A stretch of 64,000 bases of DNA from an uncultured Oscillospiraceae bacterium. GTDB taxonomy: Bacteria; Bacillota; Clostridia; Oscillospirales; Oscillospiraceae. The first letter of the stretch is position 1. Every line of letters starts with the position of its first letter. Positions 1 to 64,000 of the stretch are shown here, piece by piece. The DNA is taken from the NCBI GenBank assembly GCA_944387015.1, contig CALXDH010000004.1, positions 29,435 to 93,434 on the forward strand, written 5' to 3'. The notes beneath the pieces are model-generated. The model did no database searches, was not told the origin of the DNA, and worked only from the letters and a program-made list of their open reading frames with translations. A program made the position numbers and the translations under genes.

Positions 1-825
1 CTGGCTGCGGAACACTTGAACATGACTCAGCCCGCGGTGAGCCTTGCGGTCAAGGAGCTGGAGGCCTTCTATGGCGTGCAGCTCCTGGAACGGATGAACC
101 GCCGCATCTACATCACCGACGCCGGCCGCAGCCTGCTGCAATACGCCGACGCGGTGCTCAGTCAATTTGAAGAGTCCGTTCGGGTCCTGCGGGACAGCGG
201 CACCCACAGTCACTGCAGCTTCGGTATGACCGTCACCATCGGCGAATCCCGCCTGCCGTCGATTCTCAGCCGTCTGGCCCGGGAATTGCCCCAGATCAGC
301 GTCCAGGCCTTTGTCCAGAACTCCCGCCGGACGGAGCAGATGATCCAGCGCAATGAAATTGATTTTGCGCTGGTAAACAACATCACAGCGGTCTCTCCAA
401 GCCATGTGGTGGATTTTCTGGGACAGGAGGAGATGGCAGCAGTCTGCGCCCCGGCGTATCTCGCGGGACAAGCCTCCCTGTCTCTGGAGGCGCTGGCGCA
501 GCACCCCCTGCTGCTGCGGGAGCCCGGCAGCGGCACCCGCAACAGCGTGGACGCTATCCTGCAGACCGTGGGACGCAAAGCCGCTCCTCTTGTGGAGAGC
601 ATCAGCACTGCCAGCCTTGTCAGCTGCGCGGCGTCCGGGCAGGGGATCGCCATTCTGCCCCGCTCCCAAGTGCGGCAGGCTTTGGCCGAGGGCAGACTGC
701 GGGAACTGGAAATCGACGGCCCCACCTTTTCCCAGCAGTATTTTCTGGTCTACCATCGGAACAAGTACCTCACCGACGGCATGAAGCGGGTCATTAAGGT
801 CATCCGGGAGGAAATGACGTTTTAA
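1..825 (+). CDS. LysR-family transcriptional regulator, 5'-truncated by the window edge
   Basis: This is the C-terminal part of a LysR-type DNA-binding regulator. The open frame runs through base 1 without a stop. The first visible residues (AAEHLNMTQPAVS) are already inside the N-terminal winged helix-turn-helix, so the true start lies upstream of the window; the in-frame TTG at 16 is not the start. The recognition helix and wing (LAVKELEAFYGVQLLER, then ITDAG) are typical of the family. The rest is the periplasmic-binding-protein-like effector domain, about 180 residues. The effector and target genes cannot be told; LysR regulators often control a divergent upstream neighbour, which is outside the window. 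The truncation is an edge effect, not gene decay. Confidence 0.9.
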   Translation: MAAEHLNMTQPAVSLAVKELEAFYGVQLLERMNRRIYITDAGRSLLQYADAVLSQFEESVRVLRDSGTHSHCSFGMTVTIGESRLPSILSRLARELPQISVQAFVQNSRRTEQMIQRNEIDFALVNNITAVSPSHVVDFLGQEEMAAVCAPAYLAGQASLSLEALAQHPLLLREPGSGTRNSVDAILQTVGRKAAPLVESISTASLVSCAASGQGIAILPRSQVRQALAEGRLRELEIDGPTFSQQYFLVYHRNKYLTDGMKRVIKVIREEMTF

Positions 826-829
826 GCAA

Positions 830-864
830 AAAAGAGCGGCGCGTTTTTCACGCGCCGCTCTTTT
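830..864 (+). terminator. Bidirectional intrinsic terminator
   Basis: A GC-rich stem (AAAAGAGCGGCGCG paired with CGCGCCGCTCTTTT) around a TTTTT/CA loop, with an A-run on the left and a T-run on the right. It sits between the convergent LysR and XpaC-like genes and can serve both. Confidence 0.85.
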
Positions 865-868
865 CGGA

Positions 869-2029
869 TCACTCGGATCTCTGCTGTACCGCTTCGCCGC
901 TTTCGCCCTCCAGCCCGAAGTCCCGGGCCGCGGAGGCGGTATCCCGCTTCAAAATGGTCTCCATCACCCGAATGTCGCTGTCTACGTCCAGCGCATCCGC
1001 TTTGTACAGCTCGTCCAGCTGATGCTCAAACCCTGCCACGATGGAATCCATGGTGGATGCAATGCGGTTTTTCGCCTGCCGCAGGTTCTCCCCCTCCACA
1101 CCGGCAGCCTCAAACTCCGCATAGGAATCCAGCAGCTTTTGGGTGGTGGGGAGATAGTAGTTCAGGAAGGTCCCGATCCGGTCCTTTTTTCTGGGGTCCT
1201 CTTCCACCGCCCGGAAAATCTTGGCGGTGATCTCCTCAAGCCGGTCGATCTTGGCAGAGAGGGCCGGATCCGCAATGGCATCATTGGCCCGCCGGATCCC
1301 CCGCAGGATGCCGGAATATCCCTCTTCCGTCTCCTTGGGAGGCTGCTGGGCAGCCGCCTGTTCCTTCTGCCGCTGCTTTTTCAGCGCCTCATCCGCCCTG
1401 CCGCTGCGGAAGAGATACCCCAGCTCCACGTTCAAATACGCCGTGCCGCCGAAATATCCCTTGTCGATCATCTTGCCCAGGTCCCGCTCCACCCGCTTTT
1501 CCGGGTAGCCCAGCGTCCGGGCCAGCTCCTCCACCGGCATGGCCTCCCGTTCTCCCAGCACTGCCAGATACTTTTCAAACCGCTTGAGCTGGCGGTCCAT
1601 GGAAATGCCGCCGCAAAATAGCGCCACGCCTGCCGCGGCAATGGCCAGATACTGCAGAAGGTCCAGAAAATAGAACTCCATCCAGTAATCCGACCAGAAA
1701 AAGGCGTCGATGGGATCATTCAACCCCAAAATGCCGATCACCGCCGCCACGATGCCCACGATCTTGAGCTTTTTGGCATTGGATTTTTTCACCGCCGGGG
1801 ATTGGGTGACTTTTCGGGCCGCCTGCTGTGCCCGCCCGGGCTGAGCGGCGGCGGACTGCCGCGGAAGATCCGTCTGCAGCGGCGGAGCCTGGGTACGCTT
1901 CTTGCCGTCCCGACCAAAGAGCTTGACCAGCAGCACCACCAGCGCGATGGGGGAAAGGCCCACCAGGAAAAGCACTGCGATCACCACCCAGGAGACCCAG
2001 TCACTGTCCGATTTCCGCTTGGCAGCCAT
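869..2029 (-). CDS. XpaC-like (5-bromo-4-chloroindolyl phosphate hydrolysis family) membrane protein
   Basis: A 386-residue protein. A hydrophobic segment lies near residues 13-37, followed by a basic/Gln-rich linker and two more hydrophobic stretches near 90-140. Residues about 150-210 look like a small winged-helix/PCI-like module (VEELARTLGYPEKRVERDL). The C-terminal half contains the XpaC hallmark NYYLPTTQKLLDSYAEFE and is helical. The family is named for an old Bacillus phenotype; its biochemical role is unknown, and Bacillus relatives sit with tellurite-resistance-type genes, which are not seen here. It is the last gene of a minus-strand operon after the DUF896 gene, with a 3-nt gap. 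The ATG at 2029 follows AAAGGGGAA at good spacing. Confidence 0.75.
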   Translation of the reverse strand: MAAKRKSDSDWVSWVVIAVLFLVGLSPIALVVLLVKLFGRDGKKRTQAPPLQTDLPRQSAAAQPGRAQQAARKVTQSPAVKKSNAKKLKIVGIVAAVIGILGLNDPIDAFFWSDYWMEFYFLDLLQYLAIAAAGVALFCGGISMDRQLKRFEKYLAVLGEREAMPVEELARTLGYPEKRVERDLGKMIDKGYFGGTAYLNVELGYLFRSGRADEALKKQRQKEQAAAQQPPKETEEGYSGILRGIRRANDAIADPALSAKIDRLEEITAKIFRAVEEDPRKKDRIGTFLNYYLPTTQKLLDSYAEFEAAGVEGENLRQAKNRIASTMDSIVAGFEHQLDELYKADALDVDSDIRVMETILKRDTASAARDFGLEGESGEAVQQRSE

Positions 2030-2032
2030 GGT

Positions 2033-2242
2033 TCATTCCCCTTTCTTTTTCAGCTTGCGCTTGTTGCCCTGCTCGTCCACGATATAGGTGTGGTCCAGCT
2101 GGCCCTGGAGGCTGCCCAGCACAGCGTCGATATATTCCCGGCGCAAAGCGGCACGTTCCTCCGCCTCCCACTGGGTCAGTCCCTCCGGAGATTTTGCTTT
2201 CTTCGCCAGCTCATTGAGCCGGTCGATCTGTTTTTGATCCAT
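2033..2242 (-). CDS. DUF896 (YnzC-like) small protein
   Basis: A 69-residue protein with the DUF896 pattern: an N-terminal helix INxLAKK-like (DRLNELAKKAKSPEGL), then RAALRREYIDAV and GQLDHTYIVDEQGN. Family members are short two-helix proteins of Firmicutes, some linked to SOS induction, with no proven function. The ATG at 2242 is preceded by CAGGAGG. It lies between ylmH and the XpaC-like gene in the same transcription unit. Confidence 0.85.
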   Translation of the reverse strand: MDQKQIDRLNELAKKAKSPEGLTQWEAEERAALRREYIDAVLGSLQGQLDHTYIVDEQGNKRKLKKKGE

Positions 2243-2254
2243 GATGTCCTCCTG

Positions 2255-3052
2255 TCAGATAAAACGCTTTACCACAATGGAGATGCGGCCCTTTTTCGTC
2301 GTGCCGCCCACCTCTGTCAGTTCAAATTTACCAAAGCCCCGGGCGGAGACGGTATCTCCCTCCGCCAGCAGGTGATCCGGCTTCGTACACTCCCGCCAGT
2401 TCACCTGGACCTTACCGCTTTCGATCAGCGCTGCCGCCTTGCCCCGGGCCAGCCGGAAGCCGGTGGACGCCACCGCGTCCAGCCGCAGGGAGCTGACGGT
2501 GTCCCGCACCTCCTCGCACCGGACCTGCGGGATGTGCAGGTACTCCCCCGGAATCTCGGAGACCGTCAATTTTGCCCGGCCGGCGGAGATCCAGCTCTCC
2601 AACAGGAACGAGGCAACACTGTCCAAAACGATGAGGTCCGCCTCGTCCTCTCCCACCAGGATGTCGCCCACCTTTTCCCGGACGATCCCCATGCCCATGA
2701 GGCTGCCCAGGAAGTCCCGGTGGGTCAGATGGTACTCCTTTCGGAAGGAGGCCCGCAGAAACCGCAGCGGGCTCTGGCTTTGGGCATCCTCCGCCTCCAG
2801 CCAGTCCGGCAAAAACAGCAGGATCGTCCGCTCTGCGCCCTCATAGCCGCCCAATGCCGCATAGGCAGTTTCCGGGATCCCCGCCAGGTGCAGCAGCTCC
2901 TGGGCCATCACCCGCTGCTGCGGGCTGAGAAAATCCGTGGAGGCAGGGATATTGCGGCTGTGGGATTGCTCCGCCCGGTCCAGCACCTTGGCCAGCAGCA
3001 GCCGGTCTTCCTTGTCCGCCCCCAGCTTATCCAGCAGCTTCGTCTTATCCAT
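2255..3052 (-). CDS. ylmH: YlmH/RqcP2-type S4-domain RNA-binding protein
   Basis: A 265-residue protein. The N-terminal two thirds match the YlmH fold (LSPQQRVMAQELLHLAG; LGSLMGMGIVREKVGDI), and the C-terminal S4 RNA-binding domain is clear (LARGKAAALIESGKVQVNW, then GFGKFELTEVGGTTKKGRI). YlmH homologues bind the 50S subunit and take part in ribosome quality control with alanine tailing. In many Firmicutes ylmH lies in the division cluster (ylmD-H, divIVA); here it is instead translationally coupled to an ABC exporter, its ATG overlapping the exporter's last codons by 8 nt. Confidence 0.85.
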   Translation of the reverse strand: MDKTKLLDKLGADKEDRLLLAKVLDRAEQSHSRNIPASTDFLSPQQRVMAQELLHLAGIPETAYAALGGYEGAERTILLFLPDWLEAEDAQSQSPLRFLRASFRKEYHLTHRDFLGSLMGMGIVREKVGDILVGEDEADLIVLDSVASFLLESWISAGRAKLTVSEIPGEYLHIPQVRCEEVRDTVSSLRLDAVASTGFRLARGKAAALIESGKVQVNWRECTKPDHLLAEGDTVSARGFGKFELTEVGGTTKKGRISIVVKRFI

Positions 3053-4796
3053 GACGCAGCTCCTGCGTCCGGACCAACGCCGCGTAAGCGCCGTTCTTGG
3101 CCATCAGTTCCTCATGGGAGCCCAGCTCCGCGATGCGGCCGTCCTCCACGACAGCGATCCGGTCGGCATTGCGGACGGTGGAGAGCCGGTGTGCAATGAT
3201 GATGGTGGTGCGGCCCTTGGAGAGTTTTTCAAACGTCTCCTGGAGCTTGGCCTCTGTCACGCTGTCCAGAGCGGAGGTTGCCTCGTCCAGAATCAGCACC
3301 GGCGGGTCCTTCAGGAAAATCCGGGCAATGGAGATCCGCTGCTTCTGTCCGCCGGAGAGCAGGGTCCCCCGCTCGCCCACATAGGTGTTGAAGCCCTCAG
3401 GCATCGCCACGATGTCATCGTAGATCTCCGCCAGCCTTGCCGCCTGGGCCACCTCTTCCTCCGTGGCGCCGGGCTTGCCATAGCGGATATTCTCCAGGAT
3501 GCTGGCGGCAAAGAGGAACACCTCCTGCTGCACCACACCCACGTTTTGCCGGAGGGACTCCTGGGTCACGGTGCGCACGTCCTGCCCATCGATGCAGATG
3601 GCGCCCTCGGTCACGTCATAGAACCGGGGGATCAGCTGGCAGAGGGTGGACTTGCCGCCGCCGGAGGGGCCCACCACCGCCACGGTCTCGCCGGGACGAA
3701 TGTGGAGATCCACATCGTGGAGCACCGGCAGGTCGTCTTCATAGGCAAAGCTCACATGGTCCACGTCGATCCGGCCCTCCACCCGCGTAAGCGCTTTGGC
3801 GTCGGGGGCGTCCTTCATGTTGGGTTCCTCCCGCATCAGCTGGATGAACCGGGAAAGGCCCGCTGTTCCGTTGGCAAAGAGCTCGGCAAAGGTGGAGAGC
3901 TTGCGCACAGGATTGACAAAGGCAGTGATATACAGGCTGAAGGTAATGAGGTCCACCGTGTCCATACGGCCCTGCATGATGAGGTAGCCGCCCACAGAGA
4001 TCACCGCCACAGAGAGGATGCACAAAAAGAACTCCATCACCGCATTGAAGCGGCCCATGGCGCGGTGAAAAGCCCGTTTGGAGGTCTTGTAGCTGTTATT
4101 GGAGGTGTCGAATTTCCGCAGCTCCGCCTCCTCATTGGCAAATGCCTTGGCAGTCCGGATGCCGGAGAGGCCGGATTCGATGTCCGCATTGATGGTGGCG
4201 GTGCGCTGCTTGACCTTGAGAGAGGCATCCTGCATGGACTTCCGGCAGCGCCAGACCACCAGGAAGAACACGGGGATGATGAGGGTGATCACCAAGGCCA
4301 GCTGCCACTGAATGGTGAACATAATGGCTAAAGCGCCCACTATCGTGACACCGGAGATGAAAATATCCTCCGGACCGTGATGCGCCAGCTCCGTAATATC
4401 GAAAAGGTCCGCCGTCAGACGGCTCATCAGCTGGCCTGTACGGTTGCGGTCGTAATAGTCGAAACTCAGCTCCTGCATATGCCGGAACAGATCCCGGCGG
4501 ATGTCCGCCTCCACCAGGATGCCGAAGGTATGGCCGTAGTAGCAAATGATGTACGTGAACAACGACCGCAGAAGGTAGGCGGCAAACACCACCGCCATCA
4601 CCGCAAAAAAGGTTCCGTACGCACTGGTGGGCAGCAGCTCATACATGCACCAGCGGGAGACTGCCGGGAACGCCAGATCAATGAGCGAAATGGCCAGTGC
4701 ACAGCAAAGGTCCAGAATGAACAGCTTCCGGTGAGGTTTGAAATAAGACAAAAAGATCTGCAGAGAGGATTTCTGCTGAAACTCTCGTGTCGTCAT
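3045..4796 (-). CDS. ABC exporter, fused permease and ATPase
   Basis: A 583-residue half-transporter of the MsbA/BmrA type. Residues about 15-310 carry six membrane helices (for example ALAISLIDLAFPAVSRW and FFAVMAVVFAAYLLRSL). The nucleotide-binding domain spans about 340-575 with Walker A GPSGGGKST, signature LSGGQKQR, Walker B VLILDEATSALDS and the switch His in IIIAHRLSTV. It should act as a homodimer, or as a heterodimer with a partner outside this operon, since no second half-transporter is adjacent. Substrate is unknown; lipids, peptides or drugs are possible. The ATG at 4796 follows AAAAGGAG. It is the first gene of the operon leading to ylmH. Confidence 0.9.
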   Translation of the reverse strand: MTTREFQQKSSLQIFLSYFKPHRKLFILDLCCALAISLIDLAFPAVSRWCMYELLPTSAYGTFFAVMAVVFAAYLLRSLFTYIICYYGHTFGILVEADIRRDLFRHMQELSFDYYDRNRTGQLMSRLTADLFDITELAHHGPEDIFISGVTIVGALAIMFTIQWQLALVITLIIPVFFLVVWRCRKSMQDASLKVKQRTATINADIESGLSGIRTAKAFANEEAELRKFDTSNNSYKTSKRAFHRAMGRFNAVMEFFLCILSVAVISVGGYLIMQGRMDTVDLITFSLYITAFVNPVRKLSTFAELFANGTAGLSRFIQLMREEPNMKDAPDAKALTRVEGRIDVDHVSFAYEDDLPVLHDVDLHIRPGETVAVVGPSGGGKSTLCQLIPRFYDVTEGAICIDGQDVRTVTQESLRQNVGVVQQEVFLFAASILENIRYGKPGATEEEVAQAARLAEIYDDIVAMPEGFNTYVGERGTLLSGGQKQRISIARIFLKDPPVLILDEATSALDSVTEAKLQETFEKLSKGRTTIIIAHRLSTVRNADRIAVVEDGRIAELGSHEELMAKNGAYAALVRTQELRHG

Positions 4797-4831
4797 AGTA
4801 CGCTCCTTTTTTCTATGAGAATACGGGATAT

Positions 4832-4860
4832 ATCATATCATGATTCCCTGGCCGATGCAA
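4832..4860 (-). promoter_or_regulatory. Sigma-A promoter of the ABC exporter operon
   Basis: On the minus strand TTGCAT (4855-4860), a 17-bp spacer and TATGAT (4832-4837), ending 35 bp before the exporter ATG. Confidence 0.65.
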
Positions 4861-4865
4861 TGCAA

Positions 4866-4893
4866 ATCCCCGGATGCCGCGGCATCCGGGGAT
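4866..4893 (-). terminator. Perfect inverted repeat, probable terminator
   Basis: A 28-bp perfect palindrome built on ATCCCCGGATGCC follows the zinc-ribbon gene (minus strand). The T tract after it is short (ATTTGCATT), so termination may be partial. Confidence 0.55.
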
Positions 4894-4909
4894 CTGAAAA
4901 CGCCAATGA

Positions 4910-5848
4910 TCATTTTGTCACGCGGACGATACACTCCAGCACCTTGCCGTCCACCGTAGCCGTAATGGTGGTGGTTCCTGCAGAGACTGCCTTCACCACT
5001 CCACTGCCGGAGACCGTGGCGATACCGGTATTCTTGGAGGCCCAGGTAACGGACGACGTCGTCCCGCTCACCTTCAGCTGTACGTCCGGATCTCCCACAT
5101 GGGTGGTAAAGTCCGTGCTGCTGAGCTTGGGCGCGGAGCTGGAGGGGGTGGTGGTCGTCTGTCCGCTGCTGGTTCCGCCTTTCACCCGCACCATGCAGGT
5201 GCCCTTGCCGCTGCCGTCCGTCACCGTAATGGTAGCCTGGCCGGCGGAGACTGCGGATACCTTGCCGTCCGCGTCCACCGTGGCGATGCTCTCATCACTG
5301 CTGCTCCAGGTATAGCTGCCGGAACCGCCGGAAGCGGTCAGCGGAATGGGGTCATCCCCCACCGACATGGTAAATTCCGTTTTGGGGGAACCCAGGTAGG
5401 ACATGGTCAGCGTTTCCGGCAGGGCGGTGAGATCCGTCTCTTCGGCGGTGTCTCCGGTACCTTCCCCATCGTCCTGATCGTCGGTGTCCGCACCGACCTC
5501 CGGTGCAGTCGTATCCTCATCCTCATTTTCATCCAGTGTCGGCGGCGCAGGCGTCACTTCCTCCGTACCCGGGTCCTCTGTCTGGTCCCCCGCCAGCTGG
5601 TTGGCAATTTTATCGCCAAAGAGCAGGTAAACCAAAAGGGCGGCCATGATCAGGATCAGGATCACCAGAATGGGGCTGAGCAGATTGGGCTGTCCCCGCT
5701 TGTTGCCCGAGGAAGCCCGTTTGCCTCCTCTTCCACCGCGGCGGAGCTGATTTCCCCGCTGCAAAGCGGCCTCTTCCTCACAGAAGGGGCAGCTCTTATA
5801 GGTATCTGAATAATTCTCCCCGCAGATGGGGCAGCGCTTCATGGCCAT
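4910..5848 (-). CDS. Zinc-ribbon membrane protein with two bacterial Ig-like (BIG2) domains
   Basis: A 312-residue protein. Residues 5-25 form a zinc ribbon (CPICGENY, then CPFCEEE), followed by a basic Gly/Arg stretch, one membrane segment (SPILVILILIMAALLVYLLF, near 55-75) and a long Asp/Glu/Thr-rich linker. Two BIG2-type repeats follow (both contain IATV and a KAVSAG or SAVSAG motif before TxTxT). The expected topology is a cytoplasmic zinc ribbon and external Ig-like repeats. This layout is common for uncharacterised envelope proteins of Clostridia; its function is unknown. It is monocistronic, divergent from udk, with its own promoter. Confidence 0.8.
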   Translation of the reverse strand: MAMKRCPICGENYSDTYKSCPFCEEEAALQRGNQLRRGGRGGKRASSGNKRGQPNLLSPILVILILIMAALLVYLLFGDKIANQLAGDQTEDPGTEEVTPAPPTLDENEDEDTTAPEVGADTDDQDDGEGTGDTAEETDLTALPETLTMSYLGSPKTEFTMSVGDDPIPLTASGGSGSYTWSSSDESIATVDADGKVSAVSAGQATITVTDGSGKGTCMVRVKGGTSSGQTTTTPSSSAPKLSSTDFTTHVGDPDVQLKVSGTTSSVTWASKNTGIATVSGSGVVKAVSAGTTTITATVDGKVLECIVRVTK

Positions 5849-5886
5849 AATCTTCCTCCCCGCCGGATCAGCATTTTACAATTTAC

Positions 5887-5915
5887 ATAATATCGGCTTT
5901 CCTCTACGCCGTCAA
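5887..5915 (-). promoter_or_regulatory. Sigma-A promoter of the zinc-ribbon gene
   Basis: Minus-strand TTGACG (5910-5915), 17-bp spacer, TATTAT (5887-5892). Confidence 0.65.
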
Positions 5916-5963
5916 GCCTGCCGCCGAAATTTCGGGAAATTTCCCGCAGAAGGTCGGCAGCTC

Positions 5964-5993
5964 TTGCTTTTGGGCGAGCAGCTTTATTATAAT
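5964..5993 (+). promoter_or_regulatory. Sigma-A promoter of udk
   Basis: TTGCTT (5964-5969), 18-bp spacer, TATAAT (5988-5993), about 60 bp before the udk ATG. Confidence 0.6.
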
Positions 5994-6054
5994 AAACGAA
6001 AGAGCAGGCGGTTTTGTTCCGCCCTTGAGGACAAATAAAGGAGGATTTGGGGAG

Positions 6055-6672
6055 ATGAGCACGATTCTCATCGGCATTGCCGGCGGCACCGGCTCCGGTA
6101 AAACCACCCTTACCCGGCATCTGAAGGAGCATTTCGGCGAGGATGTGACCGTCATTGGCCACGACAGCTATTACAAGCGGCAGTTCGGGAAAAGTTATGA
6201 GGAACGGGCCAAGGTCAACTATGACCACCCCAGCGCCTTCGACACGGAGCTGCTGATCGAACACCTGCGGCAGCTGAAGGCTGGTCATCCCGTAGAGTGC
6301 CCGGTCTACTCCTACAAGGACCACAACCGCACGGACGAGACCGTGACCATTTATCCCACCAAGGTCATCATCGTGGAGGGGATCCTGATTTTCCAAAATC
6401 CCACTTTGCGGGAGATGCTTGACATCAAGATCTTCGTGGAGACCGATGCCGACGTCCGCATCCTCCGCCGCTGCCTGCGGGACGTGGAGGAACGGGGCCG
6501 CACCCTTCAGTCCGTGGTGGACCAGTATCTGACCACGGTCAAGCCCATGCACGAGCAATACGTGGAACCCTCCCGGAAGTACGCGGACATCGTGGTTTTG
6601 GAGGGCGGCCACAATCTGGTGGCCCTGGACATGATCATGCAGCGGATCCAGCACCATATCGACGAGGACTGA
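6055..6672 (+). CDS. udk: Uridine kinase
   Basis: A 205-residue P-loop kinase that phosphorylates uridine (and cytidine) in pyrimidine salvage. The Walker A GGTGSGKTT is at residues 9-17. Other family features are DSYYK, the nucleoside-binding YDHPSAFD, and the lid RRCLRDVEERGR. I start at the ATG at 6055 because AAAGGAGG (6038-6044) is well placed; a TTG 30 nt upstream would precede that site. It is monocistronic with its own promoter and terminator. A uracil permease lies about 22 kb away, so both salvage steps occur in the window. Confidence 0.92.
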   Translation: MSTILIGIAGGTGSGKTTLTRHLKEHFGEDVTVIGHDSYYKRQFGKSYEERAKVNYDHPSAFDTELLIEHLRQLKAGHPVECPVYSYKDHNRTDETVTIYPTKVIIVEGILIFQNPTLREMLDIKIFVETDADVRILRRCLRDVEERGRTLQSVVDQYLTTVKPMHEQYVEPSRKYADIVVLEGGHNLVALDMIMQRIQHHIDED

Positions 6673-6690
6673 ACCGATTCTTAAAACAGC

Positions 6691-6721
6691 AAAAAGGAGC
6701 CGCAATGCGGCTCCTTTTTTT
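6691..6721 (+). terminator. Intrinsic terminator of udk
   Basis: AAAAAGGAGCCGC / GCGGCTCC stem with an AAT loop, followed by seven T. Confidence 0.9.
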
Positions 6722-6797
6722 ACTGCGTATCCGGCAGAAAAGTTTCCTGTATCAACATCTGCCGACTCGAAAAATACGTGTGCTGTCCGCCGGGCTC

Positions 6798-7433
6798 TTA
6801 CACGCCGGCGAAATGAAATGCCACGCCCACCACGGCGGAGAGGACGATGAATACGATGGGATGCAGCTTCTTCGTGGGCTTGACCCAGTTGGTCAGCACC
6901 AGCAGCACTGCCGCCAGAGCGAGGCCTCGCCAGTCGAAGAGGCTCCCGTCCAAAGCGTACCGGTTCACGATGCCCCCCTCGCTGGTCCCCAGGGACACCA
7001 CATGGGTCAGCACCTCCAGCACCACTGCCACACAGGCCGCGCCGATCAGTCCCGTGGACGCCGGACGCAGCCCGTAGAAGGCGTTGTTCACATACCGGCT
7101 GTCCCGGAACTTCTTGAGCATCGCCGCCACGATCAAAATCACCACGATGGCCGGCGTCACCTCGCCGATGGTCGCCACCAACGCGCCCAGGACAGCGCCT
7201 GCCGTCCCGCCATGGCTGCTGCCCACTGTGAACCCCACGTAGGTCGCCATGTTGATGCCGATAGGTCCCGGCGTGGACTCCGACACCGCCAGCATGTTCA
7301 TCAGATCCGCCTGGGTGTACCATCCCGTGCTCTCTCCGATGTCATGGAGAAACGGCAGCGTGGCCATACCGCCGCCTACCGCAAACAATCCCGTTTTGAA
7401 AAACTCCCAGAACAGACGCAGATAGACGCTCAT
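6798..7433 (-). CDS. Chromate transporter subunit (short-chain ChrA), second gene
   Basis: A 211-residue hydrophobic protein of the CHR family. It opens with the family motif FKTGLFAVGGGMATLPFL and carries STPGPIGINMATYVGF, the conserved PGP-type motif. Short-chain CHR proteins are about half the size of classical ChrA and usually occur as an adjacent pair that forms one transporter. The ATG at 7433 overlaps the upstream stop as ATGA, so translation is coupled; a longer in-frame start at 7496 would lie within the partner gene and lacks family similarity. The substrate may be chromate/sulfate-type anions, but the physiological role in an anaerobe is uncertain. Confidence 0.88.
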   Translation of the reverse strand: MSVYLRLFWEFFKTGLFAVGGGMATLPFLHDIGESTGWYTQADLMNMLAVSESTPGPIGINMATYVGFTVGSSHGGTAGAVLGALVATIGEVTPAIVVILIVAAMLKKFRDSRYVNNAFYGLRPASTGLIGAACVAVVLEVLTHVVSLGTSEGGIVNRYALDGSLFDWRGLALAAVLLVLTNWVKPTKKLHPIVFIVLSAVVGVAFHFAGV

Positions 7434-7972
7434 GCTTTCCGCACCTCCCAGTTCTTCAGGACGATCCCCGCCAGCGCTGCGCCGATCACGAACCACACCG
7501 GCGAGAGGTCCAGAAATACACCGCCCAGCAGAACCAGCACGAAGATCACCGCTGTCCGCTTATCCACCACCGACTTTTTCAGCAGCTTCGATACGGCGTT
7601 GAAAATCAGTACGCACACGCACACCTGGATGCCCGCGAAAGCGTTCTGCACCCACGCAAGGTCCGAAAAGTTGGTGATCAGTCCCGCCAGGATGGAGATG
7701 ATGACCAGGGACGGGAACACCACCCCCAGCGTCGCCACGATGCCTCCTGCGATCCCCGCGTACTTCTGCCCGATGAACGTCGCCGTATTCACCGCGATGA
7801 TGCCCGGCGTACACTGCCCGATGGCAAAATAGTCCACCAGCTCCTCTTCTGTTGCCCAGTGCTTGTTGTCCACCACTTCCCGCTGCAAGATCGGCAGCAT
7901 CGCCATTCCGCCGCCGAACGTCATCACGCCCATTTTCGCAAAGGTCCAGAACAGCGTCCACAACTCTTTCAA
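7430..7972 (-). CDS. Chromate transporter subunit (short-chain ChrA), first gene
   Basis: A 180-residue partner of the next gene, with FWTFAKMGVMTFGGGMAML at the N-terminus and QCTPGIIAVNTATFIG in the conserved loop, plus several further membrane helices. I prefer the TTG at 7972 because GGGAGGAA lies 9 nt upstream and the resulting start (MKELWTLFWTF) matches the usual start of this family; the GTG at 7996 would read through that ribosome site. The two subunits are inverted-topology halves of one exporter in the known family. Confidence 0.85.
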   Translation of the reverse strand: MKELWTLFWTFAKMGVMTFGGGMAMLPILQREVVDNKHWATEEELVDYFAIGQCTPGIIAVNTATFIGQKYAGIAGGIVATLGVVFPSLVIISILAGLITNFSDLAWVQNAFAGIQVCVCVLIFNAVSKLLKKSVVDKRTAVIFVLVLLGGVFLDLSPVWFVIGAALAGIVLKNWEVRKA

Positions 7973-8014
7973 CTTCCAATTCCTCCCTGTCTCCACATAT
8001 TCTCATTCCGCAAA

Positions 8015-8051
8015 GCGGCAGGCACGCGGCGAAAGCCGCATGCCTGCCGGC
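8015..8051 (-). terminator. Hairpin after birA
   Basis: A strong stem (GCCGGCAGGCATGCGGC with GCCGCGTGCCTGCCGC) directly after the birA stop on the minus strand. It lacks a clear T tract, so termination is only probable. Confidence 0.45.
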
Positions 8052-9056
8052 TTATTCCACATACCCGTACAGCCCCCGTACCGAGACCTCACCGGAATGC
8101 ACGGTTCGGCGGCTTCCGTCCGCCATCCGAACCACCAGTCCAAAGTCCTCGTCCAGATCCTCCGCCACCGCCGGCTGACGGGTCCCGTCCGGAAGCAGCA
8201 GCTGTACCTGGCGTCCCAGGTTCACACAGTCCCGGCGACAGGCCGCAAGATACGGTTCCGTATCCCCCGACAGCAGTGCCGCATACAGCCGGTCCAGGGC
8301 CTCGATCTCGGCAGCCGCCAACGCAGGACGGGACACCGGATGGCCCAGCTCCTGCAAAAGCGATGTGGCCACCGGCCGCACCTCCGGTGCAAAGTCCTCC
8401 GCCCGCTGCCCCACGTTCACGCCAATGCCCACCGCCAGATACTGCAGCCGGCCGGACTCTCCTTCCAGCGAAAGCTCCGTCAAAATGCCGCAGAGCTTCT
8501 TCCCGTTCAGCACCGGATCATTGGGCCACTTCAGTCCGGGCCGCACACCGCAGATCTGCTCCACCGCCTCGCACACGGCCACGCCGGCCATGGCGGTCAC
8601 CATCATCAGCCGATCAGGGGGGAGCTGGGGCCGCAGCAAGGCGGTGAGGTAAATTCCCTGGTCCCGGGGGGACTGGAATACCCGGTTCATCCGCCCCCGG
8701 CCCGCCGTCTGGCAGTTGGCCACCACCACGGTGCCGTCCTGGGCGCCTTCCAGCGCCAGCTGCTTGACCCGGGTGTTGGTGGAATCCACCTGATCGTAGC
8801 AAAAAAGCATTCGCCCTACCCGTTCCACCGGGTGGAGGAAGCTGCGGATCTCCGGCTCCGTCAGCGCATCCGGGACCCCTGTGAGCCGGTATCCCTGACC
8901 AGCACGGGCCTCAATGGAATAACCTTCCTGCCGCAGGGTATTGATGGCTTTCCACACGGCAGTGCGGCTGATGCCCAGCCGCTGACTGAGTTCCTCACCT
9001 GAAATGGGCTCTCCCATCTGCTTTCGCAAAAGGGCCAATACGCTCTGACGGCTCAC
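8052..9056 (-). CDS. birA: Bifunctional biotin ligase / biotin operon repressor
   Basis: A 334-residue protein that makes biotinyl-AMP and attaches biotin to carboxylase carrier domains. Residues 1-60 are a winged helix (ISGEELSQRLGISRTAVWKAI), so it is the DNA-binding class. The catalytic domain shows DSTNT, the ligand loop GRGRMNR, KWPNDPVLNGKKLCGIL and VGIGVNV. A small SH3-like C-terminal domain ends the protein. The GTG at 9056 follows CAGGAGGGAGT; in-frame codons further upstream belong to the leader. Bio or carboxylase genes are not nearby. Confidence 0.92.
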   Translation of the reverse strand: MSRQSVLALLRKQMGEPISGEELSQRLGISRTAVWKAINTLRQEGYSIEARAGQGYRLTGVPDALTEPEIRSFLHPVERVGRMLFCYDQVDSTNTRVKQLALEGAQDGTVVVANCQTAGRGRMNRVFQSPRDQGIYLTALLRPQLPPDRLMMVTAMAGVAVCEAVEQICGVRPGLKWPNDPVLNGKKLCGILTELSLEGESGRLQYLAVGIGVNVGQRAEDFAPEVRPVATSLLQELGHPVSRPALAAAEIEALDRLYAALLSGDTEPYLAACRRDCVNLGRQVQLLLPDGTRQPAVAEDLDEDFGLVVRMADGSRRTVHSGEVSVRGLYGYVE

Positions 9057-9091
9057 GGTACTCCCTCCTGTTGCATAAACACGTTCTTTGC

Positions 9092-9120
9092 AGTTTATCA
9101 CGTTTCCGCCATCTTGTAAA
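9092..9120 (-). promoter_or_regulatory. Sigma-A promoter of birA
   Basis: Minus-strand TTTACA (9115-9120), 17-bp spacer, TAAACT (9092-9097). Confidence 0.55.
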
Positions 9121-9140
9121 CCGTCCCCCCGTTTTGCTGT

Positions 9141-9171
9141 AAAAAACGCCGCGGAGCAGTTGCTCCGCGGC
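9141..9171 (-). terminator. Intrinsic terminator of the sortase gene
   Basis: GCCGCGGAGCA / TGCTCCGCGGC stem followed by GTTTTTT on the minus strand. Confidence 0.9.
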
Positions 9172-9177
9172 AGTGAT

Positions 9178-10329
9178 TCAAGCTGTTTCTTCTGCTGAAG
9201 GTAAAATCGGTCCCTCTTGTTCGTCCCCTTCAGGTGCCGGCGGAGCATCCTCTGCGGATCCAGCCTCTTCCGTCTGCTCTGTCTCCTGCGGCGTCTGTGC
9301 AGTTCCTGCCGACTGGGAGGAGTCCTGGGTCTGCGCACCGTTTACCGGCTCCTGCGGATCCACTGCTGTCGATGGAGCCTCACCGGCACCCTGATCCTGG
9401 GGCTGGCTCGGTGTCTGCGGCGGCTCTGCGGAAGGCACCGTTTCCTCCGGCGTGGTCTCCACAGGCGCCGACTCCTCCGGAGGCGTGGTTTCCTCCTGGG
9501 ATCCTGCAGCTTCCGCTGCCGAATCCGAGGGTGCAACGCCTTTGAGTCTGGCCTGGACGACCCACCGGGTGGCATGTCCGTTTCCAGTGCAGGTAGACAG
9601 CGTCAGGATCTTGTCGTGGACCGTGGGGGTGATCCCGGTGTCGATCACCGACTGTCCCAAACAGTAGTCCAAAAATGCCTGCTTGGACGCATCCCCGGAA
9701 AAGCCGATCTGATACGTGGTTCCGGCGGTAGACACCTCATAGGCGGCAAAGATCTCATACTTATGGCTGCCGTTATCATCCGTGATGTACACATAGGGAT
9801 GTGCCGCCCAGTAGCTTTGCTTCTTGTAGTTTTTCAGCGAGGCAAACATGGAGCCGTTATTCATCCGGTGCCCATAAATGATAGTGTTGAAATCACTGAA
9901 ATCCGGACTGTTCTGATACTCCAGGAAAATCGCTCCCACGGCGCTGGTCCACTTTTTCCAGGTATGCTTGAGATAATACTGGTTGTCATCGCCCTGCACA
10001 AGCGGATAGGAGATGACGGTATTGGGGATGAGAATCCACCCCAGCACATCGCTGTTCACTTCCCGCAGAGCGGCGAAATCCATGTTGCGCAGCGCATCGG
10101 CATAGGGGTCCACATAAACGGGTGCATCCGTCTCTTCCGTCTCCTCGGTCTCTTCCAGCACAGGGTCCGGCAAATCACTCAGATCCGGCAGCTGCACCAG
10201 CTCTGCCGCCTCCGCATAAATCTCCTCGCCCTCTTTATATTCCATGGTACGGTAGATCACCATTCCCAGACTCCCGACAAAAATCAATGCCAGGAGCACC
10301 ATCAGTCCGCGCCGGATCTTCCGCTTCAT
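9178..10329 (-). CDS. Class B-like sortase with a long acidic/Pro-rich C-terminal tail
   Basis: A 383-residue transpeptidase expected to anchor surface proteins to the cell wall. A signal-anchor helix spans about residues 8-27. The sortase core runs from about 85 to 264, with the likely catalytic His154 (IIYGHRM), Cys247 (TLSTC) and Arg255 (HATRW). The spacing, GWI and TLSTCT pattern point to class B. After the core comes an unusual tail of about 119 residues rich in Glu, Thr, Pro and Gln, with no recognisable domain. The gene lies directly downstream of the giant adhesin in the same direction, but it also has its own promoter. The adhesin is its most likely substrate. Confidence 0.9.
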   Translation of the reverse strand: MKRKIRRGLMVLLALIFVGSLGMVIYRTMEYKEGEEIYAEAAELVQLPDLSDLPDPVLEETEETEETDAPVYVDPYADALRNMDFAALREVNSDVLGWILIPNTVISYPLVQGDDNQYYLKHTWKKWTSAVGAIFLEYQNSPDFSDFNTIIYGHRMNNGSMFASLKNYKKQSYWAAHPYVYITDDNGSHKYEIFAAYEVSTAGTTYQIGFSGDASKQAFLDYCLGQSVIDTGITPTVHDKILTLSTCTGNGHATRWVVQARLKGVAPSDSAAEAAGSQEETTPPEESAPVETTPEETVPSAEPPQTPSQPQDQGAGEAPSTAVDPQEPVNGAQTQDSSQSAGTAQTPQETEQTEEAGSAEDAPPAPEGDEQEGPILPSAEETA

Positions 10330-10369
10330 CGTGTCATCCCCCTTCCGGGCTTACAGGTTTGCTGCTCGT

Positions 10370-10398
10370 ATTATACCGTTTTTTCCGGGAATGCGCAA
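10370..10398 (-). promoter_or_regulatory. Sigma-A promoter of the sortase gene
   Basis: Minus-strand TTGCGC (10393-10398), 17-bp spacer, TATAAT (10370-10375). It lets the sortase be made independently of the riboswitch-controlled adhesin. Confidence 0.6.
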
Positions 10399-10426
10399 GG
10401 ACCCGGGCCGTCTGGCCCGGGTCCTT
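10397..10426 (-). terminator. Strong hairpin after the adhesin gene
   Basis: A 13-bp stem (AAGGACCCGGGCC / GGCCCGGGTCCTT) with a 4-nt loop. No T tract follows, so it may be a weak terminator or an mRNA-stabilising 3' end; it touches the sortase -35 box. Confidence 0.5.
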
Positions 10427-10442
10427 TGCAGATGCGCATACA

Positions 10443-13400
10443 TTATGCGTCGTGGTCCTTGCGCTTCTTTCCAACGATTGCCAGCCACACCAGGCCAACA
10501 CCGGAAACGGCCGCGGCCAGGACCCAAGCCAGCACGTTGTCGCCGGTCTTGGTGGGATCCGCAAACTCATCCGTCGGGGTCTGCTCATCGGGGATGTCAG
10601 TGGTGGGAGTGTTCTCGTCGGGGATGTCGGTAGTAGGCGTATTCTCATCGGGAATGTCCGTGGTCGGCGTGTTCTCATCGGGGATGTCGGTGCCAGGATC
10701 CGTGGGATCGCGATCATCGTCATCGTCATCATCGTCGTCATACCCATTGACCACGATGAAGCTGTCCACACCGTCCTTGTAATTCTCGGTGACCGTATAC
10801 ACCCAGTTGCTGCCCAGGGAATCCTCCGTGATGGTGTAGTCAATAGGCTTGCCGTCGGCATTCACCGGCTGTGTACCGAAGCTGGCCTTCCAGGCCGTGG
10901 TCTCGGTCTCATCCACCGTACCGTCCAGCGTCACGGAGGCGATCTCTTTGCCGTTTGCCAGCAGATGCAGCGTTACCGCTCTCTGCCATCCCTCTACGCT
11001 GCTCGCCCACTGCTTCTCCACAGTGATTTCCATGGCTGCGGGCTCATGGGTGTTGGTGATGGTATCGCTGCCGGTATACACCGGTGCCGCATAGCCCTCC
11101 ACCGCAGTCAGATCCTGACTGAAGGGATGATCGCCTTCGGCGTCGGTATACCCGACTTCCTTTACATGAAGTTCCTCGGCGTCATAGCGGTAGTCGTCAA
11201 AGGCAACGGTAAACGCATCCCGCTCGTTCCGCTCGCTGACAGGCACCTTCACCACGTCGCCAACCGCCTCGTTGTTCTCGTCAAACAGCTGGACCCAGAT
11301 GCTTTCGGGCCGGATACCGTCCTGATTGTTGGCATCGTCCCAGATCTTGGTTCCCTGGAAGGAACCATCCAGCTCCTCAGGAGGAGGCGTGATATACGCG
11401 TAAGTATTGGTGACTGTCATGGTGCTGGTCTTGCCGTCTGCCACCGTCAGCTTCTCCGTGTGCTTTCCGTCTGCCGTGTAGGCGTAAACGGTCTCGGGGC
11501 CGCTGTGCTTATCGATGGAGGCGGAGACCTCGCTCACCGTGTAGGTACCGGTCTTGACCTTGATGCTGGTATCCTCTGCGGGATCACCGTCGCCGATGGT
11601 CACCGTGCCGTTGCCGGTCACTGTCACGGGGATGGAATAGGTTTCATCCGCGTACTTGTCGTTGGTCAGCTGGAAGGTGAAGCTGTGCTCCTTGCTCATC
11701 TCATCACCCACCAGGCCTTCAACGATCTTGGTGATCTGGAGATCACCGGTCTTGCGGGTATAGGCGTTGGTGCAGTTCACAAGGACATTTTCCACACCAC
11801 TGCCCACTGTTACGGGGATATAGCCGTGATCGTTGGGTTCGATCGTGTTGCCGCCCGCATCCGTGTAGGAAACGGTGAGATCATAGTCCTCTTCGGCAAC
11901 ATCCGCTGCTCTGTTGACCTCCATCAGATAATAGGTCTTGTTGGTGTTCAGAGGCTTGGAAGCCACTGCCTCACCCGTAGCAGCATTCACCTCGACAGAG
12001 CCTACCACCGTGTAGGTATCGCCCGCCTTTACGGTAATGTCAAAGGTGTAGGTACCGCGGTTATCGGCGCTTCCCTCCACTGTGACGTTCTTGCCGATGG
12101 AGATGACAGCCTTTTCATGGGTGTTCTTCACCTGGAGGATGTGATGGGTCTCGTCATAGCTGCCCCAGTCAGCGCCCAGGAAGAAGGTCTTGATGCCCGC
12201 CAGGATCTGATCCAGGCCGGCGGCATCGGTCTTTTCGGTGATGGTCACGTCATCCTGGGTGATGACCACCGTCCACGTCGTGTCGGTCTTCTCGTAATCC
12301 GCGGGGGCCGTGGTCTCTGTCAGGGTGTAGGTGCCCTCGGGGATGTTGCTGAAGAGGAGCTCTCCCTTTTCGCTGCCGGTTTCGGAAGTGTAGGTGCCCT
12401 TCTCGCCGGTCAGCGTGAACACCGCGCCGTTCAGACGGGACATGGCGTTCTCCGCATCCACCTTGTCGATGGTGAAGCTGTTGGTATTGTAGTGATTGGT
12501 GAACACAGCCGCAGCCGTGGCCTTCTCACCCGCTCCCTCACCGATGGTGACGGAGATCCCGTTCTCAGCATCGGTGCCGTCCAGCTTTGCGCTCGTCAGG
12601 GTGTAGCCGTCCTTGTCGCTTTCGGTGATGACGAAGGCCGTGCCGTACTTGACGCCGCTGATGGTGGCAGTTTCGTTGTGCTTGAGCGTAATGCTGCCAT
12701 TGGCCCCAGCGGCCTTCGTCTCGCCGCCCACCGTGTAGGTGCCGGTATAGGCCGCGCCGTTTGCCGTCACCAGGAAGGTGAAGGTATCGTCCGGAACATC
12801 CACGCCGTCATTGGTGGTGACCTGCTTGGAGATGGTCAGTCCGGCAGTTTCAGGCGTGGTCAGACGCTGGTCATAGACGGTGATGCTGGCCGGCTCCTCA
12901 GAAATGACATAGTCCTTCTGCGTGTCGTGATCCTTGCTGCCGGTCATATCGGCGATGGAGTAGTCCTGATAGACATGGATCTCATTGTTCTCGTCGGGAC
13001 CTTCGCTCACCTGTGCGTCCTTCTGCACCGTAATGGTCCAGGTGCTGGTGCTTGCAGCAAAGTTGGTAGGCGCATCCGTCTCGCTCAGCGTGTACACGCC
13101 GTCCTTCAGATCGCCAAAGGTGATCGTTCCGTTCTCGCCGGTCTCCTTGACCACCGCAAAGGTGGGATCTCCTTGCTTGATCAGCGTGAATTCCGCGTCC
13201 GCCAGCGGCGTCTCGGTACCGTCTTCGTACTTGGTCACCGTGAAGGAAGCCAGATTTCGGTCGGCAGCCGGGAGGACCGTAGCCTCGTACCGGTTGTAAA
13301 TCGTGGCGTAGGCAGTTCTGCCATCGCTGGGCGTGGTATACACATCGACGGGGTTGAAGGTTCCGTCGCTGTCATAGGGACCGTAGCCCAGAACACGGAT

Positions 13401-16400
13401 GCCGTCCTGGAGTTCCACTCCGTTGATGGCCGTCTCCACGACCCGGTAGGTATAGGGCAGCTTTGTCTTCGCGTCATACAGCGGACGGCTCGACCAGGTG
13501 ATGCCCTTTGCCGCCGGTCCGGAGGTATAGCTCATATTCGCTGTGCTCTCCGCCGTCCACACCGCATCCGCATCATTGGGATTGTCCGTTGTCCGCTGCA
13601 GTTCCACCGTGATGCTCTTGATCTTCTGCTGGTTTTCAGCGGGAGAAGCCGGATCTCCATAATCCCAGGATTTGTCGAATCGGAAGCTGCCCTTCGGCAT
13701 CTCCATGTCGTAATAGATGTTGATGGTCCGGTTGTCCTCGTCGTAATAGGCATCCGTATAGAGGATGGACACAGGCTGGGCCGGATTCTCCGTACTGACA
13801 CTGTACTTGCTGCGGGTCACATAATGATCTCTGGCATAAACGCGTTCATTATACGGAACCGTCACCGTATCCGGAGCGTAGAGTCCAGTCCCCAATGTAT
13901 AATCAGCAGTCTTATCATACTTTCCGTATTCATTCTGGAACCAGTGGTTGATGGTGATCTCCAGCTCAGGGTACTCCTGCTTCTGAACAGTCACCGTAGC
14001 GGAAGCCGTTTTCCCTGCAACGCTGGCCGTGTTGCGGTACGTTGTAGCCGTCGTGGTAGGCGTCAGCGTTGCCTGATAGAACAGATCCACTTCTCCGCTT
14101 GCCGGAATCTGATCAGGCACAGACTTGGGATCAACCAAGGTCAAATTCAGGGAAGCATTTGTCGCGGTATTGACTGCCTGATCGGTGTAGTCTGCAAGCG
14201 AAGCACCGGGGGCGCCTTTGATCACTACCTTGAACATCGCATCCACAGATGCCGTGTCAGGCGCCAGATTCTGATACTCCGCCGCCGTTACATATGTCAG
14301 CTGTTTATAGTCAGAAGTAGATGCTGCCACATACGGAGACTCCGTGACATACTTTTCGATCTGCGTCACCTGAGGGATATTGACCATCTTCAGCACGGCG
14401 GTGGACAGTTCATGATTGTCAGAGCTCAGCGATACCGGCGCGCTCTCCGATGTGTACGTCTCACCGGAGAAGAAGTTCAGCACGGACTTCCAGAGCTTTG
14501 CAATGATGTTCGTGCCGTCTTCCACGGTAACGCGGACCTCACTGGGGTCGATCGCACCGCCGCTGGTGGTGACCGTCACCGTCCAGACGGTGTCATCCTT
14601 GGCATAACCGGTGGGCGCCGCGGTCTCCTGCAGGTAATAGATACCCGCAGCCAGGCCATTGAAAGACGCCACGCCGCCGGTGGTGGTCTGCTCCTGCACA
14701 AGATCCGTTTCGGCATTAAATCCGTCGCTTCCGGGCTTCTTGCTGTACAGTGCAAAGGTGGCCGGTCCGGAGGTGATCAGGTTGCCGGTGTTATCCACCT
14801 TGTTCACCACAAAACCGCTGGTGACATAGGTGTTGGTGATGGTCTCGGTGCAGTTACCCTGGAAGGACTTCTGCTCCTTGACCTCGCCGGAGACCACATA
14901 GCTGAAGGGCTCCTCGTGCTGCTCCTCCACGGTATATTCCGTGGTGTAGGGCAGGCCGCTGATGGAAGCGGTTTCATTGTCTGCCAGCGTGAAGGTATAG
15001 ACACCGTTCTCGCGATATTCTGCGGTTCCGCCGGCAACCACATTCTGCTTGCCGCCTTCGCCGGTGCCCAGCGTCACGACAATGGTGAACTTCTCGTTGG
15101 TGTCCTTGCCGTCCACAGCCTTTTCAACCGTCAGTGTGCCGGTCTTGAGGGTGTAGGCATTGGTGCAGACCACTTGGGTGGTTTCGCCGCTGGTCACCGT
15201 GATCTGAACGAAGCCGTTCTGATCCGCAGTCCCCACGTCGTAGGTGGTGCCCGCCGGATCATAGTTCGCCTGGGTCGCAGAAGCGGTCTCCTTGATGTAA
15301 TAGGTGCCGGTATTGAGGGTCAGCGCTGTGCTGGCCGCACCATTGGCACTGACCGTAATGGGCTCCACATCCGACAGGGCAGTCTTGTCCTCGTCATAGA
15401 CAGTGAATGTATAACTGCCGCTGAGGGTATCGGGGGTTGTGACCTTTTGAATGGTCAGCTGTCCCTTTTCATGGGTGTTGTAAATGACCAGGTCATTACC
15501 AGTCAGGCTGTAAGAATCGTCGGTCCCGCTGAGCAGATTGCCGAAGAACCGGGCCACTGCGTTGGGCTTCTGGAAGGTCACGCCGGACTTGGCGACCACC
15601 ACATCGATGGTGGTGTCCTTTCCGCTGCCAACGCTCTCATAGTTTGCAGGGGCCCGGGTCTCCCACAGGTCATAGGTGCCCACGGGAACACTCTGGAAGG
15701 TCACCGTGCCGTCGCTGCTGACATCTTCAATCACCGTGCTGCCGCTGCGCAGCTCAAACTTGGCGCCGCTCAGGCCCGCATGGGTCTCCGCATCCTGCTT
15801 TGCAAAGGAGACGGATTTCGTCACGTACTCGTTGGTATACGCCACAGTCACCAGGGTGCCGTCGGAGATGGTCCTGGTGGCACTTCCTGTATGATTCGTG
15901 GTGTAGTTGGCCGCCAGCGCATCCGCATCCGATTCACCGTCAACCAGCACACCGGTCTCGGAAACCTCATAGGCCGTCTTGCGGGGGATGCCGGTGATCT
16001 TGGCATGGTCGCCGTCACCCAGGTTGAAGGTGTACACGCCTTCGCCCTGATAAGTGGTATCGGTCGTAAAGGTGCCGCGATTGGTGGTTCCATCGCCCAG
16101 CCGGATCTCAAACTGGAATTTGGCATCCGCAGGCGCGCCGGTACCGGTGACGTCCTTGGTGATTTCCAGCTGACCGTCACGCTTGATCTCATACGTATTC
16201 GTGGCGGTGACCGTCACGCTCTGGTGGCTCCGGTCAATGGTAACGGTCCCGTTGGTGCTGCCGCCGGAATAGGACACGCTCTTCCACCGGTAGTCGCCGG
16301 AGGAAGCAGGTGTTTCTTCCGTGATGGTGTACCGACCAGGCGCCAGGCCGGAAAGGGTCTCATCCCGATCAGACTTGCTGAGCGTCACTTCCTGGCGATA

Positions 16401-19400
16401 GCTGTTGGGGCCAGTCACCACAAAGGTATAGCGCTCCCAAGCCGCGTCGATGTTTACGTTCTTTTCAATGGTGAGGGCGCCGCTGACCTGGGTATTGGTG
16501 ATGTGGTAGCCAGCCGCCGGGACAACACTGCCGCCCGCCTTTACCTGAACGGTATCGATGTAGGAAAGGGTCACGCTGCCGTCATCATTGGGCTTGCTTT
16601 CCGGCACAGTATCCAGGACCTTTTCCACCGCAACGCTCCAGCTGTCGGTGGGCAGGATGTAGGAATCGGGGGCATCTGTCTCCGTCAGGGTATAGCTGCC
16701 GGGAGTCAGATTGGTCCACTCCGCGATACCGCTGGTATCGGTGGTCTTTTTCACGCCGCTCAGATCAAAGGTAACACCGCTCAGAGGCGTATTGCCCTCT
16801 CCGGTCTTATAGACCTTAAAGGTCCCCTTGGGATCATTGCGGGTCACGTTATAGTATGTGTTGGTGATGGCGTCGCCGGAGATGGAAACCTGCCACCAGC
16901 TATTGCCGTCGGCAGTACCATTGTAACCAGAGGTCGCATAGACGCCGTCGTGATTCGTAACCGCCTTGCCATCCACTGAGGTCTCCGCAGAGACATGATA
17001 GTCACTGCTGCTGGGCAGGCCCTTCACCGTGACCGTCCAGCCATTTTCAGACACTTCCGCAGCATAATCGCCGCCCGTGACCGTGGCCGTCTTGGTATCC
17101 GCATCCACGTTCACCGTCAGCTTATCGCTGCCGTCCGCCAGTTCCACGGTGAAGTCCACAGGCGTACCGTTCCAGGTCTTGGTGAAGGAGAAGTCCTTCT
17201 CCGCGGCGAGAATGTCGATCTTCGCCTCCGCCTGCTTGCTGGTGCCCTGGATCTGGGCGGTATTGGTGACGTTCTCTCCCACCGTGTTGGCCGTCACCTG
17301 TACGGTCAGCGTTGCGCTCGCTCCGGCCCCCAGCTTTCCTGCGTTCCAGGTCAGCTTATGAGTGGCGGAATCATAGCTGGCGCCGCCGTCATTGGAAACA
17401 TAGGTGACCTCCGCCGGGAGGGTATCCACCACGATCACGTCGTTCTTTTCCGCGCCGCCGCCTTCATTGGTGACGGTGACGGTATAGGTGGCCGTCTCGC
17501 CCACCTTGAACTCCGGTCTGTCGTCCGCATCCTGGTCCGTGCCGTTCACCGTCTTGGTGATCTTGGTGTTGGGCTGGTCCGCAGGGATGATGACGCCGCC
17601 CTTGGGGACCAGGTTGGGGAGCTTGATGGTCATGTTGCAGTTGGATGCATTGGCACCCCGCTCCATGTAGAGGACCGTGATGGTATGCTCCTCGCCGTCG
17701 GTCACATCAGGAATTTCGTACGTGGTCCGTTTCGTATTGTCTCCGGTGACTTGTCCGTCGCTATTTTTGTTCTTGGCATAGACCACGGCCTTACCGGTAC
17801 GCAGATCCACCTCGCCCGTGATGGCGCCGTGGATACCGCCGATGTCCAGCACCAGCACGCCGTCGATGAACACCCACAGGTCGTCATCGCCGGAGAAGCT
17901 GTAAGTCAGATCGCCGGGATAGCCCTCCGGCACGCTGAAGGTGGCGTCCATCCGCATGCCGAAGTACATGTTGTGCTGCTCGCCGTCTTCGCCCGTCTCT
18001 TTCTGCACGCCGGGAATGTTGTCCAGCGGGAAGAAGGCATCGCTCTTGTATTCATAGGTATCCAGATCCGTCCAGGTGAAGTCCAGACTCCGGTCCGTGT
18101 AGATGGTCTTTCCTTCCTTGGTATCTGCGCTGAACAGGCCAGGCTCATCCACAGTGAACTCGACAGTTTCATAATTCGAGCCGCTCAGGCCGGAGATCAG
18201 CCCCTGCACCGCCTGCAGGTCATACTTCTTTTCCCACTGGTTGATGTTGACGGTTGCGTTGGCAGTGTTCGTCCGGCGGGTATCATAATCGTGGGATTTG
18301 CCGCTCATATTGCTGACGCCGATCCGGTTATTGGGGTCAGAACCCGAATAGTTGCCGGAGGCGTTGATACCGATTGTCTTCCAATATCCTTCCCACCACT
18401 CCCATGGCCGTCCTGTCGATACCCACTCCATCCCATAGACATTATAGTCAAAATACGTAACGTCCTGGGTGTAGTTCTCGTTTTTCTGATAGTACAGCGT
18501 GACTTCGATGGGATTTTCCTCAACACCCACCGGATTGCCGTCTTCATCCTCCAGCTGCTGACCGTCGGACAGCAGCAGGCTGATGGGAGCGCCGTACAGG
18601 GAGTTGCCGTAATAGCCGCCGTCCTCCGCGGCAAAGCTGTACAGCCGGTAACCGTCTACCGTCTTCGCCTTGCCATTGAGCCAGGCGGAATCCAGCTGCG
18701 CAAGCCGCTCCGTGCCGCTGGCGGCATTGACCACGATGGTCTCATCCGGGGCAGCTTCCGTGTTCTCCTCTCCGATCTCGCGATGACGAATGGTAACATA
18801 AACATCCGTGGCCGGCGTACCGGCTGCTCTTGCGGAAGCCACCAGCGCGTAGACAGAGAATTCGTTCGCCTTCACGGCCACGTCTGCGCTCTCGCCTTCC
18901 GACACGGGCACAGGGTCGCCCACCGGCTCCGCGCCGTCCTCATCCAGGTGATAAACCTGCAGCTGGGCGGCCTCACCGTTCAGCAGCGCGGAATCGCTCT
19001 CCACATAGAAGCGCACGTCCACACTGTCTCCCTCGGGCTGCACCTTTTCACCGGCCGCGTTATAGAAGCTGATGTCAAATGCCGCCAGAGGTGCGTCGTT
19101 CTCCACATCCTCCGCCGTATCCGCCAGCACCTGGCGCACCGCGTCCAGAGGCTCCAGATCCGTGTCCGCAGCCTCCTCGGCGTTGCTGAAAAGATGCGTA
19201 AAGAAACTGTGGACCTTATCCTCAAAGGACATCTCTTCCTTGATCGGGATAATGTCGACGGTAACTTCATCCTCCAAGAAGGCACTCCGAGGCGCGGAAA
19301 CATCCACCGTAACACCGTCATAGGACATGCTGCCGGTGATCATGGACTCGTCTTCCTGCACCGCAACCGTCCAGGACTGGGTCCGGGCTTCATAGGTGAT

Positions 19401-20273
19401 CTCCACCTGCGGCTCCTCAGACGCTTCCTGAGTGTCCTCCGCCGCGCTCTCAGGCGCGTCGTCATTGAGCGTCAGTGTCTCGCTGCCAAGATCGATGCTT
19501 TCCTCCGCACCATCGGCCACGTCACTGCCGGCAGACTCATCCGCAGGCTCCTCAGCCTCCTCAGTCTCCTCAGGCTGTTCCGGATCAACAGGCTGCTCCG
19601 GGTCAACGGGCTGTTCCGGATCCACGGGCTGCTCCGGATCCACAGGCTGCTCCGGATCAACAGGCTGCTCCGGGTCAACAGGCTGCTCCGGGTCAACGGG
19701 CTGCTCCGGATCAACAGGCTGCTCCGGATCAACAGGCTGCTCCGGATCCACAGGCTGCTCCGGATCCACGGGCTGCTCCGGATCCACAGGCTGCTCCGGA
19801 TCCACAGGCTGCTCCGGGTCAACGGGCTGTTCCGGGTCAACGGGCTGCTCCGGGTCAACGGGCTGCTCCGGGTCCACAGGCTGCTCCGGGTCAACAGGCT
19901 GCTCCGGATCAACAGGCTGCTCCGGGTCAACAGGCTGCTCCGGATCAACAGGAACTTCCGGTGTGACCGGAAGTTCCGGCTCCACCAGTGTTTCCACAGC
20001 TATGTAATAGGTATGCGTAACGACGGTCTCTCCTGCGCGCAGGCCGGTCACATACCCGTCCTCCACAGAGACGATATCTTCGTCCTTCACAGACCACTCA
20101 TGCTGTCCATTGTCACTCTCCCGAACACCGGGAAGCGCTTTTTCCTCGCCGACAATCAGCTCCACCACGGGGTCACTGTCCGCCAATGCGCTGACAGGCA
20201 GCAGGCTGAATGCCATGACAAACGCCATGAACAGAGCCAGCAGTCTCCTTTTCACATCGTTTTTTGTTGCCAT
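10443..20273 (-). CDS. Giant sortase-anchored adhesin (fibro-slime, DUF11, many SpaA/Cna_B-like repeats)
   Basis: A 3276-residue secreted surface protein. Residues 1-31 are a signal peptide ([21 protein letters not shown]), then an Ig-like module to about 90. A stalk of 21 VDPEQP repeats covers about 108-233, followed by an acidic linker. Residues about 605-870 include a fibro-slime/PA14-like domain ([20 protein letters not shown]). A DUF11-type domain ([22 protein letters not shown]) follows at about 900-1010. About 2000 residues of SpaA/Cna_B-like repeats come next, many with an isopeptide-type E-box ([45 protein letters not shown]). The end has an Asp run, four [10 protein letters not shown] repeats, the atypical sorting motif DPTKTGD, a membrane helix and KKRKDHDA. 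The ATG at 20273 follows AAAGGAG. A c-di-GMP riboswitch precedes it and a sortase follows. Intramolecular isopeptide bonds and host or biofilm binding are inferred. Confidence 0.92.
   Translation of the reverse strand: [3276 protein letters not shown]
10572..10692 (-). repeat. Four 30-bp tandem repeats in the adhesin C-terminus
   Basis: The unit encoding [10 protein letters not shown] recurs at a 30-bp period (GGGATGTC-like marks at 10591, 10621, 10651, 10681). The last translated copy is changed to DEQTPTDE just before the sorting signal. It probably forms the wall-spanning segment. Confidence 0.9.
19573..19950 (-). repeat. Twenty-one 18-bp tandem repeats encoding VDPEQP
   Basis: The forward unit GGCTGYTCCGGRTCMACR occurs 21 times at exactly 18 bp from 19573 to 19950. 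Only silent positions vary (G/A, C/A, T/C), so every copy encodes VDPEQP. Because 18 is a multiple of 3, gain or loss of units keeps the frame and changes only stalk length. Confidence 0.97.
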
Positions 20274-20310
20274 GCTTTCGTTCTCCTTTCCTCTTCCGAA
20301 GATCGAAATA

Positions 20311-20386
20311 CTGGCAGCCGGGCCGGCGTAGCGTCACCGCTTTAGCCCCCTTGCTTTGCGTCCCGGGGTTTCCCCCGGTTTGCCAT
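20311..20386 (-). promoter_or_regulatory. Cyclic di-GMP-I (GEMM-I) riboswitch aptamer
   Basis: On the minus strand the leader reads UGGCAAACC, a GGGG-GAAA-CCCC tetraloop helix, GGGACGCAAAGC, GGGGCUAAAGC and a closing CGGCUGCCA. These are the conserved GEMM-I blocks in the right order and spacing; GGCAAACC and GACGCAAAGC are diagnostic. The base before CAAACC is G, as in c-di-GMP-binding rather than cGAMP-binding members. The aptamer ends about 38 nt before the adhesin ATG and about 20 nt before its ribosome site. No T-tract terminator lies in between, so control of translation or RNA stability is more likely than attenuation. Confidence 0.92.
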
Positions 20387-20404
20387 TTCAGTCATTTCCG
20401 ATTG

Positions 20405-20473
20405 TGTGCCCGCACAGGCACACAGAGATCTTCCGTCATGCACCGCATGACGGAGAAACGGGTACCCGTTTCT
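20405..20473 (-). other. Row of three inverted repeats at the end of the 153-residue gene
   Basis: Three hairpins stand side by side: TGTGCC/GGCACA (20405-20422), CCGTCATGC/GCATGACGG (20433-20453, across the stop codon) and a perfect 20-bp palindrome AGAAACGGGT/ACCCGTTTCT (20454-20473, inside the coding end). They separate the small gene from the riboswitch. No T tract follows, so RNA processing or partial termination is possible. Confidence 0.6.
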
Positions 20474-20897
20474 GACTTTTGGACGTTTCTTCGAGCAGAG
20501 CACTGTCCATCAGCAGGACCAGTTCCAGTGCACTGCGGAAGCTCTCCTCCCTTTTGCCCTCCAACCAGGTAACTGATCCCTGCCAACTCGCATTTTGGCG
20601 GAACAATACCCGAACGGAAAAAGTGGCACATTTTCCTTCCTGCACTTCCTGCACCGGCGGACTTGCAGCTTTCCTCTGCGGTGGGTCCCCAAAAGCCCGG
20701 ACCGCTGTAAAGGATTGCGGGAATTGCATTTCATCCAGCAGTTCTTCCATCCTGCGGAGAAATTCCATCAGACTTTGAAAGCTGCTCCCTGTGGAAAAAT
20801 AGGGATTGTACAGCCGTCCGCGCAGGATACTGTCCTGATAGTCATCCACGCAGACCAATGTCATCCGATATTCATTCCCCCATGCCCTGTTCTGCAT
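20436..20897 (-). CDS. Conserved small protein upstream of the adhesin, function unknown
   Basis: A 153-residue soluble-looking protein with no signal peptide or membrane segment. Distinct stretches are NEYRMTLVCVDDYQDSILRGR, FQSLMEFLRRMEELLDEM and TFSVRVLFRQNASWQGSVTW. I recognise no named domain. The ATG at 20897 is preceded by AAAGGAGGT. The gene is transcribed toward the riboswitch and adhesin, with a 162-nt gap. Its position suggests a regulatory or assembly role for the surface protein, but that is only guilt by association. The last residues (SQKRVPVSPSCGA) are encoded by hairpin DNA and may be a loosely conserved tail. Confidence 0.7.
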   Translation of the reverse strand: MQNRAWGNEYRMTLVCVDDYQDSILRGRLYNPYFSTGSSFQSLMEFLRRMEELLDEMQFPQSFTAVRAFGDPPQRKAASPPVQEVQEGKCATFSVRVLFRQNASWQGSVTWLEGKREESFRSALELVLLMDSALLEETSKSQKRVPVSPSCGA

Positions 20898-20944
20898 CCC
20901 GGAAATACCTCCTTTCTGGTTGATAGAGATTTGCTAACAAAAGT

Positions 20945-20953
20945 AGTATATCA
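20945..20953 (-). promoter_or_regulatory. Extended -10 promoter of the small gene/adhesin unit
   Basis: Minus-strand TGATATACT (extended -10), about 50 nt before the ATG at 20897. No good -35 box is seen. An AT-rich tract lies upstream (21001-21060). Confidence 0.4.
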
Positions 20954-21102
20954 TTCCCCCGTTACAAAACCGGTTATATTTCGCAGGCGCACGTTCAGAA
21001 AAGTAAAAATTTTTGCACAAATCTATCTCCGCATTTTATTGTATATTGCATAAATATTTTGAGTATCCGCTTGTATTTATGTGCTTATTTTACATGTCAG
21101 AT

Positions 21103-21137
21103 AAAAAAACAGCCGCCCGGGACAAGCCCGAGCGGCT
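21103..21137 (-). terminator. Intrinsic terminator of the pilus-like operon
   Basis: Minus-strand AGCCGCTCGGG / CCGGGCGGCT stem followed by TTTTTTT, downstream of the PilT-like gene. Confidence 0.9.
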
Positions 21138-21159
21138 ATTGGGTCTGCGGTCATCCGAT

Positions 21160-22218
21160 TTACGCCCCCAGCCGGCGGCGCATCTGCTCTGCATTGTCGG
21201 CATAGTCCAGAGCGGTTTCCCGACTGATCTTTCCGGCCTGATACAGTGCCAGAATGGATTGATCCATGGTCACCATACCATCGCCGCTTCCGGCGGCAAT
21301 GGCGTTATCGATCTGATGGCTCTTGCTGTCCCGGATCATGCTGCGGATCGCCGGTGTCATGTGCATGATCTCAAAGGCAGGCACCAGTCCGCCGTTCTGG
21401 TCCGGCAGCAGCTGCTGAGACACCACTGTCCGCAGCACCATGCTCAGCTGCACCCGGATCTGGGCCTGCTGTGCCGGCGGAAAGGCATCCACGATGCGGT
21501 CAATGGTGTTGACCGCTCCTTTGGTATGGAGCGTGGCGATCAGCAGATGACCGGTCTCCGCCGCCGTCATGGCGGTGCGGATCGTCTCGTGGTCCCGCAT
21601 CTCTCCCAGCAAAATCACATCCGGTGCCTGCCGCAGACAGGCCCGCAGCGCCGAGAGATAGTCCGCCGTATCGATGGCGATCTCCCGCTGGCTGACGATG
21701 CTGCGCTGGTCCCGGTGGAGGAACTCAATGGGATCCTCCAGGGTAATGATATGGGCCTCCCGGGTACGGTTGATCCGGTCAATGATGCAGGCCTGGGTAG
21801 TGGACTTTCCGCTGCCGGCGGTGCCGGTGACCAGCACCATGCCGTGGCCTGTATCCGCAAGATCCATTACCGTCTCCGGAATCCCCATGGATTTCCAGTC
21901 TGGGATTTCAAAAGAGACCACCCGGACCACTGCCGCCATAGAACCCCGCTGCCGATACGCATTTACCCGGAACCGGGCCAATCCCGGCACGGCAAAGGAA
22001 AAATCATCGTCCCCCGCAGCCTGGTACCGGTCCATGGGCCGGTTTGCCAGCTTGTAAATCTCGGAGATCAGGTGCTCCGTCTCTGGCGGAAATACCTTTT
22101 CCGTTCCAATGGGACGCAGACGACCCTCGGCCTTCTCGCTGACCACGCCGCCGGCCACAATAAAGAGGTCCGATGCCCTGTCCGCCACCGCCTGCTTCAA
22201 ATATTCCACCAATTCCAC
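21160..22218 (-). CDS. PilT-like twitching/retraction ATPase
   Basis: A 352-residue hexameric secretion ATPase. The Walker A TGTAGSGKST is at 131-140, the Asp box EDPIEF at 161-166, Walker B VILLGEMRD at 201-209 and the His box HLLIATLHTKGA at 224-235. The C-terminal PAIRSMIRD matches the PilT AIRNLIRE signature, so it resembles retraction rather than extension ATPases. I choose the GTG at 22218, 22 nt after the previous stop and behind GAGGAGG; a longer open frame upstream overlaps the previous gene and is unlike the family. It ends a six-gene operon. No PilB-type extension ATPase is present in the window. Confidence 0.9.
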   Translation of the reverse strand: MELVEYLKQAVADRASDLFIVAGGVVSEKAEGRLRPIGTEKVFPPETEHLISEIYKLANRPMDRYQAAGDDDFSFAVPGLARFRVNAYRQRGSMAAVVRVVSFEIPDWKSMGIPETVMDLADTGHGMVLVTGTAGSGKSTTQACIIDRINRTREAHIITLEDPIEFLHRDQRSIVSQREIAIDTADYLSALRACLRQAPDVILLGEMRDHETIRTAMTAAETGHLLIATLHTKGAVNTIDRIVDAFPPAQQAQIRVQLSMVLRTVVSQQLLPDQNGGLVPAFEIMHMTPAIRSMIRDSKSHQIDNAIAAGSGDGMVTMDQSILALYQAGKISRETALDYADNAEQMRRRLGA

Positions 22219-22240
22219 TGTTGCTTCCTCCTCATCCGTT

Positions 22241-22642
22241 TCAGGATGCGCCGTCCCAAACTTCCAAATCCTCTTCCGCCTGCCAGTCCGCAGTGGACAC
22301 CGCCTGCCAGCGCAAAACGGTATAGGCGCTTTCGTCCACCCGGACCTCCACCTGGAGCGTCTGCGTATCCGAGATGGGGCAGGTATAGGAATACACATCT
22401 CCCCGAACGCTGACACCCTCCGGCACGGTTCCGCTGCGCAGTTGGGCCAGGATCGTTTCCGCCTGGCAATCCGCCGCATAATATCCGGATACGGTCTGGG
22501 CAGACGCGTCCGAAAGGCGGCTGTTGGCCTGAACTGTGGCAAGGCCCAGCAGCGCAAACACTGTCAGGCACAGCACTGCAAAAATCACCAGCAAAGAGCT
22601 GCCGCCCACCGCCGGCGGAAAAGAATCCCGCCGCTCATCCAT
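22241..22642 (-). CDS. Small membrane protein of the pilus-like operon
   Basis: A 133-residue protein with one N-terminal membrane helix (SLLVIFAVLCLTVFALLGLA, near 15-35) and an extracellular part. It resembles a minor pilin or pilus-assembly protein in size and topology. It lacks a clear prepilin peptidase motif (G|xxxxE). The ATG at 22642 lies behind GGGGAGG and overlaps the previous gene by 8 nt. Confidence 0.7.
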   Translation of the reverse strand: MDERRDSFPPAVGGSSLLVIFAVLCLTVFALLGLATVQANSRLSDASAQTVSGYYAADCQAETILAQLRSGTVPEGVSVRGDVYSYTCPISDTQTLQVEVRVDESAYTVLRWQAVSTADWQAEEDLEVWDGAS

Positions 22643-23084
22643 GGTCTGCCACCTCCCCACTGTCTCCGGCCTGCTCCTGCCAGGCCACCGGGAGCGTCAC
22701 CAACAGCTCCCCGTCCGCCGCATAAACGGCAATGCTGGCACCGCCCAGCAGGGCAGTTTCGCTGTCAACAGGTGTCACCAGCAGATGATAGGCCGCCTGG
22801 GATACATTCTCTGCCGGTTCCCACTGTTCATCATAGGAAATGCCCCACATAGTGCCGTTCCACTGTCCGCCGCAGGCAGCACAGGCCGCCTCATAATCTC
22901 CGCTCAGACCTTTGAGGATCTCCGCTGCATTCTGTGCCTCGACAATCGCCCGATCCCGGCTCTCATTCCAGCGGGACGTCTGTCCGGAGAGGACAAAGAC
23001 CTGTACACACAGCGCCGCCGCCAGTGCAAAGACCAGCACCATTACCAGCTGTTCCATCAGCGCAAGGGGGGCTTTGCTTCTCAT
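22635..23084 (-). CDS. Pseudopilin-like membrane protein of the pilus-like operon
   Basis: A 149-residue protein. The N-terminus MRSKAPLALMEQLVMVLVF leads into a hydrophobic helix (to about residue 30), followed by an external domain with a CxxC pair (AACAACGG). The position of the helix and the Glu at residue 11 recall pseudopilins, but there is no canonical Gly cleavage site. The ATG at 23084 overlaps the previous stop as ATGA; a longer frame is not supported by a ribosome site. Confidence 0.65.
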   Translation of the reverse strand: MRSKAPLALMEQLVMVLVFALAAALCVQVFVLSGQTSRWNESRDRAIVEAQNAAEILKGLSGDYEAACAACGGQWNGTMWGISYDEQWEPAENVSQAAYHLLVTPVDSETALLGGASIAVYAADGELLVTLPVAWQEQAGDSGEVADHG

Positions 23085-23587
23085 GACGAGGCCCCCTTTC
23101 CGCTGCGGACCGACAACACCACCCGTTGCGTGGTGCCGTCGGCATTGGTGAGTTCCATCTCCAAAAGCTGGTCTCCACCGTCGCCGTTCATCCACGCCAC
23201 CGTCATCGCCTGTGCCTCCAGCACTTTTTCACCGTCCGCAGGAGTCATCTGCGCTTCTGCCGCGCTGAAAAGCTCCCGCAGGTAGCCGTCATAACAATAG
23301 ACGCGGGTGATATAGGGGGTCCCGTCGATGGTCTCTGTCAGCTCCAGGGCATCGCAGCCCTGGAAATCCGCCACTGCGACGCCGTCGGCCCGATCTGCCT
23401 GGCGGACCCGGGTGGCAAGATACTGGGCAGCAGTCCGGCGGTCGTAGCTGTCCTGATCCCGCCGGGTCAGGGTCTGGTATGTATCGGCACCCGTCAGCAG
23501 CACCGACAGCACACATACTGCAAATACCAGCAGCAAAAGCAGTGCCAGGAGTCCGCCCATATTCGATTTTCCTGTCCGTTCCCTCAT
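23081..23587 (-). CDS. DUF4860-like membrane protein of the pilus-like operon
   Basis: A 168-residue protein with one hydrophobic helix near residues 10-32 (GGLLALLLLLVFAVCVLSVL) and an external domain of about 130 residues (YLATRVRQADRADGVAVADF and YDGYLRELF). The pattern fits the uncharacterised DUF4860 group, which I recall only in outline. The ATG at 23587 overlaps the previous stop (ATGA), showing coupled translation. Confidence 0.65.
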   Translation of the reverse strand: MRERTGKSNMGGLLALLLLLVFAVCVLSVLLTGADTYQTLTRRDQDSYDRRTAAQYLATRVRQADRADGVAVADFQGCDALELTETIDGTPYITRVYCYDGYLRELFSAAEAQMTPADGEKVLEAQAMTVAWMNGDGGDQLLEMELTNADGTTQRVVLSVRSGKGASS

Positions 23588-23904
23588 GTCTCGTTTTCCA
23601 GAACCGTGATGTCCGGCATCAGGTTCGATCCAAAAATATCATAATATACCGTATAGCGGCTCTCATCGATCTGGATGCCGTAGTGCTCCTCCAGATAGGC
23701 AAGGTCCGGCGGGTAGATCCCCTCCGCCGCATAACAGGCCACAGCGGAGCGCCGGATGGCATCTTCCAGCTGGCGCTTTCCCTCATCATCCCGTCCCTGT
23801 TCCAGATTGGACAGTGCCGTCAGAAAGCAAAGCAGCACCGCTGCCGCCGCCACCGGCACCAGCAGCCCCCGCACAGCCGCCAATCCCCGTTTTTCATGCA
23901 TCAT
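23584..23904 (-). CDS. Small pilin-like membrane protein of the pilus-like operon
   Basis: A 106-residue protein with an N-terminal hydrophobic helix (VPVAAAAVLLCFLTALSNLE) followed by a short external domain (RRSAVACYAAEGIYPPDLAYLEEHYG). The segment AVACYAAEGIYPPDLAYL resembles the post-helix part of many pilins, where such a Pro/Tyr stretch begins the globular domain. No classic GFTLxE cleavage motif is present. The start at 23904 lies 6 nt after the PilC-like stop. Confidence 0.65.
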   Translation of the reverse strand: MMHEKRGLAAVRGLLVPVAAAAVLLCFLTALSNLEQGRDDEGKRQLEDAIRRSAVACYAAEGIYPPDLAYLEEHYGIQIDESRYTVYYDIFGSNLMPDITVLENET

Positions 23905-23910
23905 GGCGTC

Positions 23911-24957
23911 TCACCCGATGGCCGCCATGATATTCATCAGCGGCAGCATCACAGAGAGCAAAATTGCCCCCACCAGCAGCGAGGTCACCAGCACCAGCGC
24001 CGGCTCCACCTGGGCCACCTTCCGGGACAGGGCATCGTTTCCCTCCCGGGCCAGCCGACGGGCGATCTCCTCCATGACCGTGTCCGCCGTTCCGCCCCGC
24101 ACACCCAGCGCCAAAAGGCGGCAGGCCGCCGGCGGCAGCACGCCGCTCTCCCTCATGGCACCGGACAGTTCCTCGCCCTGTTGGAGCTGCGCCTTGCAGC
24201 TGCGGCAGCGCTCCGCCGCGGCAGGCGTCTGAGAGAGAAGCCCTGCTGCCAGCTCCAGTGCCTCCTCCATGGGCAGGCCGCTTTGCAGTCCCATGGCCAT
24301 GGCCTGGGCAAAGCGGGCGTCATTGAGGCGCCGGGAAACGCCCCGGTCACCGAACCGTCTCTGCCAGAAAGTCAGCAGCCGCTCCCGGAACCCTCCGGAG
24401 AGAGAAAATACTGCAAGAAAGATCACCACCACGCCCAGCACCGCGCAAAGCACCGGCATGGCCGCATCCAGCGCCCGGCCCAGCGTCAGAAGTCCCCCGG
24501 CCACGCCGGTGAGCTCACCGCCCAAAGACGCGTAGACCTGATCAAATACCGGCAGGACTTTTGCCAGCAGCACCACGATCACCACCAGCATCAAAACCAA
24601 CAGCACGGAAGGATACAGCAGCGCACTGCGGACCTGTCGGTCCAGCTGGTCCCGCTGCTCATAGTAAACCGAGAGCGCATTGAGCGCCTCCTCTGTGCGG
24701 CCGGAGCGCTCTCCCACCGTCACAAGTCCGGTGACATAAGCAGGAAACAGCCCCTGGCCTGCCAAGGCCTCTCCCAAGGAGGCCCCGTCGTCTACCTGGC
24801 GGGCCATTTCCTCCAGCTGTTTGCGGCGTTGGGCCTCCGGCTCCTCCTCCGCCAGCAGCGCCAGACCATCTCCGGCCCGGACTCCCGCATGGAGCAGCAG
24901 GGCAAGTTCCCGGCACAAGGAGGCAATTTCCAAATAGGTTGCTTGTTTTCCTTTCAT
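23911..24957 (-). CDS. PilC/GspF-like inner-membrane platform protein
   Basis: A 348-residue protein of the type II secretion F family, which anchors pilus ATPases in the membrane. It has two F domains, each with GxxAGDGLA-like or GLPMEEALELAA starts and TGLVTVGERSG or LLALGVRGG segments, and three membrane helices (near 165-200 and at the C-terminal end). I start at the ATG at 24957; upstream codons run through a terminator hairpin. It is the first gene of the operon and the natural partner of the PilT-like ATPase. It is closer to ComGB/PilC than to large T2SS proteins in length. Confidence 0.88.
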   Translation of the reverse strand: MKGKQATYLEIASLCRELALLLHAGVRAGDGLALLAEEEPEAQRRKQLEEMARQVDDGASLGEALAGQGLFPAYVTGLVTVGERSGRTEEALNALSVYYEQRDQLDRQVRSALLYPSVLLVLMLVVIVVLLAKVLPVFDQVYASLGGELTGVAGGLLTLGRALDAAMPVLCAVLGVVVIFLAVFSLSGGFRERLLTFWQRRFGDRGVSRRLNDARFAQAMAMGLQSGLPMEEALELAAGLLSQTPAAAERCRSCKAQLQQGEELSGAMRESGVLPPAACRLLALGVRGGTADTVMEEIARRLAREGNDALSRKVAQVEPALVLVTSLLVGAILLSVMLPLMNIMAAIG

Positions 24958-24970
24958 ATCGCACCCCGCA

Positions 24971-25005
24971 AAAATGGGCTTGCAGAAAATCTGCAAGCCC
25001 ATTTT
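24971..25005 (-). terminator. Intrinsic terminator of the transglutaminase-like gene
   Basis: A perfect 16-bp stem (AAAATGGGCTTGCAGA / TCTGCAAGCCCATTTT) ending in five T on the minus strand, immediately upstream of the PilC-like start. Confidence 0.85.
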
Positions 25006-25036
25006 AAAGCAACTTTGCCCATTCGTAAAGTGGCAA

Positions 25037-26041
25037 TCAATATAGATATTTGGCTGTGTAGTTCTTTCCGTCCCCGATATACTGCATAATGGACGCGCTC
25101 TGCTTGCCGCTGGAGGCAAACGTAGGATCCATCCGCTGCCAGGAGACGCCGTCAAAGTACACTACGCCCTCGACCCAGCCGGTCTTCTCCGAATAGACAC
25201 TGATCCAGGCATGGTATGCGGTCCCGGCATAGCCCACCACGAGCTTGCAGGGCACGCCCTGGCTGCGGAGCATTCCGGTCATCAGCGCCGCATAGTCAAA
25301 GCAGATGCCGGTTTTCTTGGCCAGCACACTGTCCAGCACCGGCAGATACCCGCTCTGGACCGTGGCGGCCAGCTGCTTGTCGTAGGTCAGGTTCTTCACC
25401 ACAAAATCATAGATGGCCGCCACCTTGTCCAGCGGATCCGTCTTGCCGGCAGTCAGTTCTGCAGCCTTGGCCACCGTGTTGGGCGCGGCACTGTAATCCA
25501 CATACTGATTGGGCCGCAGGAACGGCGCGAACTCATCCGTAAGCGTCACGGAGATCGACTGGGAAAGCACCGTTGCGTACTTGGTGCCGGAGATATTCTC
25601 ATACACCACCACCTGATACGTCCCGTTGCCGTCGGACAGCGGGAAGGTATCCCACGCGGCGTCTGCCGCCAGATTGTATGTATACGTGGTGCTGGGGCCC
25701 TTTACCTGCACCTTCAGGCGCTTGGTGGTAGCCGCCGTATACTTGACCATCACATAGCCGTCCGCCGTATTGGAATAGTCAATAACAGCCTTGCCGTTGC
25801 TCTGCACCAGTGTACCGGAGGCCTCCGGCAGCAGCAGTGTGGATACCGCCGGTTCCCCGGCCAGGGCCACCGCTTCATCCTCCAGATCCACCTCTTCCAG
25901 CGGAGTCACTTCCGTATAGATCTCATCTTGGGTCTCCTGCTCCTCCTCCGCAGGCGCCGTTTCCGCCGCGGTCTGCCCGCAGCCGCTCAGCAGCAGTGCC
26001 GCCGCCAGCAGCGGCAGGAACAATCGTTTCATTCGCTTCAA
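25037..26041 (-). CDS. Lipoprotein with a transglutaminase-like protease domain
   Basis: A 334-residue exported lipoprotein with the lipobox LLLSGC (Cys21) and an acidic linker. A beta-rich middle part follows, then a transglutaminase-like core at about 200-334. The catalytic triad is visible: Cys in KTGICFDYAAL, His in AYHAWISV and Asp in RMDPTF. Such enzymes can act as peptidases or crosslinkers at the cell surface; the substrate is unknown. The TTG at 26041 has GGAGG 9 nt upstream, while the ATG at 26032 is too far from it, so TTG is preferred. It is monocistronic. Confidence 0.85.
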   Translation of the reverse strand: MKRMKRLFLPLLAAALLLSGCGQTAAETAPAEEEQETQDEIYTEVTPLEEVDLEDEAVALAGEPAVSTLLLPEASGTLVQSNGKAVIDYSNTADGYVMVKYTAATTKRLKVQVKGPSTTYTYNLAADAAWDTFPLSDGNGTYQVVVYENISGTKYATVLSQSISVTLTDEFAPFLRPNQYVDYSAAPNTVAKAAELTAGKTDPLDKVAAIYDFVVKNLTYDKQLAATVQSGYLPVLDSVLAKKTGICFDYAALMTGMLRSQGVPCKLVVGYAGTAYHAWISVYSEKTGWVEGVVYFDGVSWQRMDPTFASSGKQSASIMQYIGDGKNYTAKYLY

Positions 26042-26081
26042 GGCTTTGTTCCTCCTTCGTCCTTCCTTCCTATGCAGAGTC

Positions 26082-26110
26082 AGTATATCACAATGTCTCG
26101 GAAAATGGAA
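26082..26110 (-). promoter_or_regulatory. Promoter of the transglutaminase-like lipoprotein gene
   Basis: Minus-strand TTCCAT (26105-26110), 17-bp spacer, extended -10 TGATATACT (TATACT at 26082-26087). Confidence 0.45.
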
Positions 26111-26171
26111 GTACTTTTTTCCTTCTTCCCTTCACTTTCTCTCATTTTTCGTAATTTTAGCTGATTGCACA

Positions 26172-26200
26172 TTGCAAACCCCCCCTCTGTATGGTACAGT
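26172..26200 (+). promoter_or_regulatory. Promoter of the SARP/BTAD regulator
   Basis: TTGCAA (26172-26177), 17-bp spacer, TACAGT (26195-26200), about 100 bp before the ATG. Confidence 0.5.
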
Positions 26201-26304
26201 AATGATATTTAATAAAGTGTGAACTGCTCTTCAAAGGCGATGAGCGCTCCATTGGGAGGGGGCCGCCTTTGGACGTTTAAAATAAGAGGGGGAGGTAACA
26301 GCAT

Positions 26305-27504
26305 ATGGTTGCTGATACGCTGCGAGTACAGATGCTGGGCGAATTCACGCTTCAATATGGCTGTCAGGAAATCTCGGACAATGACAATCGCTCCCGAAAG
26401 GTTTGGCTGCTGCTGGCATACATGATATACTGCCGCAATCGGTCCGTCTCTCAGGAGGATCTTGTGAATCTGCTGTGGGGAGAGGAAGAGCGAAGTTCCA
26501 ATCCTCTCAATGCGCTCAAGACCATGTTCCACCGCGTCCGCACCATGCTCAATCAGTTGGATGCCTCTGCCGGACACACGCTCATCATCCGGCGGGACGG
26601 CAGTTACGCCTGGAACCCGGATGTGGAGTTTTTCTTTGATGTGGAGGAATTTGAGGCTCTGTGCCGGGCGGGAGCCGCCGCCGCAGAGAAAGATGTCCGT
26701 TTGGAAAACTATCTGCAGGCGCTGGATCTCTACCAGGGCGATTTTCTCACAAAACTCTCCGCTGAGCCTTGGGTGGTCCCCATCTCCGCGTATTTCCACA
26801 ATCTCTACACGCAGACCGTTCTGGAGACGCTCCCCCTGCTGGAGGCCCAGGACCGGCTGACGACTGCGGTTTCCCTGTGCCGCAAGGCGGTGGCTCTGGA
26901 GCCGTATAACGAAACCCTCTACCGCCATTTGATGCAGGAGCTGCTCTCCATGGGGGACAACCAGGGTGCCATCACCGTCTACGAGGAGATGAGCGAGCTG
27001 CTGTTTTCCAACTTCGGCATCATGCCGTCGGAGGAGCTGCGGGAACTGCACCGCCAGGCGGCCCGCACCGTAAACGACCGGGCCGTGTCCATGAGCGCGG
27101 TGCAGGAACAGCTGCGGGAGCCGGACGGTCCCCGGGGCGCACTGGTCTGCGAGTACGACTTCTTCAAAATCTTGTATCACGCCGAGGCCCGCTCCATTCT
27201 GCGCAGCGGCAACGCCGTCCACATCGGCCTTCTCTCCGTTACCAGCGAGTCCGGCGGAGAGCTGCCCAAGCGCAGCCTGGACCGGGTGATGGAAAACCTG
27301 CTGGATCTGATCCGCAGCTGTTTGCGCAAGGGAGACATCGCCTCCCGGTGCAGTGTTTCCCAGTTCATTCTCATGCTGCCCCAGGCCAACTATGAAAATA
27401 GCTGCATGGTCTGCGAGCGGATCATCAAGTCCTTCTGCCGGCAGTATCCCCACTCTCCGGCCCAGCTGCATTATACCGTGCAGCCTCTGGAGCCCAACGT
27501 ATAA
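26305..27504 (+). CDS. SARP/BTAD-type transcriptional regulator with a degenerate GGDEF-like C-terminus
   Basis: A 399-residue regulator. Residues 1-105 are an OmpR-like winged helix of the SARP type (VQMLGEFTLQYG, RKVWLLLAYM, LNALKTMFHRVR). Residues about 108-255 are the bacterial transcriptional activation domain, a TPR-like helical array (YNETLYRHLMQELLSMGDNQGA). The last 110 residues resemble a GGDEF domain: GNAVHIGLLSVT, then R-C-S-V-S-Q-F at 348-354 where R-x-G-G-D-E-F is expected, then ILMLP and VCERI. All catalytic residues are lost. The ATG at 26305 follows GGGGGAGG. The gene is monocistronic, between promoter and terminator. Targets are unknown; the pilus-like operon and adhesin are nearby candidates. 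Confidence 0.85.
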   Translation: MVADTLRVQMLGEFTLQYGCQEISDNDNRSRKVWLLLAYMIYCRNRSVSQEDLVNLLWGEEERSSNPLNALKTMFHRVRTMLNQLDASAGHTLIIRRDGSYAWNPDVEFFFDVEEFEALCRAGAAAAEKDVRLENYLQALDLYQGDFLTKLSAEPWVVPISAYFHNLYTQTVLETLPLLEAQDRLTTAVSLCRKAVALEPYNETLYRHLMQELLSMGDNQGAITVYEEMSELLFSNFGIMPSEELRELHRQAARTVNDRAVSMSAVQEQLREPDGPRGALVCEYDFFKILYHAEARSILRSGNAVHIGLLSVTSESGGELPKRSLDRVMENLLDLIRSCLRKGDIASRCSVSQFILMLPQANYENSCMVCERIIKSFCRQYPHSPAQLHYTVQPLEPNV

Positions 27505-27510
27505 AATCAA

Positions 27511-27546
27511 AAAGAACGCCTTCCAGCAGGAAGGCGTTCTTTTTTT
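27511..27546 (+). terminator. Bidirectional intrinsic terminator
   Basis: AGAACGCCTTCC / GGAAGGCGTTCT stem, AGCA loop, T-run on the right and A-run on the left. It serves the regulator gene and the convergent uracil permease gene. Confidence 0.92.
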
Positions 27547-27556
27547 CTAAGCTTCC

Positions 27557-28963
27557 TCAATACCGGCCCAGAGAGGCAGCGGTATCGGACGTTGCGGTCT
27601 TTCCGAAGTGGAAGTCGTTGCCCGGGAGAATCGCGTTGAGGGCGATCCCCGCGATGGCAGCGATGGCCAGGGAGGTGAGTGTGATGGACACCTCACCGAT
27701 GTGGAACGTCAACCCGTCGGTAAAGCCCAGGCCGCACACCAGAATGACGGCAGCAATGATGAGGTTGCGGGAGTTGGTAAAGTCCACCTGGTTTTCCACC
27801 ACGTTCCGCACGCCGATGGCGGAGATCATGCCGTAGAGGATGAAGCTGACACCGCCGATGATGGCAGAGGGGATGGAGCTGACGAAGGCGGCGAACAGGG
27901 GGCTGAAGGAAAGCACGATGGCATAGAGGGCTGCCAGCCGGATCACCCGGGGATCGTGGACCCGGGAGAGCACCAGCACGCCGGTGTTCTCGCCGTAGGT
28001 GGTGTTGGCAGGACCGCCGAACAGTCCCGCAAGAGAGGTGGCGATACCGTCACCGATGAGGGTCCGATGCAGGCCGGGATCCTCGATGAAGTTCTCACCC
28101 ACCGTGGCAGAGATGGCGGACATGTCACCGATATGCTCCATCATGGAGGCGATTGCGATGGGCGCCATCACCAAAATGGCGGAGATGTCAAACTTGGCAA
28201 CGCTGCCGGTGAAGTTGGTGACAAACGGCTGGAACCCCAGGATCGGGGCATCCGCCATGCCGGAAAAGTCCAGCATGGGGCCGGTGGCACCGGTAGCGGC
28301 GTCGGTGATCACCGTGGCGCCGCAGGCGTTGGCGATCACCGCCACCAGATAGGCGCCCACAACGCCCAGCAGGATGGGAATGATCTTGATCATGCCCCGG
28401 CCCCAAATGTTAGCCACCACGATGATGGCCATGGACACCAGTGCCAGCCACCAGCAGGTAGACGCGTTGGACACGGCGGAGGGGGCCAGGTTCAGTCCGA
28501 TCAGGATGATGATGGGGCCAGTGACCACCGGGGGCAGGAAATGCATCACCCGGTGCACGCCCACCACTTTGATGATGCCGGCCAGCACCACATACAAAAG
28601 GCCGGCTACCACGATGCCGCCGCAGGCATACTGGAGCTTCTCCGCGCCGTCCATACCGGCGTAGATCCCGCTGTCCATCGCCCCCATGGCAGCAAATCCG
28701 CCCAGGAATGCAAAGGACGAGCCCAGGAATGCCGGGACCCGCAGCTTCGTGCAGAGGTGGAAAAAGAGCGTGCCGATACCTGCGAAAAACAAGGTGGTCT
28801 GGATCGACAGCGGCAATCCGTAGGTGTTGACCAGGATGGGCACCAGCACCGTGGCGCCGAACATGGCGAACATGTGCTGCAGGCCCAGGATCAGCATCTT
28901 GGGCATGCCCAGGGTCCTGGCGTCCCGGATGGGCTGCTGCCGGGAGGTCTTTGTCTCGTTCAT
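27557..28963 (-). CDS. uraA: Uracil/xanthine-type permease (NCS2 family)
   Basis: A 468-residue membrane protein with about 14 helices. It starts with the family block MLILGLQHMFAMFGATVLVP and has the substrate-site motifs ISAISATVGENF-like and NTTYGENTGVL, which are close to UraA/PyrP uracil transporters. Cotransport of uracil with protons is inferred from the family. The ATG at 28963 follows GAGAGGAG; a longer frame would read through the leader. The expression signals upstream (promoter, leader peptide and terminator) suggest control by pyrimidine supply. Confidence 0.88.
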   Translation of the reverse strand: MNETKTSRQQPIRDARTLGMPKMLILGLQHMFAMFGATVLVPILVNTYGLPLSIQTTLFFAGIGTLFFHLCTKLRVPAFLGSSFAFLGGFAAMGAMDSGIYAGMDGAEKLQYACGGIVVAGLLYVVLAGIIKVVGVHRVMHFLPPVVTGPIIILIGLNLAPSAVSNASTCWWLALVSMAIIVVANIWGRGMIKIIPILLGVVGAYLVAVIANACGATVITDAATGATGPMLDFSGMADAPILGFQPFVTNFTGSVAKFDISAILVMAPIAIASMMEHIGDMSAISATVGENFIEDPGLHRTLIGDGIATSLAGLFGGPANTTYGENTGVLVLSRVHDPRVIRLAALYAIVLSFSPLFAAFVSSIPSAIIGGVSFILYGMISAIGVRNVVENQVDFTNSRNLIIAAVILVCGLGFTDGLTFHIGEVSITLTSLAIAAIAGIALNAILPGNDFHFGKTATSDTAASLGRY

Positions 28964-29006
28964 GTGTGTTCTCCTCTCTTTCATACGTGCAATTCCTGTC
29001 CAGGGC

Positions 29007-29034
29007 AAAAAAAATACCGGCAATAAAGCCGGTC
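29007..29034 (-). terminator. Attenuator terminator in the uracil permease leader
   Basis: Minus-strand ACCGGC / GCCGGT stem with a TTTATT loop followed by ATTTTTTTT. It lies 45-70 nt before the permease ATG. Its 5' arm begins inside the stop codon of the leader peptide. Confidence 0.85.
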
Positions 29035-29107
29035 AAACAGGAATCCGAAAAAAACGAAAAAAGGGGACCATCGCCGCTGCATCGCAAAAGCCGTTCCAAC
29101 GCTGCAT
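29033..29107 (-). CDS. 24-residue leader peptide of the uracil permease attenuator
   Basis: A short frame on the minus strand from ATG (29107) to TGA (29033-29035). It is preceded by a strong ribosome site, GGGAGGGAGG, at 29115-29124 with 7 nt spacing. It encodes MQRWNGFCDAAAMVPFFRFF followed by RIPV. The FFRFF codons are TTT TTT CGT TTT TTT, so the RNA is U-rich just before the terminator, and the stop codon overlaps the terminator's first arm. This is the arrangement of the E. coli pyrBI leader, in which UTP shortage stalls RNA polymerase at U-runs and a following ribosome blocks the terminator. Confidence 0.7.
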   Translation of the reverse strand: MQRWNGFCDAAAMVPFFRFFRIPV

Positions 29108-29137
29108 ACCGAATCCTCCCTCCCGTCATTTTGATTC

Positions 29138-29166
29138 ATTATACAAAAAGCCGCTGCCTATTGCAA
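29138..29166 (-). promoter_or_regulatory. Sigma-A promoter of the uracil permease leader
   Basis: Minus-strand TTGCAA (29161-29166), 17-bp spacer, TATAAT (29138-29143). The transcript would start near 29131, about 10 nt before the leader ribosome site. Confidence 0.8.
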
Positions 29167-29214
29167 GAACAGATTGCCCTTTCTCCCAGGTAAATTTTAT
29201 ATGATCCTCATGAA

Positions 29215-29243
29215 AAATGACGAAGCGGATCGCTTCGTCATTT
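29215..29243 (-). terminator. Intrinsic terminator of the DUF523 gene
   Basis: AAATGACGAAGCG / CGCTTCGTCATTT stem followed by TTTTT-type bases on the minus strand; the DUF523 stop codon lies inside the stem. Confidence 0.8.
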
Positions 29244-29669
29244 CAGCAATTCTGGAACGCGGGACTCACCATACACGGGGATCCCCTGGGCCGCAAGCAT
29301 TTGAGCCGCGACACCGTTTCCTGTCGTCAATCCGCCGGAAAACGTACCGTCATGGATGATCCCATAACCGCAGGAGGGGCTGCGCTCCTTGAGCACCGCC
29401 GCCTCACAGCCCAGCAGGCGGCAAAGGCGCACCGCCTCTTCCCCGCCCCGGCGATAGGCCGCCGTCACATCCCGGCCGTCTTTGGTCATCACTCGCTCGC
29501 CCTGCCGCTCCGCAGGGGGACGGGGCGTGGAAAGACCACCCAGCTGTTCCGGACAGACCGGCACCAGGTCATGTCGCTGTGCCAGCGCCTCTGCCAGAGG
29601 ATGGGTCTTGGAGGCCCCGTCATACCGGCAGCAGCATCCCAGAAGGCACGCGGAAATCAAAAGCCGCAT
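29238..29669 (-). CDS. DUF523 family protein
   Basis: A 143-residue protein with the DUF523 marks: N-terminal ISACLLGCCCRYDG, VCPEQLGGLSTPR, KERSPSCGYG and YGESRVPELL. Four conserved Cys in these motifs suggest metal or Fe-S binding, but no function has been proven. The ATG at 29669 follows GGAGGAGGTAA; a start 30 nt earlier lies before this site. It is the last gene after DUF3783, with 4 nt between them. Confidence 0.88.
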   Translation of the reverse strand: MRLLISACLLGCCCRYDGASKTHPLAEALAQRHDLVPVCPEQLGGLSTPRPPAERQGERVMTKDGRDVTAAYRRGGEEAVRLCRLLGCEAAVLKERSPSCGYGIIHDGTFSGGLTTGNGVAAQMLAAQGIPVYGESRVPELLK

Positions 29670-29673
29670 TCCC

Positions 29674-30036
29674 TTACCTCCTCCGTTCCAGAGCAGCACG
29701 TTCCCGGTGAAGCTCCGCCAATAGAGCAGGCGGCGTCCAGCTGCGGTTGGTTTCCGTCAGCACCGCCTTGGGACACAGAATCCCTGCCTTTTGAAGGGCC
29801 GGGATCAAGGTGTCCACATGGCGGTCCAGGCCGCACAGCACCGCCATCTGCCCGCCAAGCACTACCGGCGCCGCGTCCGGGGGCGCACTGACTCCTGCCG
29901 CCAGCTGCCCCAGCGTCAGCCCGCAGGACCGGGGGCCCACCACCTGCAGCGTTGCGCCGAAGGGTTTGACGGCGGCCTCCGCCGCCAGGATCACCGGCAG
30001 CTGGTCATATCCAAACAGCAACAGCGTTCCTCCCAT
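29674..30036 (-). CDS. DUF3783 family protein
   Basis: A 120-residue protein starting GGTLLLFGYDQLP and containing VVLGGQMAVLCGLDRHVDTLIPALQKAG and a late LTETNRSWT, as in DUF3783 proteins of Clostridia. The core looks like an alpha/beta fold; function is unknown. It is coupled to the DUF523 gene downstream and lies 87 nt after the Nudix gene. The ATG at 30036 follows GAGGAGAG. Confidence 0.75.
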   Translation of the reverse strand: MGGTLLLFGYDQLPVILAAEAAVKPFGATLQVVGPRSCGLTLGQLAAGVSAPPDAAPVVLGGQMAVLCGLDRHVDTLIPALQKAGILCPKAVLTETNRSWTPPALLAELHRERAALERRR

Positions 30037-30123
30037 TGCTTGCTCTCCTCTCCCAAAAGTTTCATCTTATCTGCTCCGCCCCATCTATTGGGCGGCAGGA
30101 GCCGTTCTTCCGGCCTCCGGCGC

Positions 30124-30597
30124 TCAGACGATCTGCTTTCCGTTCAGCACCGCCTCTGCCAGATGGTCCCCCTGGTAGCGCAGCTTCAGGGAGAAAAACG
30201 GCACATTTTCCTCCAGCAGCTTCAAAAAGATCCTGTCCCCTTCCCACATGGGCAGGGTCAGCAGCTGTGCCTTTTGGATCCAGGCCAGCTCCCCCTCATC
30301 GCAGGGATGGGGCGTTCCGGTCCAGCCGGTGGCAGTGAACAAGTGCATATATTCCGTGGGCGCCTCGTCGGAGACAAAGGTCACCAGTCCCCGGTAGCGG
30401 TAGTCCGTCAGCGTCAGCCCCGTCTCCTCCCAGGTCTCCCGCAGGATGCAGTCCTCGGGGCTCTCCCCCTCCTGGAATTTGCCGCCCACGCCGATCCACT
30501 TGTCATGATTGACGTCGTTTTTCTTCTTCACCCGGTGGAGCATCAGGTATTCCTCGCCCCGCTCCAGATAGCAAAGCGTTGAGTTGATCATGCGCAT
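30124..30597 (-). CDS. Nudix hydrolase (MutT-like, 8-oxo-dGTP diphosphatase type)
   Basis: A 157-residue hydrolase with a full Nudix box at about 38-60: GGKFQEGE, then ILRETWEETGL. It most resembles MutT-like nucleotide cleaning enzymes of Firmicutes (early NSTLCYLERGEEYLMLHR and WIGVGGKF). The ATG at 30597 follows AAGGAGA. Probably the first gene of a Nudix-DUF3783-DUF523 group. The exact substrate is unproven. Confidence 0.88.
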   Translation of the reverse strand: MRMINSTLCYLERGEEYLMLHRVKKKNDVNHDKWIGVGGKFQEGESPEDCILRETWEETGLTLTDYRYRGLVTFVSDEAPTEYMHLFTATGWTGTPHPCDEGELAWIQKAQLLTLPMWEGDRIFLKLLEENVPFFSLKLRYQGDHLAEAVLNGKQIV

Positions 30598-30669
30598 CTC
30601 TCCTTGTGGGGCTATTATAGCCGTTTTTCTTCCAAAAAGAAAGTCCTGCCTGGTAAAGCAGTTCCCTGC

Positions 30670-30708
30670 AAAACGACGCGCCGCCGGTGAAGCGTCTCAC
30701 CGGCGGCG
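30670..30708 (-). terminator. Intrinsic terminator of the P-type ATPase gene
   Basis: CGCCGCCGGTGA / TCACCGGCGGCG stem, 6-nt loop, followed by CGTCGTTTTG on the minus strand. Confidence 0.75.
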
Positions 30709-30726
30709 TATTGTTTTGCAATGAGG

Positions 30727-33315
30727 TTACTTTTCCCCACGGGTCCGGATGGCCTTGAGCAGCTGGATCACCACCATGCTGCCGGCCGCAAGGCCCACGA
30801 TGGTCCCCACCAGGCTGGCGGAGAGAGGCGCCACCTGGAAGAGCGGCTCCAGGGGCGGGATCAGCAGCACCGCGCCCAGCAGCACCGCGCCGATGACAAA
30901 GGCGCCCAGCAGGAAGCTGTTGTTCCAGAAGGTCCGGGTGAAGAGCACCGGCCGGTCTGCTTTGCAGTTGAAGCCGTGGAACAGGCGGCTCAGGCACAGC
31001 GTGGAAAACGCCATGGTGCTTCCAAGGGCCGCGCCGCCATTGGCAAGACCGATGTGGAAGGCCACGATGGTCGCCACAGCGATCACAAATCCCTCGATGG
31101 CCACGCTGGTGAGGAAGGGACGGGTGAGGATGCCCTCGTTCCGGGGGCGGGGCTTCTCGTGCATCACCCGGTCGGTGTGAGGCTCCAGGCCCAGGGCGAT
31201 GGCGGGCAGGGAGTCCGTCAGCAGGTTGATAAAGAGCAGATGCACGGCGGCAAAGGGCACCGGCAGACCCAGCAGCGACGCATAGAGCACCGTCAGAATG
31301 CCGGCGGCGTTGCCGGAGAGCAGGAACTGAATGGCCCGCTTGATGTTGGCATAGACATTGCGGCCGTTTTTCACCGCCTTGACGATGGTGGCAAAGTTGT
31401 CGTCGGTCAGCACCATGCCAGCGGCGTCCTTGGCCACCTCGGTGCCGGTGACGCCCATGGCCACGCCGATGTCCGCCTGCTTAAGGGCGGGGGCGTCGTT
31501 GACGCCGTCTCCGGTCATGGCCACCAGGTTGCCCCGGTCCTGCCAGGCCTTGACGATGCGGATCTTATGCTCCGGGGACACCCGGGCATAGACGGAGACC
31601 TTGGGTACGAACTCCCGCAGCTCCTCGTCGCTCATGGCGTCGATGGCACTGCCCTCCACCGCCTCGGTGCCGGGCGTCAGGATGCCGATTTCCTTGGCGA
31701 TGGCTGCAGCGGTGACTTTGTGGTCGCCGGTGATCATAATGGGCCGGATACCGGCGGCAATACACTCCGCCACAGCGGCCTTGGACTCCTCCCGGGGCGG
31801 GTCCATCATGGCGATGAGGCCCAGGAAGTCCAGGCCGTTCTCATCCTCCAGAGAGACGGCGGTATCCTCCACCGTCCGGCAGGCAAAGGCCAGCACCCGC
31901 AGACCCTGGCTGGAAAATTCCTCGTTGACCTGCTCGATCTCCTTGCGCTCGGCGTCGGAGATCACGCACCGGTCCAGCATCACGTCCACGGCGCCCTTGG
32001 TGACCATCACCAGACCGCCGGAGAGACGGTGGACCGTACTCATGAGCTTGCGGTCGGAGTCAAAGGGGATCTCCGTCAGCCGGGGATACTTGCCCCGGGT
32101 GACTTCCTCATCAAAGCCGTTGGCCTCGCCCAGCCGCACCAGTGCCGTCTCCGTGGGATCGCCCACTTCGCCGTTTTCATTGATGGTGGCGTCGCTGCAC
32201 AAAAGAGCCGTCCGCAGCAGCGGCTCCTGGATGGGATCACTGAAGTCCGCCTGGTCGGCGTCCACGATCTTGCCGCCGGTATAGAGCTTTTTGACGGTCA
32301 TCTTGTTCTGGGTCAGCGTGCCGGTCTTATCGGAGCAGATCACGGAAACGCTGCCCAGGCCCTCCACCGCCTGGAGCTTGCGGATGATGGCGTTTTCCCG
32401 GGCCATCTTCCGGGTGCCGAAGGAGAGGACGATGGTGACGATGGAGCTCAGCGCCTCAGGCACCGCCGCCACCGCCAGGGCCACGGCGAAGAGGAAGGCG
32501 TTCATGATATTCTCGCCCCGCAGGAAAACGCTCACGGCAAAGAGCGCCGCGCAGATCACCAGAATGCCCACAGAGAGCTTTTTGCCGAACTGGTCCAGGC
32601 TGATCTGGAGGGGCGTCTTTTTCTCCTCCGTGTTTTTCAGCAGCGTGGCGATCTTGCCCATCTCGGTGTTCATGCCGGTGGACGTGACCAGGAACCGGGC
32701 CCGGCCGTAGGTAACGAAGCTGCCGGAGAACACCATGTTCTTCCGGTCGCCCAGCGCCACTTCACCGCCGATCTCTCCCAGTTCCTTTTCCACCGGCAGG
32801 CTCTCACCGGTAAGGGCGCTTTCCGCGCATTTCAAGCTGGCACACTCCAGCAGCCGACCATCGGCACACACGGCATCGCCGGCCTCCAGAACCACCACGT
32901 CACCGGGCACCACGTCCCGGCCCGGTACCTGGAGCACCGTGCCGTCCCGCACCACCTTGGCCGTGGGAGCGGACATCTGCTTGAGACTGTCCAGCGAAGC
33001 AGCGGCCTTCACCGTCTGCACGGTGCCGAGAATGGCGTTCATGGTGATGACCGCCAGAATGACCACCGTGCTCTCCACGTCTCCCATGGCGGCGGAGATC
33101 AGCGCCGCCAGGATCAGGATGATGACGATAAAGTCCGCAAACTGCTCCAGGAAGATCCGCAGCACGCTTTTTTTCTCACCGCTGTGGAGTTCATTGGGGC
33201 CATAGGTCTCCAGCCGCGCCTTTGCCTCCTGGGCGGAAAGGCCGTCCTCTCCGCACTTCAGGTCCCGGAACAGCTCCACCCGGTTCTTCTGCCATATCTG
33301 TTTTTGTTCGCTCAT
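30727..33315 (-). CDS. P2-type cation-transporting ATPase, probably a Mn2+ (or Ca2+) exporter
   Basis: An 862-residue P-type ATPase. It has an N-terminal cation_ATPase_N domain, an actuator domain with LTGESLPVEKE, the fourth-helix motif VPEALSSIVTIV, the phosphorylation motif CSDKTGTLTQNK, the hinge TGDGVNDAPALK and about ten membrane helices. By sequence alone it is a Ca2+-type (PMCA/SERCA-like) pump. The leader, however, carries a yybP-ykoY manganese riboswitch, and Ca2+-type pumps behind this riboswitch (YoaB in Lactococcus) export Mn2+. The ATG at 33315 follows GGAAAGGAA; an upstream frame start at 33381 lies inside the riboswitch. Confidence 0.9.
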   Translation of the reverse strand: MSEQKQIWQKNRVELFRDLKCGEDGLSAQEAKARLETYGPNELHSGEKKSVLRIFLEQFADFIVIILILAALISAAMGDVESTVVILAVITMNAILGTVQTVKAAASLDSLKQMSAPTAKVVRDGTVLQVPGRDVVPGDVVVLEAGDAVCADGRLLECASLKCAESALTGESLPVEKELGEIGGEVALGDRKNMVFSGSFVTYGRARFLVTSTGMNTEMGKIATLLKNTEEKKTPLQISLDQFGKKLSVGILVICAALFAVSVFLRGENIMNAFLFAVALAVAAVPEALSSIVTIVLSFGTRKMARENAIIRKLQAVEGLGSVSVICSDKTGTLTQNKMTVKKLYTGGKIVDADQADFSDPIQEPLLRTALLCSDATINENGEVGDPTETALVRLGEANGFDEEVTRGKYPRLTEIPFDSDRKLMSTVHRLSGGLVMVTKGAVDVMLDRCVISDAERKEIEQVNEEFSSQGLRVLAFACRTVEDTAVSLEDENGLDFLGLIAMMDPPREESKAAVAECIAAGIRPIMITGDHKVTAAAIAKEIGILTPGTEAVEGSAIDAMSDEELREFVPKVSVYARVSPEHKIRIVKAWQDRGNLVAMTGDGVNDAPALKQADIGVAMGVTGTEVAKDAAGMVLTDDNFATIVKAVKNGRNVYANIKRAIQFLLSGNAAGILTVLYASLLGLPVPFAAVHLLFINLLTDSLPAIALGLEPHTDRVMHEKPRPRNEGILTRPFLTSVAIEGFVIAVATIVAFHIGLANGGAALGSTMAFSTLCLSRLFHGFNCKADRPVLFTRTFWNNSFLLGAFVIGAVLLGAVLLIPPLEPLFQVAPLSASLVGTIVGLAAGSMVVIQLLKAIRTRGEK

Positions 33316-33341
33316 TGCATCCACATTCCTTTCCGGCAATA

Positions 33342-33475
33342 CGCAAAAGCGGCGAGGCTTTTGCGCCAATGCCCCCTGCATTGATGCAAAAGTCTCGCCG
33401 TTTCAACCCGTGGCGGGGCAGAGCCCGTACTGACGCCTGCGGGTACACATCGGATGTGCCAGCTACTCCCTTTTG
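33342..33475 (-). promoter_or_regulatory. yybP-ykoY (manganese) riboswitch
   Basis: The minus-strand leader starts AAAAGGGAGTAGC, the 5' block of this class, and later has GGCGAGACTTTTGC, the conserved GAGAC block. Hairpins CACATC..GATGTG and ACCCG..CGGGT lie between them and form the multi-way junction. The GGCGAGACTTTTGC arm can pair with GCAAAAGCCTCGCC (33351-33364). That 3' arm can instead form the downstream hairpin CGCAAAAGC/GCTTTTGCG (33342-33365). These two structures exclude each other, as expected of a switch. Confidence 0.82.
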
Positions 33476-33486
33476 ATTCTTGAGGT

Positions 33487-33515
33487 ATTGTATGCGCTTT
33501 TTTATAAAAAGTCAA
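33487..33515 (-). promoter_or_regulatory. Sigma-A promoter of the P-type ATPase
   Basis: Minus-strand TTGACT (33510-33515), 17-bp spacer, TACAAT (33487-33492), placing the transcript start just ahead of the riboswitch. Confidence 0.75.
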
Positions 33516-33624
33516 TCCCAGCCATGAATTTTTTCTGCCAGAGCCTCAAAAAACAGCCCTGCGGCCGCTTTGTGTCCCTAGTCTGCGCAGATTTCGGAAA
33601 AGTTTTCAGCAGCGGACAGCAGCG

Positions 33625-33653
33625 TTGTGCCCTTCCGGCGCCCGTGCTATAAT
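33625..33653 (+). promoter_or_regulatory. Promoter of the NIT2-like amidase gene
   Basis: TTGTGC (33625-33630), 17-bp spacer, extended -10 TGCTATAAT (TATAAT at 33648-33653). Confidence 0.65.
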
Positions 33654-33742
33654 GAAGGTCGATAAACGCCCCGGTTTCCGTCTTGTTTTGCCCGGCTGCT
33701 GTCCGGGCGCCTGCTGTTCCGGGGATCAGGAGGGATTTTTTG

Positions 33743-34558
33743 ATGCGCGTTGCACTGATCCAAATGTTGGTCACAGCGGACAAAGCCACCAATCTCCGCT
33801 CCGCCTGTGAAAAGATCCGGGCAGCCAAGCAGGCAGGGGCAGACATCGCCGTACTGCCGGAGATGTTCTGCTGTCCCTATGAAAACCGCTGCTTCCGAGC
33901 CTACGGTGAAGAAGCGGGCGGTGAGGTCCAGCAAACCCTCTCCCGCCTGGCGGCAGATCTGAATCTCTATATCGTGGGCGGCTCCATTCCGGAACTGGCG
34001 GGAGAAAATGTCTACAACACCAGCTTTGTCTATGGACGGGACGGCCAGCTCCTGGCCCGCCATCGGAAAGCCCATCTTTTTGACATTGATGTGGAAGGCG
34101 GGCAGTCCTTCCGGGAGTCGGACACCCTCTCCCCCGGAAACGCCGTCACCACCTTTGAAACGGAATTCGGCACCCGCGGTCTTTGCATCTGCTTTGACCT
34201 GCGGTTTGAGGAGCTGGCCCGGTGCATGTGCCTGCGGGGAGCGAAGGTGCTCTTTGTCCCGGCGGCATTCAACATGACTACGGGTCCGGCCCACTGGGAG
34301 CTGCTTTTCCGCCAGCGGGCCGTGGACAACCAGTGCTTCACCGTAGGCGTCTCTCCTGCCCGGGACGAGCAGGCCTCCTATGTGGCCTACGGCAATTCCC
34401 TGGCCGTGGACCCCTGGGGCACAGTGCTCTGCCGGGCCGGAGCGGAGGAGACGACCCTTCTGGCTGATCTGGATCTCCACCGTCTGGAGGCTGTGCGCAA
34501 GCAGCTGCCCATTCTCTCCGCCCGGCGGACGGACCTCTACGAGGTGCGGGAGCATTGA
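33743..34558 (+). CDS. NIT2-like carbon-nitrogen hydrolase (probable omega-amidase)
   Basis: A 271-residue nitrilase-superfamily amidase. The triad is visible: Glu in LPEMFCCPY, Lys in RHRKAHLFD and Cys in CICFDLRF. The stretch HLFDIDVEGGQSFRESDTLSPG is characteristic of NIT2, which removes ammonia from 2-oxoglutaramate and 2-oxosuccinamate, the products of glutamine and asparagine transamination. A PLP aminotransferase is encoded 0.7 kb away on the other strand. The ATG at 33743 follows CAGGAGGG. The stop overlaps the next gene's TTG codon. Confidence 0.85.
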   Translation: MRVALIQMLVTADKATNLRSACEKIRAAKQAGADIAVLPEMFCCPYENRCFRAYGEEAGGEVQQTLSRLAADLNLYIVGGSIPELAGENVYNTSFVYGRDGQLLARHRKAHLFDIDVEGGQSFRESDTLSPGNAVTTFETEFGTRGLCICFDLRFEELARCMCLRGAKVLFVPAAFNMTTGPAHWELLFRQRAVDNQCFTVGVSPARDEQASYVAYGNSLAVDPWGTVLCRAGAEETTLLADLDLHRLEAVRKQLPILSARRTDLYEVREH

Positions 34559-34893
34559 AAGACCGCGCAGCTATGAATGGACAGGTGTTTTCTCGCTTCT
34601 ATGCTCTGGTCCGGCAGATCCCTCCGGGGCAGGCAGCCACCTACGGCCAGATTGCCCGGCTGGCGGGGATGCCCCGGTGTGCCCGGCTGGTGGGATACGC
34701 CATGGCTGCCTGCCAGGATTCCGGTGTCCCCTGCCATCGGGTAGTGGACCGCATGGGCGGCACCAAAGCCGCCTTCGATACCCTTGCCCCCGGCACCCAG
34801 CGGGCGCTGCTGGAAGCGGAAGGCGTTCCTTTCCGCTCCGACGGCACGGTGGATCTGGATCAATGCCTGTGGGACGGCAGCGCATCCACATGA
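34555..34893 (+). CDS. MGMT-like DNA alkyltransferase-domain protein
   Basis: A 112-residue protein equal to the C-terminal DNA-binding domain of O6-alkylguanine DNA methyltransferase. It has the helix-turn-helix ATYGQIARLAGMPRCARLVGYAM and the active-site motif PCHRVV. The Cys is present, unlike in ATL proteins (PWHRV), so it may still transfer alkyl groups, but the usual N-terminal domain is missing. The start is either the TTG at 34555, overlapping the previous stop as TTGA, or the ATG at 34573; no clear ribosome site decides it. Confidence 0.85.
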   Translation: MKDRAAMNGQVFSRFYALVRQIPPGQAATYGQIARLAGMPRCARLVGYAMAACQDSGVPCHRVVDRMGGTKAAFDTLAPGTQRALLEAEGVPFRSDGTVDLDQCLWDGSAST

Positions 34894-34924
34894 GGGAGTG
34901 CTTCATCACATTGCCGCCAAAAGC

Positions 34925-34966
34925 AAAAAGAGCACCGGGGATGAAAAGTCCCCGACGCTCTTTTTT
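34925..34966 (+). terminator. Bidirectional intrinsic terminator
   Basis: A long stem (AAAAAGAGC, ACCGGGGA / TCCCCGAC, GCTCTTTTTT) between the convergent MGMT-like and Dabb genes. Confidence 0.9.
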
Positions 34967-34971
34967 GTTTT

Positions 34972-35253
34972 TCAGCATTCGTAATCCACAGATGCCCGGT
35001 CGGTGCGGATGGATTTGCACAAAGCGGACACCGCCTTGTGCCGGGGGTCCTCCCGGTAGGCCCGGAGATCTTCCAGGTCCCGGAACTCACTGACCAGGAC
35101 CGCGTCATAATTGCCGTCTCCGGTGTTGACGGACACCTCACTGCGCAAAAGCTGCGGGATCACCCCCTGCAGGTTCCGCAGGCCGTCCAGAAACTGCGCC
35201 TGCTCCGCCTCTGTGCCCGGGCGGAACTTCCACATGACGATGTGCCGGATCAC
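34972..35253 (-). CDS. Dabb (stress-responsive alpha/beta barrel) family protein
   Basis: A 93-residue ferredoxin-like dimeric barrel protein starting MIRHIVMWKF, with the typical late pattern YREDPRHKAV. Function in this group is unknown. The GTG at 35253 overlaps the aminotransferase stop as GTGA, so it is translationally coupled to that enzyme and shares its T-box control. Confidence 0.88.
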   Translation of the reverse strand: MIRHIVMWKFRPGTEAEQAQFLDGLRNLQGVIPQLLRSEVSVNTGDGNYDAVLVSEFRDLEDLRAYREDPRHKAVSALCKSIRTDRASVDYEC

Positions 35254-36455
35254 GCCTGCTCCTTCCGGGCGTTGTAAGCCTGGATGCCCAGGCCCAGCAG
35301 CTCGATGGACCGGGCCAGATCGGCGGGCTTGGTGACATAGGCAATACGGATCTCATTGCGGCCTCTGCCGGGCGTGCCGTAGAAGCCCTCGCCGGGGGCG
35401 TACATCACGGTCTCGCCGTGGTCCTCAAACTCCTCCAGCAGGAAATACTGGAGCTTTTCCGCGTCATCCACCGGCAGCGTGGCCATCACGTAGAATGCGC
35501 CTTCGGGATGGCTGAACTGAACGCCGGGGACCTTTTCCAGCGCCTCCACCACGGTATCCCGGCGGCGGCGATACTCCTCCCGGACAGCATCATAATACGC
35601 CTGAGGCGTGGAGCGGTACATGGCTGCGGCGCCCACCTGGTCCAGCGTGGCGGCGCACAGCCGGCCCTGGCAGATCTTCATGGCCTGCTCCATCAGCTTC
35701 TGGTTGCGGGTGATGAGGGCGCCCACCCGGGCACCGCAGGAAGAGAACCGCTTGGACACGGAGTCGATGATGGCCACGTTCTCGGCGGCGTCCTCAAACT
35801 CCAGCATGGAGCTGAGCTTTTCGCCGCTGTACACGATCTCCCGGTATACTTCGTCACTGATGAGCAGCAGGTCATGCTCCTTGGCAATGTCCGCCAGCAG
35901 GCGCATCTCCTGATGGGTGAGCACCACACCGGTGGGGTTGCCGGGGTTGGTGACCAGGATCGCCCGGGTGTGCTCGTTGATCAGCGGCTCGATCTGCTCC
36001 CGGGTGGCGTAGCGGTAGCCCTCCTCCGCCTTGGTGGGAATGGGACGGACCACGCCGCCGGTAACGCCCACGAAGGTGGTGTAGTTGGGATAGAAGGGTT
36101 CGGGGAGCAGGATCTCATCGCCCTCGTCCAGAATGCAGGAGAGGACGATCTGCAGCGCTTCGCTGCCGCCGTGGGTCGCCATAATATCATCACAGGTGAT
36201 GGGATAGCCCAGGTTGACGTAGTAATCCCGCACAGCCTCCAGATACACCTCCACACCGGGAGAGGGCGCATAGGCAAGTACGGATTCGCCGAAATTCCGG
36301 ACGGCGTCGAAGAAGGACTGGGGGGTCTCAATGTCGGGCTGGCCGATATTCAGGTGATAGACCTTGCGTCCCTTTGCCTGCGCCGCCACCACGTAGGGGT
36401 GAAACTTCCGGATGGGAGAGAGTTCGCACGCTTCGATCTTACTGGAAAACTTCAT
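35250..36455 (-). CDS. PLP-dependent aminotransferase, class I/II (fold type I)
   Basis: A 401-residue aminotransferase of the aspartate aminotransferase superfamily. It has the cofactor motifs NIGQPDIETP, THGGSEALQ, NPGNPTG and the likely PLP-binding Lys in SVSKRFSSCGARVG, with a late Arg in GRGRNEIRIAYV. The amino donor cannot be read from sequence. The T-box leader with a candidate GCC (Ala) specifier suggests a role in alanine formation. The ATG at 36455 follows AAGGAGG; an upstream start at 36500 has none. A nearby NIT2-like amidase would suit a glutamine-type transaminase as an alternative. Confidence 0.85.
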   Translation of the reverse strand: MKFSSKIEACELSPIRKFHPYVVAAQAKGRKVYHLNIGQPDIETPQSFFDAVRNFGESVLAYAPSPGVEVYLEAVRDYYVNLGYPITCDDIMATHGGSEALQIVLSCILDEGDEILLPEPFYPNYTTFVGVTGGVVRPIPTKAEEGYRYATREQIEPLINEHTRAILVTNPGNPTGVVLTHQEMRLLADIAKEHDLLLISDEVYREIVYSGEKLSSMLEFEDAAENVAIIDSVSKRFSSCGARVGALITRNQKLMEQAMKICQGRLCAATLDQVGAAAMYRSTPQAYYDAVREEYRRRRDTVVEALEKVPGVQFSHPEGAFYVMATLPVDDAEKLQYFLLEEFEDHGETVMYAPGEGFYGTPGRGRNEIRIAYVTKPADLARSIELLGLGIQAYNARKEQA

Positions 36456-36541
36456 GTGAGTGACCTCCTTAGCTTGATGGTTCAACTGCTGCCATACCAC
36501 GGCGGAATGGGAAGATGTGCCGCCGACACAGGTGCATCGTC

Positions 36542-36775
36542 AAAAAAAACGCCCCTGACAACTGTCAGGGGCGAAAAACTTTCACGGTACCACCCTGATC
36601 TGCCTTTGCAAGCAAAGACATCTCATGTCATCCTGTAACGGAGATGAACCGTCCTGCTCCTCGCAGGCTGCTCCAAAGTGGCTTGCTTTCTGGCGTTGGC
36701 TGGGGACTTGCACCATACACCCCTCGCTGAGAACCGGTTTCAGAAAGCTGGCTTTGTCATCGCGTTTCTTCGTTT
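36542..36775 (-). promoter_or_regulatory. T-box riboswitch leader of the aminotransferase
   Basis: The minus-strand leader carries the T-box sequence AGGGTGGTACCGTG (36583-36596) and then a terminator stem CGCCCCTGACA/TGTCAGGGGCG with eight T (36542-36573). Stem I is recognisable: GCGATGAC, then CTTTCTG..CAGAAAG, the distal loop GGTGCAAGTCC and the lower helix CAAAG..CTTTG. The bulge on the 3' side reads CAAGCCA, giving GCC (Ala) as the candidate specifier codon at 36680-36682. The T-box UGGU predicts an A discriminator, as tRNA-Ala has. The specifier needs a covariance model to confirm. Confidence 0.88.
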
Positions 36776-36776
36776 T

Positions 36777-36804
36777 ATTATAGCTCTTTGCGGCCATTTG
36801 TCAA
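36777..36804 (-). promoter_or_regulatory. Sigma-A promoter of the T-box leader
   Basis: Minus-strand TTGACA (36799-36804), 16-bp spacer, TATAAT (36777-36782), near consensus. Confidence 0.85.
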
Positions 36805-36845
36805 GGTGGAGATTTCCGGCCGCCCGAATCTTCTCCCGGCGCGGC

Positions 36846-36885
36846 AAAGCCGCGCACTGCCTTTTCCGGGAAGATGCGCGGCTTT
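36846..36885 (-). terminator. Hairpin after ftsK
   Basis: AAAGCCGCGCA / TGCGCGGCTTT stem on the minus strand just after the ftsK stop. The T tract is short, so it is a probable rather than certain terminator. Confidence 0.55.
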
Positions 36886-36903
36886 GTTTGTCACGTAAAA
36901 TGC

Positions 36904-39531
36904 TCAATCCTCGTTGACAGGAAACGGCGGCTCCTCAGATTCCGCGGCATCCGGCGCGGCACTGCCGCCGCCCATCTGCATCTCCTGCCACTGGGCCCGG
37001 GTGATGAGCAGCTGCCGGGGCTTGGAACCCTCAAAGGGACCGACGATCCCCCGCTCCTCCATCTGGTCCACCAGTCGGGCAGCACGGGAATACCCCAGCT
37101 TCAGCCGCCGCTGCAGCATGGAGACAGACGCCTGTCCCGTCTCCAGGATGACGTCCACCGCCGCGGGCAGCAGCTCGTCGCCCTCTTCGTCGCCGGAGTC
37201 GGCAGAGGCCGAACCGCCCTTGGCACCGCTCCCCTTGTCCTTTTCCTGAATGGATGCCTCGATCTTGGCGATAACGTCGTCGTCATACTGGGCCTCACCC
37301 GACTGCTTGACAAAGGAGACCACCTGCTCGATCTCCTCCGGGGAGATGAAGCAGCCCTGGACACGGGTGGGCTTTCCGGCCCCCAGAGGGGCGTAGAGCA
37401 TATCGCCCTTGCCCACCAGCTTTTCTGCGCCGGTGGTATCCAGAATGATGCGGGACTCCAGCGAGGAGGCCACGGCAAAGGCGATCCGGCTGGGGATATT
37501 GGCCTTCATGAGGCCGGTGATGACATCCGCCGAAGGACGCTGGGTGGCGATGACCAGATGCACGCCGGCGGCACGGCCCATCTGGGCCACCCGGCAGATG
37601 GATTCCTCCACTTCCTTGGCCGCCACCAGCATCAGATCCGCCAACTCGTCGATGACCACCACCACGCTGGGCATGGTCTCCATCCCCTCCGTGGCCCGGG
37701 CCAGCTTATTGTACTCCTCCAGCTTCTTGACACCGCACTCGGAGAAGGTCTTGTAGCGCTTCATCATCTCAAACACGGCCCACTGCAGCGCGCCGGCAGC
37801 CTTTTTGGGATCCGTCACCACCGGAATTAGCAGGTGGGGGATACCGTTGTAGGGTGCCAGCTCCACCATCTTGGGGTCCACCATGATAAAGCGGACCTCG
37901 TCCGGAGTGGACTTATAGAGCAGGCTGATGATGAGGGAGTTGGTACACACGGACTTACCGGAACCGGTGGTACCGGCGATGAGCACATGGGGCAGCTTTT
38001 CGATGTTGCCCACGATGTTCTGTCCGCCGATGTCCCGTCCCAGCGCAAAGGCGGTCTTGGACTTGTGCTCCACGAATTCCCGGGACTCGATAACGTCCCG
38101 GATCAGCACCGGCGTTACCTGCTTGTTGGGCACCTCGATGCCCACCACAGAGATCTTGTCGGGAATGGGCGCGATCCGGACACCCGTGGCACCCAGGGCC
38201 AGGGCGATGTCGTCCGCGAGATTGGTGATCTTGGAGAGCTTCACGCCCTGCTCCAATACAAACTCGTACCGGGTGACGGAAGGACCGTGGACCACATCTC
38301 CGGGGGTAGCATCCACACCGAAGCTGGTGAGGGTCTCCGCCAGACGGCGGGAGTTGTTCCGCAGCTCGGCGCCGGCCTCGATGTGGTTCTCTCCCCGGCT
38401 CTCATGCAGCAGCGTAATGGGCGGGAACTGATAGTTCTCCTCTCCGCTGGAGAGTTTTTCCTGGATCTCCGCCGTAACGGCGGCAGTCTGGGCCGCCACC
38501 TCTTTGGCGGTGTTGGCCTTTTCCCGCCGGGGGGAGGGCTCCTCCGGCGCAATGGGTGCAGGCGCGGAAACCGGAGCCGCAGGCTCTGCAGGCTGCACGC
38601 TCTGGACCGCAGGCGCAGGCTCCGCCGGAATGGCGGGCGTCTTGGGCCGCACGGGCTCTGCAGGCTGCGGAGCCTCTCTGGGCGCAGACGGGGCCTCTTC
38701 CCCGTTCTCCCGGAGCACCTGAGCCGGGGTCATCTGCTGATCGGACTTATGCCGGAAAAAGCTGGTAAAACGCCCCGGCTCCCGCTGTGCGGGTTCTGCC
38801 GCATCCTGCTGTGTCCGCGCCGGATCTCCGTCCAGCGGAATGTCAATGACGGTCCGGGCCCGTTCCTCCCTGCGCCGCCGGGGAGGCTCCGCCGGGATGG
38901 CGGGGATCTCCGGCTCAGGTTCTTCCTCATAGACCGGACGGTTGCGGATCTTTTCCACCAGCGCCGCCGGCGTCAGACGCAGTGCAACCATCAGCAGCAC
39001 CACAAACAGCACCAGGAAGATGACGATGGACGCCACTTTGGAGAACACCGCCACAGATCCCGCGGCCAGTGCGCCGGACACCGCGCCGCCGCATTTCAGC
39101 GCAGCGCCGTCCTGCCACAATACTTTTAGGATACCAAAGCCAGGATTATACGTTTTGGATACAAAAATCATATGCCCCAGCACACCGAAGAGCACCGGGA
39201 GCAGCAGGGCGCAGGTCACCCGCAGGCGAACCGGGCGTCCATGGTGAAACATCAAGATCCCGGACGCAAACAGGAAAGCCGGTCCCGCCAGGCAGTAGCC
39301 GTACCCAAAAAGGCCCTTGAGCAGCAGCGCCAGCCAGTCGATAAAAATGGCGCTGATCCCGCAGTAGCTGACCACCGTACACAGGGCCAGCACCAGCAGC
39401 ACCACGCTCCAGACCTCCCGGCGGATGGGCTGCTTTTGGGGCTGGGCAGGCTTTCTGGTACGGGTGGAAGTCCCCTTTGCGGACGTACTTTTTCGTTTTG
39501 CGGTGGGTTTCTTTTGCGAGGCGGATGCCAC
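36904..39531 (-). CDS. ftsK: DNA translocase FtsK/SpoIIIE
   Basis: An 875-residue DNA pump for chromosome segregation at division or sporulation. Residues 1-37 are basic; four membrane helices lie within about 40-190 (for example EVWSVVLLVLALCTVVSYCG). A Pro/Glu-rich linker spans about 195-390. The RecA-like motor has Walker A GTTGSGKS, Walker B VVVIDELADL, and IATQRPSADVITG. The C-terminal gamma winged helix is present (KLGYSRAARLVDQMEERGIVGP). The start is the GTG at 39531 behind AAGGAGGTA. Confidence 0.93.
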   Translation of the reverse strand: MASASQKKPTAKRKSTSAKGTSTRTRKPAQPQKQPIRREVWSVVLLVLALCTVVSYCGISAIFIDWLALLLKGLFGYGYCLAGPAFLFASGILMFHHGRPVRLRVTCALLLPVLFGVLGHMIFVSKTYNPGFGILKVLWQDGAALKCGGAVSGALAAGSVAVFSKVASIVIFLVLFVVLLMVALRLTPAALVEKIRNRPVYEEEPEPEIPAIPAEPPRRRREERARTVIDIPLDGDPARTQQDAAEPAQREPGRFTSFFRHKSDQQMTPAQVLRENGEEAPSAPREAPQPAEPVRPKTPAIPAEPAPAVQSVQPAEPAAPVSAPAPIAPEEPSPRREKANTAKEVAAQTAAVTAEIQEKLSSGEENYQFPPITLLHESRGENHIEAGAELRNNSRRLAETLTSFGVDATPGDVVHGPSVTRYEFVLEQGVKLSKITNLADDIALALGATGVRIAPIPDKISVVGIEVPNKQVTPVLIRDVIESREFVEHKSKTAFALGRDIGGQNIVGNIEKLPHVLIAGTTGSGKSVCTNSLIISLLYKSTPDEVRFIMVDPKMVELAPYNGIPHLLIPVVTDPKKAAGALQWAVFEMMKRYKTFSECGVKKLEEYNKLARATEGMETMPSVVVVIDELADLMLVAAKEVEESICRVAQMGRAAGVHLVIATQRPSADVITGLMKANIPSRIAFAVASSLESRIILDTTGAEKLVGKGDMLYAPLGAGKPTRVQGCFISPEEIEQVVSFVKQSGEAQYDDDVIAKIEASIQEKDKGSGAKGGSASADSGDEEGDELLPAAVDVILETGQASVSMLQRRLKLGYSRAARLVDQMEERGIVGPFEGSKPRQLLITRAQWQEMQMGGGSAAPDAAESEEPPFPVNED

Positions 39532-39552
39532 GGTATGTACCTCCTTACAGGA

Positions 39553-40389
39553 TCACTGGGTCACAATGGTCAAAAGCAAAGTCGCCGCGCCGGCAAACCA
39601 GCAGTAGTAAGCAAACCAGCCGAAACGGCCCTTGGCGGCGATCATCTTCAAAAGCCGGATGCAGGTATAGCCCACCACGGCGGACACCGCCACGCCCACC
39701 AGATACACCGGCACGGAGGCCCAGTCGATACCGGCCTCCACAGCGTCTTTCAGACTCAGGATGTTGGCACCCAGGATGGCGGGAATGGAAAGCAGGAAGG
39801 AAAAGCGCACGGCGAACTTGCGCTCAAAGCCCACAAAGCAGCCGGCGGTGATGGTGGTGCCGGACCGGGAGATGCCGGGGCAGGTGGCGATGGCCTGGGC
39901 AACGCCCACGATCAGCACATCGATCAGCGTGGCACTGCGCTCCGTCTTGCGGCCATGGCGGACCCGGTCACTGACAAAGAGCAGGCAGCCGGTGACCAGC
40001 AGCGCGCCGGCCACAAAATACATGTTGTCGCTCAGGCCTTCCACCAGATCCTTCACCGGCAGCACCAAAAACAGCGGCAGCGTGCCCACGATGATGAGCA
40101 GGATCATCCGGCGGGCGGGCGGGATGGGATCCGGCGTGTTGCGGCGGGCCAGATCCCGCACGCCGCTTATCAGCTCCAGGATCATGTCACGAATATCGGA
40201 CCAGTAAGCCACAAACACCGCCACCAGGGTGCCCAGGTGGAGCAGTACATCGAAAAAGTCAGGGATCTCCGTGGCACCGGACACATTCAAAAGGTGCTCT
40301 GCGATGGCCAGATGGCCGGAGCTGGAGATCGGCAGGAACTCCGCGATACCCTGGACCAGGCCCAGGAGAATAGAGGACAAAAGGGACAA
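39553..40389 (-). CDS. uppP: Undecaprenyl-diphosphatase UppP
   Basis: A 278-residue polytopic enzyme that recycles the lipid carrier for peptidoglycan synthesis and gives bacitracin tolerance. It has the family motifs GIAEFLPISSSGHL at the N-terminus and PGISRSGTT near residue 170. Both contain the active residues. The start is a rare TTG at 40389; AAGGAG lies 10 nt upstream and no ATG is suitably placed. The gene precedes ftsK in the same direction with a short gap. Confidence 0.92.
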   Translation of the reverse strand: MSLLSSILLGLVQGIAEFLPISSSGHLAIAEHLLNVSGATEIPDFFDVLLHLGTLVAVFVAYWSDIRDMILELISGVRDLARRNTPDPIPPARRMILLIIVGTLPLFLVLPVKDLVEGLSDNMYFVAGALLVTGCLLFVSDRVRHGRKTERSATLIDVLIVGVAQAIATCPGISRSGTTITAGCFVGFERKFAVRFSFLLSIPAILGANILSLKDAVEAGIDWASVPVYLVGVAVSAVVGYTCIRLLKMIAAKGRFGWFAYYCWFAGAATLLLTIVTQ

Positions 40390-40423
40390 TCAGCTCACGC
40401 TCCTTAATGCTCATATGGGAGAT

Positions 40424-40432
40424 AGTATATCA
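40424..40432 (-). promoter_or_regulatory. Extended -10 promoter of uppP
   Basis: Minus-strand TGATATACT about 35 nt before the start; no clear -35 box. Confidence 0.4.
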
Positions 40433-40524
40433 TAGCGGCTGTGAAAATTCCAGTCATATTTGCGCCCCGGCGGAAAAGGCGGCAGGGGGCGGCAAATTCT
40501 GCCGTCCCCTGCGATCGGATCGTA

Positions 40525-41217
40525 TCAAAGGTGTTCCGTTTCCTGCATGGACTCCAGTGCCGCTCTGGCAGCGGCCTGTTCCGCCTCTTTCTTGCTGTGG
40601 CCCTGGCCCCGGCCGGCAACCTTGCCGCCCACTGCCACCTCCATCTCAAAGACGCGGCAGTGATCCGGCCCGGACTCCTGCACCAGTTCATAGGTGATGG
40701 TCACTCCGGGTGTGCGCTGCACCAGTTCCTGCAGCGCGGTCTTGTAGTCCCGGCGCCGCTCCTCCACGGCCTCTTCCTTCTCCGCGTCCAGCAGGCAGCG
40801 GTGGATGAGGTCGGAAGCCGCACCGATGCCGCCGTCCAGATACACCGCGGCGAACACCGCCTCCGTGGCATCTGCCAGGATGGACGTCCGCTGGCGGCCG
40901 CCGCCGCTCTCCTCGCCCCGGCCCAGCTTCAGATACCGGCCCAGGTCCAGCTTGCGGGCCACCTCATAGAGGCTCTGCTCGCACACCAGCGCCGCCCGGA
41001 TCCGGGTCAGGTCGCCCTCCGGCAGGTCCGGGTGCTGGGCAAAGAGAAATTCCGCCGTGACGAATCCCAGCACGGAATCTCCCAGAAACTCCAGCCGCTC
41101 GTTGCTGCGCAGATGGGCACTGCGGTGCTCGTTGGCGTAAGAGCTGTGGCTCAGCGCCTCACTGAGGAGCCCGCGGTCCCGAAAGGTGTAATTCAGTTTT
41201 TTCTCCAGTTCCTCCAT
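40525..41217 (-). CDS. rnc: Ribonuclease III
   Basis: A 230-residue endonuclease that cuts double-stranded RNA in rRNA and mRNA maturation. The signature ERLEFLGDSVLG is at about 37-48, with the metal-binding Glu and Asp and a later VFAAVYLDGG. The C-terminal dsRNA-binding domain has GRGQGHSKKEAEQAAA. I choose the ATG at 41217 because GGAGAG is 7 nt upstream; the ATG at 41232 would precede the ribosome site. It is the last gene of the trmFO-plsX-acpP-rnc set. Confidence 0.93.
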   Translation of the reverse strand: MEELEKKLNYTFRDRGLLSEALSHSSYANEHRSAHLRSNERLEFLGDSVLGFVTAEFLFAQHPDLPEGDLTRIRAALVCEQSLYEVARKLDLGRYLKLGRGEESGGGRQRTSILADATEAVFAAVYLDGGIGAASDLIHRCLLDAEKEEAVEERRRDYKTALQELVQRTPGVTITYELVQESGPDHCRVFEMEVAVGGKVAGRGQGHSKKEAEQAAARAALESMQETEHL

Positions 41218-41268
41218 GGCGTCTCTCTCCAAAAGGAAGCCCCGCGCAGGGCGGGGCGGTTCCTCATC

Positions 41269-41517
41269 TTATTTATTCAGCTTTCCCGCGATGTAGTTCA
41301 CCGCGTCCCCGACGGTCTTGAGGCCGCTCAGATCCTCCTCCTGGGTCTGACCGATCTCGAACTCCTCTTCCATGGCCATCACCAGTTCCACCAGGTCCAC
41401 GGAATCGGCGCCCAGATCTTCCTCGAAGGAGGTCTCCATGGTCACCTCTTCCGGCTCCATGGCAAACTGCTCGGCCACCAGGTCTTTCATCGTCTGAAAA
41501 ATCTCTTCATTCGACAT
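41269..41517 (-). CDS. acpP: Acyl carrier protein
   Basis: An 82-residue acidic carrier of fatty acid synthesis. The phosphopantetheine attachment Ser is in the motif GADSVDLVELVM. The ATG at 41517 follows AAGGAG at 8 nt. Its position after plsX and before rnc is the usual Firmicutes arrangement (plsX-fabD/fabG-acpP-rnc), here without the fab genes. Confidence 0.93.
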   Translation of the reverse strand: MSNEEIFQTMKDLVAEQFAMEPEEVTMETSFEEDLGADSVDLVELVMAMEEEFEIGQTQEEDLSGLKTVGDAVNYIAGKLNK

Positions 41518-41607
41518 GCTGTTCACTCCTTACGGGATGTTGGGATGTACTCGCTGGGGTAATCATACGGCAACACCCGCGCCGGTGTCAATAGGGGAAG
41601 AAAATTT

Positions 41608-42633
41608 TTACATTTCCCCCTGAACCCGCATATGGTCGATATTTGCGGCAATGTCGGCGATAAAGCCGCTCCGGGCATATTCCGCCGCCCGGAGCACGGC
41701 ATTGGTGATGGCCCGGGCATCGGATCCGCCGTGGGCCTTGATGACCGGCTTGGAGATCCCCAGGAAGGGCGTACCGCCCACCTCAGAGGGATCGAGCAGT
41801 TTTTTCATCTGCTCCAGATCGCCCTTCACCATGCCGGCAGCCAGCTTGCCCCGGGTGCTGGAGAGAAAGACGCCCTTGAGTTCCTTCAAAAGGAACTTAG
41901 CGGTCCCCTCCAGGCCCTTGAGCAGGATGTTTCCGGTAAAGCCGTCGGTCACCACCACATCGGCCTTGCCCAGCATCACGTCGTTGGCCTCCACGTTGCC
42001 GATGAAGTTGAGCCGCCCCTGCTCCGCCGCCGCCTGGAGCAGCGGATAGGTCTCATGGCGGAGGTCATCGCCCTTCTCTGCCTCAGCACCGATGTTCAAA
42101 AGGCCCACCCGGGGGCGCTCCACCCCCTGGACCCGCTGGGCGTAAAAGCTGCCCAGATACGCGAACTGCAGCAGATACTCCGGCGTGCACTCGGCGTTGG
42201 CGCCGCAGTCGCACAAAATGGCCCGGCCCCCCAGAACGGGGATGGTGGGACCCATGGCTGCCCGGCGGATGCCCCGGATGCGCTTGGTCACCAGCGTAGC
42301 GCCGGAGAGCAGGGCGCCGGTGGACCCGGCGGAGACGAAGGCGTCTCCCGCTCCCTCTTTGAGCAGGTTCAGTCCCACGGTGAGGGAGGAGTCCTTCTTC
42401 ACCTTGAAGGCCGTGGCGGGATCGTCGGCGATCTCCACCACTTCCGTGGCCCCCTTGATCTCCACACCGGCGGGCAGCGTCTTTTCGCCGCAGGCCTCCA
42501 CAGCCCGCAGGATCTCCTCCGTCCGTCCCACCAGAAGGATCTCCAGTCCGTGGGTGCGGTTTGCCTCCAGCGCACCCTGGACGATGGCACCGGGAGCATT
42601 GTCGCCGCCCATGGCGTCTACGATGATCTTCAT
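41608..42633 (-). CDS. plsX: Phosphate acyltransferase PlsX
   Basis: A 341-residue enzyme converting acyl-ACP to acyl-phosphate, the first committed step of phospholipid synthesis with PlsY. Marks are MKIIVDAMGGDNAPGAIVQG, GLNLLKEG, DAFVSAGSTGALL, ILCDCGANAE, VGLLNIGAEAEKG, VVVTDGFTGNILLK and the late PFLGISKPVIKAHG. The ATG overlaps the trmFO stop as ATGA. No FapR gene, which often precedes plsX, is present. Confidence 0.94.
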   Translation of the reverse strand: MKIIVDAMGGDNAPGAIVQGALEANRTHGLEILLVGRTEEILRAVEACGEKTLPAGVEIKGATEVVEIADDPATAFKVKKDSSLTVGLNLLKEGAGDAFVSAGSTGALLSGATLVTKRIRGIRRAAMGPTIPVLGGRAILCDCGANAECTPEYLLQFAYLGSFYAQRVQGVERPRVGLLNIGAEAEKGDDLRHETYPLLQAAAEQGRLNFIGNVEANDVMLGKADVVVTDGFTGNILLKGLEGTAKFLLKELKGVFLSSTRGKLAAGMVKGDLEQMKKLLDPSEVGGTPFLGISKPVIKAHGGSDARAITNAVLRAAEYARSGFIADIAANIDHMRVQGEM

Positions 42634-43937
42634 GCAAGGACCTCCTCTCTCAATCCGTCAATAATAGCCAGCGACCGCTGGGACAGTTCAGCATTCTTGT
42701 TCCGCTTGCCCTTGACCCGATGGTCCAGGGGCGGCATGATGCCGAAGTTGATATTCATGGGCTGGAACACCGTCACGGATTCGTTGGACACATACAGCCC
42801 CAGCGCGCCGATGGCGGTCTCTTGGGGGAAGTCCACCGGAGACTTGCCCTGCAGCCGCCGGGCGGTCTCCACACCCACCAGGAATCCGCTGGCCGCGGAC
42901 TCCACGTAGCCCTCCACGCCGGTCATCTGGCCGGCAAAGGAGATGCGGGGCTCCTTTTTCAGACGGTAGTAGCGGTCCAGCAAGCGGGGACTGTTCAAAA
43001 ACGTGTTGCGGTGCATGACCCCGTAGCGGAGGAACTCCGCGTCGTGGAGAGCGGGGATCATGGAAAAGACCCGGCGCTGTTCCGGGAACCGCAGATGGGT
43101 CTGGAAGCCCACCAGGTTGTACACGGTGCCGTCGGCGTTGTCCCGCCGCAGCTGCACCACGGCGTAGGGCCAACGGCCGGTGCGGGGATCGTCCAGCCCC
43201 CGGGACTTCAACGGGCCATAGAGCAGCGTATCATGTCCCCGGCGGGCCATGACCTCCACTGGCATGCAGCCTTCGAACACCTTGCCGTCCTCAAAGCCGT
43301 GGACCGGCGCCTCTTCGGCGGTGGTCAGGGCCTGCCAGAAGGCGTCGTACTCCTCCTGGTTCATAGGGCAGTTGACGTAGTCCGCCGTGCCCTTGTCGTA
43401 CCGGGAGCCCATCCAGGCGTAATTCATGTCCACGCTCTCGGCGGACACCAGCGGCGCCGCCGCGTCGTAAAAGTGAAGGGCCGTGTCCTCCCCCAGCAGT
43501 TCCCCCAGCCGCTCGGCCAGGGCGTCGGAGGTCAGGGGACCGGAGGCGATAACCACCTCTCCCTGGGGGATCTCCGTCACCTCGCCCTCCTGCACGGTGA
43601 TGTTGGGATGGGAGCGGACCCGCTCCGTCACCATTCGGGCAAAGCCGTGACGGTCCACCGCCAGGGCGCCGCCTGCCTCCACCCGGGTGGCGTCGGCGCA
43701 GGAGAGGATCAGGCTGCCCAGGCGGCGCATCTCCTCTTTCAAAAGGCCCACCGCGTTTTCCAGCTGGTCGCTGCGCAGTGAGTTGGAGCAGCACAGCTCC
43801 GCAAAATATTCCGTCTCATGGGCGGGGGTCTTTTTCTCCGGCTTCATCTCGCAAAGCGTCACCTGGACGCCCCGCTGCGCCAGCTGCCAGGCGCACTCGC
43901 TGCCGGCAAGACCCGCCCCGATCACTGTTACATGCAT
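42630..43937 (-). CDS. trmFO: Folate-dependent tRNA(uracil-54) methyltransferase TrmFO
   Basis: A 435-residue flavoenzyme that makes ribothymidine at tRNA position 54 using methylene-tetrahydrofolate. It has the FAD motif VIGAGLAGSECAWQLA, then CEMKPEKKTPAHETEYFAELCCSNS with the active Cys region, and GYVESAASGFLVG near the end. The ATG follows GAGAGGGAT. In Firmicutes trmFO usually follows topA directly; here a 0.6-kb XRE module separates them. TrmFO is coupled to plsX by the ATGA overlap. Confidence 0.94.
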   Translation of the reverse strand: MHVTVIGAGLAGSECAWQLAQRGVQVTLCEMKPEKKTPAHETEYFAELCCSNSLRSDQLENAVGLLKEEMRRLGSLILSCADATRVEAGGALAVDRHGFARMVTERVRSHPNITVQEGEVTEIPQGEVVIASGPLTSDALAERLGELLGEDTALHFYDAAAPLVSAESVDMNYAWMGSRYDKGTADYVNCPMNQEEYDAFWQALTTAEEAPVHGFEDGKVFEGCMPVEVMARRGHDTLLYGPLKSRGLDDPRTGRWPYAVVQLRRDNADGTVYNLVGFQTHLRFPEQRRVFSMIPALHDAEFLRYGVMHRNTFLNSPRLLDRYYRLKKEPRISFAGQMTGVEGYVESAASGFLVGVETARRLQGKSPVDFPQETAIGALGLYVSNESVTVFQPMNINFGIMPPLDHRVKGKRNKNAELSQRSLAIIDGLREEVLA

Positions 43938-43993
43938 GGTAAATCCCTCTCTTTTGGATGGACCGTCCGCCGGTGCCCGCCCCGAAGCGGTGC

Positions 43994-44203
43994 TCAGCGC
44001 CGGTCGCTGCGGCCCAGCAGGTAGTCGGTGGACACGTCAAAATAGTCCGCCAGCTTGATGAGATTCAAAATCTCAGGGAAAAACGACCCTGACTCATAGT
44101 ATTGGTATGCCCGAAGCTGAACACCCAAAAATTCCGCCATTTCCCGCTGCGTTTTCTTCTTCTCTTGCCGCAGCAATTTGAGGCGTTCGCCAAAAATTTT
44201 CAT
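43994..44203 (-). CDS. XRE-family helix-turn-helix repressor
   Basis: A 69-residue Cro/CI-type protein. The helix-turn-helix is KTQREMAEFLGVQLRAYQYYESG and the end DYFDVSTDYLLGRSD is typical. The ATG at 44203 follows AAGGAGG; the longer frame would run through the operators. It is divergent from the small gene at 44277 and lies upstream of trmFO in the same direction, 56 nt away, so its transcript may feed trmFO-plsX-acpP-rnc. Two identical inverted repeats lie in the promoter region and are its likely operators. Confidence 0.9.
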   Translation of the reverse strand: MKIFGERLKLLRQEKKKTQREMAEFLGVQLRAYQYYESGSFFPEILNLIKLADYFDVSTDYLLGRSDRR

Positions 44204-44212
44204 AGCGCCTCC

Positions 44213-44241
44213 TTGATATGCAAGTCTCTTGCATATATACT
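44213..44241 (+). promoter_or_regulatory. Promoter of the small gene, inside the operators
   Basis: TTGATA (44213-44218), 17-bp spacer, TATACT (44236-44241). The -35 to -10 region overlaps the first operator and abuts the second. Confidence 0.65.
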
Positions 44242-44260
44242 TTATGCAAGATACTTGCAT
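44218..44260. promoter_or_regulatory. Two identical operator palindromes between the XRE gene and its divergent partner
   Basis: ATGCAAG-TCT-CTTGCAT (44218-44234) and ATGCAAG-ATA-CTTGCAT (44244-44260). The arms are perfect and identical; centres are 26 bp apart. They cover the + promoter and the leader of the XRE gene, as expected of autoregulation. Confidence 0.85.
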
Positions 44261-44276
44261 AAAGGAGATGTTTTTC

Positions 44277-44519
44277 GTGAACGACCCGCTGGAGATCCTG
44301 TTTCAGGAACTCACCGACACGCTGGAGGACTCTCTCCCAAGCGCCTACTGGAAACATCGCCGTCTCCGGGACCGCCGGGAGGACGCCCTGCTGGAAACCC
44401 TGGACCAGCGGCAGCGGCAGCTGCTGGAGGACTACCAGGAGTCCGAATGGGACTGCACCGAGCAGCGGGAACGGGCGGTGTTTCTCGCCGCGTTCCAGCT
44501 GGCCCGGGCCCTTCGTTAG
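44277..44519 (+). CDS. Small acidic/helical protein, DUF6809-like, partner of the XRE repressor
   Basis: An 80-residue protein, probably all helical, with no membrane segment (VNDPLEILFQELTDTL, ALLETLDQRQRQLLEDYQE, ERAVFLAAFQLARALR). The tail pattern recalls DUF6809, a small group often found beside XRE genes in Clostridia, but the match is by eye only. The GTG at 44277 has AAAGGAG with 9-nt spacing; the upstream ATG is directly on that site. Its stop overlaps the convergent topA stop by 3 nt (44516-44519). Confidence 0.65.
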   Translation: MNDPLEILFQELTDTLEDSLPSAYWKHRRLRDRREDALLETLDQRQRQLLEDYQESEWDCTEQRERAVFLAAFQLARALR

Positions 44520-46948
44520 GCCTCGTCCTCCGCCTTTTTGGCGGACTTCTTCGCGGCAGGCTTCTTGGCTGTCGTGGTCTTTTTCGCTGCGGTCTTCTTG
44601 GCAGTGGAGGCGGCCGTTTTCTTCACGGTCTTTTTCACCGTGGCCTTCTCCTCCGCCTTTGCGGCGGCTGCCTTGGCGGTCTTTTTCGCAGGGGCTTTCT
44701 TGGCGGCTGTCTTTTTCGCCGCAGGCTTTTTCGCTGCCGTCTCTGCGGCAGACTGCTCCGCCGCCTCTTCCGCCGCGCCCTCCGCTTTGTCCTGGGCGGG
44801 TTTGCGGGGATAGCCCCGCTTCTCCTCCGGCAGGAAGTTGGAGCAGGCCGGGTTGATGCAGAAGGGCTTCTTGAAGCCACGGCCCGCCCGCTTGAACATG
44901 GTCTGGCCGCACACTGGGCAGTCATCCTTCACCGGCACGTCCCAGGTCATGAAGTCGCACTTGCGGCTCTCGTCCTTGCTGTTGAGGAATTCACAGCAGT
45001 AATAGGTATACTGCTTGTTGGTCTTTTTGCTGGTGCCGGTGCGCTTCATCAGCCGTCCGCCGCACTTGGGGCAGCGGCCCGGCATCTCCACCACCAGCGG
45101 CATGGTGAAGCTGCACTCGGGATACCCCGGGCAGGCCAGGAAGCGGCCGAAGCGGCCGGACTTGACCACCAGGTTGCGCCCGCACTCCGGGCAGATCTCC
45201 TCGCTGACCTCGTCGGGCACCTTGATGCGCACGCCCTCCAGGGCCTGCTCCGCCTGCTTGAGGTTCTGGTCAAAGTCCCCGTAGAAGTCCCGCAGGACAT
45301 CCTTCCAGGCGGTTTTGCCCTCCTCCACGGAGTCCAGCTGCTGCTCCATATGGGCGGTGAATTTCAGGTCGGCAATGTCGGTGAAACGCTCTTTCATCAG
45401 CGCCGTCACCACCCGGCCCAGGTTCGTGATGTGGAGGTACTTGCCCTCCTTCATCACATACTCCCGGTCCAGAATGGTGGACACGGTGGGGGCATAAGTG
45501 GAAGGACGGCCGATGCCCTGCTCTTCCATAGCGCGGATGAGCGTTGCATCGGTATAGTGGGCGGGAGGCTGGGTGAAGTGCTGGTCCCGGGAGAAGTCCT
45601 TGAGCTCCAGGGTCTCCCCCTCCCGCAGTGCCGGCAGGGGGGATTCCTTCTCTTCCTTCTCCTCGTCGCGGCCCTCTTCGTACACGGCGGTATAGCCGGA
45701 GAATTTCAGGCTGGAGGAGCTGGCCCGGAAGCTGTGATCCGCAGCCTCCACCTCCACCGCCACGCTGTCATAGACGGCGTTGGACATCTGGCAGGCCACA
45801 AAGCGGCTCCAGATCAGCCGGTAGAGCCGGTACTGCTCGCCGGTCAGGTCTTTTTTCACCTGCTCCGGCGTCCAGTTCACGTTGCTGGGGCGGATGGCCT
45901 CGTGGGCGTCCTGGGCGGTGGCTTTCGCCTTGTAGCGGTTGGGGCCCTTGGCGGGATAGTAATCCGCGCCGTAGCGGCCCAGAATGAACTCCCGGGCGGA
46001 GGCGATGGCCTCCTCGGAAAGCCGCAGGGAGTCGGTTCTCATATAGGTGATGAGGCCCACGGTGCCCTCGCCCTCGATGTCCACGCCCTCATAGAGCTGC
46101 TGGGCAATGGCCATGGTGCGCCGAGGCGTCATGGAGAGCTTGCGGGAGGCCTCCTGCTGCATGGTGGAGGTGGTAAAGGGCGGAGACGGAGAACGCTGCT
46201 TATCCGTCCGCTTGACGCTCTTGACCACAAAGGGAGCGTTTTTCGTGGCCTCCACCACAGCCTCCACCTCGTCGGCGGATTTGAGCTCCGCCTTCTTGCC
46301 GCCTACGCCGTGATACCGGGCGGCAAAGGGCAGACGCTTGACGTCGCTGCCCAGGAGATTGGCGTCCAGCGTCCAGTACTCCTCCGGCTGGAAGGCCTCG
46401 ATCTCCCGGTCCCGGTCGTCCACCATCCGGGTGGCCACGGACTGGACACGTCCGGCGGAAAGGCCCCGGCGGATCTTCTTCCACAGCAGGGGGCTGAGTT
46501 CATAGCCCACGATCCGGTCCAGGATGCGGCGGGCCTGCTGGGCATCCACCAGCTTCTGGTCGATGTCCCGGGGCTCCCGGATGCTCTCCTGCACCACGTT
46601 CTTGGTAATCTCGTTGAAGGTCACCCGCCGGCACTTGTCGTCCGGCAGGTCCAGGAGCTGTTTCAAATGCCAGGAAATGGCCTCTCCCTCACGGTCCGGG
46701 TCGGTTGCGAGATACACCATGTCCGCGCTTTTGGCGGACTTCTTCAGGTCGCTGATGATGTCCTCTTTGCCCTTGATGGGCTTATAGACCGGCTCGAAAT
46801 CATGCTCCAGGTCCACGCCCAGCGTGCTCTTGGGCAGGTCCCGGAGATGGCCCATGCAGGCCTTTACCGTAAAGTCCTTGCCCAGATATTTGCCGATGGT
46901 CTTGGCCTTCGCGGGAGACTCCACGATGACCAGGCTGTGATTTGCCAT
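44516..46948 (-). CDS. topA: DNA topoisomerase I with a Lys/Ala-rich tail
   Basis: An 810-residue type IA topoisomerase that relaxes negative supercoils. The TOPRIM domain starts LVIVESPAKAKTIGKYLG and has YLATDPDREGEAISWHL. The active Tyr is in GLITYMRTDSLRLS. Zinc fingers follow (CPECGRNLVVKSG; CPKCGGRLMKR; CPVCGQTMFKR). The last about 80 residues are a repeating Lys/Ala/Pro tail (KKTAAKKAPAKKTAKAAAAK), like histone H1 or some actinobacterial TopA tails, and should bind DNA non-specifically. The ATG follows GGAGGTAC. It is between dprA and the XRE module. Confidence 0.95.
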   Translation of the reverse strand: MANHSLVIVESPAKAKTIGKYLGKDFTVKACMGHLRDLPKSTLGVDLEHDFEPVYKPIKGKEDIISDLKKSAKSADMVYLATDPDREGEAISWHLKQLLDLPDDKCRRVTFNEITKNVVQESIREPRDIDQKLVDAQQARRILDRIVGYELSPLLWKKIRRGLSAGRVQSVATRMVDDRDREIEAFQPEEYWTLDANLLGSDVKRLPFAARYHGVGGKKAELKSADEVEAVVEATKNAPFVVKSVKRTDKQRSPSPPFTTSTMQQEASRKLSMTPRRTMAIAQQLYEGVDIEGEGTVGLITYMRTDSLRLSEEAIASAREFILGRYGADYYPAKGPNRYKAKATAQDAHEAIRPSNVNWTPEQVKKDLTGEQYRLYRLIWSRFVACQMSNAVYDSVAVEVEAADHSFRASSSSLKFSGYTAVYEEGRDEEKEEKESPLPALREGETLELKDFSRDQHFTQPPAHYTDATLIRAMEEQGIGRPSTYAPTVSTILDREYVMKEGKYLHITNLGRVVTALMKERFTDIADLKFTAHMEQQLDSVEEGKTAWKDVLRDFYGDFDQNLKQAEQALEGVRIKVPDEVSEEICPECGRNLVVKSGRFGRFLACPGYPECSFTMPLVVEMPGRCPKCGGRLMKRTGTSKKTNKQYTYYCCEFLNSKDESRKCDFMTWDVPVKDDCPVCGQTMFKRAGRGFKKPFCINPACSNFLPEEKRGYPRKPAQDKAEGAAEEAAEQSAAETAAKKPAAKKTAAKKAPAKKTAKAAAAKAEEKATVKKTVKKTAASTAKKTAAKKTTTAKKPAAKKSAKKAEDEA

Positions 46949-46985
46949 TGCGTACCTCCAAACGCCCCCGCCGGGGGCGTATTAT

Positions 46986-48176
46986 TTACTCAAAAAGATT
47001 CACCTTGCGGGTATAGCGCTTCCCGCTGTGCTGCTCAATGAGCTGTTCCAGCTCCAGCACCGTCAGGGCGGAGAGCACCCGCCGGGTGGGGATGCCGGTC
47101 TGCTCGATCAGATCGTCCACCAGCATGGGCTCCTCTTCCGGCAGCGCACGCAGCAAAGCGATCTGGTCGTCCGTCAGCTCCAGCTTCTCCTCCTTCAAAG
47201 ACAAAGACGGCAGCACCGGCTTTGCCTCCCGGGACTGACGGGCCCGATAGCCCAGCGTTTCCGGCTCCCGCCGGGCTCCTTCTGGATGGAGCTTATCCGG
47301 GAAACGGTCCTGGTATTCCCGCAGGATGTCCCAGGCGTCGGACACCAGCCCGGCGCCGTCCCGGATCAGGCGGTTGCAGCCCGCGCTGGTAAGTGCGTCG
47401 ATGGGACCGGGGACGGCAAACACATCCCTCCCCTGCTCCAGCGCAGTCTCTGCGGTGATGAGGGCGCCGCTGCGGGCGGGGGCCTCCACCACCAGCGCGG
47501 CAAGGCTCAGTCCGGACAGGATCCGGTTGCGCACCGGGAAATGTCTGCCGTCCGGCCGGGTCCCCGGCGGATACTCACTCAAAAGCGCGCCGGCCGCCGC
47601 CACGTCCTCATAGAGATAGCGGTTCTCCTGGGGGTATTTGACGTCCAGGCCATTGCCCACCACGCTCACCGGCGTACCGCCGGCCCGCAGGGCACCCCGA
47701 ACGGAAGCGGCGTCGATCCCCTCCGCGAGGCCGCTGACCACCACCGCGCCCGCGGCGGCAAGTCCAAAGGCCAGCTTTTCCGCGCAGGCCACCCCGTAGG
47801 GCGAGCACTTCCGGGTGCCCACCACGGCGATGGCCGCCTCTTCATCCATCACCGGCAGGTGCCCCCGAACGTAGAGCAAAACCGGCGGGTCGTAGATATT
47901 CTGCAGCCGGGCAGGATAGGCAGCATCCTGGATGGTCAGCAGCTGAAGGCCCAGCCGCTGGCAATCCCCCAGGATCCGGTTGGCTCGCTCCAGGTCGTGG
48001 TCCCGCAGCAGCGCTGCCTGCTCCCGGGTGATGCCCTCCGTCAGCAAGATCTCGCCTTCGTCGGCGTAAAAGAGGTTCTCCGGAGTGCCGAAATGGCGCA
48101 GCAGCGCCAGCCGGGTCTGGTTGTGCAGCCCCCGCAGGTTCGTCAGCCAAAGCCAGTATTTCAGCAACCCTCTCAC
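46986..48176 (-). CDS. dprA: DNA-processing protein DprA
   Basis: A 396-residue protein that loads RecA on incoming single-stranded DNA in transformation. The Rossmann core has AIAVVGTRKCSPYG, VVVSGLAEGIDAAS, NRLYEDVAAAGALLSEYPPG-like segments and FPVRNRILSGLS. A C-terminal winged helix (LVDDLIEQTGIPTRRVLSALTVLE) is also present. The start is ambiguous: GTG at 48176 or TTG at 48167, the latter with GAGAGG 8 nt upstream. Codons before that are not supported. It sits in the conserved trmH-dprA-topA order. Confidence 0.92.
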   Translation of the reverse strand: MRGLLKYWLWLTNLRGLHNQTRLALLRHFGTPENLFYADEGEILLTEGITREQAALLRDHDLERANRILGDCQRLGLQLLTIQDAAYPARLQNIYDPPVLLYVRGHLPVMDEEAAIAVVGTRKCSPYGVACAEKLAFGLAAAGAVVVSGLAEGIDAASVRGALRAGGTPVSVVGNGLDVKYPQENRYLYEDVAAAGALLSEYPPGTRPDGRHFPVRNRILSGLSLAALVVEAPARSGALITAETALEQGRDVFAVPGPIDALTSAGCNRLIRDGAGLVSDAWDILREYQDRFPDKLHPEGARREPETLGYRARQSREAKPVLPSLSLKEEKLELTDDQIALLRALPEEEPMLVDDLIEQTGIPTRRVLSALTVLELEQLIEQHSGKRYTRKVNLFE

Positions 48177-48205
48177 CTCTCGTCCGCCGTGCGGCGGCGC
48201 TCTTT

Positions 48206-48970
48206 TTACAGCGTGTCTCTGGCCGCCTCCCACAGCAGCACGGCGGCAGCCGCCGCCGCGTTCAAGGACTCGCAGTGCTCGCTCATGGGGATACGGACCG
48301 TCTTGTCGCAAAGGTCCAGGACCTCCCGGGAAAGCCCCCGGCCCTCGCTGCCGATGGCCACGGCGCAGCGGCGGTAATCCGCCTCCCGGGCGTCCACAGT
48401 ATCGCTGCGCAGCGCGGCACCATAGAGCGGCAGACCGCTCGTCTCCAGCAGCGCCGCCAGCGTTTCCACGGAACAGCTCCACACCGGACAGCGGAACACC
48501 GCGCCCATGGTGGCCCGCACCGTCTTGGGATTATAGAGATCCGCGCAGCCGTTTACCAGCAGCAGCCCGTCGGAGCGGAAGGCGTCCGCTGTGCGGAGGA
48601 TGGTGCCCACATTGCCGGGGTCCTGTACGCCGTCAAGTACCATGTACCGCGTCCCCGTCAGCTTCTCCGGAAGAGGCCGCTCTGGCATCCCGCACACGGA
48701 GAGCACCCCCTGGGGCGTCTGTGCCGGGGAAACCGAGCCCATCACGTCCTCCGGTACCCGGACATGACGGACCCCCGCCGGGATGGGCGGCAGGGGCACC
48801 TGGTCCGTGGAGATCACGGTATGAAGCGCCCCCTGCCACAGGAGGGCCTCCTCCAACAGCTTAGGGCTGTCACAGAGGAATTCACCGCATCTGCGGCGAT
48901 AGGAGGCAGAGGCCGCCAGCTTTCGCAGATGGGTGCAGAGCGGATTCTGCCGGCTGGTAATGGTCTCCAT
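48206..48970 (-). CDS. TrmH/SpoU-family RNA 2'-O-methyltransferase
   Basis: A 254-residue SPOUT methyltransferase. Residues 1-95 are the RNA-substrate-binding domain (ITSRQNPLCTHLRKLA). The catalytic knot domain has LDGVQDPGNVGTILRTADAF (motif 1), AIGSEGRGLS (motif 2) and IPMSEHCESLNAAAAAAVLLWEA (motif 3). The RNA target is probably rRNA or tRNA but is not known. The ATG follows CAGGAGG. It heads the dprA-topA group. Confidence 0.9.
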   Translation of the reverse strand: METITSRQNPLCTHLRKLAASASYRRRCGEFLCDSPKLLEEALLWQGALHTVISTDQVPLPPIPAGVRHVRVPEDVMGSVSPAQTPQGVLSVCGMPERPLPEKLTGTRYMVLDGVQDPGNVGTILRTADAFRSDGLLLVNGCADLYNPKTVRATMGAVFRCPVWSCSVETLAALLETSGLPLYGAALRSDTVDAREADYRRCAVAIGSEGRGLSREVLDLCDKTVRIPMSEHCESLNAAAAAAVLLWEAARDTL

Positions 48971-49059
48971 GATGTTCCTCCTGTTTGAAAACGGCCCGTC
49001 CCGCTGCCGACTGTCGCTTCTGCCGGACTTAGGGACATAATGGCCAGTATATTTAATGT

Positions 49060-49088
49060 ATTATAGCAATGTCCGTTTTCTTTTTCAA
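49060..49088 (-). promoter_or_regulatory. Sigma-A promoter of trmH-dprA-topA
   Basis: Minus-strand TTGAAA (49083-49088), 17-bp spacer, TATAAT (49060-49065). Confidence 0.75.
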
Positions 49089-49113
49089 GCTGTCTTTGTG
49101 AAATTCACGCAGC

Positions 49114-49148
49114 AAAACCGCCCTCCCGCCGCATGGGCAGGAGGGCGG
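49114..49148 (-). terminator. Intrinsic terminator of the HCDH-family gene
   Basis: Minus-strand CCGCCCTCC / GGGAGGGCGG stem followed by TTTT. Confidence 0.75.
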
Positions 49149-49158
49149 AGCTGATCCG

Positions 49159-50082
49159 TCACGCCTCTTCGTCGTCCAGCTTCACCGTGGCAAACCGGTA
49201 GAAGGGCTTGCGCTTGCGCAGCTCATAGTCCGTCTCACGCTCCGGCGTCCAGTGATACAGATCTTCACCGGTGGCGGTCTTTTCGTCCAGCAGGTGGCTG
49301 GGGCGGTCCGCGTTGCACAGGTGGGGGAAGAGATACGTCTGGATGTTCCGCTGCAGCGTCACGGGGAGGTGATCCCAGTACTCCATCAGACCGATGGAGC
49401 TGTACCGCTGACCAATGGAGTAGAGGATCGTCTTATCCACATCCTCCGCATCGGCGATCCCCTCGTCGATGATGTGCTCCGCCTCCCGGAAGAGGGCGTG
49501 GTGCAGCCGGTTTCCGATAAAGCCCGGGACATCCTTCTTGAGCACCACCGGCACCCGGCCCAGGTCCTCCAGCAGCGCCACTTCCCGATCCACGGTCTCC
49601 TGGGTGGTCGCCGCACACCGGACGATCTCCACCAGCGGCACCAGATGAGGCGGGTTCCAGGAGTGGGCCACCAGGAACCGCTCCGGATGCTTCATCTCCG
49701 CTGCGATCTCGTTGGCGGAGATGGCGGAAGTGGTGGAACTGAGGATCGCCTCCGGGGCGCAGACCACCTCCAGATGGGCCATGACCTCCCGTTTGGTGTC
49801 AATGGTCTCCGCCGCGGACTCGATCACAAACTGACAGCCCGCCAGATCCTCATAGGCCGTAGTGGCGGAAAGATACGTCAGCGCCTTGTCCCGCTGGGAC
49901 TCCTGCAGGACACCTGCGGCAATCAGATCGTCCAGCGCCGCCCGGACGGACCGGAGGCCCCGCTCACAGCTCTCCTGGGTACGGCCGTACAAAACGGCCG
50001 GATAACGGTTGCAGATCAGCAGCGTGGCCGTTCCCGTGGCCATCACGCCGGTTCCCACCACACCTACCTGACACTTCGGCAT
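49159..50082 (-). CDS. 3-hydroxyacyl-CoA dehydrogenase-family oxidoreductase
   Basis: A 307-residue NAD-dependent dehydrogenase. It has the Rossmann motif VGVVGTGVMATG, ESAAETIDTKREVMAHLE, SSTTSAISANEIA, HSWNPPHLVPLVEIV and FIGNRLHHALFREAEHIIDEG, all family-typical. The length fits 3-hydroxybutyryl-CoA dehydrogenase or the related carnitine/3-hydroxyacid dehydrogenases. The missing beta-oxidation neighbours make the exact substrate uncertain. The ATG follows GAGGAGG; the gene is monocistronic. Confidence 0.85.
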   Translation of the reverse strand: MPKCQVGVVGTGVMATGTATLLICNRYPAVLYGRTQESCERGLRSVRAALDDLIAAGVLQESQRDKALTYLSATTAYEDLAGCQFVIESAAETIDTKREVMAHLEVVCAPEAILSSTTSAISANEIAAEMKHPERFLVAHSWNPPHLVPLVEIVRCAATTQETVDREVALLEDLGRVPVVLKKDVPGFIGNRLHHALFREAEHIIDEGIADAEDVDKTILYSIGQRYSSIGLMEYWDHLPVTLQRNIQTYLFPHLCNADRPSHLLDEKTATGEDLYHWTPERETDYELRKRKPFYRFATVKLDDEEA

Positions 50083-50117
50083 AGTCGCTCCTCCTCTGAT
50101 TGGTATAAGATACCTTC

Positions 50118-50147
50118 ACTATATCACACCGTCCGCCTATGGAGCAA
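50118..50147 (-). promoter_or_regulatory. Promoter of the HCDH-family gene
   Basis: Minus-strand TTGCTC (50142-50147), 18-bp spacer, TATAGT (50118-50123). Confidence 0.5.
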
Positions 50148-50170
50148 CGGAATTTTCCACATCGATTTGT

Positions 50171-50200
50171 GGAAAACCCGGCGTTGCCGCCGGGTTTTCC
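50171..50200 (-). terminator. Terminator-like hairpin after the aldo/keto reductase
   Basis: GGAAAACCCGGCG / CGCCGGGTTTTCC stem with a GCAA loop; the T-rich arm can serve as the end of the minus-strand transcript. Confidence 0.65.
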
Positions 50201-50228
50201 ATCCAAAGTGCCGCTTTTGGCCAGCGGA

Positions 50229-51236
50229 TCAGTACATCCGCCCCGGCTTGCCGTACCGGTTGGGGGCATTTTCCCACAAATCCGCATTATCACCCATCTG
50301 GTCCCGGAGCCCGGCGGACAGCTCTTCCAGCCGCGCCAGGACATCCGCCGGGACCTGCGTCTCATAGGCGTCCAGGTTCTGCCGCAGCTGATGGACATTC
50401 CGGGCGCCCACCAGCACGCTTCCCATCCCGGGACGGGCCTTGAGGAAATTCAGCGCCAGCGTGGGCATATCATAGCCGGTCTCGTCGCAAAGAGCCCGGA
50501 GCTGCTCCAAAAAGGCGAAGATCTCCCGCTCAAAGCCGCCGTCGGTGTGGCGTCCCGCACCCCACTTGGAGTCGTACATCCGGTTGGCCCGGCGGTTCAT
50601 GGGCACATCCTCCAGCGTCCGGAACTTGCCGGTCAGGAGACCCTGGGCCAGGGGGCTGTACGCCCAGAGCAGGATCTTCCGTTCCTCCATGACGGGGCTG
50701 AGCTGGTGCTCCGCCAGCCGCCACACCAGAGAGTAGGGCATCTGATTGAGGACCACGCCGTAGGGCGCCACATGCTCCAGGCACTGGATCCCGTGATTGC
50801 ACACGCTGACCATGCGGATCTTGCCCGCCTTCTTCAGTTCGTCAAAGGCCCCGAAGGTCTCTTCTACCGGGATTTCCTCATTGGGCCAGTGGATCTGGAG
50901 GATGTCGATGTAATCGGTCTGCAGCCGCCGGAGGGACCCCTCGCAGGCGGCGATGACATCGTCGTGGTGAAGATGATTGGAGTAGACCTTGGTGGCCAGC
51001 ACCGCATCCTGCCGGCGGCCCTTCAATGCCTGGCCCAGCACCAGTTCCGCCGCGCCGTCACCGTATTTCTCCGCCGTGTCAAAGAGGTTGATGCCCCGTT
51101 CCAAAGCCTCGTGCACCGTCTCGATGGCTGCGTCCCGGTCGCAGCCGCCCCACACCGGCGCCCCGGAAAAGGCCCAGGTGCCCAGGGACAAGCCGGAGAT
51201 CTTCGTCGTTCCGTCGTTTAGCAGCTTGTAGTCCAT
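50229..51236 (-). CDS. Aldo/keto reductase
   Basis: A 335-residue NADPH-type reductase with an (alpha/beta)8 barrel. The catalytic set is Asp and Tyr in FDTAEKYGDG, Lys in LATKVYS and His in LQIHWPN. NADP-loop residues lie in VGARNVHQLRQNL. Such enzymes reduce sugars or other carbonyls; substrate unknown. The ATG at 51236 follows AAAGGAG; an upstream frame start at 51299 lies before that site. Confidence 0.9.
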   Translation of the reverse strand: MDYKLLNDGTTKISGLSLGTWAFSGAPVWGGCDRDAAIETVHEALERGINLFDTAEKYGDGAAELVLGQALKGRRQDAVLATKVYSNHLHHDDVIAACEGSLRRLQTDYIDILQIHWPNEEIPVEETFGAFDELKKAGKIRMVSVCNHGIQCLEHVAPYGVVLNQMPYSLVWRLAEHQLSPVMEERKILLWAYSPLAQGLLTGKFRTLEDVPMNRRANRMYDSKWGAGRHTDGGFEREIFAFLEQLRALCDETGYDMPTLALNFLKARPGMGSVLVGARNVHQLRQNLDAYETQVPADVLARLEELSAGLRDQMGDNADLWENAPNRYGKPGRMY

Positions 51237-51322
51237 CTTGTACGCGCTCCTTTGTAAAAAGTTTGACGCTCCGCCGCCCCGGGACTGTTTGCGCTGCATC
51301 CGTTCCGGCAGCGGCGGGGAGT

Positions 51323-51356
51323 AAAAAAGCGGCTCCGGCTATTTCCGGAGCCGCTT
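51323..51356 (-). terminator. Intrinsic terminator of the greA-lysS unit
   Basis: AAGCGGCTCCGG / CCGGAGCCGCTT stem followed by six T on the minus strand. Confidence 0.92.
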
Positions 51357-51374
51357 GCAGGCGTTCTCCCGCTC

Positions 51375-52874
51375 TTAGTCCAGCGGTTTCATCGTGGGGA
51401 ACAAAATGACCTCACGGATGGTATCAGAATTGGTCAGGAGCATGACGCACCGGTCGATGCCGATGCCCAGGCCGCCCGTGGGGGGCATACCGTACTCCAG
51501 TGCGGTGAGGAAGTCCTCGTCCATCATACCGGCCTCGTCATCGCCCTTGTCCCGCAGCTCCACCTGCTTCTGGAACCGCTGGCGCTGGTCGATGGGGTCG
51601 TTGAGCTCGGAGAAGGCGTTGCCCATCTCGCTGTGGCAGATGAACAGCTCAAAGCGCTCGGTGAGCCGGGGATCGCTGGGAGAACGCTTGGCCAGAGGGG
51701 ACACATCCACGGGATGCATGGTGATGAAAGTGGGCTGAATGAGCTTCTCTTCCACCTTCTGGTCAAAGCACTCATACAGGGCGTTGCCCCAGGTCTTGTC
51801 GGCGGTCTCAGGCAGCTCCACGCCGATAGACTTGGCGGCGGCCACGGCCTCCTCATCGGAGGTGATGGCCATAAAGTCGATGCCGCAGTACTGCTTCACC
51901 GCCTCGTGCATGGGCATGCGGGGCCAGCCGGGGGTCAGGTCGATCTTCTCGCCCTGCCACTCCACCTGGTAGGTGCCCAGGATCTTCTGGGCGGCAGAGG
52001 ACAGCAGGTCCTCGAACAGGTCCATCATGTCGTTGAAGTCGGCGTAGGCCTGGTAGAGCTCGATGGTGGTGAACTCGGGGTTGTGCTTGGGGTCCATGCC
52101 CTCGTTGCGGAAGATGCGGCCGATCTCATACACCCGGTCCATGCCGCCCACGATGAGCCGCTTCAGGGGCAGCTCGGTGGCGATGCGCATATACATGTCG
52201 ATGTCCAGGGTGTTGTGGTGGGTGATGAAGGGCCGGGCGGTGGCGCCGCCGGAGATGGTGTTGAGGACGGGAGTCTCCACCTCCATAAAGCCCCGGGCGT
52301 CCATAAAGTCCCGGACATGCTTGATAAACTGGGAGCGGATGATGAAGTTCCGCTTCACCCCGGGGTTGACGATCAGGTCCACATACCGCTGGCGGTAGCG
52401 AAGCTCGGTGTTGGTGAGCCCGTGGAACTTCTCGGGCAGGGGCAGCAGAGACTTGCTCAGCAGAGTCACCTTCTGCACACGAACGGACATCTCGCCCCGC
52501 TGGGTGCGGAACACTTCGCCCTCCACGCCCACGATGTCACCGATGTCGTACTTCTTGAAGGCCTTGTAAACCGCCTCGTCCATTTCGTCCTGACGGGCGT
52601 AGAGCTGGATGCGGCCGTCCCGGTCCTGGAGGTCGCAGAAACTCACCTTGCCCATGCCTCGCTTGCTCATCAAACGGCCGGCCACCTTCACAGGCTGGCC
52701 CTCCAGGGCGTCAAAGTTCTCCTTGATCTGTGCGGAGGTGTGGTCCCAGGCAAACCGGGTGATCTGGAAGGGATCATGCCCCTCGGCCTGAAGGGCGGCC
52801 AGCTTTTCCCGGCGGACTCTGGTCTGCTGGCTCAGATCCTGCTCCGGCTGCTGGGATGTCTTCTGTTCAGCCAT
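51375..52874 (-). CDS. lysS: Lysyl-tRNA synthetase, class II
   Basis: A 499-residue class II synthetase charging tRNA-Lys. The N-terminal OB fold has [23 protein letters not shown]. The catalytic core has motif 1 ([10 protein letters not shown]), motif 2 ([15 protein letters not shown]) and motif 3 ([14 protein letters not shown]). The [13 protein letters not shown] stretch is LysRS-specific. The ATG follows AAGGAGAG. It is downstream of greA with an 11-nt gap, so both are co-transcribed as in other Firmicutes. Confidence 0.96.
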
Positions 52875-52885
52875 CGTCTCTCTCC

Positions 52886-53365
52886 TTACCGCTCGATCTT
52901 CTTGACCGTATACTCAATAGCGCCCCGGGGTGCTTCCACCGTGACGGTGTCCCCTTCTTTGGCGCCCAGCAGGGCCTTGCCGAAGGGAGATTCCTCGGAG
53001 ATCACACCGTGCATGGGGTCTGCCTCCTGGGAACCCACGATCCGGTACGCGGGCATCTCCTTGCCGCTGCGGTCCGCCACCACGACCTTGCAGCCGATGG
53101 TGACCACGTTGGTGGGAGCGTTGCTCTCGTCCACGATCACCACATGCTGCAGGATCTCCTCCAGCTCGGCGATCCGGGAATAGAGCTTGCCCTGCTCGTT
53201 TTTGGCCTCGTCATATTCGCTGTTTTCGCTCAGGTCGCCAAAGCCGCGGGCCACCTTGATCTGCTCCGCCACTTCGTCAGAGCGGGTCGTCTTGAGATAA
53301 TTGAGTTCTTCCTGCAGTTCCTGGGCGCGGGCCGCGCTCATCCGGTATTCCTTTTCCATGTCCAC
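52886..53365 (-). CDS. greA: Transcription elongation factor GreA
   Basis: A 159-residue factor that rescues backtracked RNA polymerase. The N-terminal coiled coil has [16 protein letters not shown] and [20 protein letters not shown] with the acidic tip; the C-terminal FKBP-like domain has [21 protein letters not shown]. The start is the GTG at 53365 or the ATG at 53359, both served by AAAGGAAAC. Confidence 0.95.
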
Positions 53366-53445
53366 GGTTTCCTTTCCGATTGTTTGATCAGAGAGCGATC
53401 AATTCTCTCCTGTGCATACTTATTCTATAATATCATTAGTGCTTT

Positions 53446-53474
53446 ATTATAGTGATTGAAACCTGAAATGTCAA
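53446..53474 (-). promoter_or_regulatory. Sigma-A promoter of greA-lysS
   Basis: Minus-strand TTGACA (53469-53474, overlapping the upstream gene's stop codon), 17-bp spacer, TATAAT (53446-53451). Confidence 0.85.
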
Positions 53475-54238
53475 GTTGGAAGCATGGTTTGCGCCTCCAT
53501 CCGGGGCAGTCCCACCGTGATCTGTCCCGGCCGCAGCGCTCCCGCTTCCCGAAGTGCCGCCAGGAGCTGTCCCCGATCCGCTCCGGCCGGCAGCCGCTCC
53601 TCCATGGCCGGCGGCAGCAGCAGCGGCGGCAGCGGTGTCTGGGCACCTTCGTAGAGGGGCAGGACCACCCCGCCGGGCTTCAGATCCTCCCGCCGGTCAA
53701 AGAGCAGCAGGACATCCGCACCCTCCAGCTGCTCTTTGGCGGGACTCAGCAGCAGCGTCACCCCATACTCCCGCCGCAGCTGGCGGCACAGCTCCTCTCC
53801 GCCGTAAGGCAGATCCAGCAGCACATAGCGGTTTCGCAAAGACAGCTCCGTCACGGTCCGCACCAGTTCCCCCGTGAGCTGGGAACCAGCCACCGCCACT
53901 TTGGCGGTTCCCGGGGAAAGCGCTCCGGTCTCCATCACCGCCCGGACCCAGTCCGCTGCCAGTGCCCGGCGCAGCGTCACCGTGGACACCGCCCGGATCC
54001 CCTGCCGCTCCAGCAGTTCCTGATATGCAAAGTCCTCCGGTAGCACTGCCCTGGTAATGCCCAGCTTGCGAAGCCGCTTTCCCGCCGCGATCACCCGGCG
54101 GCGCAGCACCGCCTCCGGTGTCTTGGACCCCCGGGTGATCTCCGCGCAGGTAAAGCGCATGTGGAGAATGCTCGGCTCTCCTACCCGCAGGCTCCGTCCC
54201 CGTTTCTCCGGTAGTTTCCACAACAGCAGTCCGATCAT
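53471..54238 (-). CDS. Unrecognised conserved-looking protein
   Basis: A 255-residue protein with no signal peptide or membrane helix. A basic N-terminal half (RRRVIAAGKRLRKLGITRAVLPEDFAYQELL) leads to a Rossmann-like region (KVAVAGSQLTGELVRTVTEL, then YVLLDLPYGGEELCRQL). No family is recognised. The ATG at 54238 has its GGGAGGA ribosome site inside the 3' arm of the terminator hairpin of the preceding M23 gene, so its translation may be limited or depend on read-through. It ends at the greA promoter. Confidence 0.65.
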   Translation of the reverse strand: MIGLLLWKLPEKRGRSLRVGEPSILHMRFTCAEITRGSKTPEAVLRRRVIAAGKRLRKLGITRAVLPEDFAYQELLERQGIRAVSTVTLRRALAADWVRAVMETGALSPGTAKVAVAGSQLTGELVRTVTELSLRNRYVLLDLPYGGEELCRQLRREYGVTLLLSPAKEQLEGADVLLLFDRREDLKPGGVVLPLYEGAQTPLPPLLLPPAMEERLPAGADRGQLLAALREAGALRPGQITVGLPRMEAQTMLPT

Positions 54239-54241
54239 AAT

Positions 54242-54276
54242 AAAATTCCTCCCGCCCCATCCTACGGGGCGGGAGG
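54242..54276 (-). terminator. Terminator of the ftsEX-M23 operon that also holds a ribosome site
   Basis: CCTCCCGCCCC / GGGGCGGGAGG stem followed by AATTTTATT on the minus strand. The GGAGG in the 3' arm is 9 nt before the ATG at 54238. Confidence 0.8.
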
Positions 54277-54289
54277 AGATTTTATGCGT

Positions 54290-55540
54290 TTAAGCGCTTC
54301 CAGAGAGGGTGTATCCGGTCAGGTATCCCATGCGGGGCTCCGCGCCATCGCTGAGGGGATTGACTCGTACACCGTTCTCCGTCACCTCAAAATGGAGATG
54401 GGGGCCGGTGGAGTTTCCGGTGGAGCCGGTGATGCCGATGACATCGCCCTGATTGACATACTGTCCCACACTCACCTTCCGGCTGGACATATGGGCATAC
54501 AGCGTCGTGTTGCCGCTGCCGTGAGAGATGACCACATAGTTGCCATAGGAGCTGGAATACTGGGACACGATCACGGTTCCCGCCTTGGAGGCATAGACCG
54601 AGCTGGTATAACCCACCCGGCCGATGTCGGTGCCCTTGTGGTTGGTGGAGCCGATGCCGCCGGGCGATGCCCGGCCGCCCACCGTGGAAGTGATGTACCG
54701 GCTGTCCACCGGCCAGATATAACCGCCGGGGTTGGATTCCGTGGACTGGCCGTTGGCAGCCTGCTGGGCGATCAGCTGGTCACTCAGCCGCTGGGCCTCC
54801 GCCCACAGGGCGTCCTGTTCCGCCTCCAGATCCGCCAGCACGGCCTCCGTCTCACTTTCGTTCGCTGTGAGCTGCTGGATGACGGCATTGGCCTCACTGC
54901 GCTGGGTGTTGAGTTCGTTCTTCTTGGCCTCCAGATCCGCCTTGGCGGCCTCTTCCTCCGCCTTGCCGGTCTCCAGGTCCGCCTTCTTGGTCTCGATCTC
55001 CTCCTGCAGCGCCTGCAGCTCATCGATCACCCGCTGGTCCGCGTCCATGATCTCATTGATGATGTCCAGCCGTCCCAACAGATCCGTAAAGCTGGTGGCC
55101 TTGAAGAGAACAGACCAGTAGCTGACGGTCCCCCGCTCCTCCATGTCCCGTACCCGGGCACAGAACAGCTCGTACTGAGCCTCTTCCTCTTCCTGGGCCT
55201 GCGCCAGTTCCTCCTCCGTCTGGGTGATCAAGGCAGCGTACTCAGCGATCTGCGCCTCGGTATTCTGGATCTGGGCAGCGGTGTTGGCGATCTGCTGGTC
55301 CAGCAGCTGCTTCCGGGCCATGGCCTCGCTCTTGTCGTTGGACAGGGCATCCAGCTTGCTCTGCAGCTCTTTCTTCTCTGCATCCAGGCTGCTGGCCTGG
55401 TTTTTCAGATCATTGACATCGGACCAGGTAGCAGCCAGGGCGGGACTCGCCTCCGCCGCCACCAGGAGCACCACCATGGCCATTGCAGCCAGGCACCGCC
55501 CCAGATGGACAAGATGACGCTTGGTTTTCTTCTGTCCCAT
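54290..55540 (-). CDS. Exported coiled-coil M23 peptidase (EnvC/PcsB-like)
   Basis: A 416-residue cell-wall hydrolase or hydrolase activator. Residues 1-36 are a signal peptide (AAMAMVVLLVAAEASPALA). A long coiled coil fills about 40-260 (rich in Glu, Ala, Gln, Leu; KKADLETGKAEEEAAKADLE). The LytM/M23 domain covers about 280-400 with GSTNHKGTDIG, TLYAHMSS and GPHLHFEV, all the metal ligands being present. The ATG at 55540 follows GTGAGGTG. It lies directly after ftsX, as PcsB/EnvC-type partners of FtsEX do; FtsEX is expected to drive it. Confidence 0.9.
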   Translation of the reverse strand: MGQKKTKRHLVHLGRCLAAMAMVVLLVAAEASPALAATWSDVNDLKNQASSLDAEKKELQSKLDALSNDKSEAMARKQLLDQQIANTAAQIQNTEAQIAEYAALITQTEEELAQAQEEEEAQYELFCARVRDMEERGTVSYWSVLFKATSFTDLLGRLDIINEIMDADQRVIDELQALQEEIETKKADLETGKAEEEAAKADLEAKKNELNTQRSEANAVIQQLTANESETEAVLADLEAEQDALWAEAQRLSDQLIAQQAANGQSTESNPGGYIWPVDSRYITSTVGGRASPGGIGSTNHKGTDIGRVGYTSSVYASKAGTVIVSQYSSSYGNYVVISHGSGNTTLYAHMSSRKVSVGQYVNQGDVIGITGSTGNSTGPHLHFEVTENGVRVNPLSDGAEPRMGYLTGYTLSGSA

Positions 55541-55550
55541 GCATTTCACC

Positions 55551-56441
55551 TCACACCTGCAGGAATTTACGAATGGCGGAAAGGCTTCCGCCCACACCGA
55601 TCAAAATACCGGCCCCCGCAAACACGCCTGCCACGGGAACCCACAGCTGGCTGAAGGGGATGATCCGGATCAGCTGCAGCGTATCGTTGGTATCCACGCC
55701 CTGGGCCACCGCCTCATACAGCGCCCATTGCAGGAAAAAGGAGATCACCGCGCCCAAAAAGCCGATCATAAAGCCCTCGTACACAAAGGGCCAGCGGATA
55801 AAACCGTTGGTGGCACCCACCATCCGCATGATGGCGATTTCCTCTCTCCGGTCAAAGGTGGTGAGCTTGATGGTATTGGAGATGATGAACACCGACACAA
55901 TGAACAAAATCGCGATCAGCGCCACGCATACCACCGTGGCCACATTCCGCACGGTGACAAAACCGCCGGCGATCTCCTCAAAGGCGTTGACCTCTGCAAT
56001 GCCCTCTACTTCCTTCACCTTTTCCACTGTCTGGCTCTGCAGCTTCAGATCCACCATCCGGATAGCAAAGCGGTCCCGGAGGATGGCCGGATCCAGATCC
56101 TGAAACATCTCTTCGTCGGGATACTGGGCCTTGAAGTCCTCCATGGCCTCTTCCTTGGAGATGTATGTAGCGGATGCCACATTGGGCACTTTCTCCAGTT
56201 GACTTTGCAGCGCCTTGGCCTGCTCCTCGGTGTAGGAGTCATCTACATAGGCCAAAATCTCATTTTCCTGCTCCAGATCCGCAAGCAGGGCGTTGGCGTT
56301 GACCGCCACCAACGTAAACGTCCCCATGATCAGAAGACACGCCACGGTGATGCCGATGGCTGCGAAGGACATGAAGCCATGGCTGAACATATTGCTCAGG
56401 CCTTCATGAAAAAAATACCGGAAATCGTGCCGTTTAGCCAT
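55551..56441 (-). CDS. ftsX: Cell-division protein FtsX
   Basis: A 296-residue permease-like protein with a cytoplasmic N-terminus, a first helix (FAAIGITVACLLIMGTFTLV), a large external loop (about 45-170) and three C-terminal helices (VATVVCVALIAILFIVSVFI and others). It forms a complex with FtsE and transmits ATP-driven movement to the M23 protein outside the cell. The ATG at 56441 follows GGGAGGG and overlaps ftsE by 8 nt. Confidence 0.94.
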   Translation of the reverse strand: MAKRHDFRYFFHEGLSNMFSHGFMSFAAIGITVACLLIMGTFTLVAVNANALLADLEQENEILAYVDDSYTEEQAKALQSQLEKVPNVASATYISKEEAMEDFKAQYPDEEMFQDLDPAILRDRFAIRMVDLKLQSQTVEKVKEVEGIAEVNAFEEIAGGFVTVRNVATVVCVALIAILFIVSVFIISNTIKLTTFDRREEIAIMRMVGATNGFIRWPFVYEGFMIGFLGAVISFFLQWALYEAVAQGVDTNDTLQLIRIIPFSQLWVPVAGVFAGAGILIGVGGSLSAIRKFLQV

Positions 56442-57126
56442 GGATATGCCCTCCCACATAGCCGCCTACGCTGTCGTTGACCACGTGGCCGGAATCAATG
56501 GTGACCACCCGCTTGCCGAAGCGGTCCACCAGGTCTTTTTCATGGGTCACAACCACCACGGTGGTGCCCAGCTCGTTGATCTTCACCAGCAGGCTCATCA
56601 GTTCCAAGGACCGCTCCGGGTCCAGGTTGCCTGTGGGCTCGTCGGCGATGATGGTATTGGGGTTGTTCACCAGTGCCCGGGCAATGGCCACCCGCTGCTG
56701 CTCACCGCCGGAGAGCTCCGTGGGATAGCTGTCGGCCTTTTTCTCCAGATCCACCAGATGCAGTACATAGGGAATGCGCTTGCGGATCTCCTTCTGGGGC
56801 GCACCTACCGCCCGCATGACAAAGGCCAGATTGTCATAGACGGTTTTTTTCTCAATCAGGCGGAAATCCTGGAAAATGACCCCCAGGGTCCGCCGCATCA
56901 AGGGGATCTGCTTTTCCGAGATGTTGCTCACAGAAAAACCATTGATCATAATGCGCCCGGCACAGGGCTCCACCTCGCCGGTCAAAAGCTTGATAATCGT
57001 GGACTTGCCGGAGCCGGAGGGACCCACCAAAAACACAAACTCCCCGTCCTCAATGGTCAGGGTAATGCCCTTGATGGCCTTTGTGCCGTTCTCATACTCC
57101 ATTTCCACGTCTTTTAAACGAATCAT
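56434..57126 (-). CDS. ftsE: Cell-division ATP-binding protein FtsE
   Basis: A 230-residue ABC ATPase. It has Walker A GPSGSGKST, signature LSGGEQQRVAIARAL, Walker B TIIADEPTGNLDP, and the FtsE-typical early IRLKDVEMEYENGTKAIKG and FQDFRLIEKKTVYDNLAF. With FtsX it controls septal wall cleavage. The ATG at 57126 follows GTGAGGTG. Confidence 0.96.
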   Translation of the reverse strand: MIRLKDVEMEYENGTKAIKGITLTIEDGEFVFLVGPSGSGKSTIIKLLTGEVEPCAGRIMINGFSVSNISEKQIPLMRRTLGVIFQDFRLIEKKTVYDNLAFVMRAVGAPQKEIRKRIPYVLHLVDLEKKADSYPTELSGGEQQRVAIARALVNNPNTIIADEPTGNLDPERSLELMSLLVKINELGTTVVVVTHEKDLVDRFGKRVVTIDSGHVVNDSVGGYVGGHIHG

Positions 57127-57243
57127 GCAGGCACCTCACGCGTATTTTCTCATTTTCCAAATGTCAAGACGGCTGTCCCCATCAAAAGGTTCCCTTTTTC
57201 CGCCTTTTGACAGTATAGTCGACATAATGCCTAATCGAATCTC

Positions 57244-57272
57244 ATTATATACGGTTTTTTGCGTCCATGCAA
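57244..57272 (-). promoter_or_regulatory. Sigma-A promoter of ftsE-ftsX-M23
   Basis: Minus-strand TTGCAT (57267-57272), 17-bp spacer, TATAAT (57244-57249), 120 nt before the ftsE ATG. Confidence 0.8.
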
Positions 57273-57433
57273 CTGCCTGTTGATAGAATTCATAAAAAAA
57301 GTAACAAAAGTTACAGTTCTGCGGTGTGTGTCCTGTGAGGATCTTCCGGCCCATCTCCCGCTTTCTCTTCAGCATGAAAATACAAATCCCAGGGCGCCCC
57401 TGTGGACAGCGCCTGCATCCGCTGCCCAAACGC

Positions 57434-57472
57434 AAAAATGCATCCCCGGACAGAAACCTATCCGGGGATGCA
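57434..57472 (-). terminator. Intrinsic terminator of the CdaR-like gene
   Basis: TGCATCCCCGGA / TCCGGGGATGCA stem followed by TTTTT on the minus strand. Confidence 0.92.
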
Positions 57473-57488
57473 GTCAGGTATATGTAGA

Positions 57489-58580
57489 TCAGGAGTCGAT
57501 ACCGCGGCTGGTGAGGTACTTTTTGACCATCAGTGCCACCTTGAAGGTGATGGCGTCATCAAATTCCCGCAGATCCAATCCCGTCAGCTTCTTGATCTTC
57601 TCCAGCCGGTACACCAGGGTATTCCGGTGCACGAAGAGCTTCCGGGCAGTCTCAGAGACGTTGAGGTTGTTTTCAAAGAACTTATGGATGGTGAAGAGCG
57701 TCTCCTTATCCAGGGCATCGATGGGATTCTTCTTGAAAACCTCCTGCAGGAACATCTCGCAAAGCGTAGTGGGCAGCTGATAGATCAGGCGGCCGATGCC
57801 CAGGTTTTCATAGTTGATGACATACTTCTCCGTGTCAAAAACCTTGCCCACCTCAATCGCGATCTGGGCTTCCTTGTAGCTCTTGGCCAAATCCCGCAGA
57901 TGGATCGCGATGGTACCGATGCCCACCACCACAGTGGGATCATTTCCGGCCCGGAGAGACTCCTCCACAGACGCAGCGATCTTGTTGAGTTCCTTGATGC
58001 CGGACCCTTCCGGCATCTGGCGGATCAGCACCACGTCGCCTTCGCCCACGGAAAGGACAAAATCATTCTGCCGGTCCGGGAACTGGGCCTGGATCACATC
58101 GGTGGGAACAGACTCGCCCTTTTTCAGGGAGCGGATCACAAACACGCCCCGGGGCACGTCCGCCGTGACCCGCAGCTCTTTGGCCCGCATATAGATATCA
58201 CCCAGCATGATGTTGTCGGAGATAATATCCTTGATGAACGCGCCCCGATCATGCTTTTCCTCATAATAGGCCTTGGCAGCATTGAGCGCCACGGTAGCCA
58301 TGGCACACACCGTCCGGCTGACCTCATTGTCGCCGAAGGCAAACGCTGCATAATCAAACTGATTTCCCCAACCATTGAGTGCCTTGAACGTCTTTCCGTC
58401 GGAAGTGACCATGGTACCACCGGCGTTGTTCACCACCGGGACGTGTTCCGCCCACCGCTGCCCGATCATGGACAGCTCGCTGCATGCAATGACGATTCCC
58501 TCTCCGTCAATCACACCCACTGTGCGGTCCGTATTCTCCTTGAGCTGCAGCACCACATTTTGAAAAATCCTTCCAGACAT
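57489..58580 (-). CDS. CdaR/PucR-type sugar-diacid-like regulator
   Basis: A 363-residue regulator. The N-terminal sugar-diacid sensory domain has RTVGVIDGEGIVIACS. The middle part is the CdaR GGDEF-like domain (VVVGIGTIAIHLRDLAKSYKEAQIAIEVG). The C-terminal PucR-type helix-turn-helix is FFENNLNVSETARKLFVHRN followed by TLVYRLEKI. CdaR proteins respond to glucarate/galactarate in E. coli; the signal here is unknown and no sugar genes are adjacent. The ATG follows GAGGAGG. It is monocistronic. Confidence 0.9.
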   Translation of the reverse strand: MSGRIFQNVVLQLKENTDRTVGVIDGEGIVIACSELSMIGQRWAEHVPVVNNAGGTMVTSDGKTFKALNGWGNQFDYAAFAFGDNEVSRTVCAMATVALNAAKAYYEEKHDRGAFIKDIISDNIMLGDIYMRAKELRVTADVPRGVFVIRSLKKGESVPTDVIQAQFPDRQNDFVLSVGEGDVVLIRQMPEGSGIKELNKIAASVEESLRAGNDPTVVVGIGTIAIHLRDLAKSYKEAQIAIEVGKVFDTEKYVINYENLGIGRLIYQLPTTLCEMFLQEVFKKNPIDALDKETLFTIHKFFENNLNVSETARKLFVHRNTLVYRLEKIKKLTGLDLREFDDAITFKVALMVKKYLTSRGIDS

Positions 58581-58638
58581 GGCCGGTCCTCCTCACCTAA
58601 AATCACACAGGAGCTTTGTGCAAATTGTCAATGGCAAT

Positions 58639-58667
58639 ATTATATCGGGGTTTTCGGCAAAATGCAA
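58639..58667 (-). promoter_or_regulatory. Sigma-A promoter of the CdaR-like gene
   Basis: Minus-strand TTGCAT (58662-58667), 17-bp spacer, TATAAT (58639-58644). Confidence 0.8.
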
Positions 58668-58738
58668 GATATTTTTTCTTTTTTCAACAAAAAAGGCTTT
58701 TCGAATTTGGTGAAGATTTGATTATTTCCAGCGCATTT

Positions 58739-59458
58739 TTAAAGATTTCGCAACTCCTGAATTTCCGTGTCTGTTAAAAAGCGGTAGCTCCCCCTTGGGA
58801 GTTGTGAATCTAATGTCAAATTGCCCATCTGCACCCGCTCCAGGTATTCCACCGGCTTGCCCCGCTGGGCCAGCATCCGCTTGACCTGGTGAAATTTCCC
58901 CTCCCGAAGCGTCACATATGCCTCGCTCTCCTCCCCTGCGGAGAGGATCTCCAGTCCTGCGCTCTGGCATACCAGTCCGTCATCCAGCACCATACCCGCA
59001 GCGAAGGCTTGGCAGTCCTCCTCTGTCAGCCGTCCGGAGACCCGGGTATAGTAGACCTTATCCACATGGTGCCGGGGTGAGAGCAGATCGTGGGCCAGGC
59101 CGCCCTCATTGGTCAGCAGCAGCAATCCCTCCGTATCCTTATCCAATCGCCCTACCGGAAAGAGGTTCTGGCGCTGCAGCTCCTCCGGCAGCAGATCCAG
59201 TACCGTCTTTCCCCGCCCGTCCTCTGTTGCCGAGAGATACCCCGCGGGTTTATTGAGCATGACCCAGGTGTAGCGCCGATAGGTCAGCACTTCTCCCTGG
59301 ACTACCAGTTCTGCCGACTCCGGGTCCACCTTTTCCTCAGGCGAGGCGGCCAGTCGTCCGTCCACCAGAACCAGGCCCTGCCGCACCAGGGATTTGACTT
59401 CCCGGCGGGAGAATTTTCCTGTAGAGGCAATGATCTTATCCAGCCGCTGCTTTTCCAT
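58739..59458 (-). CDS. Pseudouridine synthase, RsuA/RluB family
   Basis: A 239-residue enzyme. An N-terminal S4 domain (RLDKIIASTGKFSRREVKSLVRQG) precedes the catalytic domain with VMLNKPAGYLSAT, the active Asp in PVGRLDKDTEGLLLLTN, and EGKFHQVKRML. It matches RsuA, which modifies 16S rRNA U516, better than the large-subunit enzymes in length. I choose the ATG at 59458, 8 nt after AAAGG; the ATG at 59467 is adjacent to it. Confidence 0.9.
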   Translation of the reverse strand: MEKQRLDKIIASTGKFSRREVKSLVRQGLVLVDGRLAASPEEKVDPESAELVVQGEVLTYRRYTWVMLNKPAGYLSATEDGRGKTVLDLLPEELQRQNLFPVGRLDKDTEGLLLLTNEGGLAHDLLSPRHHVDKVYYTRVSGRLTEEDCQAFAAGMVLDDGLVCQSAGLEILSAGEESEAYVTLREGKFHQVKRMLAQRGKPVEYLERVQMGNLTLDSQLPRGSYRFLTDTEIQELRNL

Positions 59459-59542
59459 TTCCCGCATCCTTTCTTCTGCACTGCCATCAGTTTATCATAA
59501 TTGTCCGCAAAAATGAATAGGAAACAAGCAGGAGGGATGCAT

Positions 59543-60016
59543 ATGCTGATTTGGACCGCCCGAGTTTCCAAAAAGAAAACCGCCGTCATCACAGCGGTGA
59601 TACTGGTTGCCGTACTGGCCGTAGTCGTACTGGTGGGAAACCAAGCTGATCCCGCGGTATCCGGTCTTCCCCAGCTTGCAGACAATGAGGCCCGGGTCTC
59701 CTATCTTCAGTCCATGGGCTGGGAAGTCGATCCGGAGCCGGTGGAGACGCTGCAGTTCCTGCTGCCGGAAAAGCTGGAAGAGCCCTATCTCACCTACAAC
59801 GAATTGCAGGATTCACAGGGCTTCGATCTTTCCACAGCCTGTGGAAAACAGGTGTCCCGCTTCACCTACACCGTCACCAACTACCCGGATCGGCCCGAAG
59901 GCGTGCAGCTGAATCTGTACATCTGCGAAGAGCAGCCCGTAGCAGGCGATATTCTCTGCGCCGGTGCCGACGGATTCCAGGACACCCTGGTATACCCGAC
60001 AGAGGAAACCGACTGA
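59543..60016 (+). CDS. DUF4830-like membrane-anchored protein
   Basis: A 157-residue protein with one N-terminal membrane helix (TAVITAVILVAVLAVVVLVG) and an exported domain starting NEARVSYLQSMGWEV, as in DUF4830. That region and the later YNELQDSQGFDLSTACGK and VQLNLYICEEQPVAGDIL are the recognisable parts. Function is unknown. The ATG at 59543 has GGAGGG 6 nt upstream; earlier ATG codons lie on or before this site. Confidence 0.78.
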   Translation: MLIWTARVSKKKTAVITAVILVAVLAVVVLVGNQADPAVSGLPQLADNEARVSYLQSMGWEVDPEPVETLQFLLPEKLEEPYLTYNELQDSQGFDLSTACGKQVSRFTYTVTNYPDRPEGVQLNLYICEEQPVAGDILCAGADGFQDTLVYPTEETD

Positions 60017-60029
60017 CCCGTTTTCAGAC

Positions 60030-60063
60030 AAAAAAAGACTGCCGCAATGCGGCAGTCTTTTTT
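60030..60063 (+). terminator. Bidirectional intrinsic terminator
   Basis: AGACTGCCGCA / TGCGGCAGTCT stem flanked by A and T runs, between the DUF4830-like gene and the convergent tuf gene. Confidence 0.95.
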
Positions 60064-60074
60064 GAAAGCTGAAA

Positions 60075-61280
<1,206 letters not shown>

Positions 61281-61341
61281 TTGAAAATCCTCCTATCAAT
61301 TTCAAATCCGCTTTTCAAAAACGAAATCATCAGTACTGTAT

Positions 61342-61370
61342 ATTTTACAGCATTGCGCAGGGAAAATCAA
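61342..61370 (-). promoter_or_regulatory. Sigma-A promoter of tuf
   Basis: Minus-strand TTGATT (61365-61370), 17-bp spacer, TAAAAT (61342-61347), in the fusA-tuf gap. Confidence 0.7.
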
Positions 61371-61381
61371 TCCCTTTTTCC

Positions 61382-63487
61382 TCAGTCCTGAGTCTTGGTG
61401 CGCTCGCTGACGATCTTGTCCCGCAGGCTCTTGGGCAGCTCTGCGTAGCTGTGGGGCTCCATGGTGTACTGACCACGGCCCTGGGTGGAAGAACGCAGGT
61501 CGGTGGCATAGCCAAACATGTTGGACAGAGGCACCAGTGCGTCCACCTGCTGTGCGCCGGGACGGGCCTCCTGGCCCAGGATCTGGCCGCGGCGTGCGGT
61601 CAGGTCGCCGATCACGGTGCCCAGGTAGTCATCGGGAGCGATGACGGAAACCTTCATGATGGGCTCCAGCAGCACGGGATCCGCCTTGCGCATAGCCTCC
61701 TTGAAGGCCATGGAGCCGGCGATCTTAAATGCCATTTCGGAAGAGTCCACCTCGTGGTAGGAGCCGTCGTACAGGGTGACCTTGACGTCCACCACAGGGA
61801 ATCCGGCCACAACGCCGGCCTGCAGGGCGCCGCGGATACCGGCGTCGACAGCGGGGATGAATTCCTTGGGGATGGAGCCGCCCACAACGGCGTTGATAAA
61901 CTCGTAGCCCTTGCCGGACTCGTTGGGCTCCACCTTGATCTTGACATGACCGTACTGGCCGGAACCACCGCTCTGGCGCTTGTACTTGGTGTCCTGATCC
62001 ACAGCCTTCTTGATGGTCTCCTTGTAGGCGACCTGGGGGGCGCCCACGTTGGCTTCCACCTTGAACTCACGCAGCAGACGATCCACGATGATCTCCAGAT
62101 GCAGCTCGCCCATGCCGGCGATGATGGTCTGGCCGGTCTCCTCATCGGTGTAGGTCTTGAAGGTGGGGTCCTCCTCAGCCAGCTTGATCAGAGCCATGGT
62201 CATCTTCTCCTGACCAGCCTTGGTCTTGGGCTCGATGGCCACGCGGATAACGGGCTCGGGGAACTCCATGGACTCCAGGATGATGGGAGCCTTCTCATCG
62301 CAGAGGGTATCGCCGGTGGTGGTGTTCTTCAGACCGACAGCGGCTTCAATATCGCCGGAGTAGACCTCCTCGATGTCCTCCCGGTGGTTGGCGTGCATCT
62401 GCAGGATGCGGCCGATACGCTCCTTGACGTTCTTGGTGCTGTTGAGCACGGTAGAACCGGTGGTCAGGTGACCGGAGTACACACGGAAGAAGCTCAGACG
62501 GCCCACATAGGGGTCGGTCATGATCTTGAATGCCAGAGCGGAGAAGGGAGCGTTATCATCAGAAGGACGATCCTCTTCCTCGTCGGTCTTGGGGTTGACA
62601 CCCTTGATGGGGGGCACGTCCAGGGGAGAAGGCAGATAATCCACGATGGCATCCAGCATCTTCTGCACGCCCTTGTTCTTGTAAGACGTACCGCAGACCA
62701 CGGGCACCATCTCGTTGGCGATGGTGGCCTTGCGGATGGCAGCGCGGATCTTGGCCTGAGGAACTTCCTCACCGCCCAGATACAGCTCCATGATCTCATC
62801 GTCGAACATGGAAACGGCGTCCATCAGCTTCTCATGGTACTCGTTGGCCAGGTCCACCATATCCTCGGGGATGGGCTCGACCCGCATATCCTTGCCCAGG
62901 TCATCGTAGTAGATGTCGGCATCCATCTCGATCAGGTCGATGATACCCTTGAAGGTATCCTCGCTGCCGATGGGGAGCTGAATGGGCACCGCGTTGCACT
63001 TGAGCCGCTCATCGATCATGCGCAGCACGTTGTAGAAGTCCGCGCCCATGATGTCCATCTTGTTGACGTAGATCATGCGGGGGACCTTGTAGTTATCGGC
63101 CTGGCGCCACACGGTCTCGGACTGGGGCTCCACGCCGCCCTTGGCGCACAGGACGGTCACAGAGCCGTCCAGCACGCGCAGGGAGCGCTGCACTTCCACC
63201 GTGAAGTCCACGTGGCCCGGGGTGTCGATGATGTTGATCCGGGTCTTGGGGAACTGGTTCTTGGAACCGGACCAGAAGCAGGTGGTAGCAGCAGACGTGA
63301 TGGTGATGCCGCGCTCCTGTTCCTGGGCCATCCAGTCCATGGTGGCGGTACCATCATGGGTCTCACCGATCTTATAGTTCACGCCGGTGTAGAACAAGAT
63401 TCGCTCGGTCGTGGTGGTCTTGCCTGCATCGATGTGAGCCATAATGCCGATATTTCTGGTATTTTCAAGAGGTGTTTTTCTCGGCAT
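61382..63487 (-). CDS. fusA: Elongation factor G
   Basis: A 701-residue translocation GTPase. G motifs are [31 protein letters not shown] and the usual five domains (late [22 protein letters not shown]-like region seen as [20 protein letters not shown]). The ATG follows GGAGAG. It follows rpsG in the str operon. Confidence 0.98.
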
Positions 63488-63502
63488 ACTGTCTCTCCTA
63501 AC

Positions 63503-63973
63503 TTACCAGCGGAAATGCGCGAAAGCCTTGTTGGCCTCGGCCGCCTTGTGAACTTCCTCACGCTTCTTGACCGCGGCGCCGGTGTTGTTGGCCGCGTCCA
63601 TGATCTCACCAGCCAGACGCTCGGCCATGGTACGCTCACTGCGGGCACGGGCATAAGCCGTCAGCCACCGCAGGCCCAGGGTCGTACGACGGGCGGGACG
63701 GACCTCCATAGGCACCTGGTAGTTGGCGCCGCCCACGCGGCGGGCCTTGACCTCCAGGCTGGGCATGATGTTCTCCATGGCCTGGTTGAACACCTCGATG
63801 GGGTCCTTCTCAGTCTTTTCCTTAATCTGATCGAACGCAGCGTAGACCACTTTCTGCGCAACGCCCTTCTTGCCGTCCAGCATGACGCTGTTGACCAGCC
63901 GCATGACCAGGACGGAACCGTAGACGGGATCCGGCAGGATCTCTCTCTTGGGAACATTACCTCTTCTGGGCAC
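63503..63973 (-). CDS. rpsG: 30S ribosomal protein S7
   Basis: A 156-residue small-subunit protein that binds the 3' domain of 16S rRNA. It starts [19 protein letters not shown] and has [19 protein letters not shown] at the end. The GTG at 63973 gives the standard length and follows AAGGAGGGAAG; the in-frame ATG at 63991 precedes this site. rpsL would be expected just beyond the window. Confidence 0.97.
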
Positions 63974-64000
63974 TATGCTTCCCTCCTTCATAATAATTCT

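Follow-up and report, generated by a model that had tools for sequence, protein, structure and literature searches.

A short reading frame whose stop codon shares a base with an intrinsic terminator precedes a UraA-like permease gene in the genome of an uncultured, gut-type Oscillospiraceae bacterium, and we consider it likely that this leader is a pyrBI-type transcription attenuator, one that senses UTP, acts on an uptake gene and has its stop fused to the terminator. The leader lies on the minus strand of the window, the 64,000-nt stretch of contig CALXDH010000004.1 (assembly GCA_944387015.1) that was analyzed as a whole. A previous sequence-only reading had put forward the pyrBI-type UTP mechanism, and the sequence tests proposed with it speak for such a mechanism.

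Table 1 Features of the permease leader and its target gene, numbered from the first base of the window
Feature	Position	Strand	Basis
Sigma-70-type promoter, TTGCAA (29166-29161), 17 nt, TATAAT (29143-29138)	29138..29166	-	Consensus match 10/12
Leader ribosome site GGAGG	29115..29119	-	Sequence; SD and ATG also in relatives
Leader frame MQRWNGFCDAAAMVPFFRFFRIPV and stop, 24 codons; ATG 29107-29105, TGA 29035-29033	29033..29107	-	Sequence, relatives
U-tract T6 (29062-29057), CG, T7 (29054-29048), supposed UTP-sensitive pause region	29048..29062	-	Sequence
Intrinsic terminator (attenuator), stem ACCGGC-TTTATT-GCCGGT (29033-29016), A, T8 (29014-29007)	29007..29033	-	Sequence, fold
NCS2 nucleobase permease, UraA-like (uracil permease)	27557..28963	-	Family models, solved-chain matches

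The sequence-only reading had described a near-consensus promoter, a strong ribosome site followed by a 24-codon frame with TTT TTT CGT TTT TTT codons, and a stop overlapping the first arm of a T-run terminator upstream of the permease; this description was correct at each point checked. Base 29033 serves both as the A of TGA and as the first base of the 6-bp stem, so that the stop begins at −2 relative to the stem, and the two T-runs occupy the last third of the frame. Thus, a short SD-bearing frame precedes an intrinsic terminator, a U-rich in-frame tract lies within ~30 nt of the stem, and the frame reaches the terminator at a point where a ribosome could block it, as expected of a pyrBI-type leader. 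The terminal T-run is separated from the permease ATG (28963-28961) by 43 nt, and no promoter-like site was found between terminator and permease. The preceding gene on the same strand ends at 29238, with a hairpin adjoining. A −10-like hexamer is present in all 48 leaders that were compared, at a median of 36 nt before the leader ATG, and is an exact TATAAT in 30 of them. The terminator alone folds with −11.9 kcal/mol, and the stability of the whole leader exceeds that of its shuffles by a modest margin only (z −1.81). In the fold of the full-length leader, a further pairing of GGAUUCCUGU with ACAGGAAUU (28983-29050, minus strand) encloses the terminator.

The product of the gene behind the leader has 468 residues and is an NCS2 nucleobase symporter (TIGR00801, 301.9 bits vs a cut-off of 291.8). 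The uracil permease equivalog model matches it with a score below its cut-off, and its best-matching solved chains are uracil permeases (E 3.8e-55). Relatives of the permease directly follow pyrR in eight family genomes (G004, G051, G073, G076, G084, G102, G109, and G136), which helps to identify uracil as the probable substrate. The permease named in the sequence-only reading is therefore UraA-like by family and by its matches to solved uracil permeases, and the leader would stand before a pyrimidine gene. Elsewhere in the window, a c-di-GMP-I riboswitch at 20310-20394 (minus strand; 77 bits vs a gathering score of 35) is found near pilus-like genes, including a PilT-like ATPase recognized by eye at 21160-22557, and the frame at 26305-27504 (plus strand) encodes a protein whose N-terminal part is SARP/AfsR-like and whose C-terminus weakly matches diguanylate cyclases. 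A lysine riboswitch lies downstream of the permease gene in a relative from the same genus (L010 1136-1311, minus strand).

Relatives of the locus were drawn from 61 genomes of the genus, 150 genomes of the family, 80 loci on named contigs and later additions, giving 158 distinct upstream regions after removal of duplicates. A tolerant rule called a leader frame reaching the terminator in 68 of these regions, and the first stop base takes position −2 relative to the stem in 31 of them and −1 in another 9; the 90 regions without a call include the Lachnospiraceae loci listed and many distant members. Within the genus, 36 of the 61 genomes carry a close orthologue (at least 70% identity), and the upstream region was read in 34. 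Twenty-nine leaders were called by script, one region is a duplicate of a called region (L230 = L043), and four leaders were recognized by eye; the stop of L151 immediately precedes the stem, those of L167 and L170 fall within the loop, and that of L172 is found where the permease starts. Loss of the short frame from close orthologues had been named beforehand as evidence against the pyrBI-type reading; the frame was kept in the genus regions read, by script or by eye.

The leaders drift considerably. Between two genomes with 98% identical permeases, 63 of 75 leader nucleotides and 19 of 25 peptide positions (stop included) are alike, the distance from ATG to stem ranges from 17 to 34 codons among leaders, and the listed peptide sequences differ widely. 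On a tree of 52 family permeases, the leader label changes 11 times compared with a shuffled mean of 17.6, suggesting that the leader was repeatedly gained, lost or missed. Individual loci have layouts of their own: in L155 and L172 the frame extends across the terminator and ends in an ATGA overlap with the permease start, nearer the arrangement of E. coli pyrL; by eye, the ribosome site of L020 itself lies inside the 5′ arm of the terminator, and the U-run of L011 and L012 belongs to the hairpin.

For an unbiased test of the frame, the strongest SD-ATG located 35-135 nt before the best terminator was taken regardless of frame; a terminator and a strong SD-ATG were present in 48 of the 158 upstream regions. 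The frame was open to the stem in 48/48 leaders (mean 29.9 and maximum 39 in 500 dinucleotide shuffles of the body), and the stop fell within −4 to +2 of the stem in 36/48 (shuffles: mean 12.2, maximum 19). The shifted frames of these 48 leaders gave 0 and 2 exact stops at the stem. When the shuffle test was applied to the 68 leaders preselected for an open frame, 45 had exact stops compared with a mean of 15.4 and a maximum of 23; because the relatives share ancestry and no correction was made for kinship, all of these shuffle numbers overstate independence. These results demonstrate, by sequence comparison, that the open leader frame is under selection, and they lend indirect support to a need for leader translation in read-through.

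The arrangement is also rare outside this locus. When 464 kb of the same genome (the window and a 400-kb sample) was scanned, a strict signature was matched by only 1 of 147 terminator-like sites, namely this leader, and a looser rule added three sites of this genome, with 13-30% T before the stem. In 1.88 Mb comprising the window and the loci (both strands, duplicates counted), the strict signature occurred 45 times, 45/45 before this permease. Terminators of ordinary genes in this genome often lie near stops (23/59 within 12 nt). What is unusual is therefore the small U-rich frame preceding a gene, and not the mere closeness of stop and terminator. By eye, no pyrBI-like leader was seen at the other pyr genes inspected in this genome (pyrB, carA, the pyrC-K-D-F-E cluster, and upp), among which pyrB, carA and pyrD were found with family models and the remainder were named by eye; the region read upstream of pyrB comprises only 244 nt before the contig end. 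Two similar long hairpin-like repeats were noticed by eye in this region, before pyrB and near the contig end (L149, upstream of pyrBI).

The base composition before the stem is distinctive. In the 48 leaders, the T fraction of the three 10-nt blocks preceding the stem is 0.45, 0.55 and 0.56, vs 0.24-0.28 further upstream, and the A fraction drops to 0.07-0.09. The last 20 nt contain 55% U, spread over all codon phases; T-runs of at least 4 start 22, 31 and 31 times in the three phases, and the last 12 codons encode a mixture of F, S, L, V, I, A, and P. Codon choice follows the same trend. Among Phe codons, TTT accounts for 76% in the leaders but for 24% in the permease genes that they precede at these 48 loci, with corresponding shares of 77% and 21% for Ile ATT, 56% and 7% for Val GTT, and 39% and 5% for Leu CTT; TCT is likewise favored in the leaders. 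The U content of the leader RNA thus seems to be under selection, at silent positions too, which would implicate UTP and the polymerase and not a charged tRNA. The occurrence of U-runs in all phases with mixed amino acids similarly fits sensing of UTP, not of Phe-tRNA.

PyrR attenuation requires the PyrR protein, and no PyrR over the family cut-off is encoded in the genus genomes (0/61, incomplete assemblies included); the genome studied here is 99.6% complete. Six of 14 named genomes, searched in the same way as controls, did have a PyrR over the cut-off. The genome studied here has eight PF00156 proteins, which were judged by eye to be HPRT-, PRPP synthase-, PurF-, Upp-, PurR-, PyrE-, ComF-, and Xpt-like, with no PyrR among them. 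In the family, 26 of 150 genomes have a PyrR over the cut-off. Permease upstream regions were read in 53 family genomes, the best 53 of the 113 with any permease match, and here a leader was found in 26 and PyrR in 9, with no overlap, and neither in 18 (Fisher p 0.0018, uncorrected for kinship). The model for PyrR-type RNA (RF00515) gave no match in the window at E up to 10, nor in 20 leader loci or 20 leaderless loci that include eight pyrR-permease junctions; since it also missed 10/10 family pyrR loci, the absence of this RNA is weak evidence.

Based on these data, we propose a likely mechanism for the leader. Transcription would start ~24 nt before the leader ATG, as judged from the −10 box. 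With ample UTP, the polymerase would have cleared the U-tract before the first ribosome arrives, leaving the terminator to fold and the permease off. When UTP is short, the polymerase would be slowed in the U-tract, and the ribosome translating the leader frame would catch up with it. At the stem-fused stop, this ribosome would cover the 5′ arm, so that the terminator could not fold, the permease would be transcribed and uracil would be taken up. A ribosome footprint reaches ~12 nt ahead, and a ribosome terminating at −2 would accordingly cover the whole 6-bp arm; in a fold with the ribosome-covered stretch blocked, the terminator is absent by construction. A hairpin before the U-tract is not consistent among leaders (mean z −0.38 over 46 leaders, 13/46 below −1.5) and is doubtful as a defining feature. 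Further points that count against the mechanism are the 90 uncalled upstream regions, the 18 family genomes with neither leader nor PyrR, the repeated changes of the leader label on the permease tree, the pairing that encloses the terminator, and the inspected pyr genes at which no such leader was seen.

In E. coli, termination was reported to fall from ~90% to <10% when a stop 28 bp ahead of a terminator was moved up to a distance of 5 bp, an effect that was lost when translation was uncoupled (PMC4824070). Bacillota are classed among the bacteria whose polymerases outrun ribosomes (PMC13323073), and terminators close to stops are taken as a sign of such runaway transcription (PMC7858274). 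Ribosome catch-up may therefore be harder in these cells than in E. coli. A runaway polymerase would by default terminate in the leader, and the ribosome would catch it only after it has been slowed. A broader proposal is that a UTP-sensing catch-up attenuator arose independently in a Firmicutes family, in PyrR-less lineages with runaway polymerases, where termination is the default and UTP shortage recouples transcription and translation at one spot; we regard this proposal as about as likely as not.

Other explanations of the leader have to be weighed against a UTP-sensing attenuator. The window peptide contains FFRFFR, and at least one Phe codon occurs in 47/48 leaders, features that would suit an amino-acid attenuator in which ribosome stalling at Phe (or Arg) codons controls the terminator, as in phe leaders. 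Such control is quite improbable. The leaders do not carry an in-frame Phe run chosen for its amino acid, as the U-runs begin in all three phases, the last 12 codons are mixed, and TTT codons are three times as frequent as TTC codons, even though the two are normally read by a single tRNA. Moreover, the target is a nucleobase permease, and folds of the window leader revealed no alternative arm freeing or blocking the terminator, save the enclosing GGAUUCCUGU/ACAGGAAUU pairing. That the frame is a small gene with its own terminator and no relation to the permease would agree with the frequent closeness of terminators and stops in this genome; we consider it improbable, given that the peptide drifts at near-identity of the permease while silent-site U is kept, that no promoter-like site was found beyond the terminator, and that the frames of L155 and L172 extend through the stem to the permease start.

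A pyrimidine-rich leader could also be a Rho site that is hidden by leader translation. Pyrimidines indeed make up 71% of the 40 nt preceding the stem, and in species whose transcription is of the runaway type, Rho is described as targeting pyrimidine-rich RNA (PMC13323073). However, the window leader has a full intrinsic terminator, as do the called relatives by the rule used, and the last 20 nt hold about twice as much U as C, making Rho-dependent control very improbable. We see an equally slight chance that a protein or RNA ligand of an undescribed kind acts on the leader RNA, with the small frame being only a part of the system. Among the 44 PyrR-less family genomes examined, 18 have no called leader, so other control must exist, and the enclosing pairing in the window leader is a further point in favor of such a ligand; yet neither the window leader nor 20 leader loci have an Rfam match, no consistent structure precedes the U-tract, and the listed peptides are widely different in sequence.

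Anatomy and comparative evidence thus suggest a UTP-sensing attenuator, and the literature searched yielded no report of one for this phylum, this gene or this geometry. That search covered listed titles and abstract openings, with most subscription journals outside its scope, and returned no account of a leader of this kind, either ahead of a uracil permease or within the Oscillospiraceae. If true, the reading would extend a textbook mechanism of Proteobacteria to Bacillota, reveal a possible stand-in where PyrR is absent, and provide a natural reporter of ribosomes catching up with a slowed polymerase in a phylum thought to be uncoupled. It would also supply a sequence rule for finding such switches, namely a small U-rich frame with its stop fused to a terminator.

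The leader is reminiscent of E. coli pyrBI, as judged from the K-12 sequence of pyrL, in its SD, its short leader frame and the pyrimidine-related gene close behind. In pyrL, TTTTTCTTCCC lies ~18-28 nt before a T-run terminator, and the U-rich tract here is likewise within 30 nt. In contrast, pyrL has 44 codons that run through the terminator to a stop 44 nt after the stem start, whereas the present frame has 24 codons and a stop on the first stem base. The two systems further differ in phylum, in the control of a synthesis gene there and an uptake gene here, and in the hairpin before the U-tract, which E. coli pyrL has and these leaders do not consistently have. The stop position is closer to that of the E. 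coli pyrE attenuator (rph-pyrE), where a U-rich stretch leads to a stop immediately ahead of the terminator, although the translated frame there is a full gene and here a small separate one. PyrR attenuation of Firmicutes pyr genes (pyrR-pyrP) has the same kind of target, and permease relatives sit directly after pyrR in the eight family genomes listed above, but the protein on which it depends was not found over the cut-off in this genus. Finally, the His leader peptides predicted for hisS/hisZ in Bacilli (PMC2965389) are a case of leader-peptide attenuation replacing another sensor in Firmicutes, as proposed here; they are argued in that source to sense an amino acid through codons, unlike the present leader, which would sense UTP.
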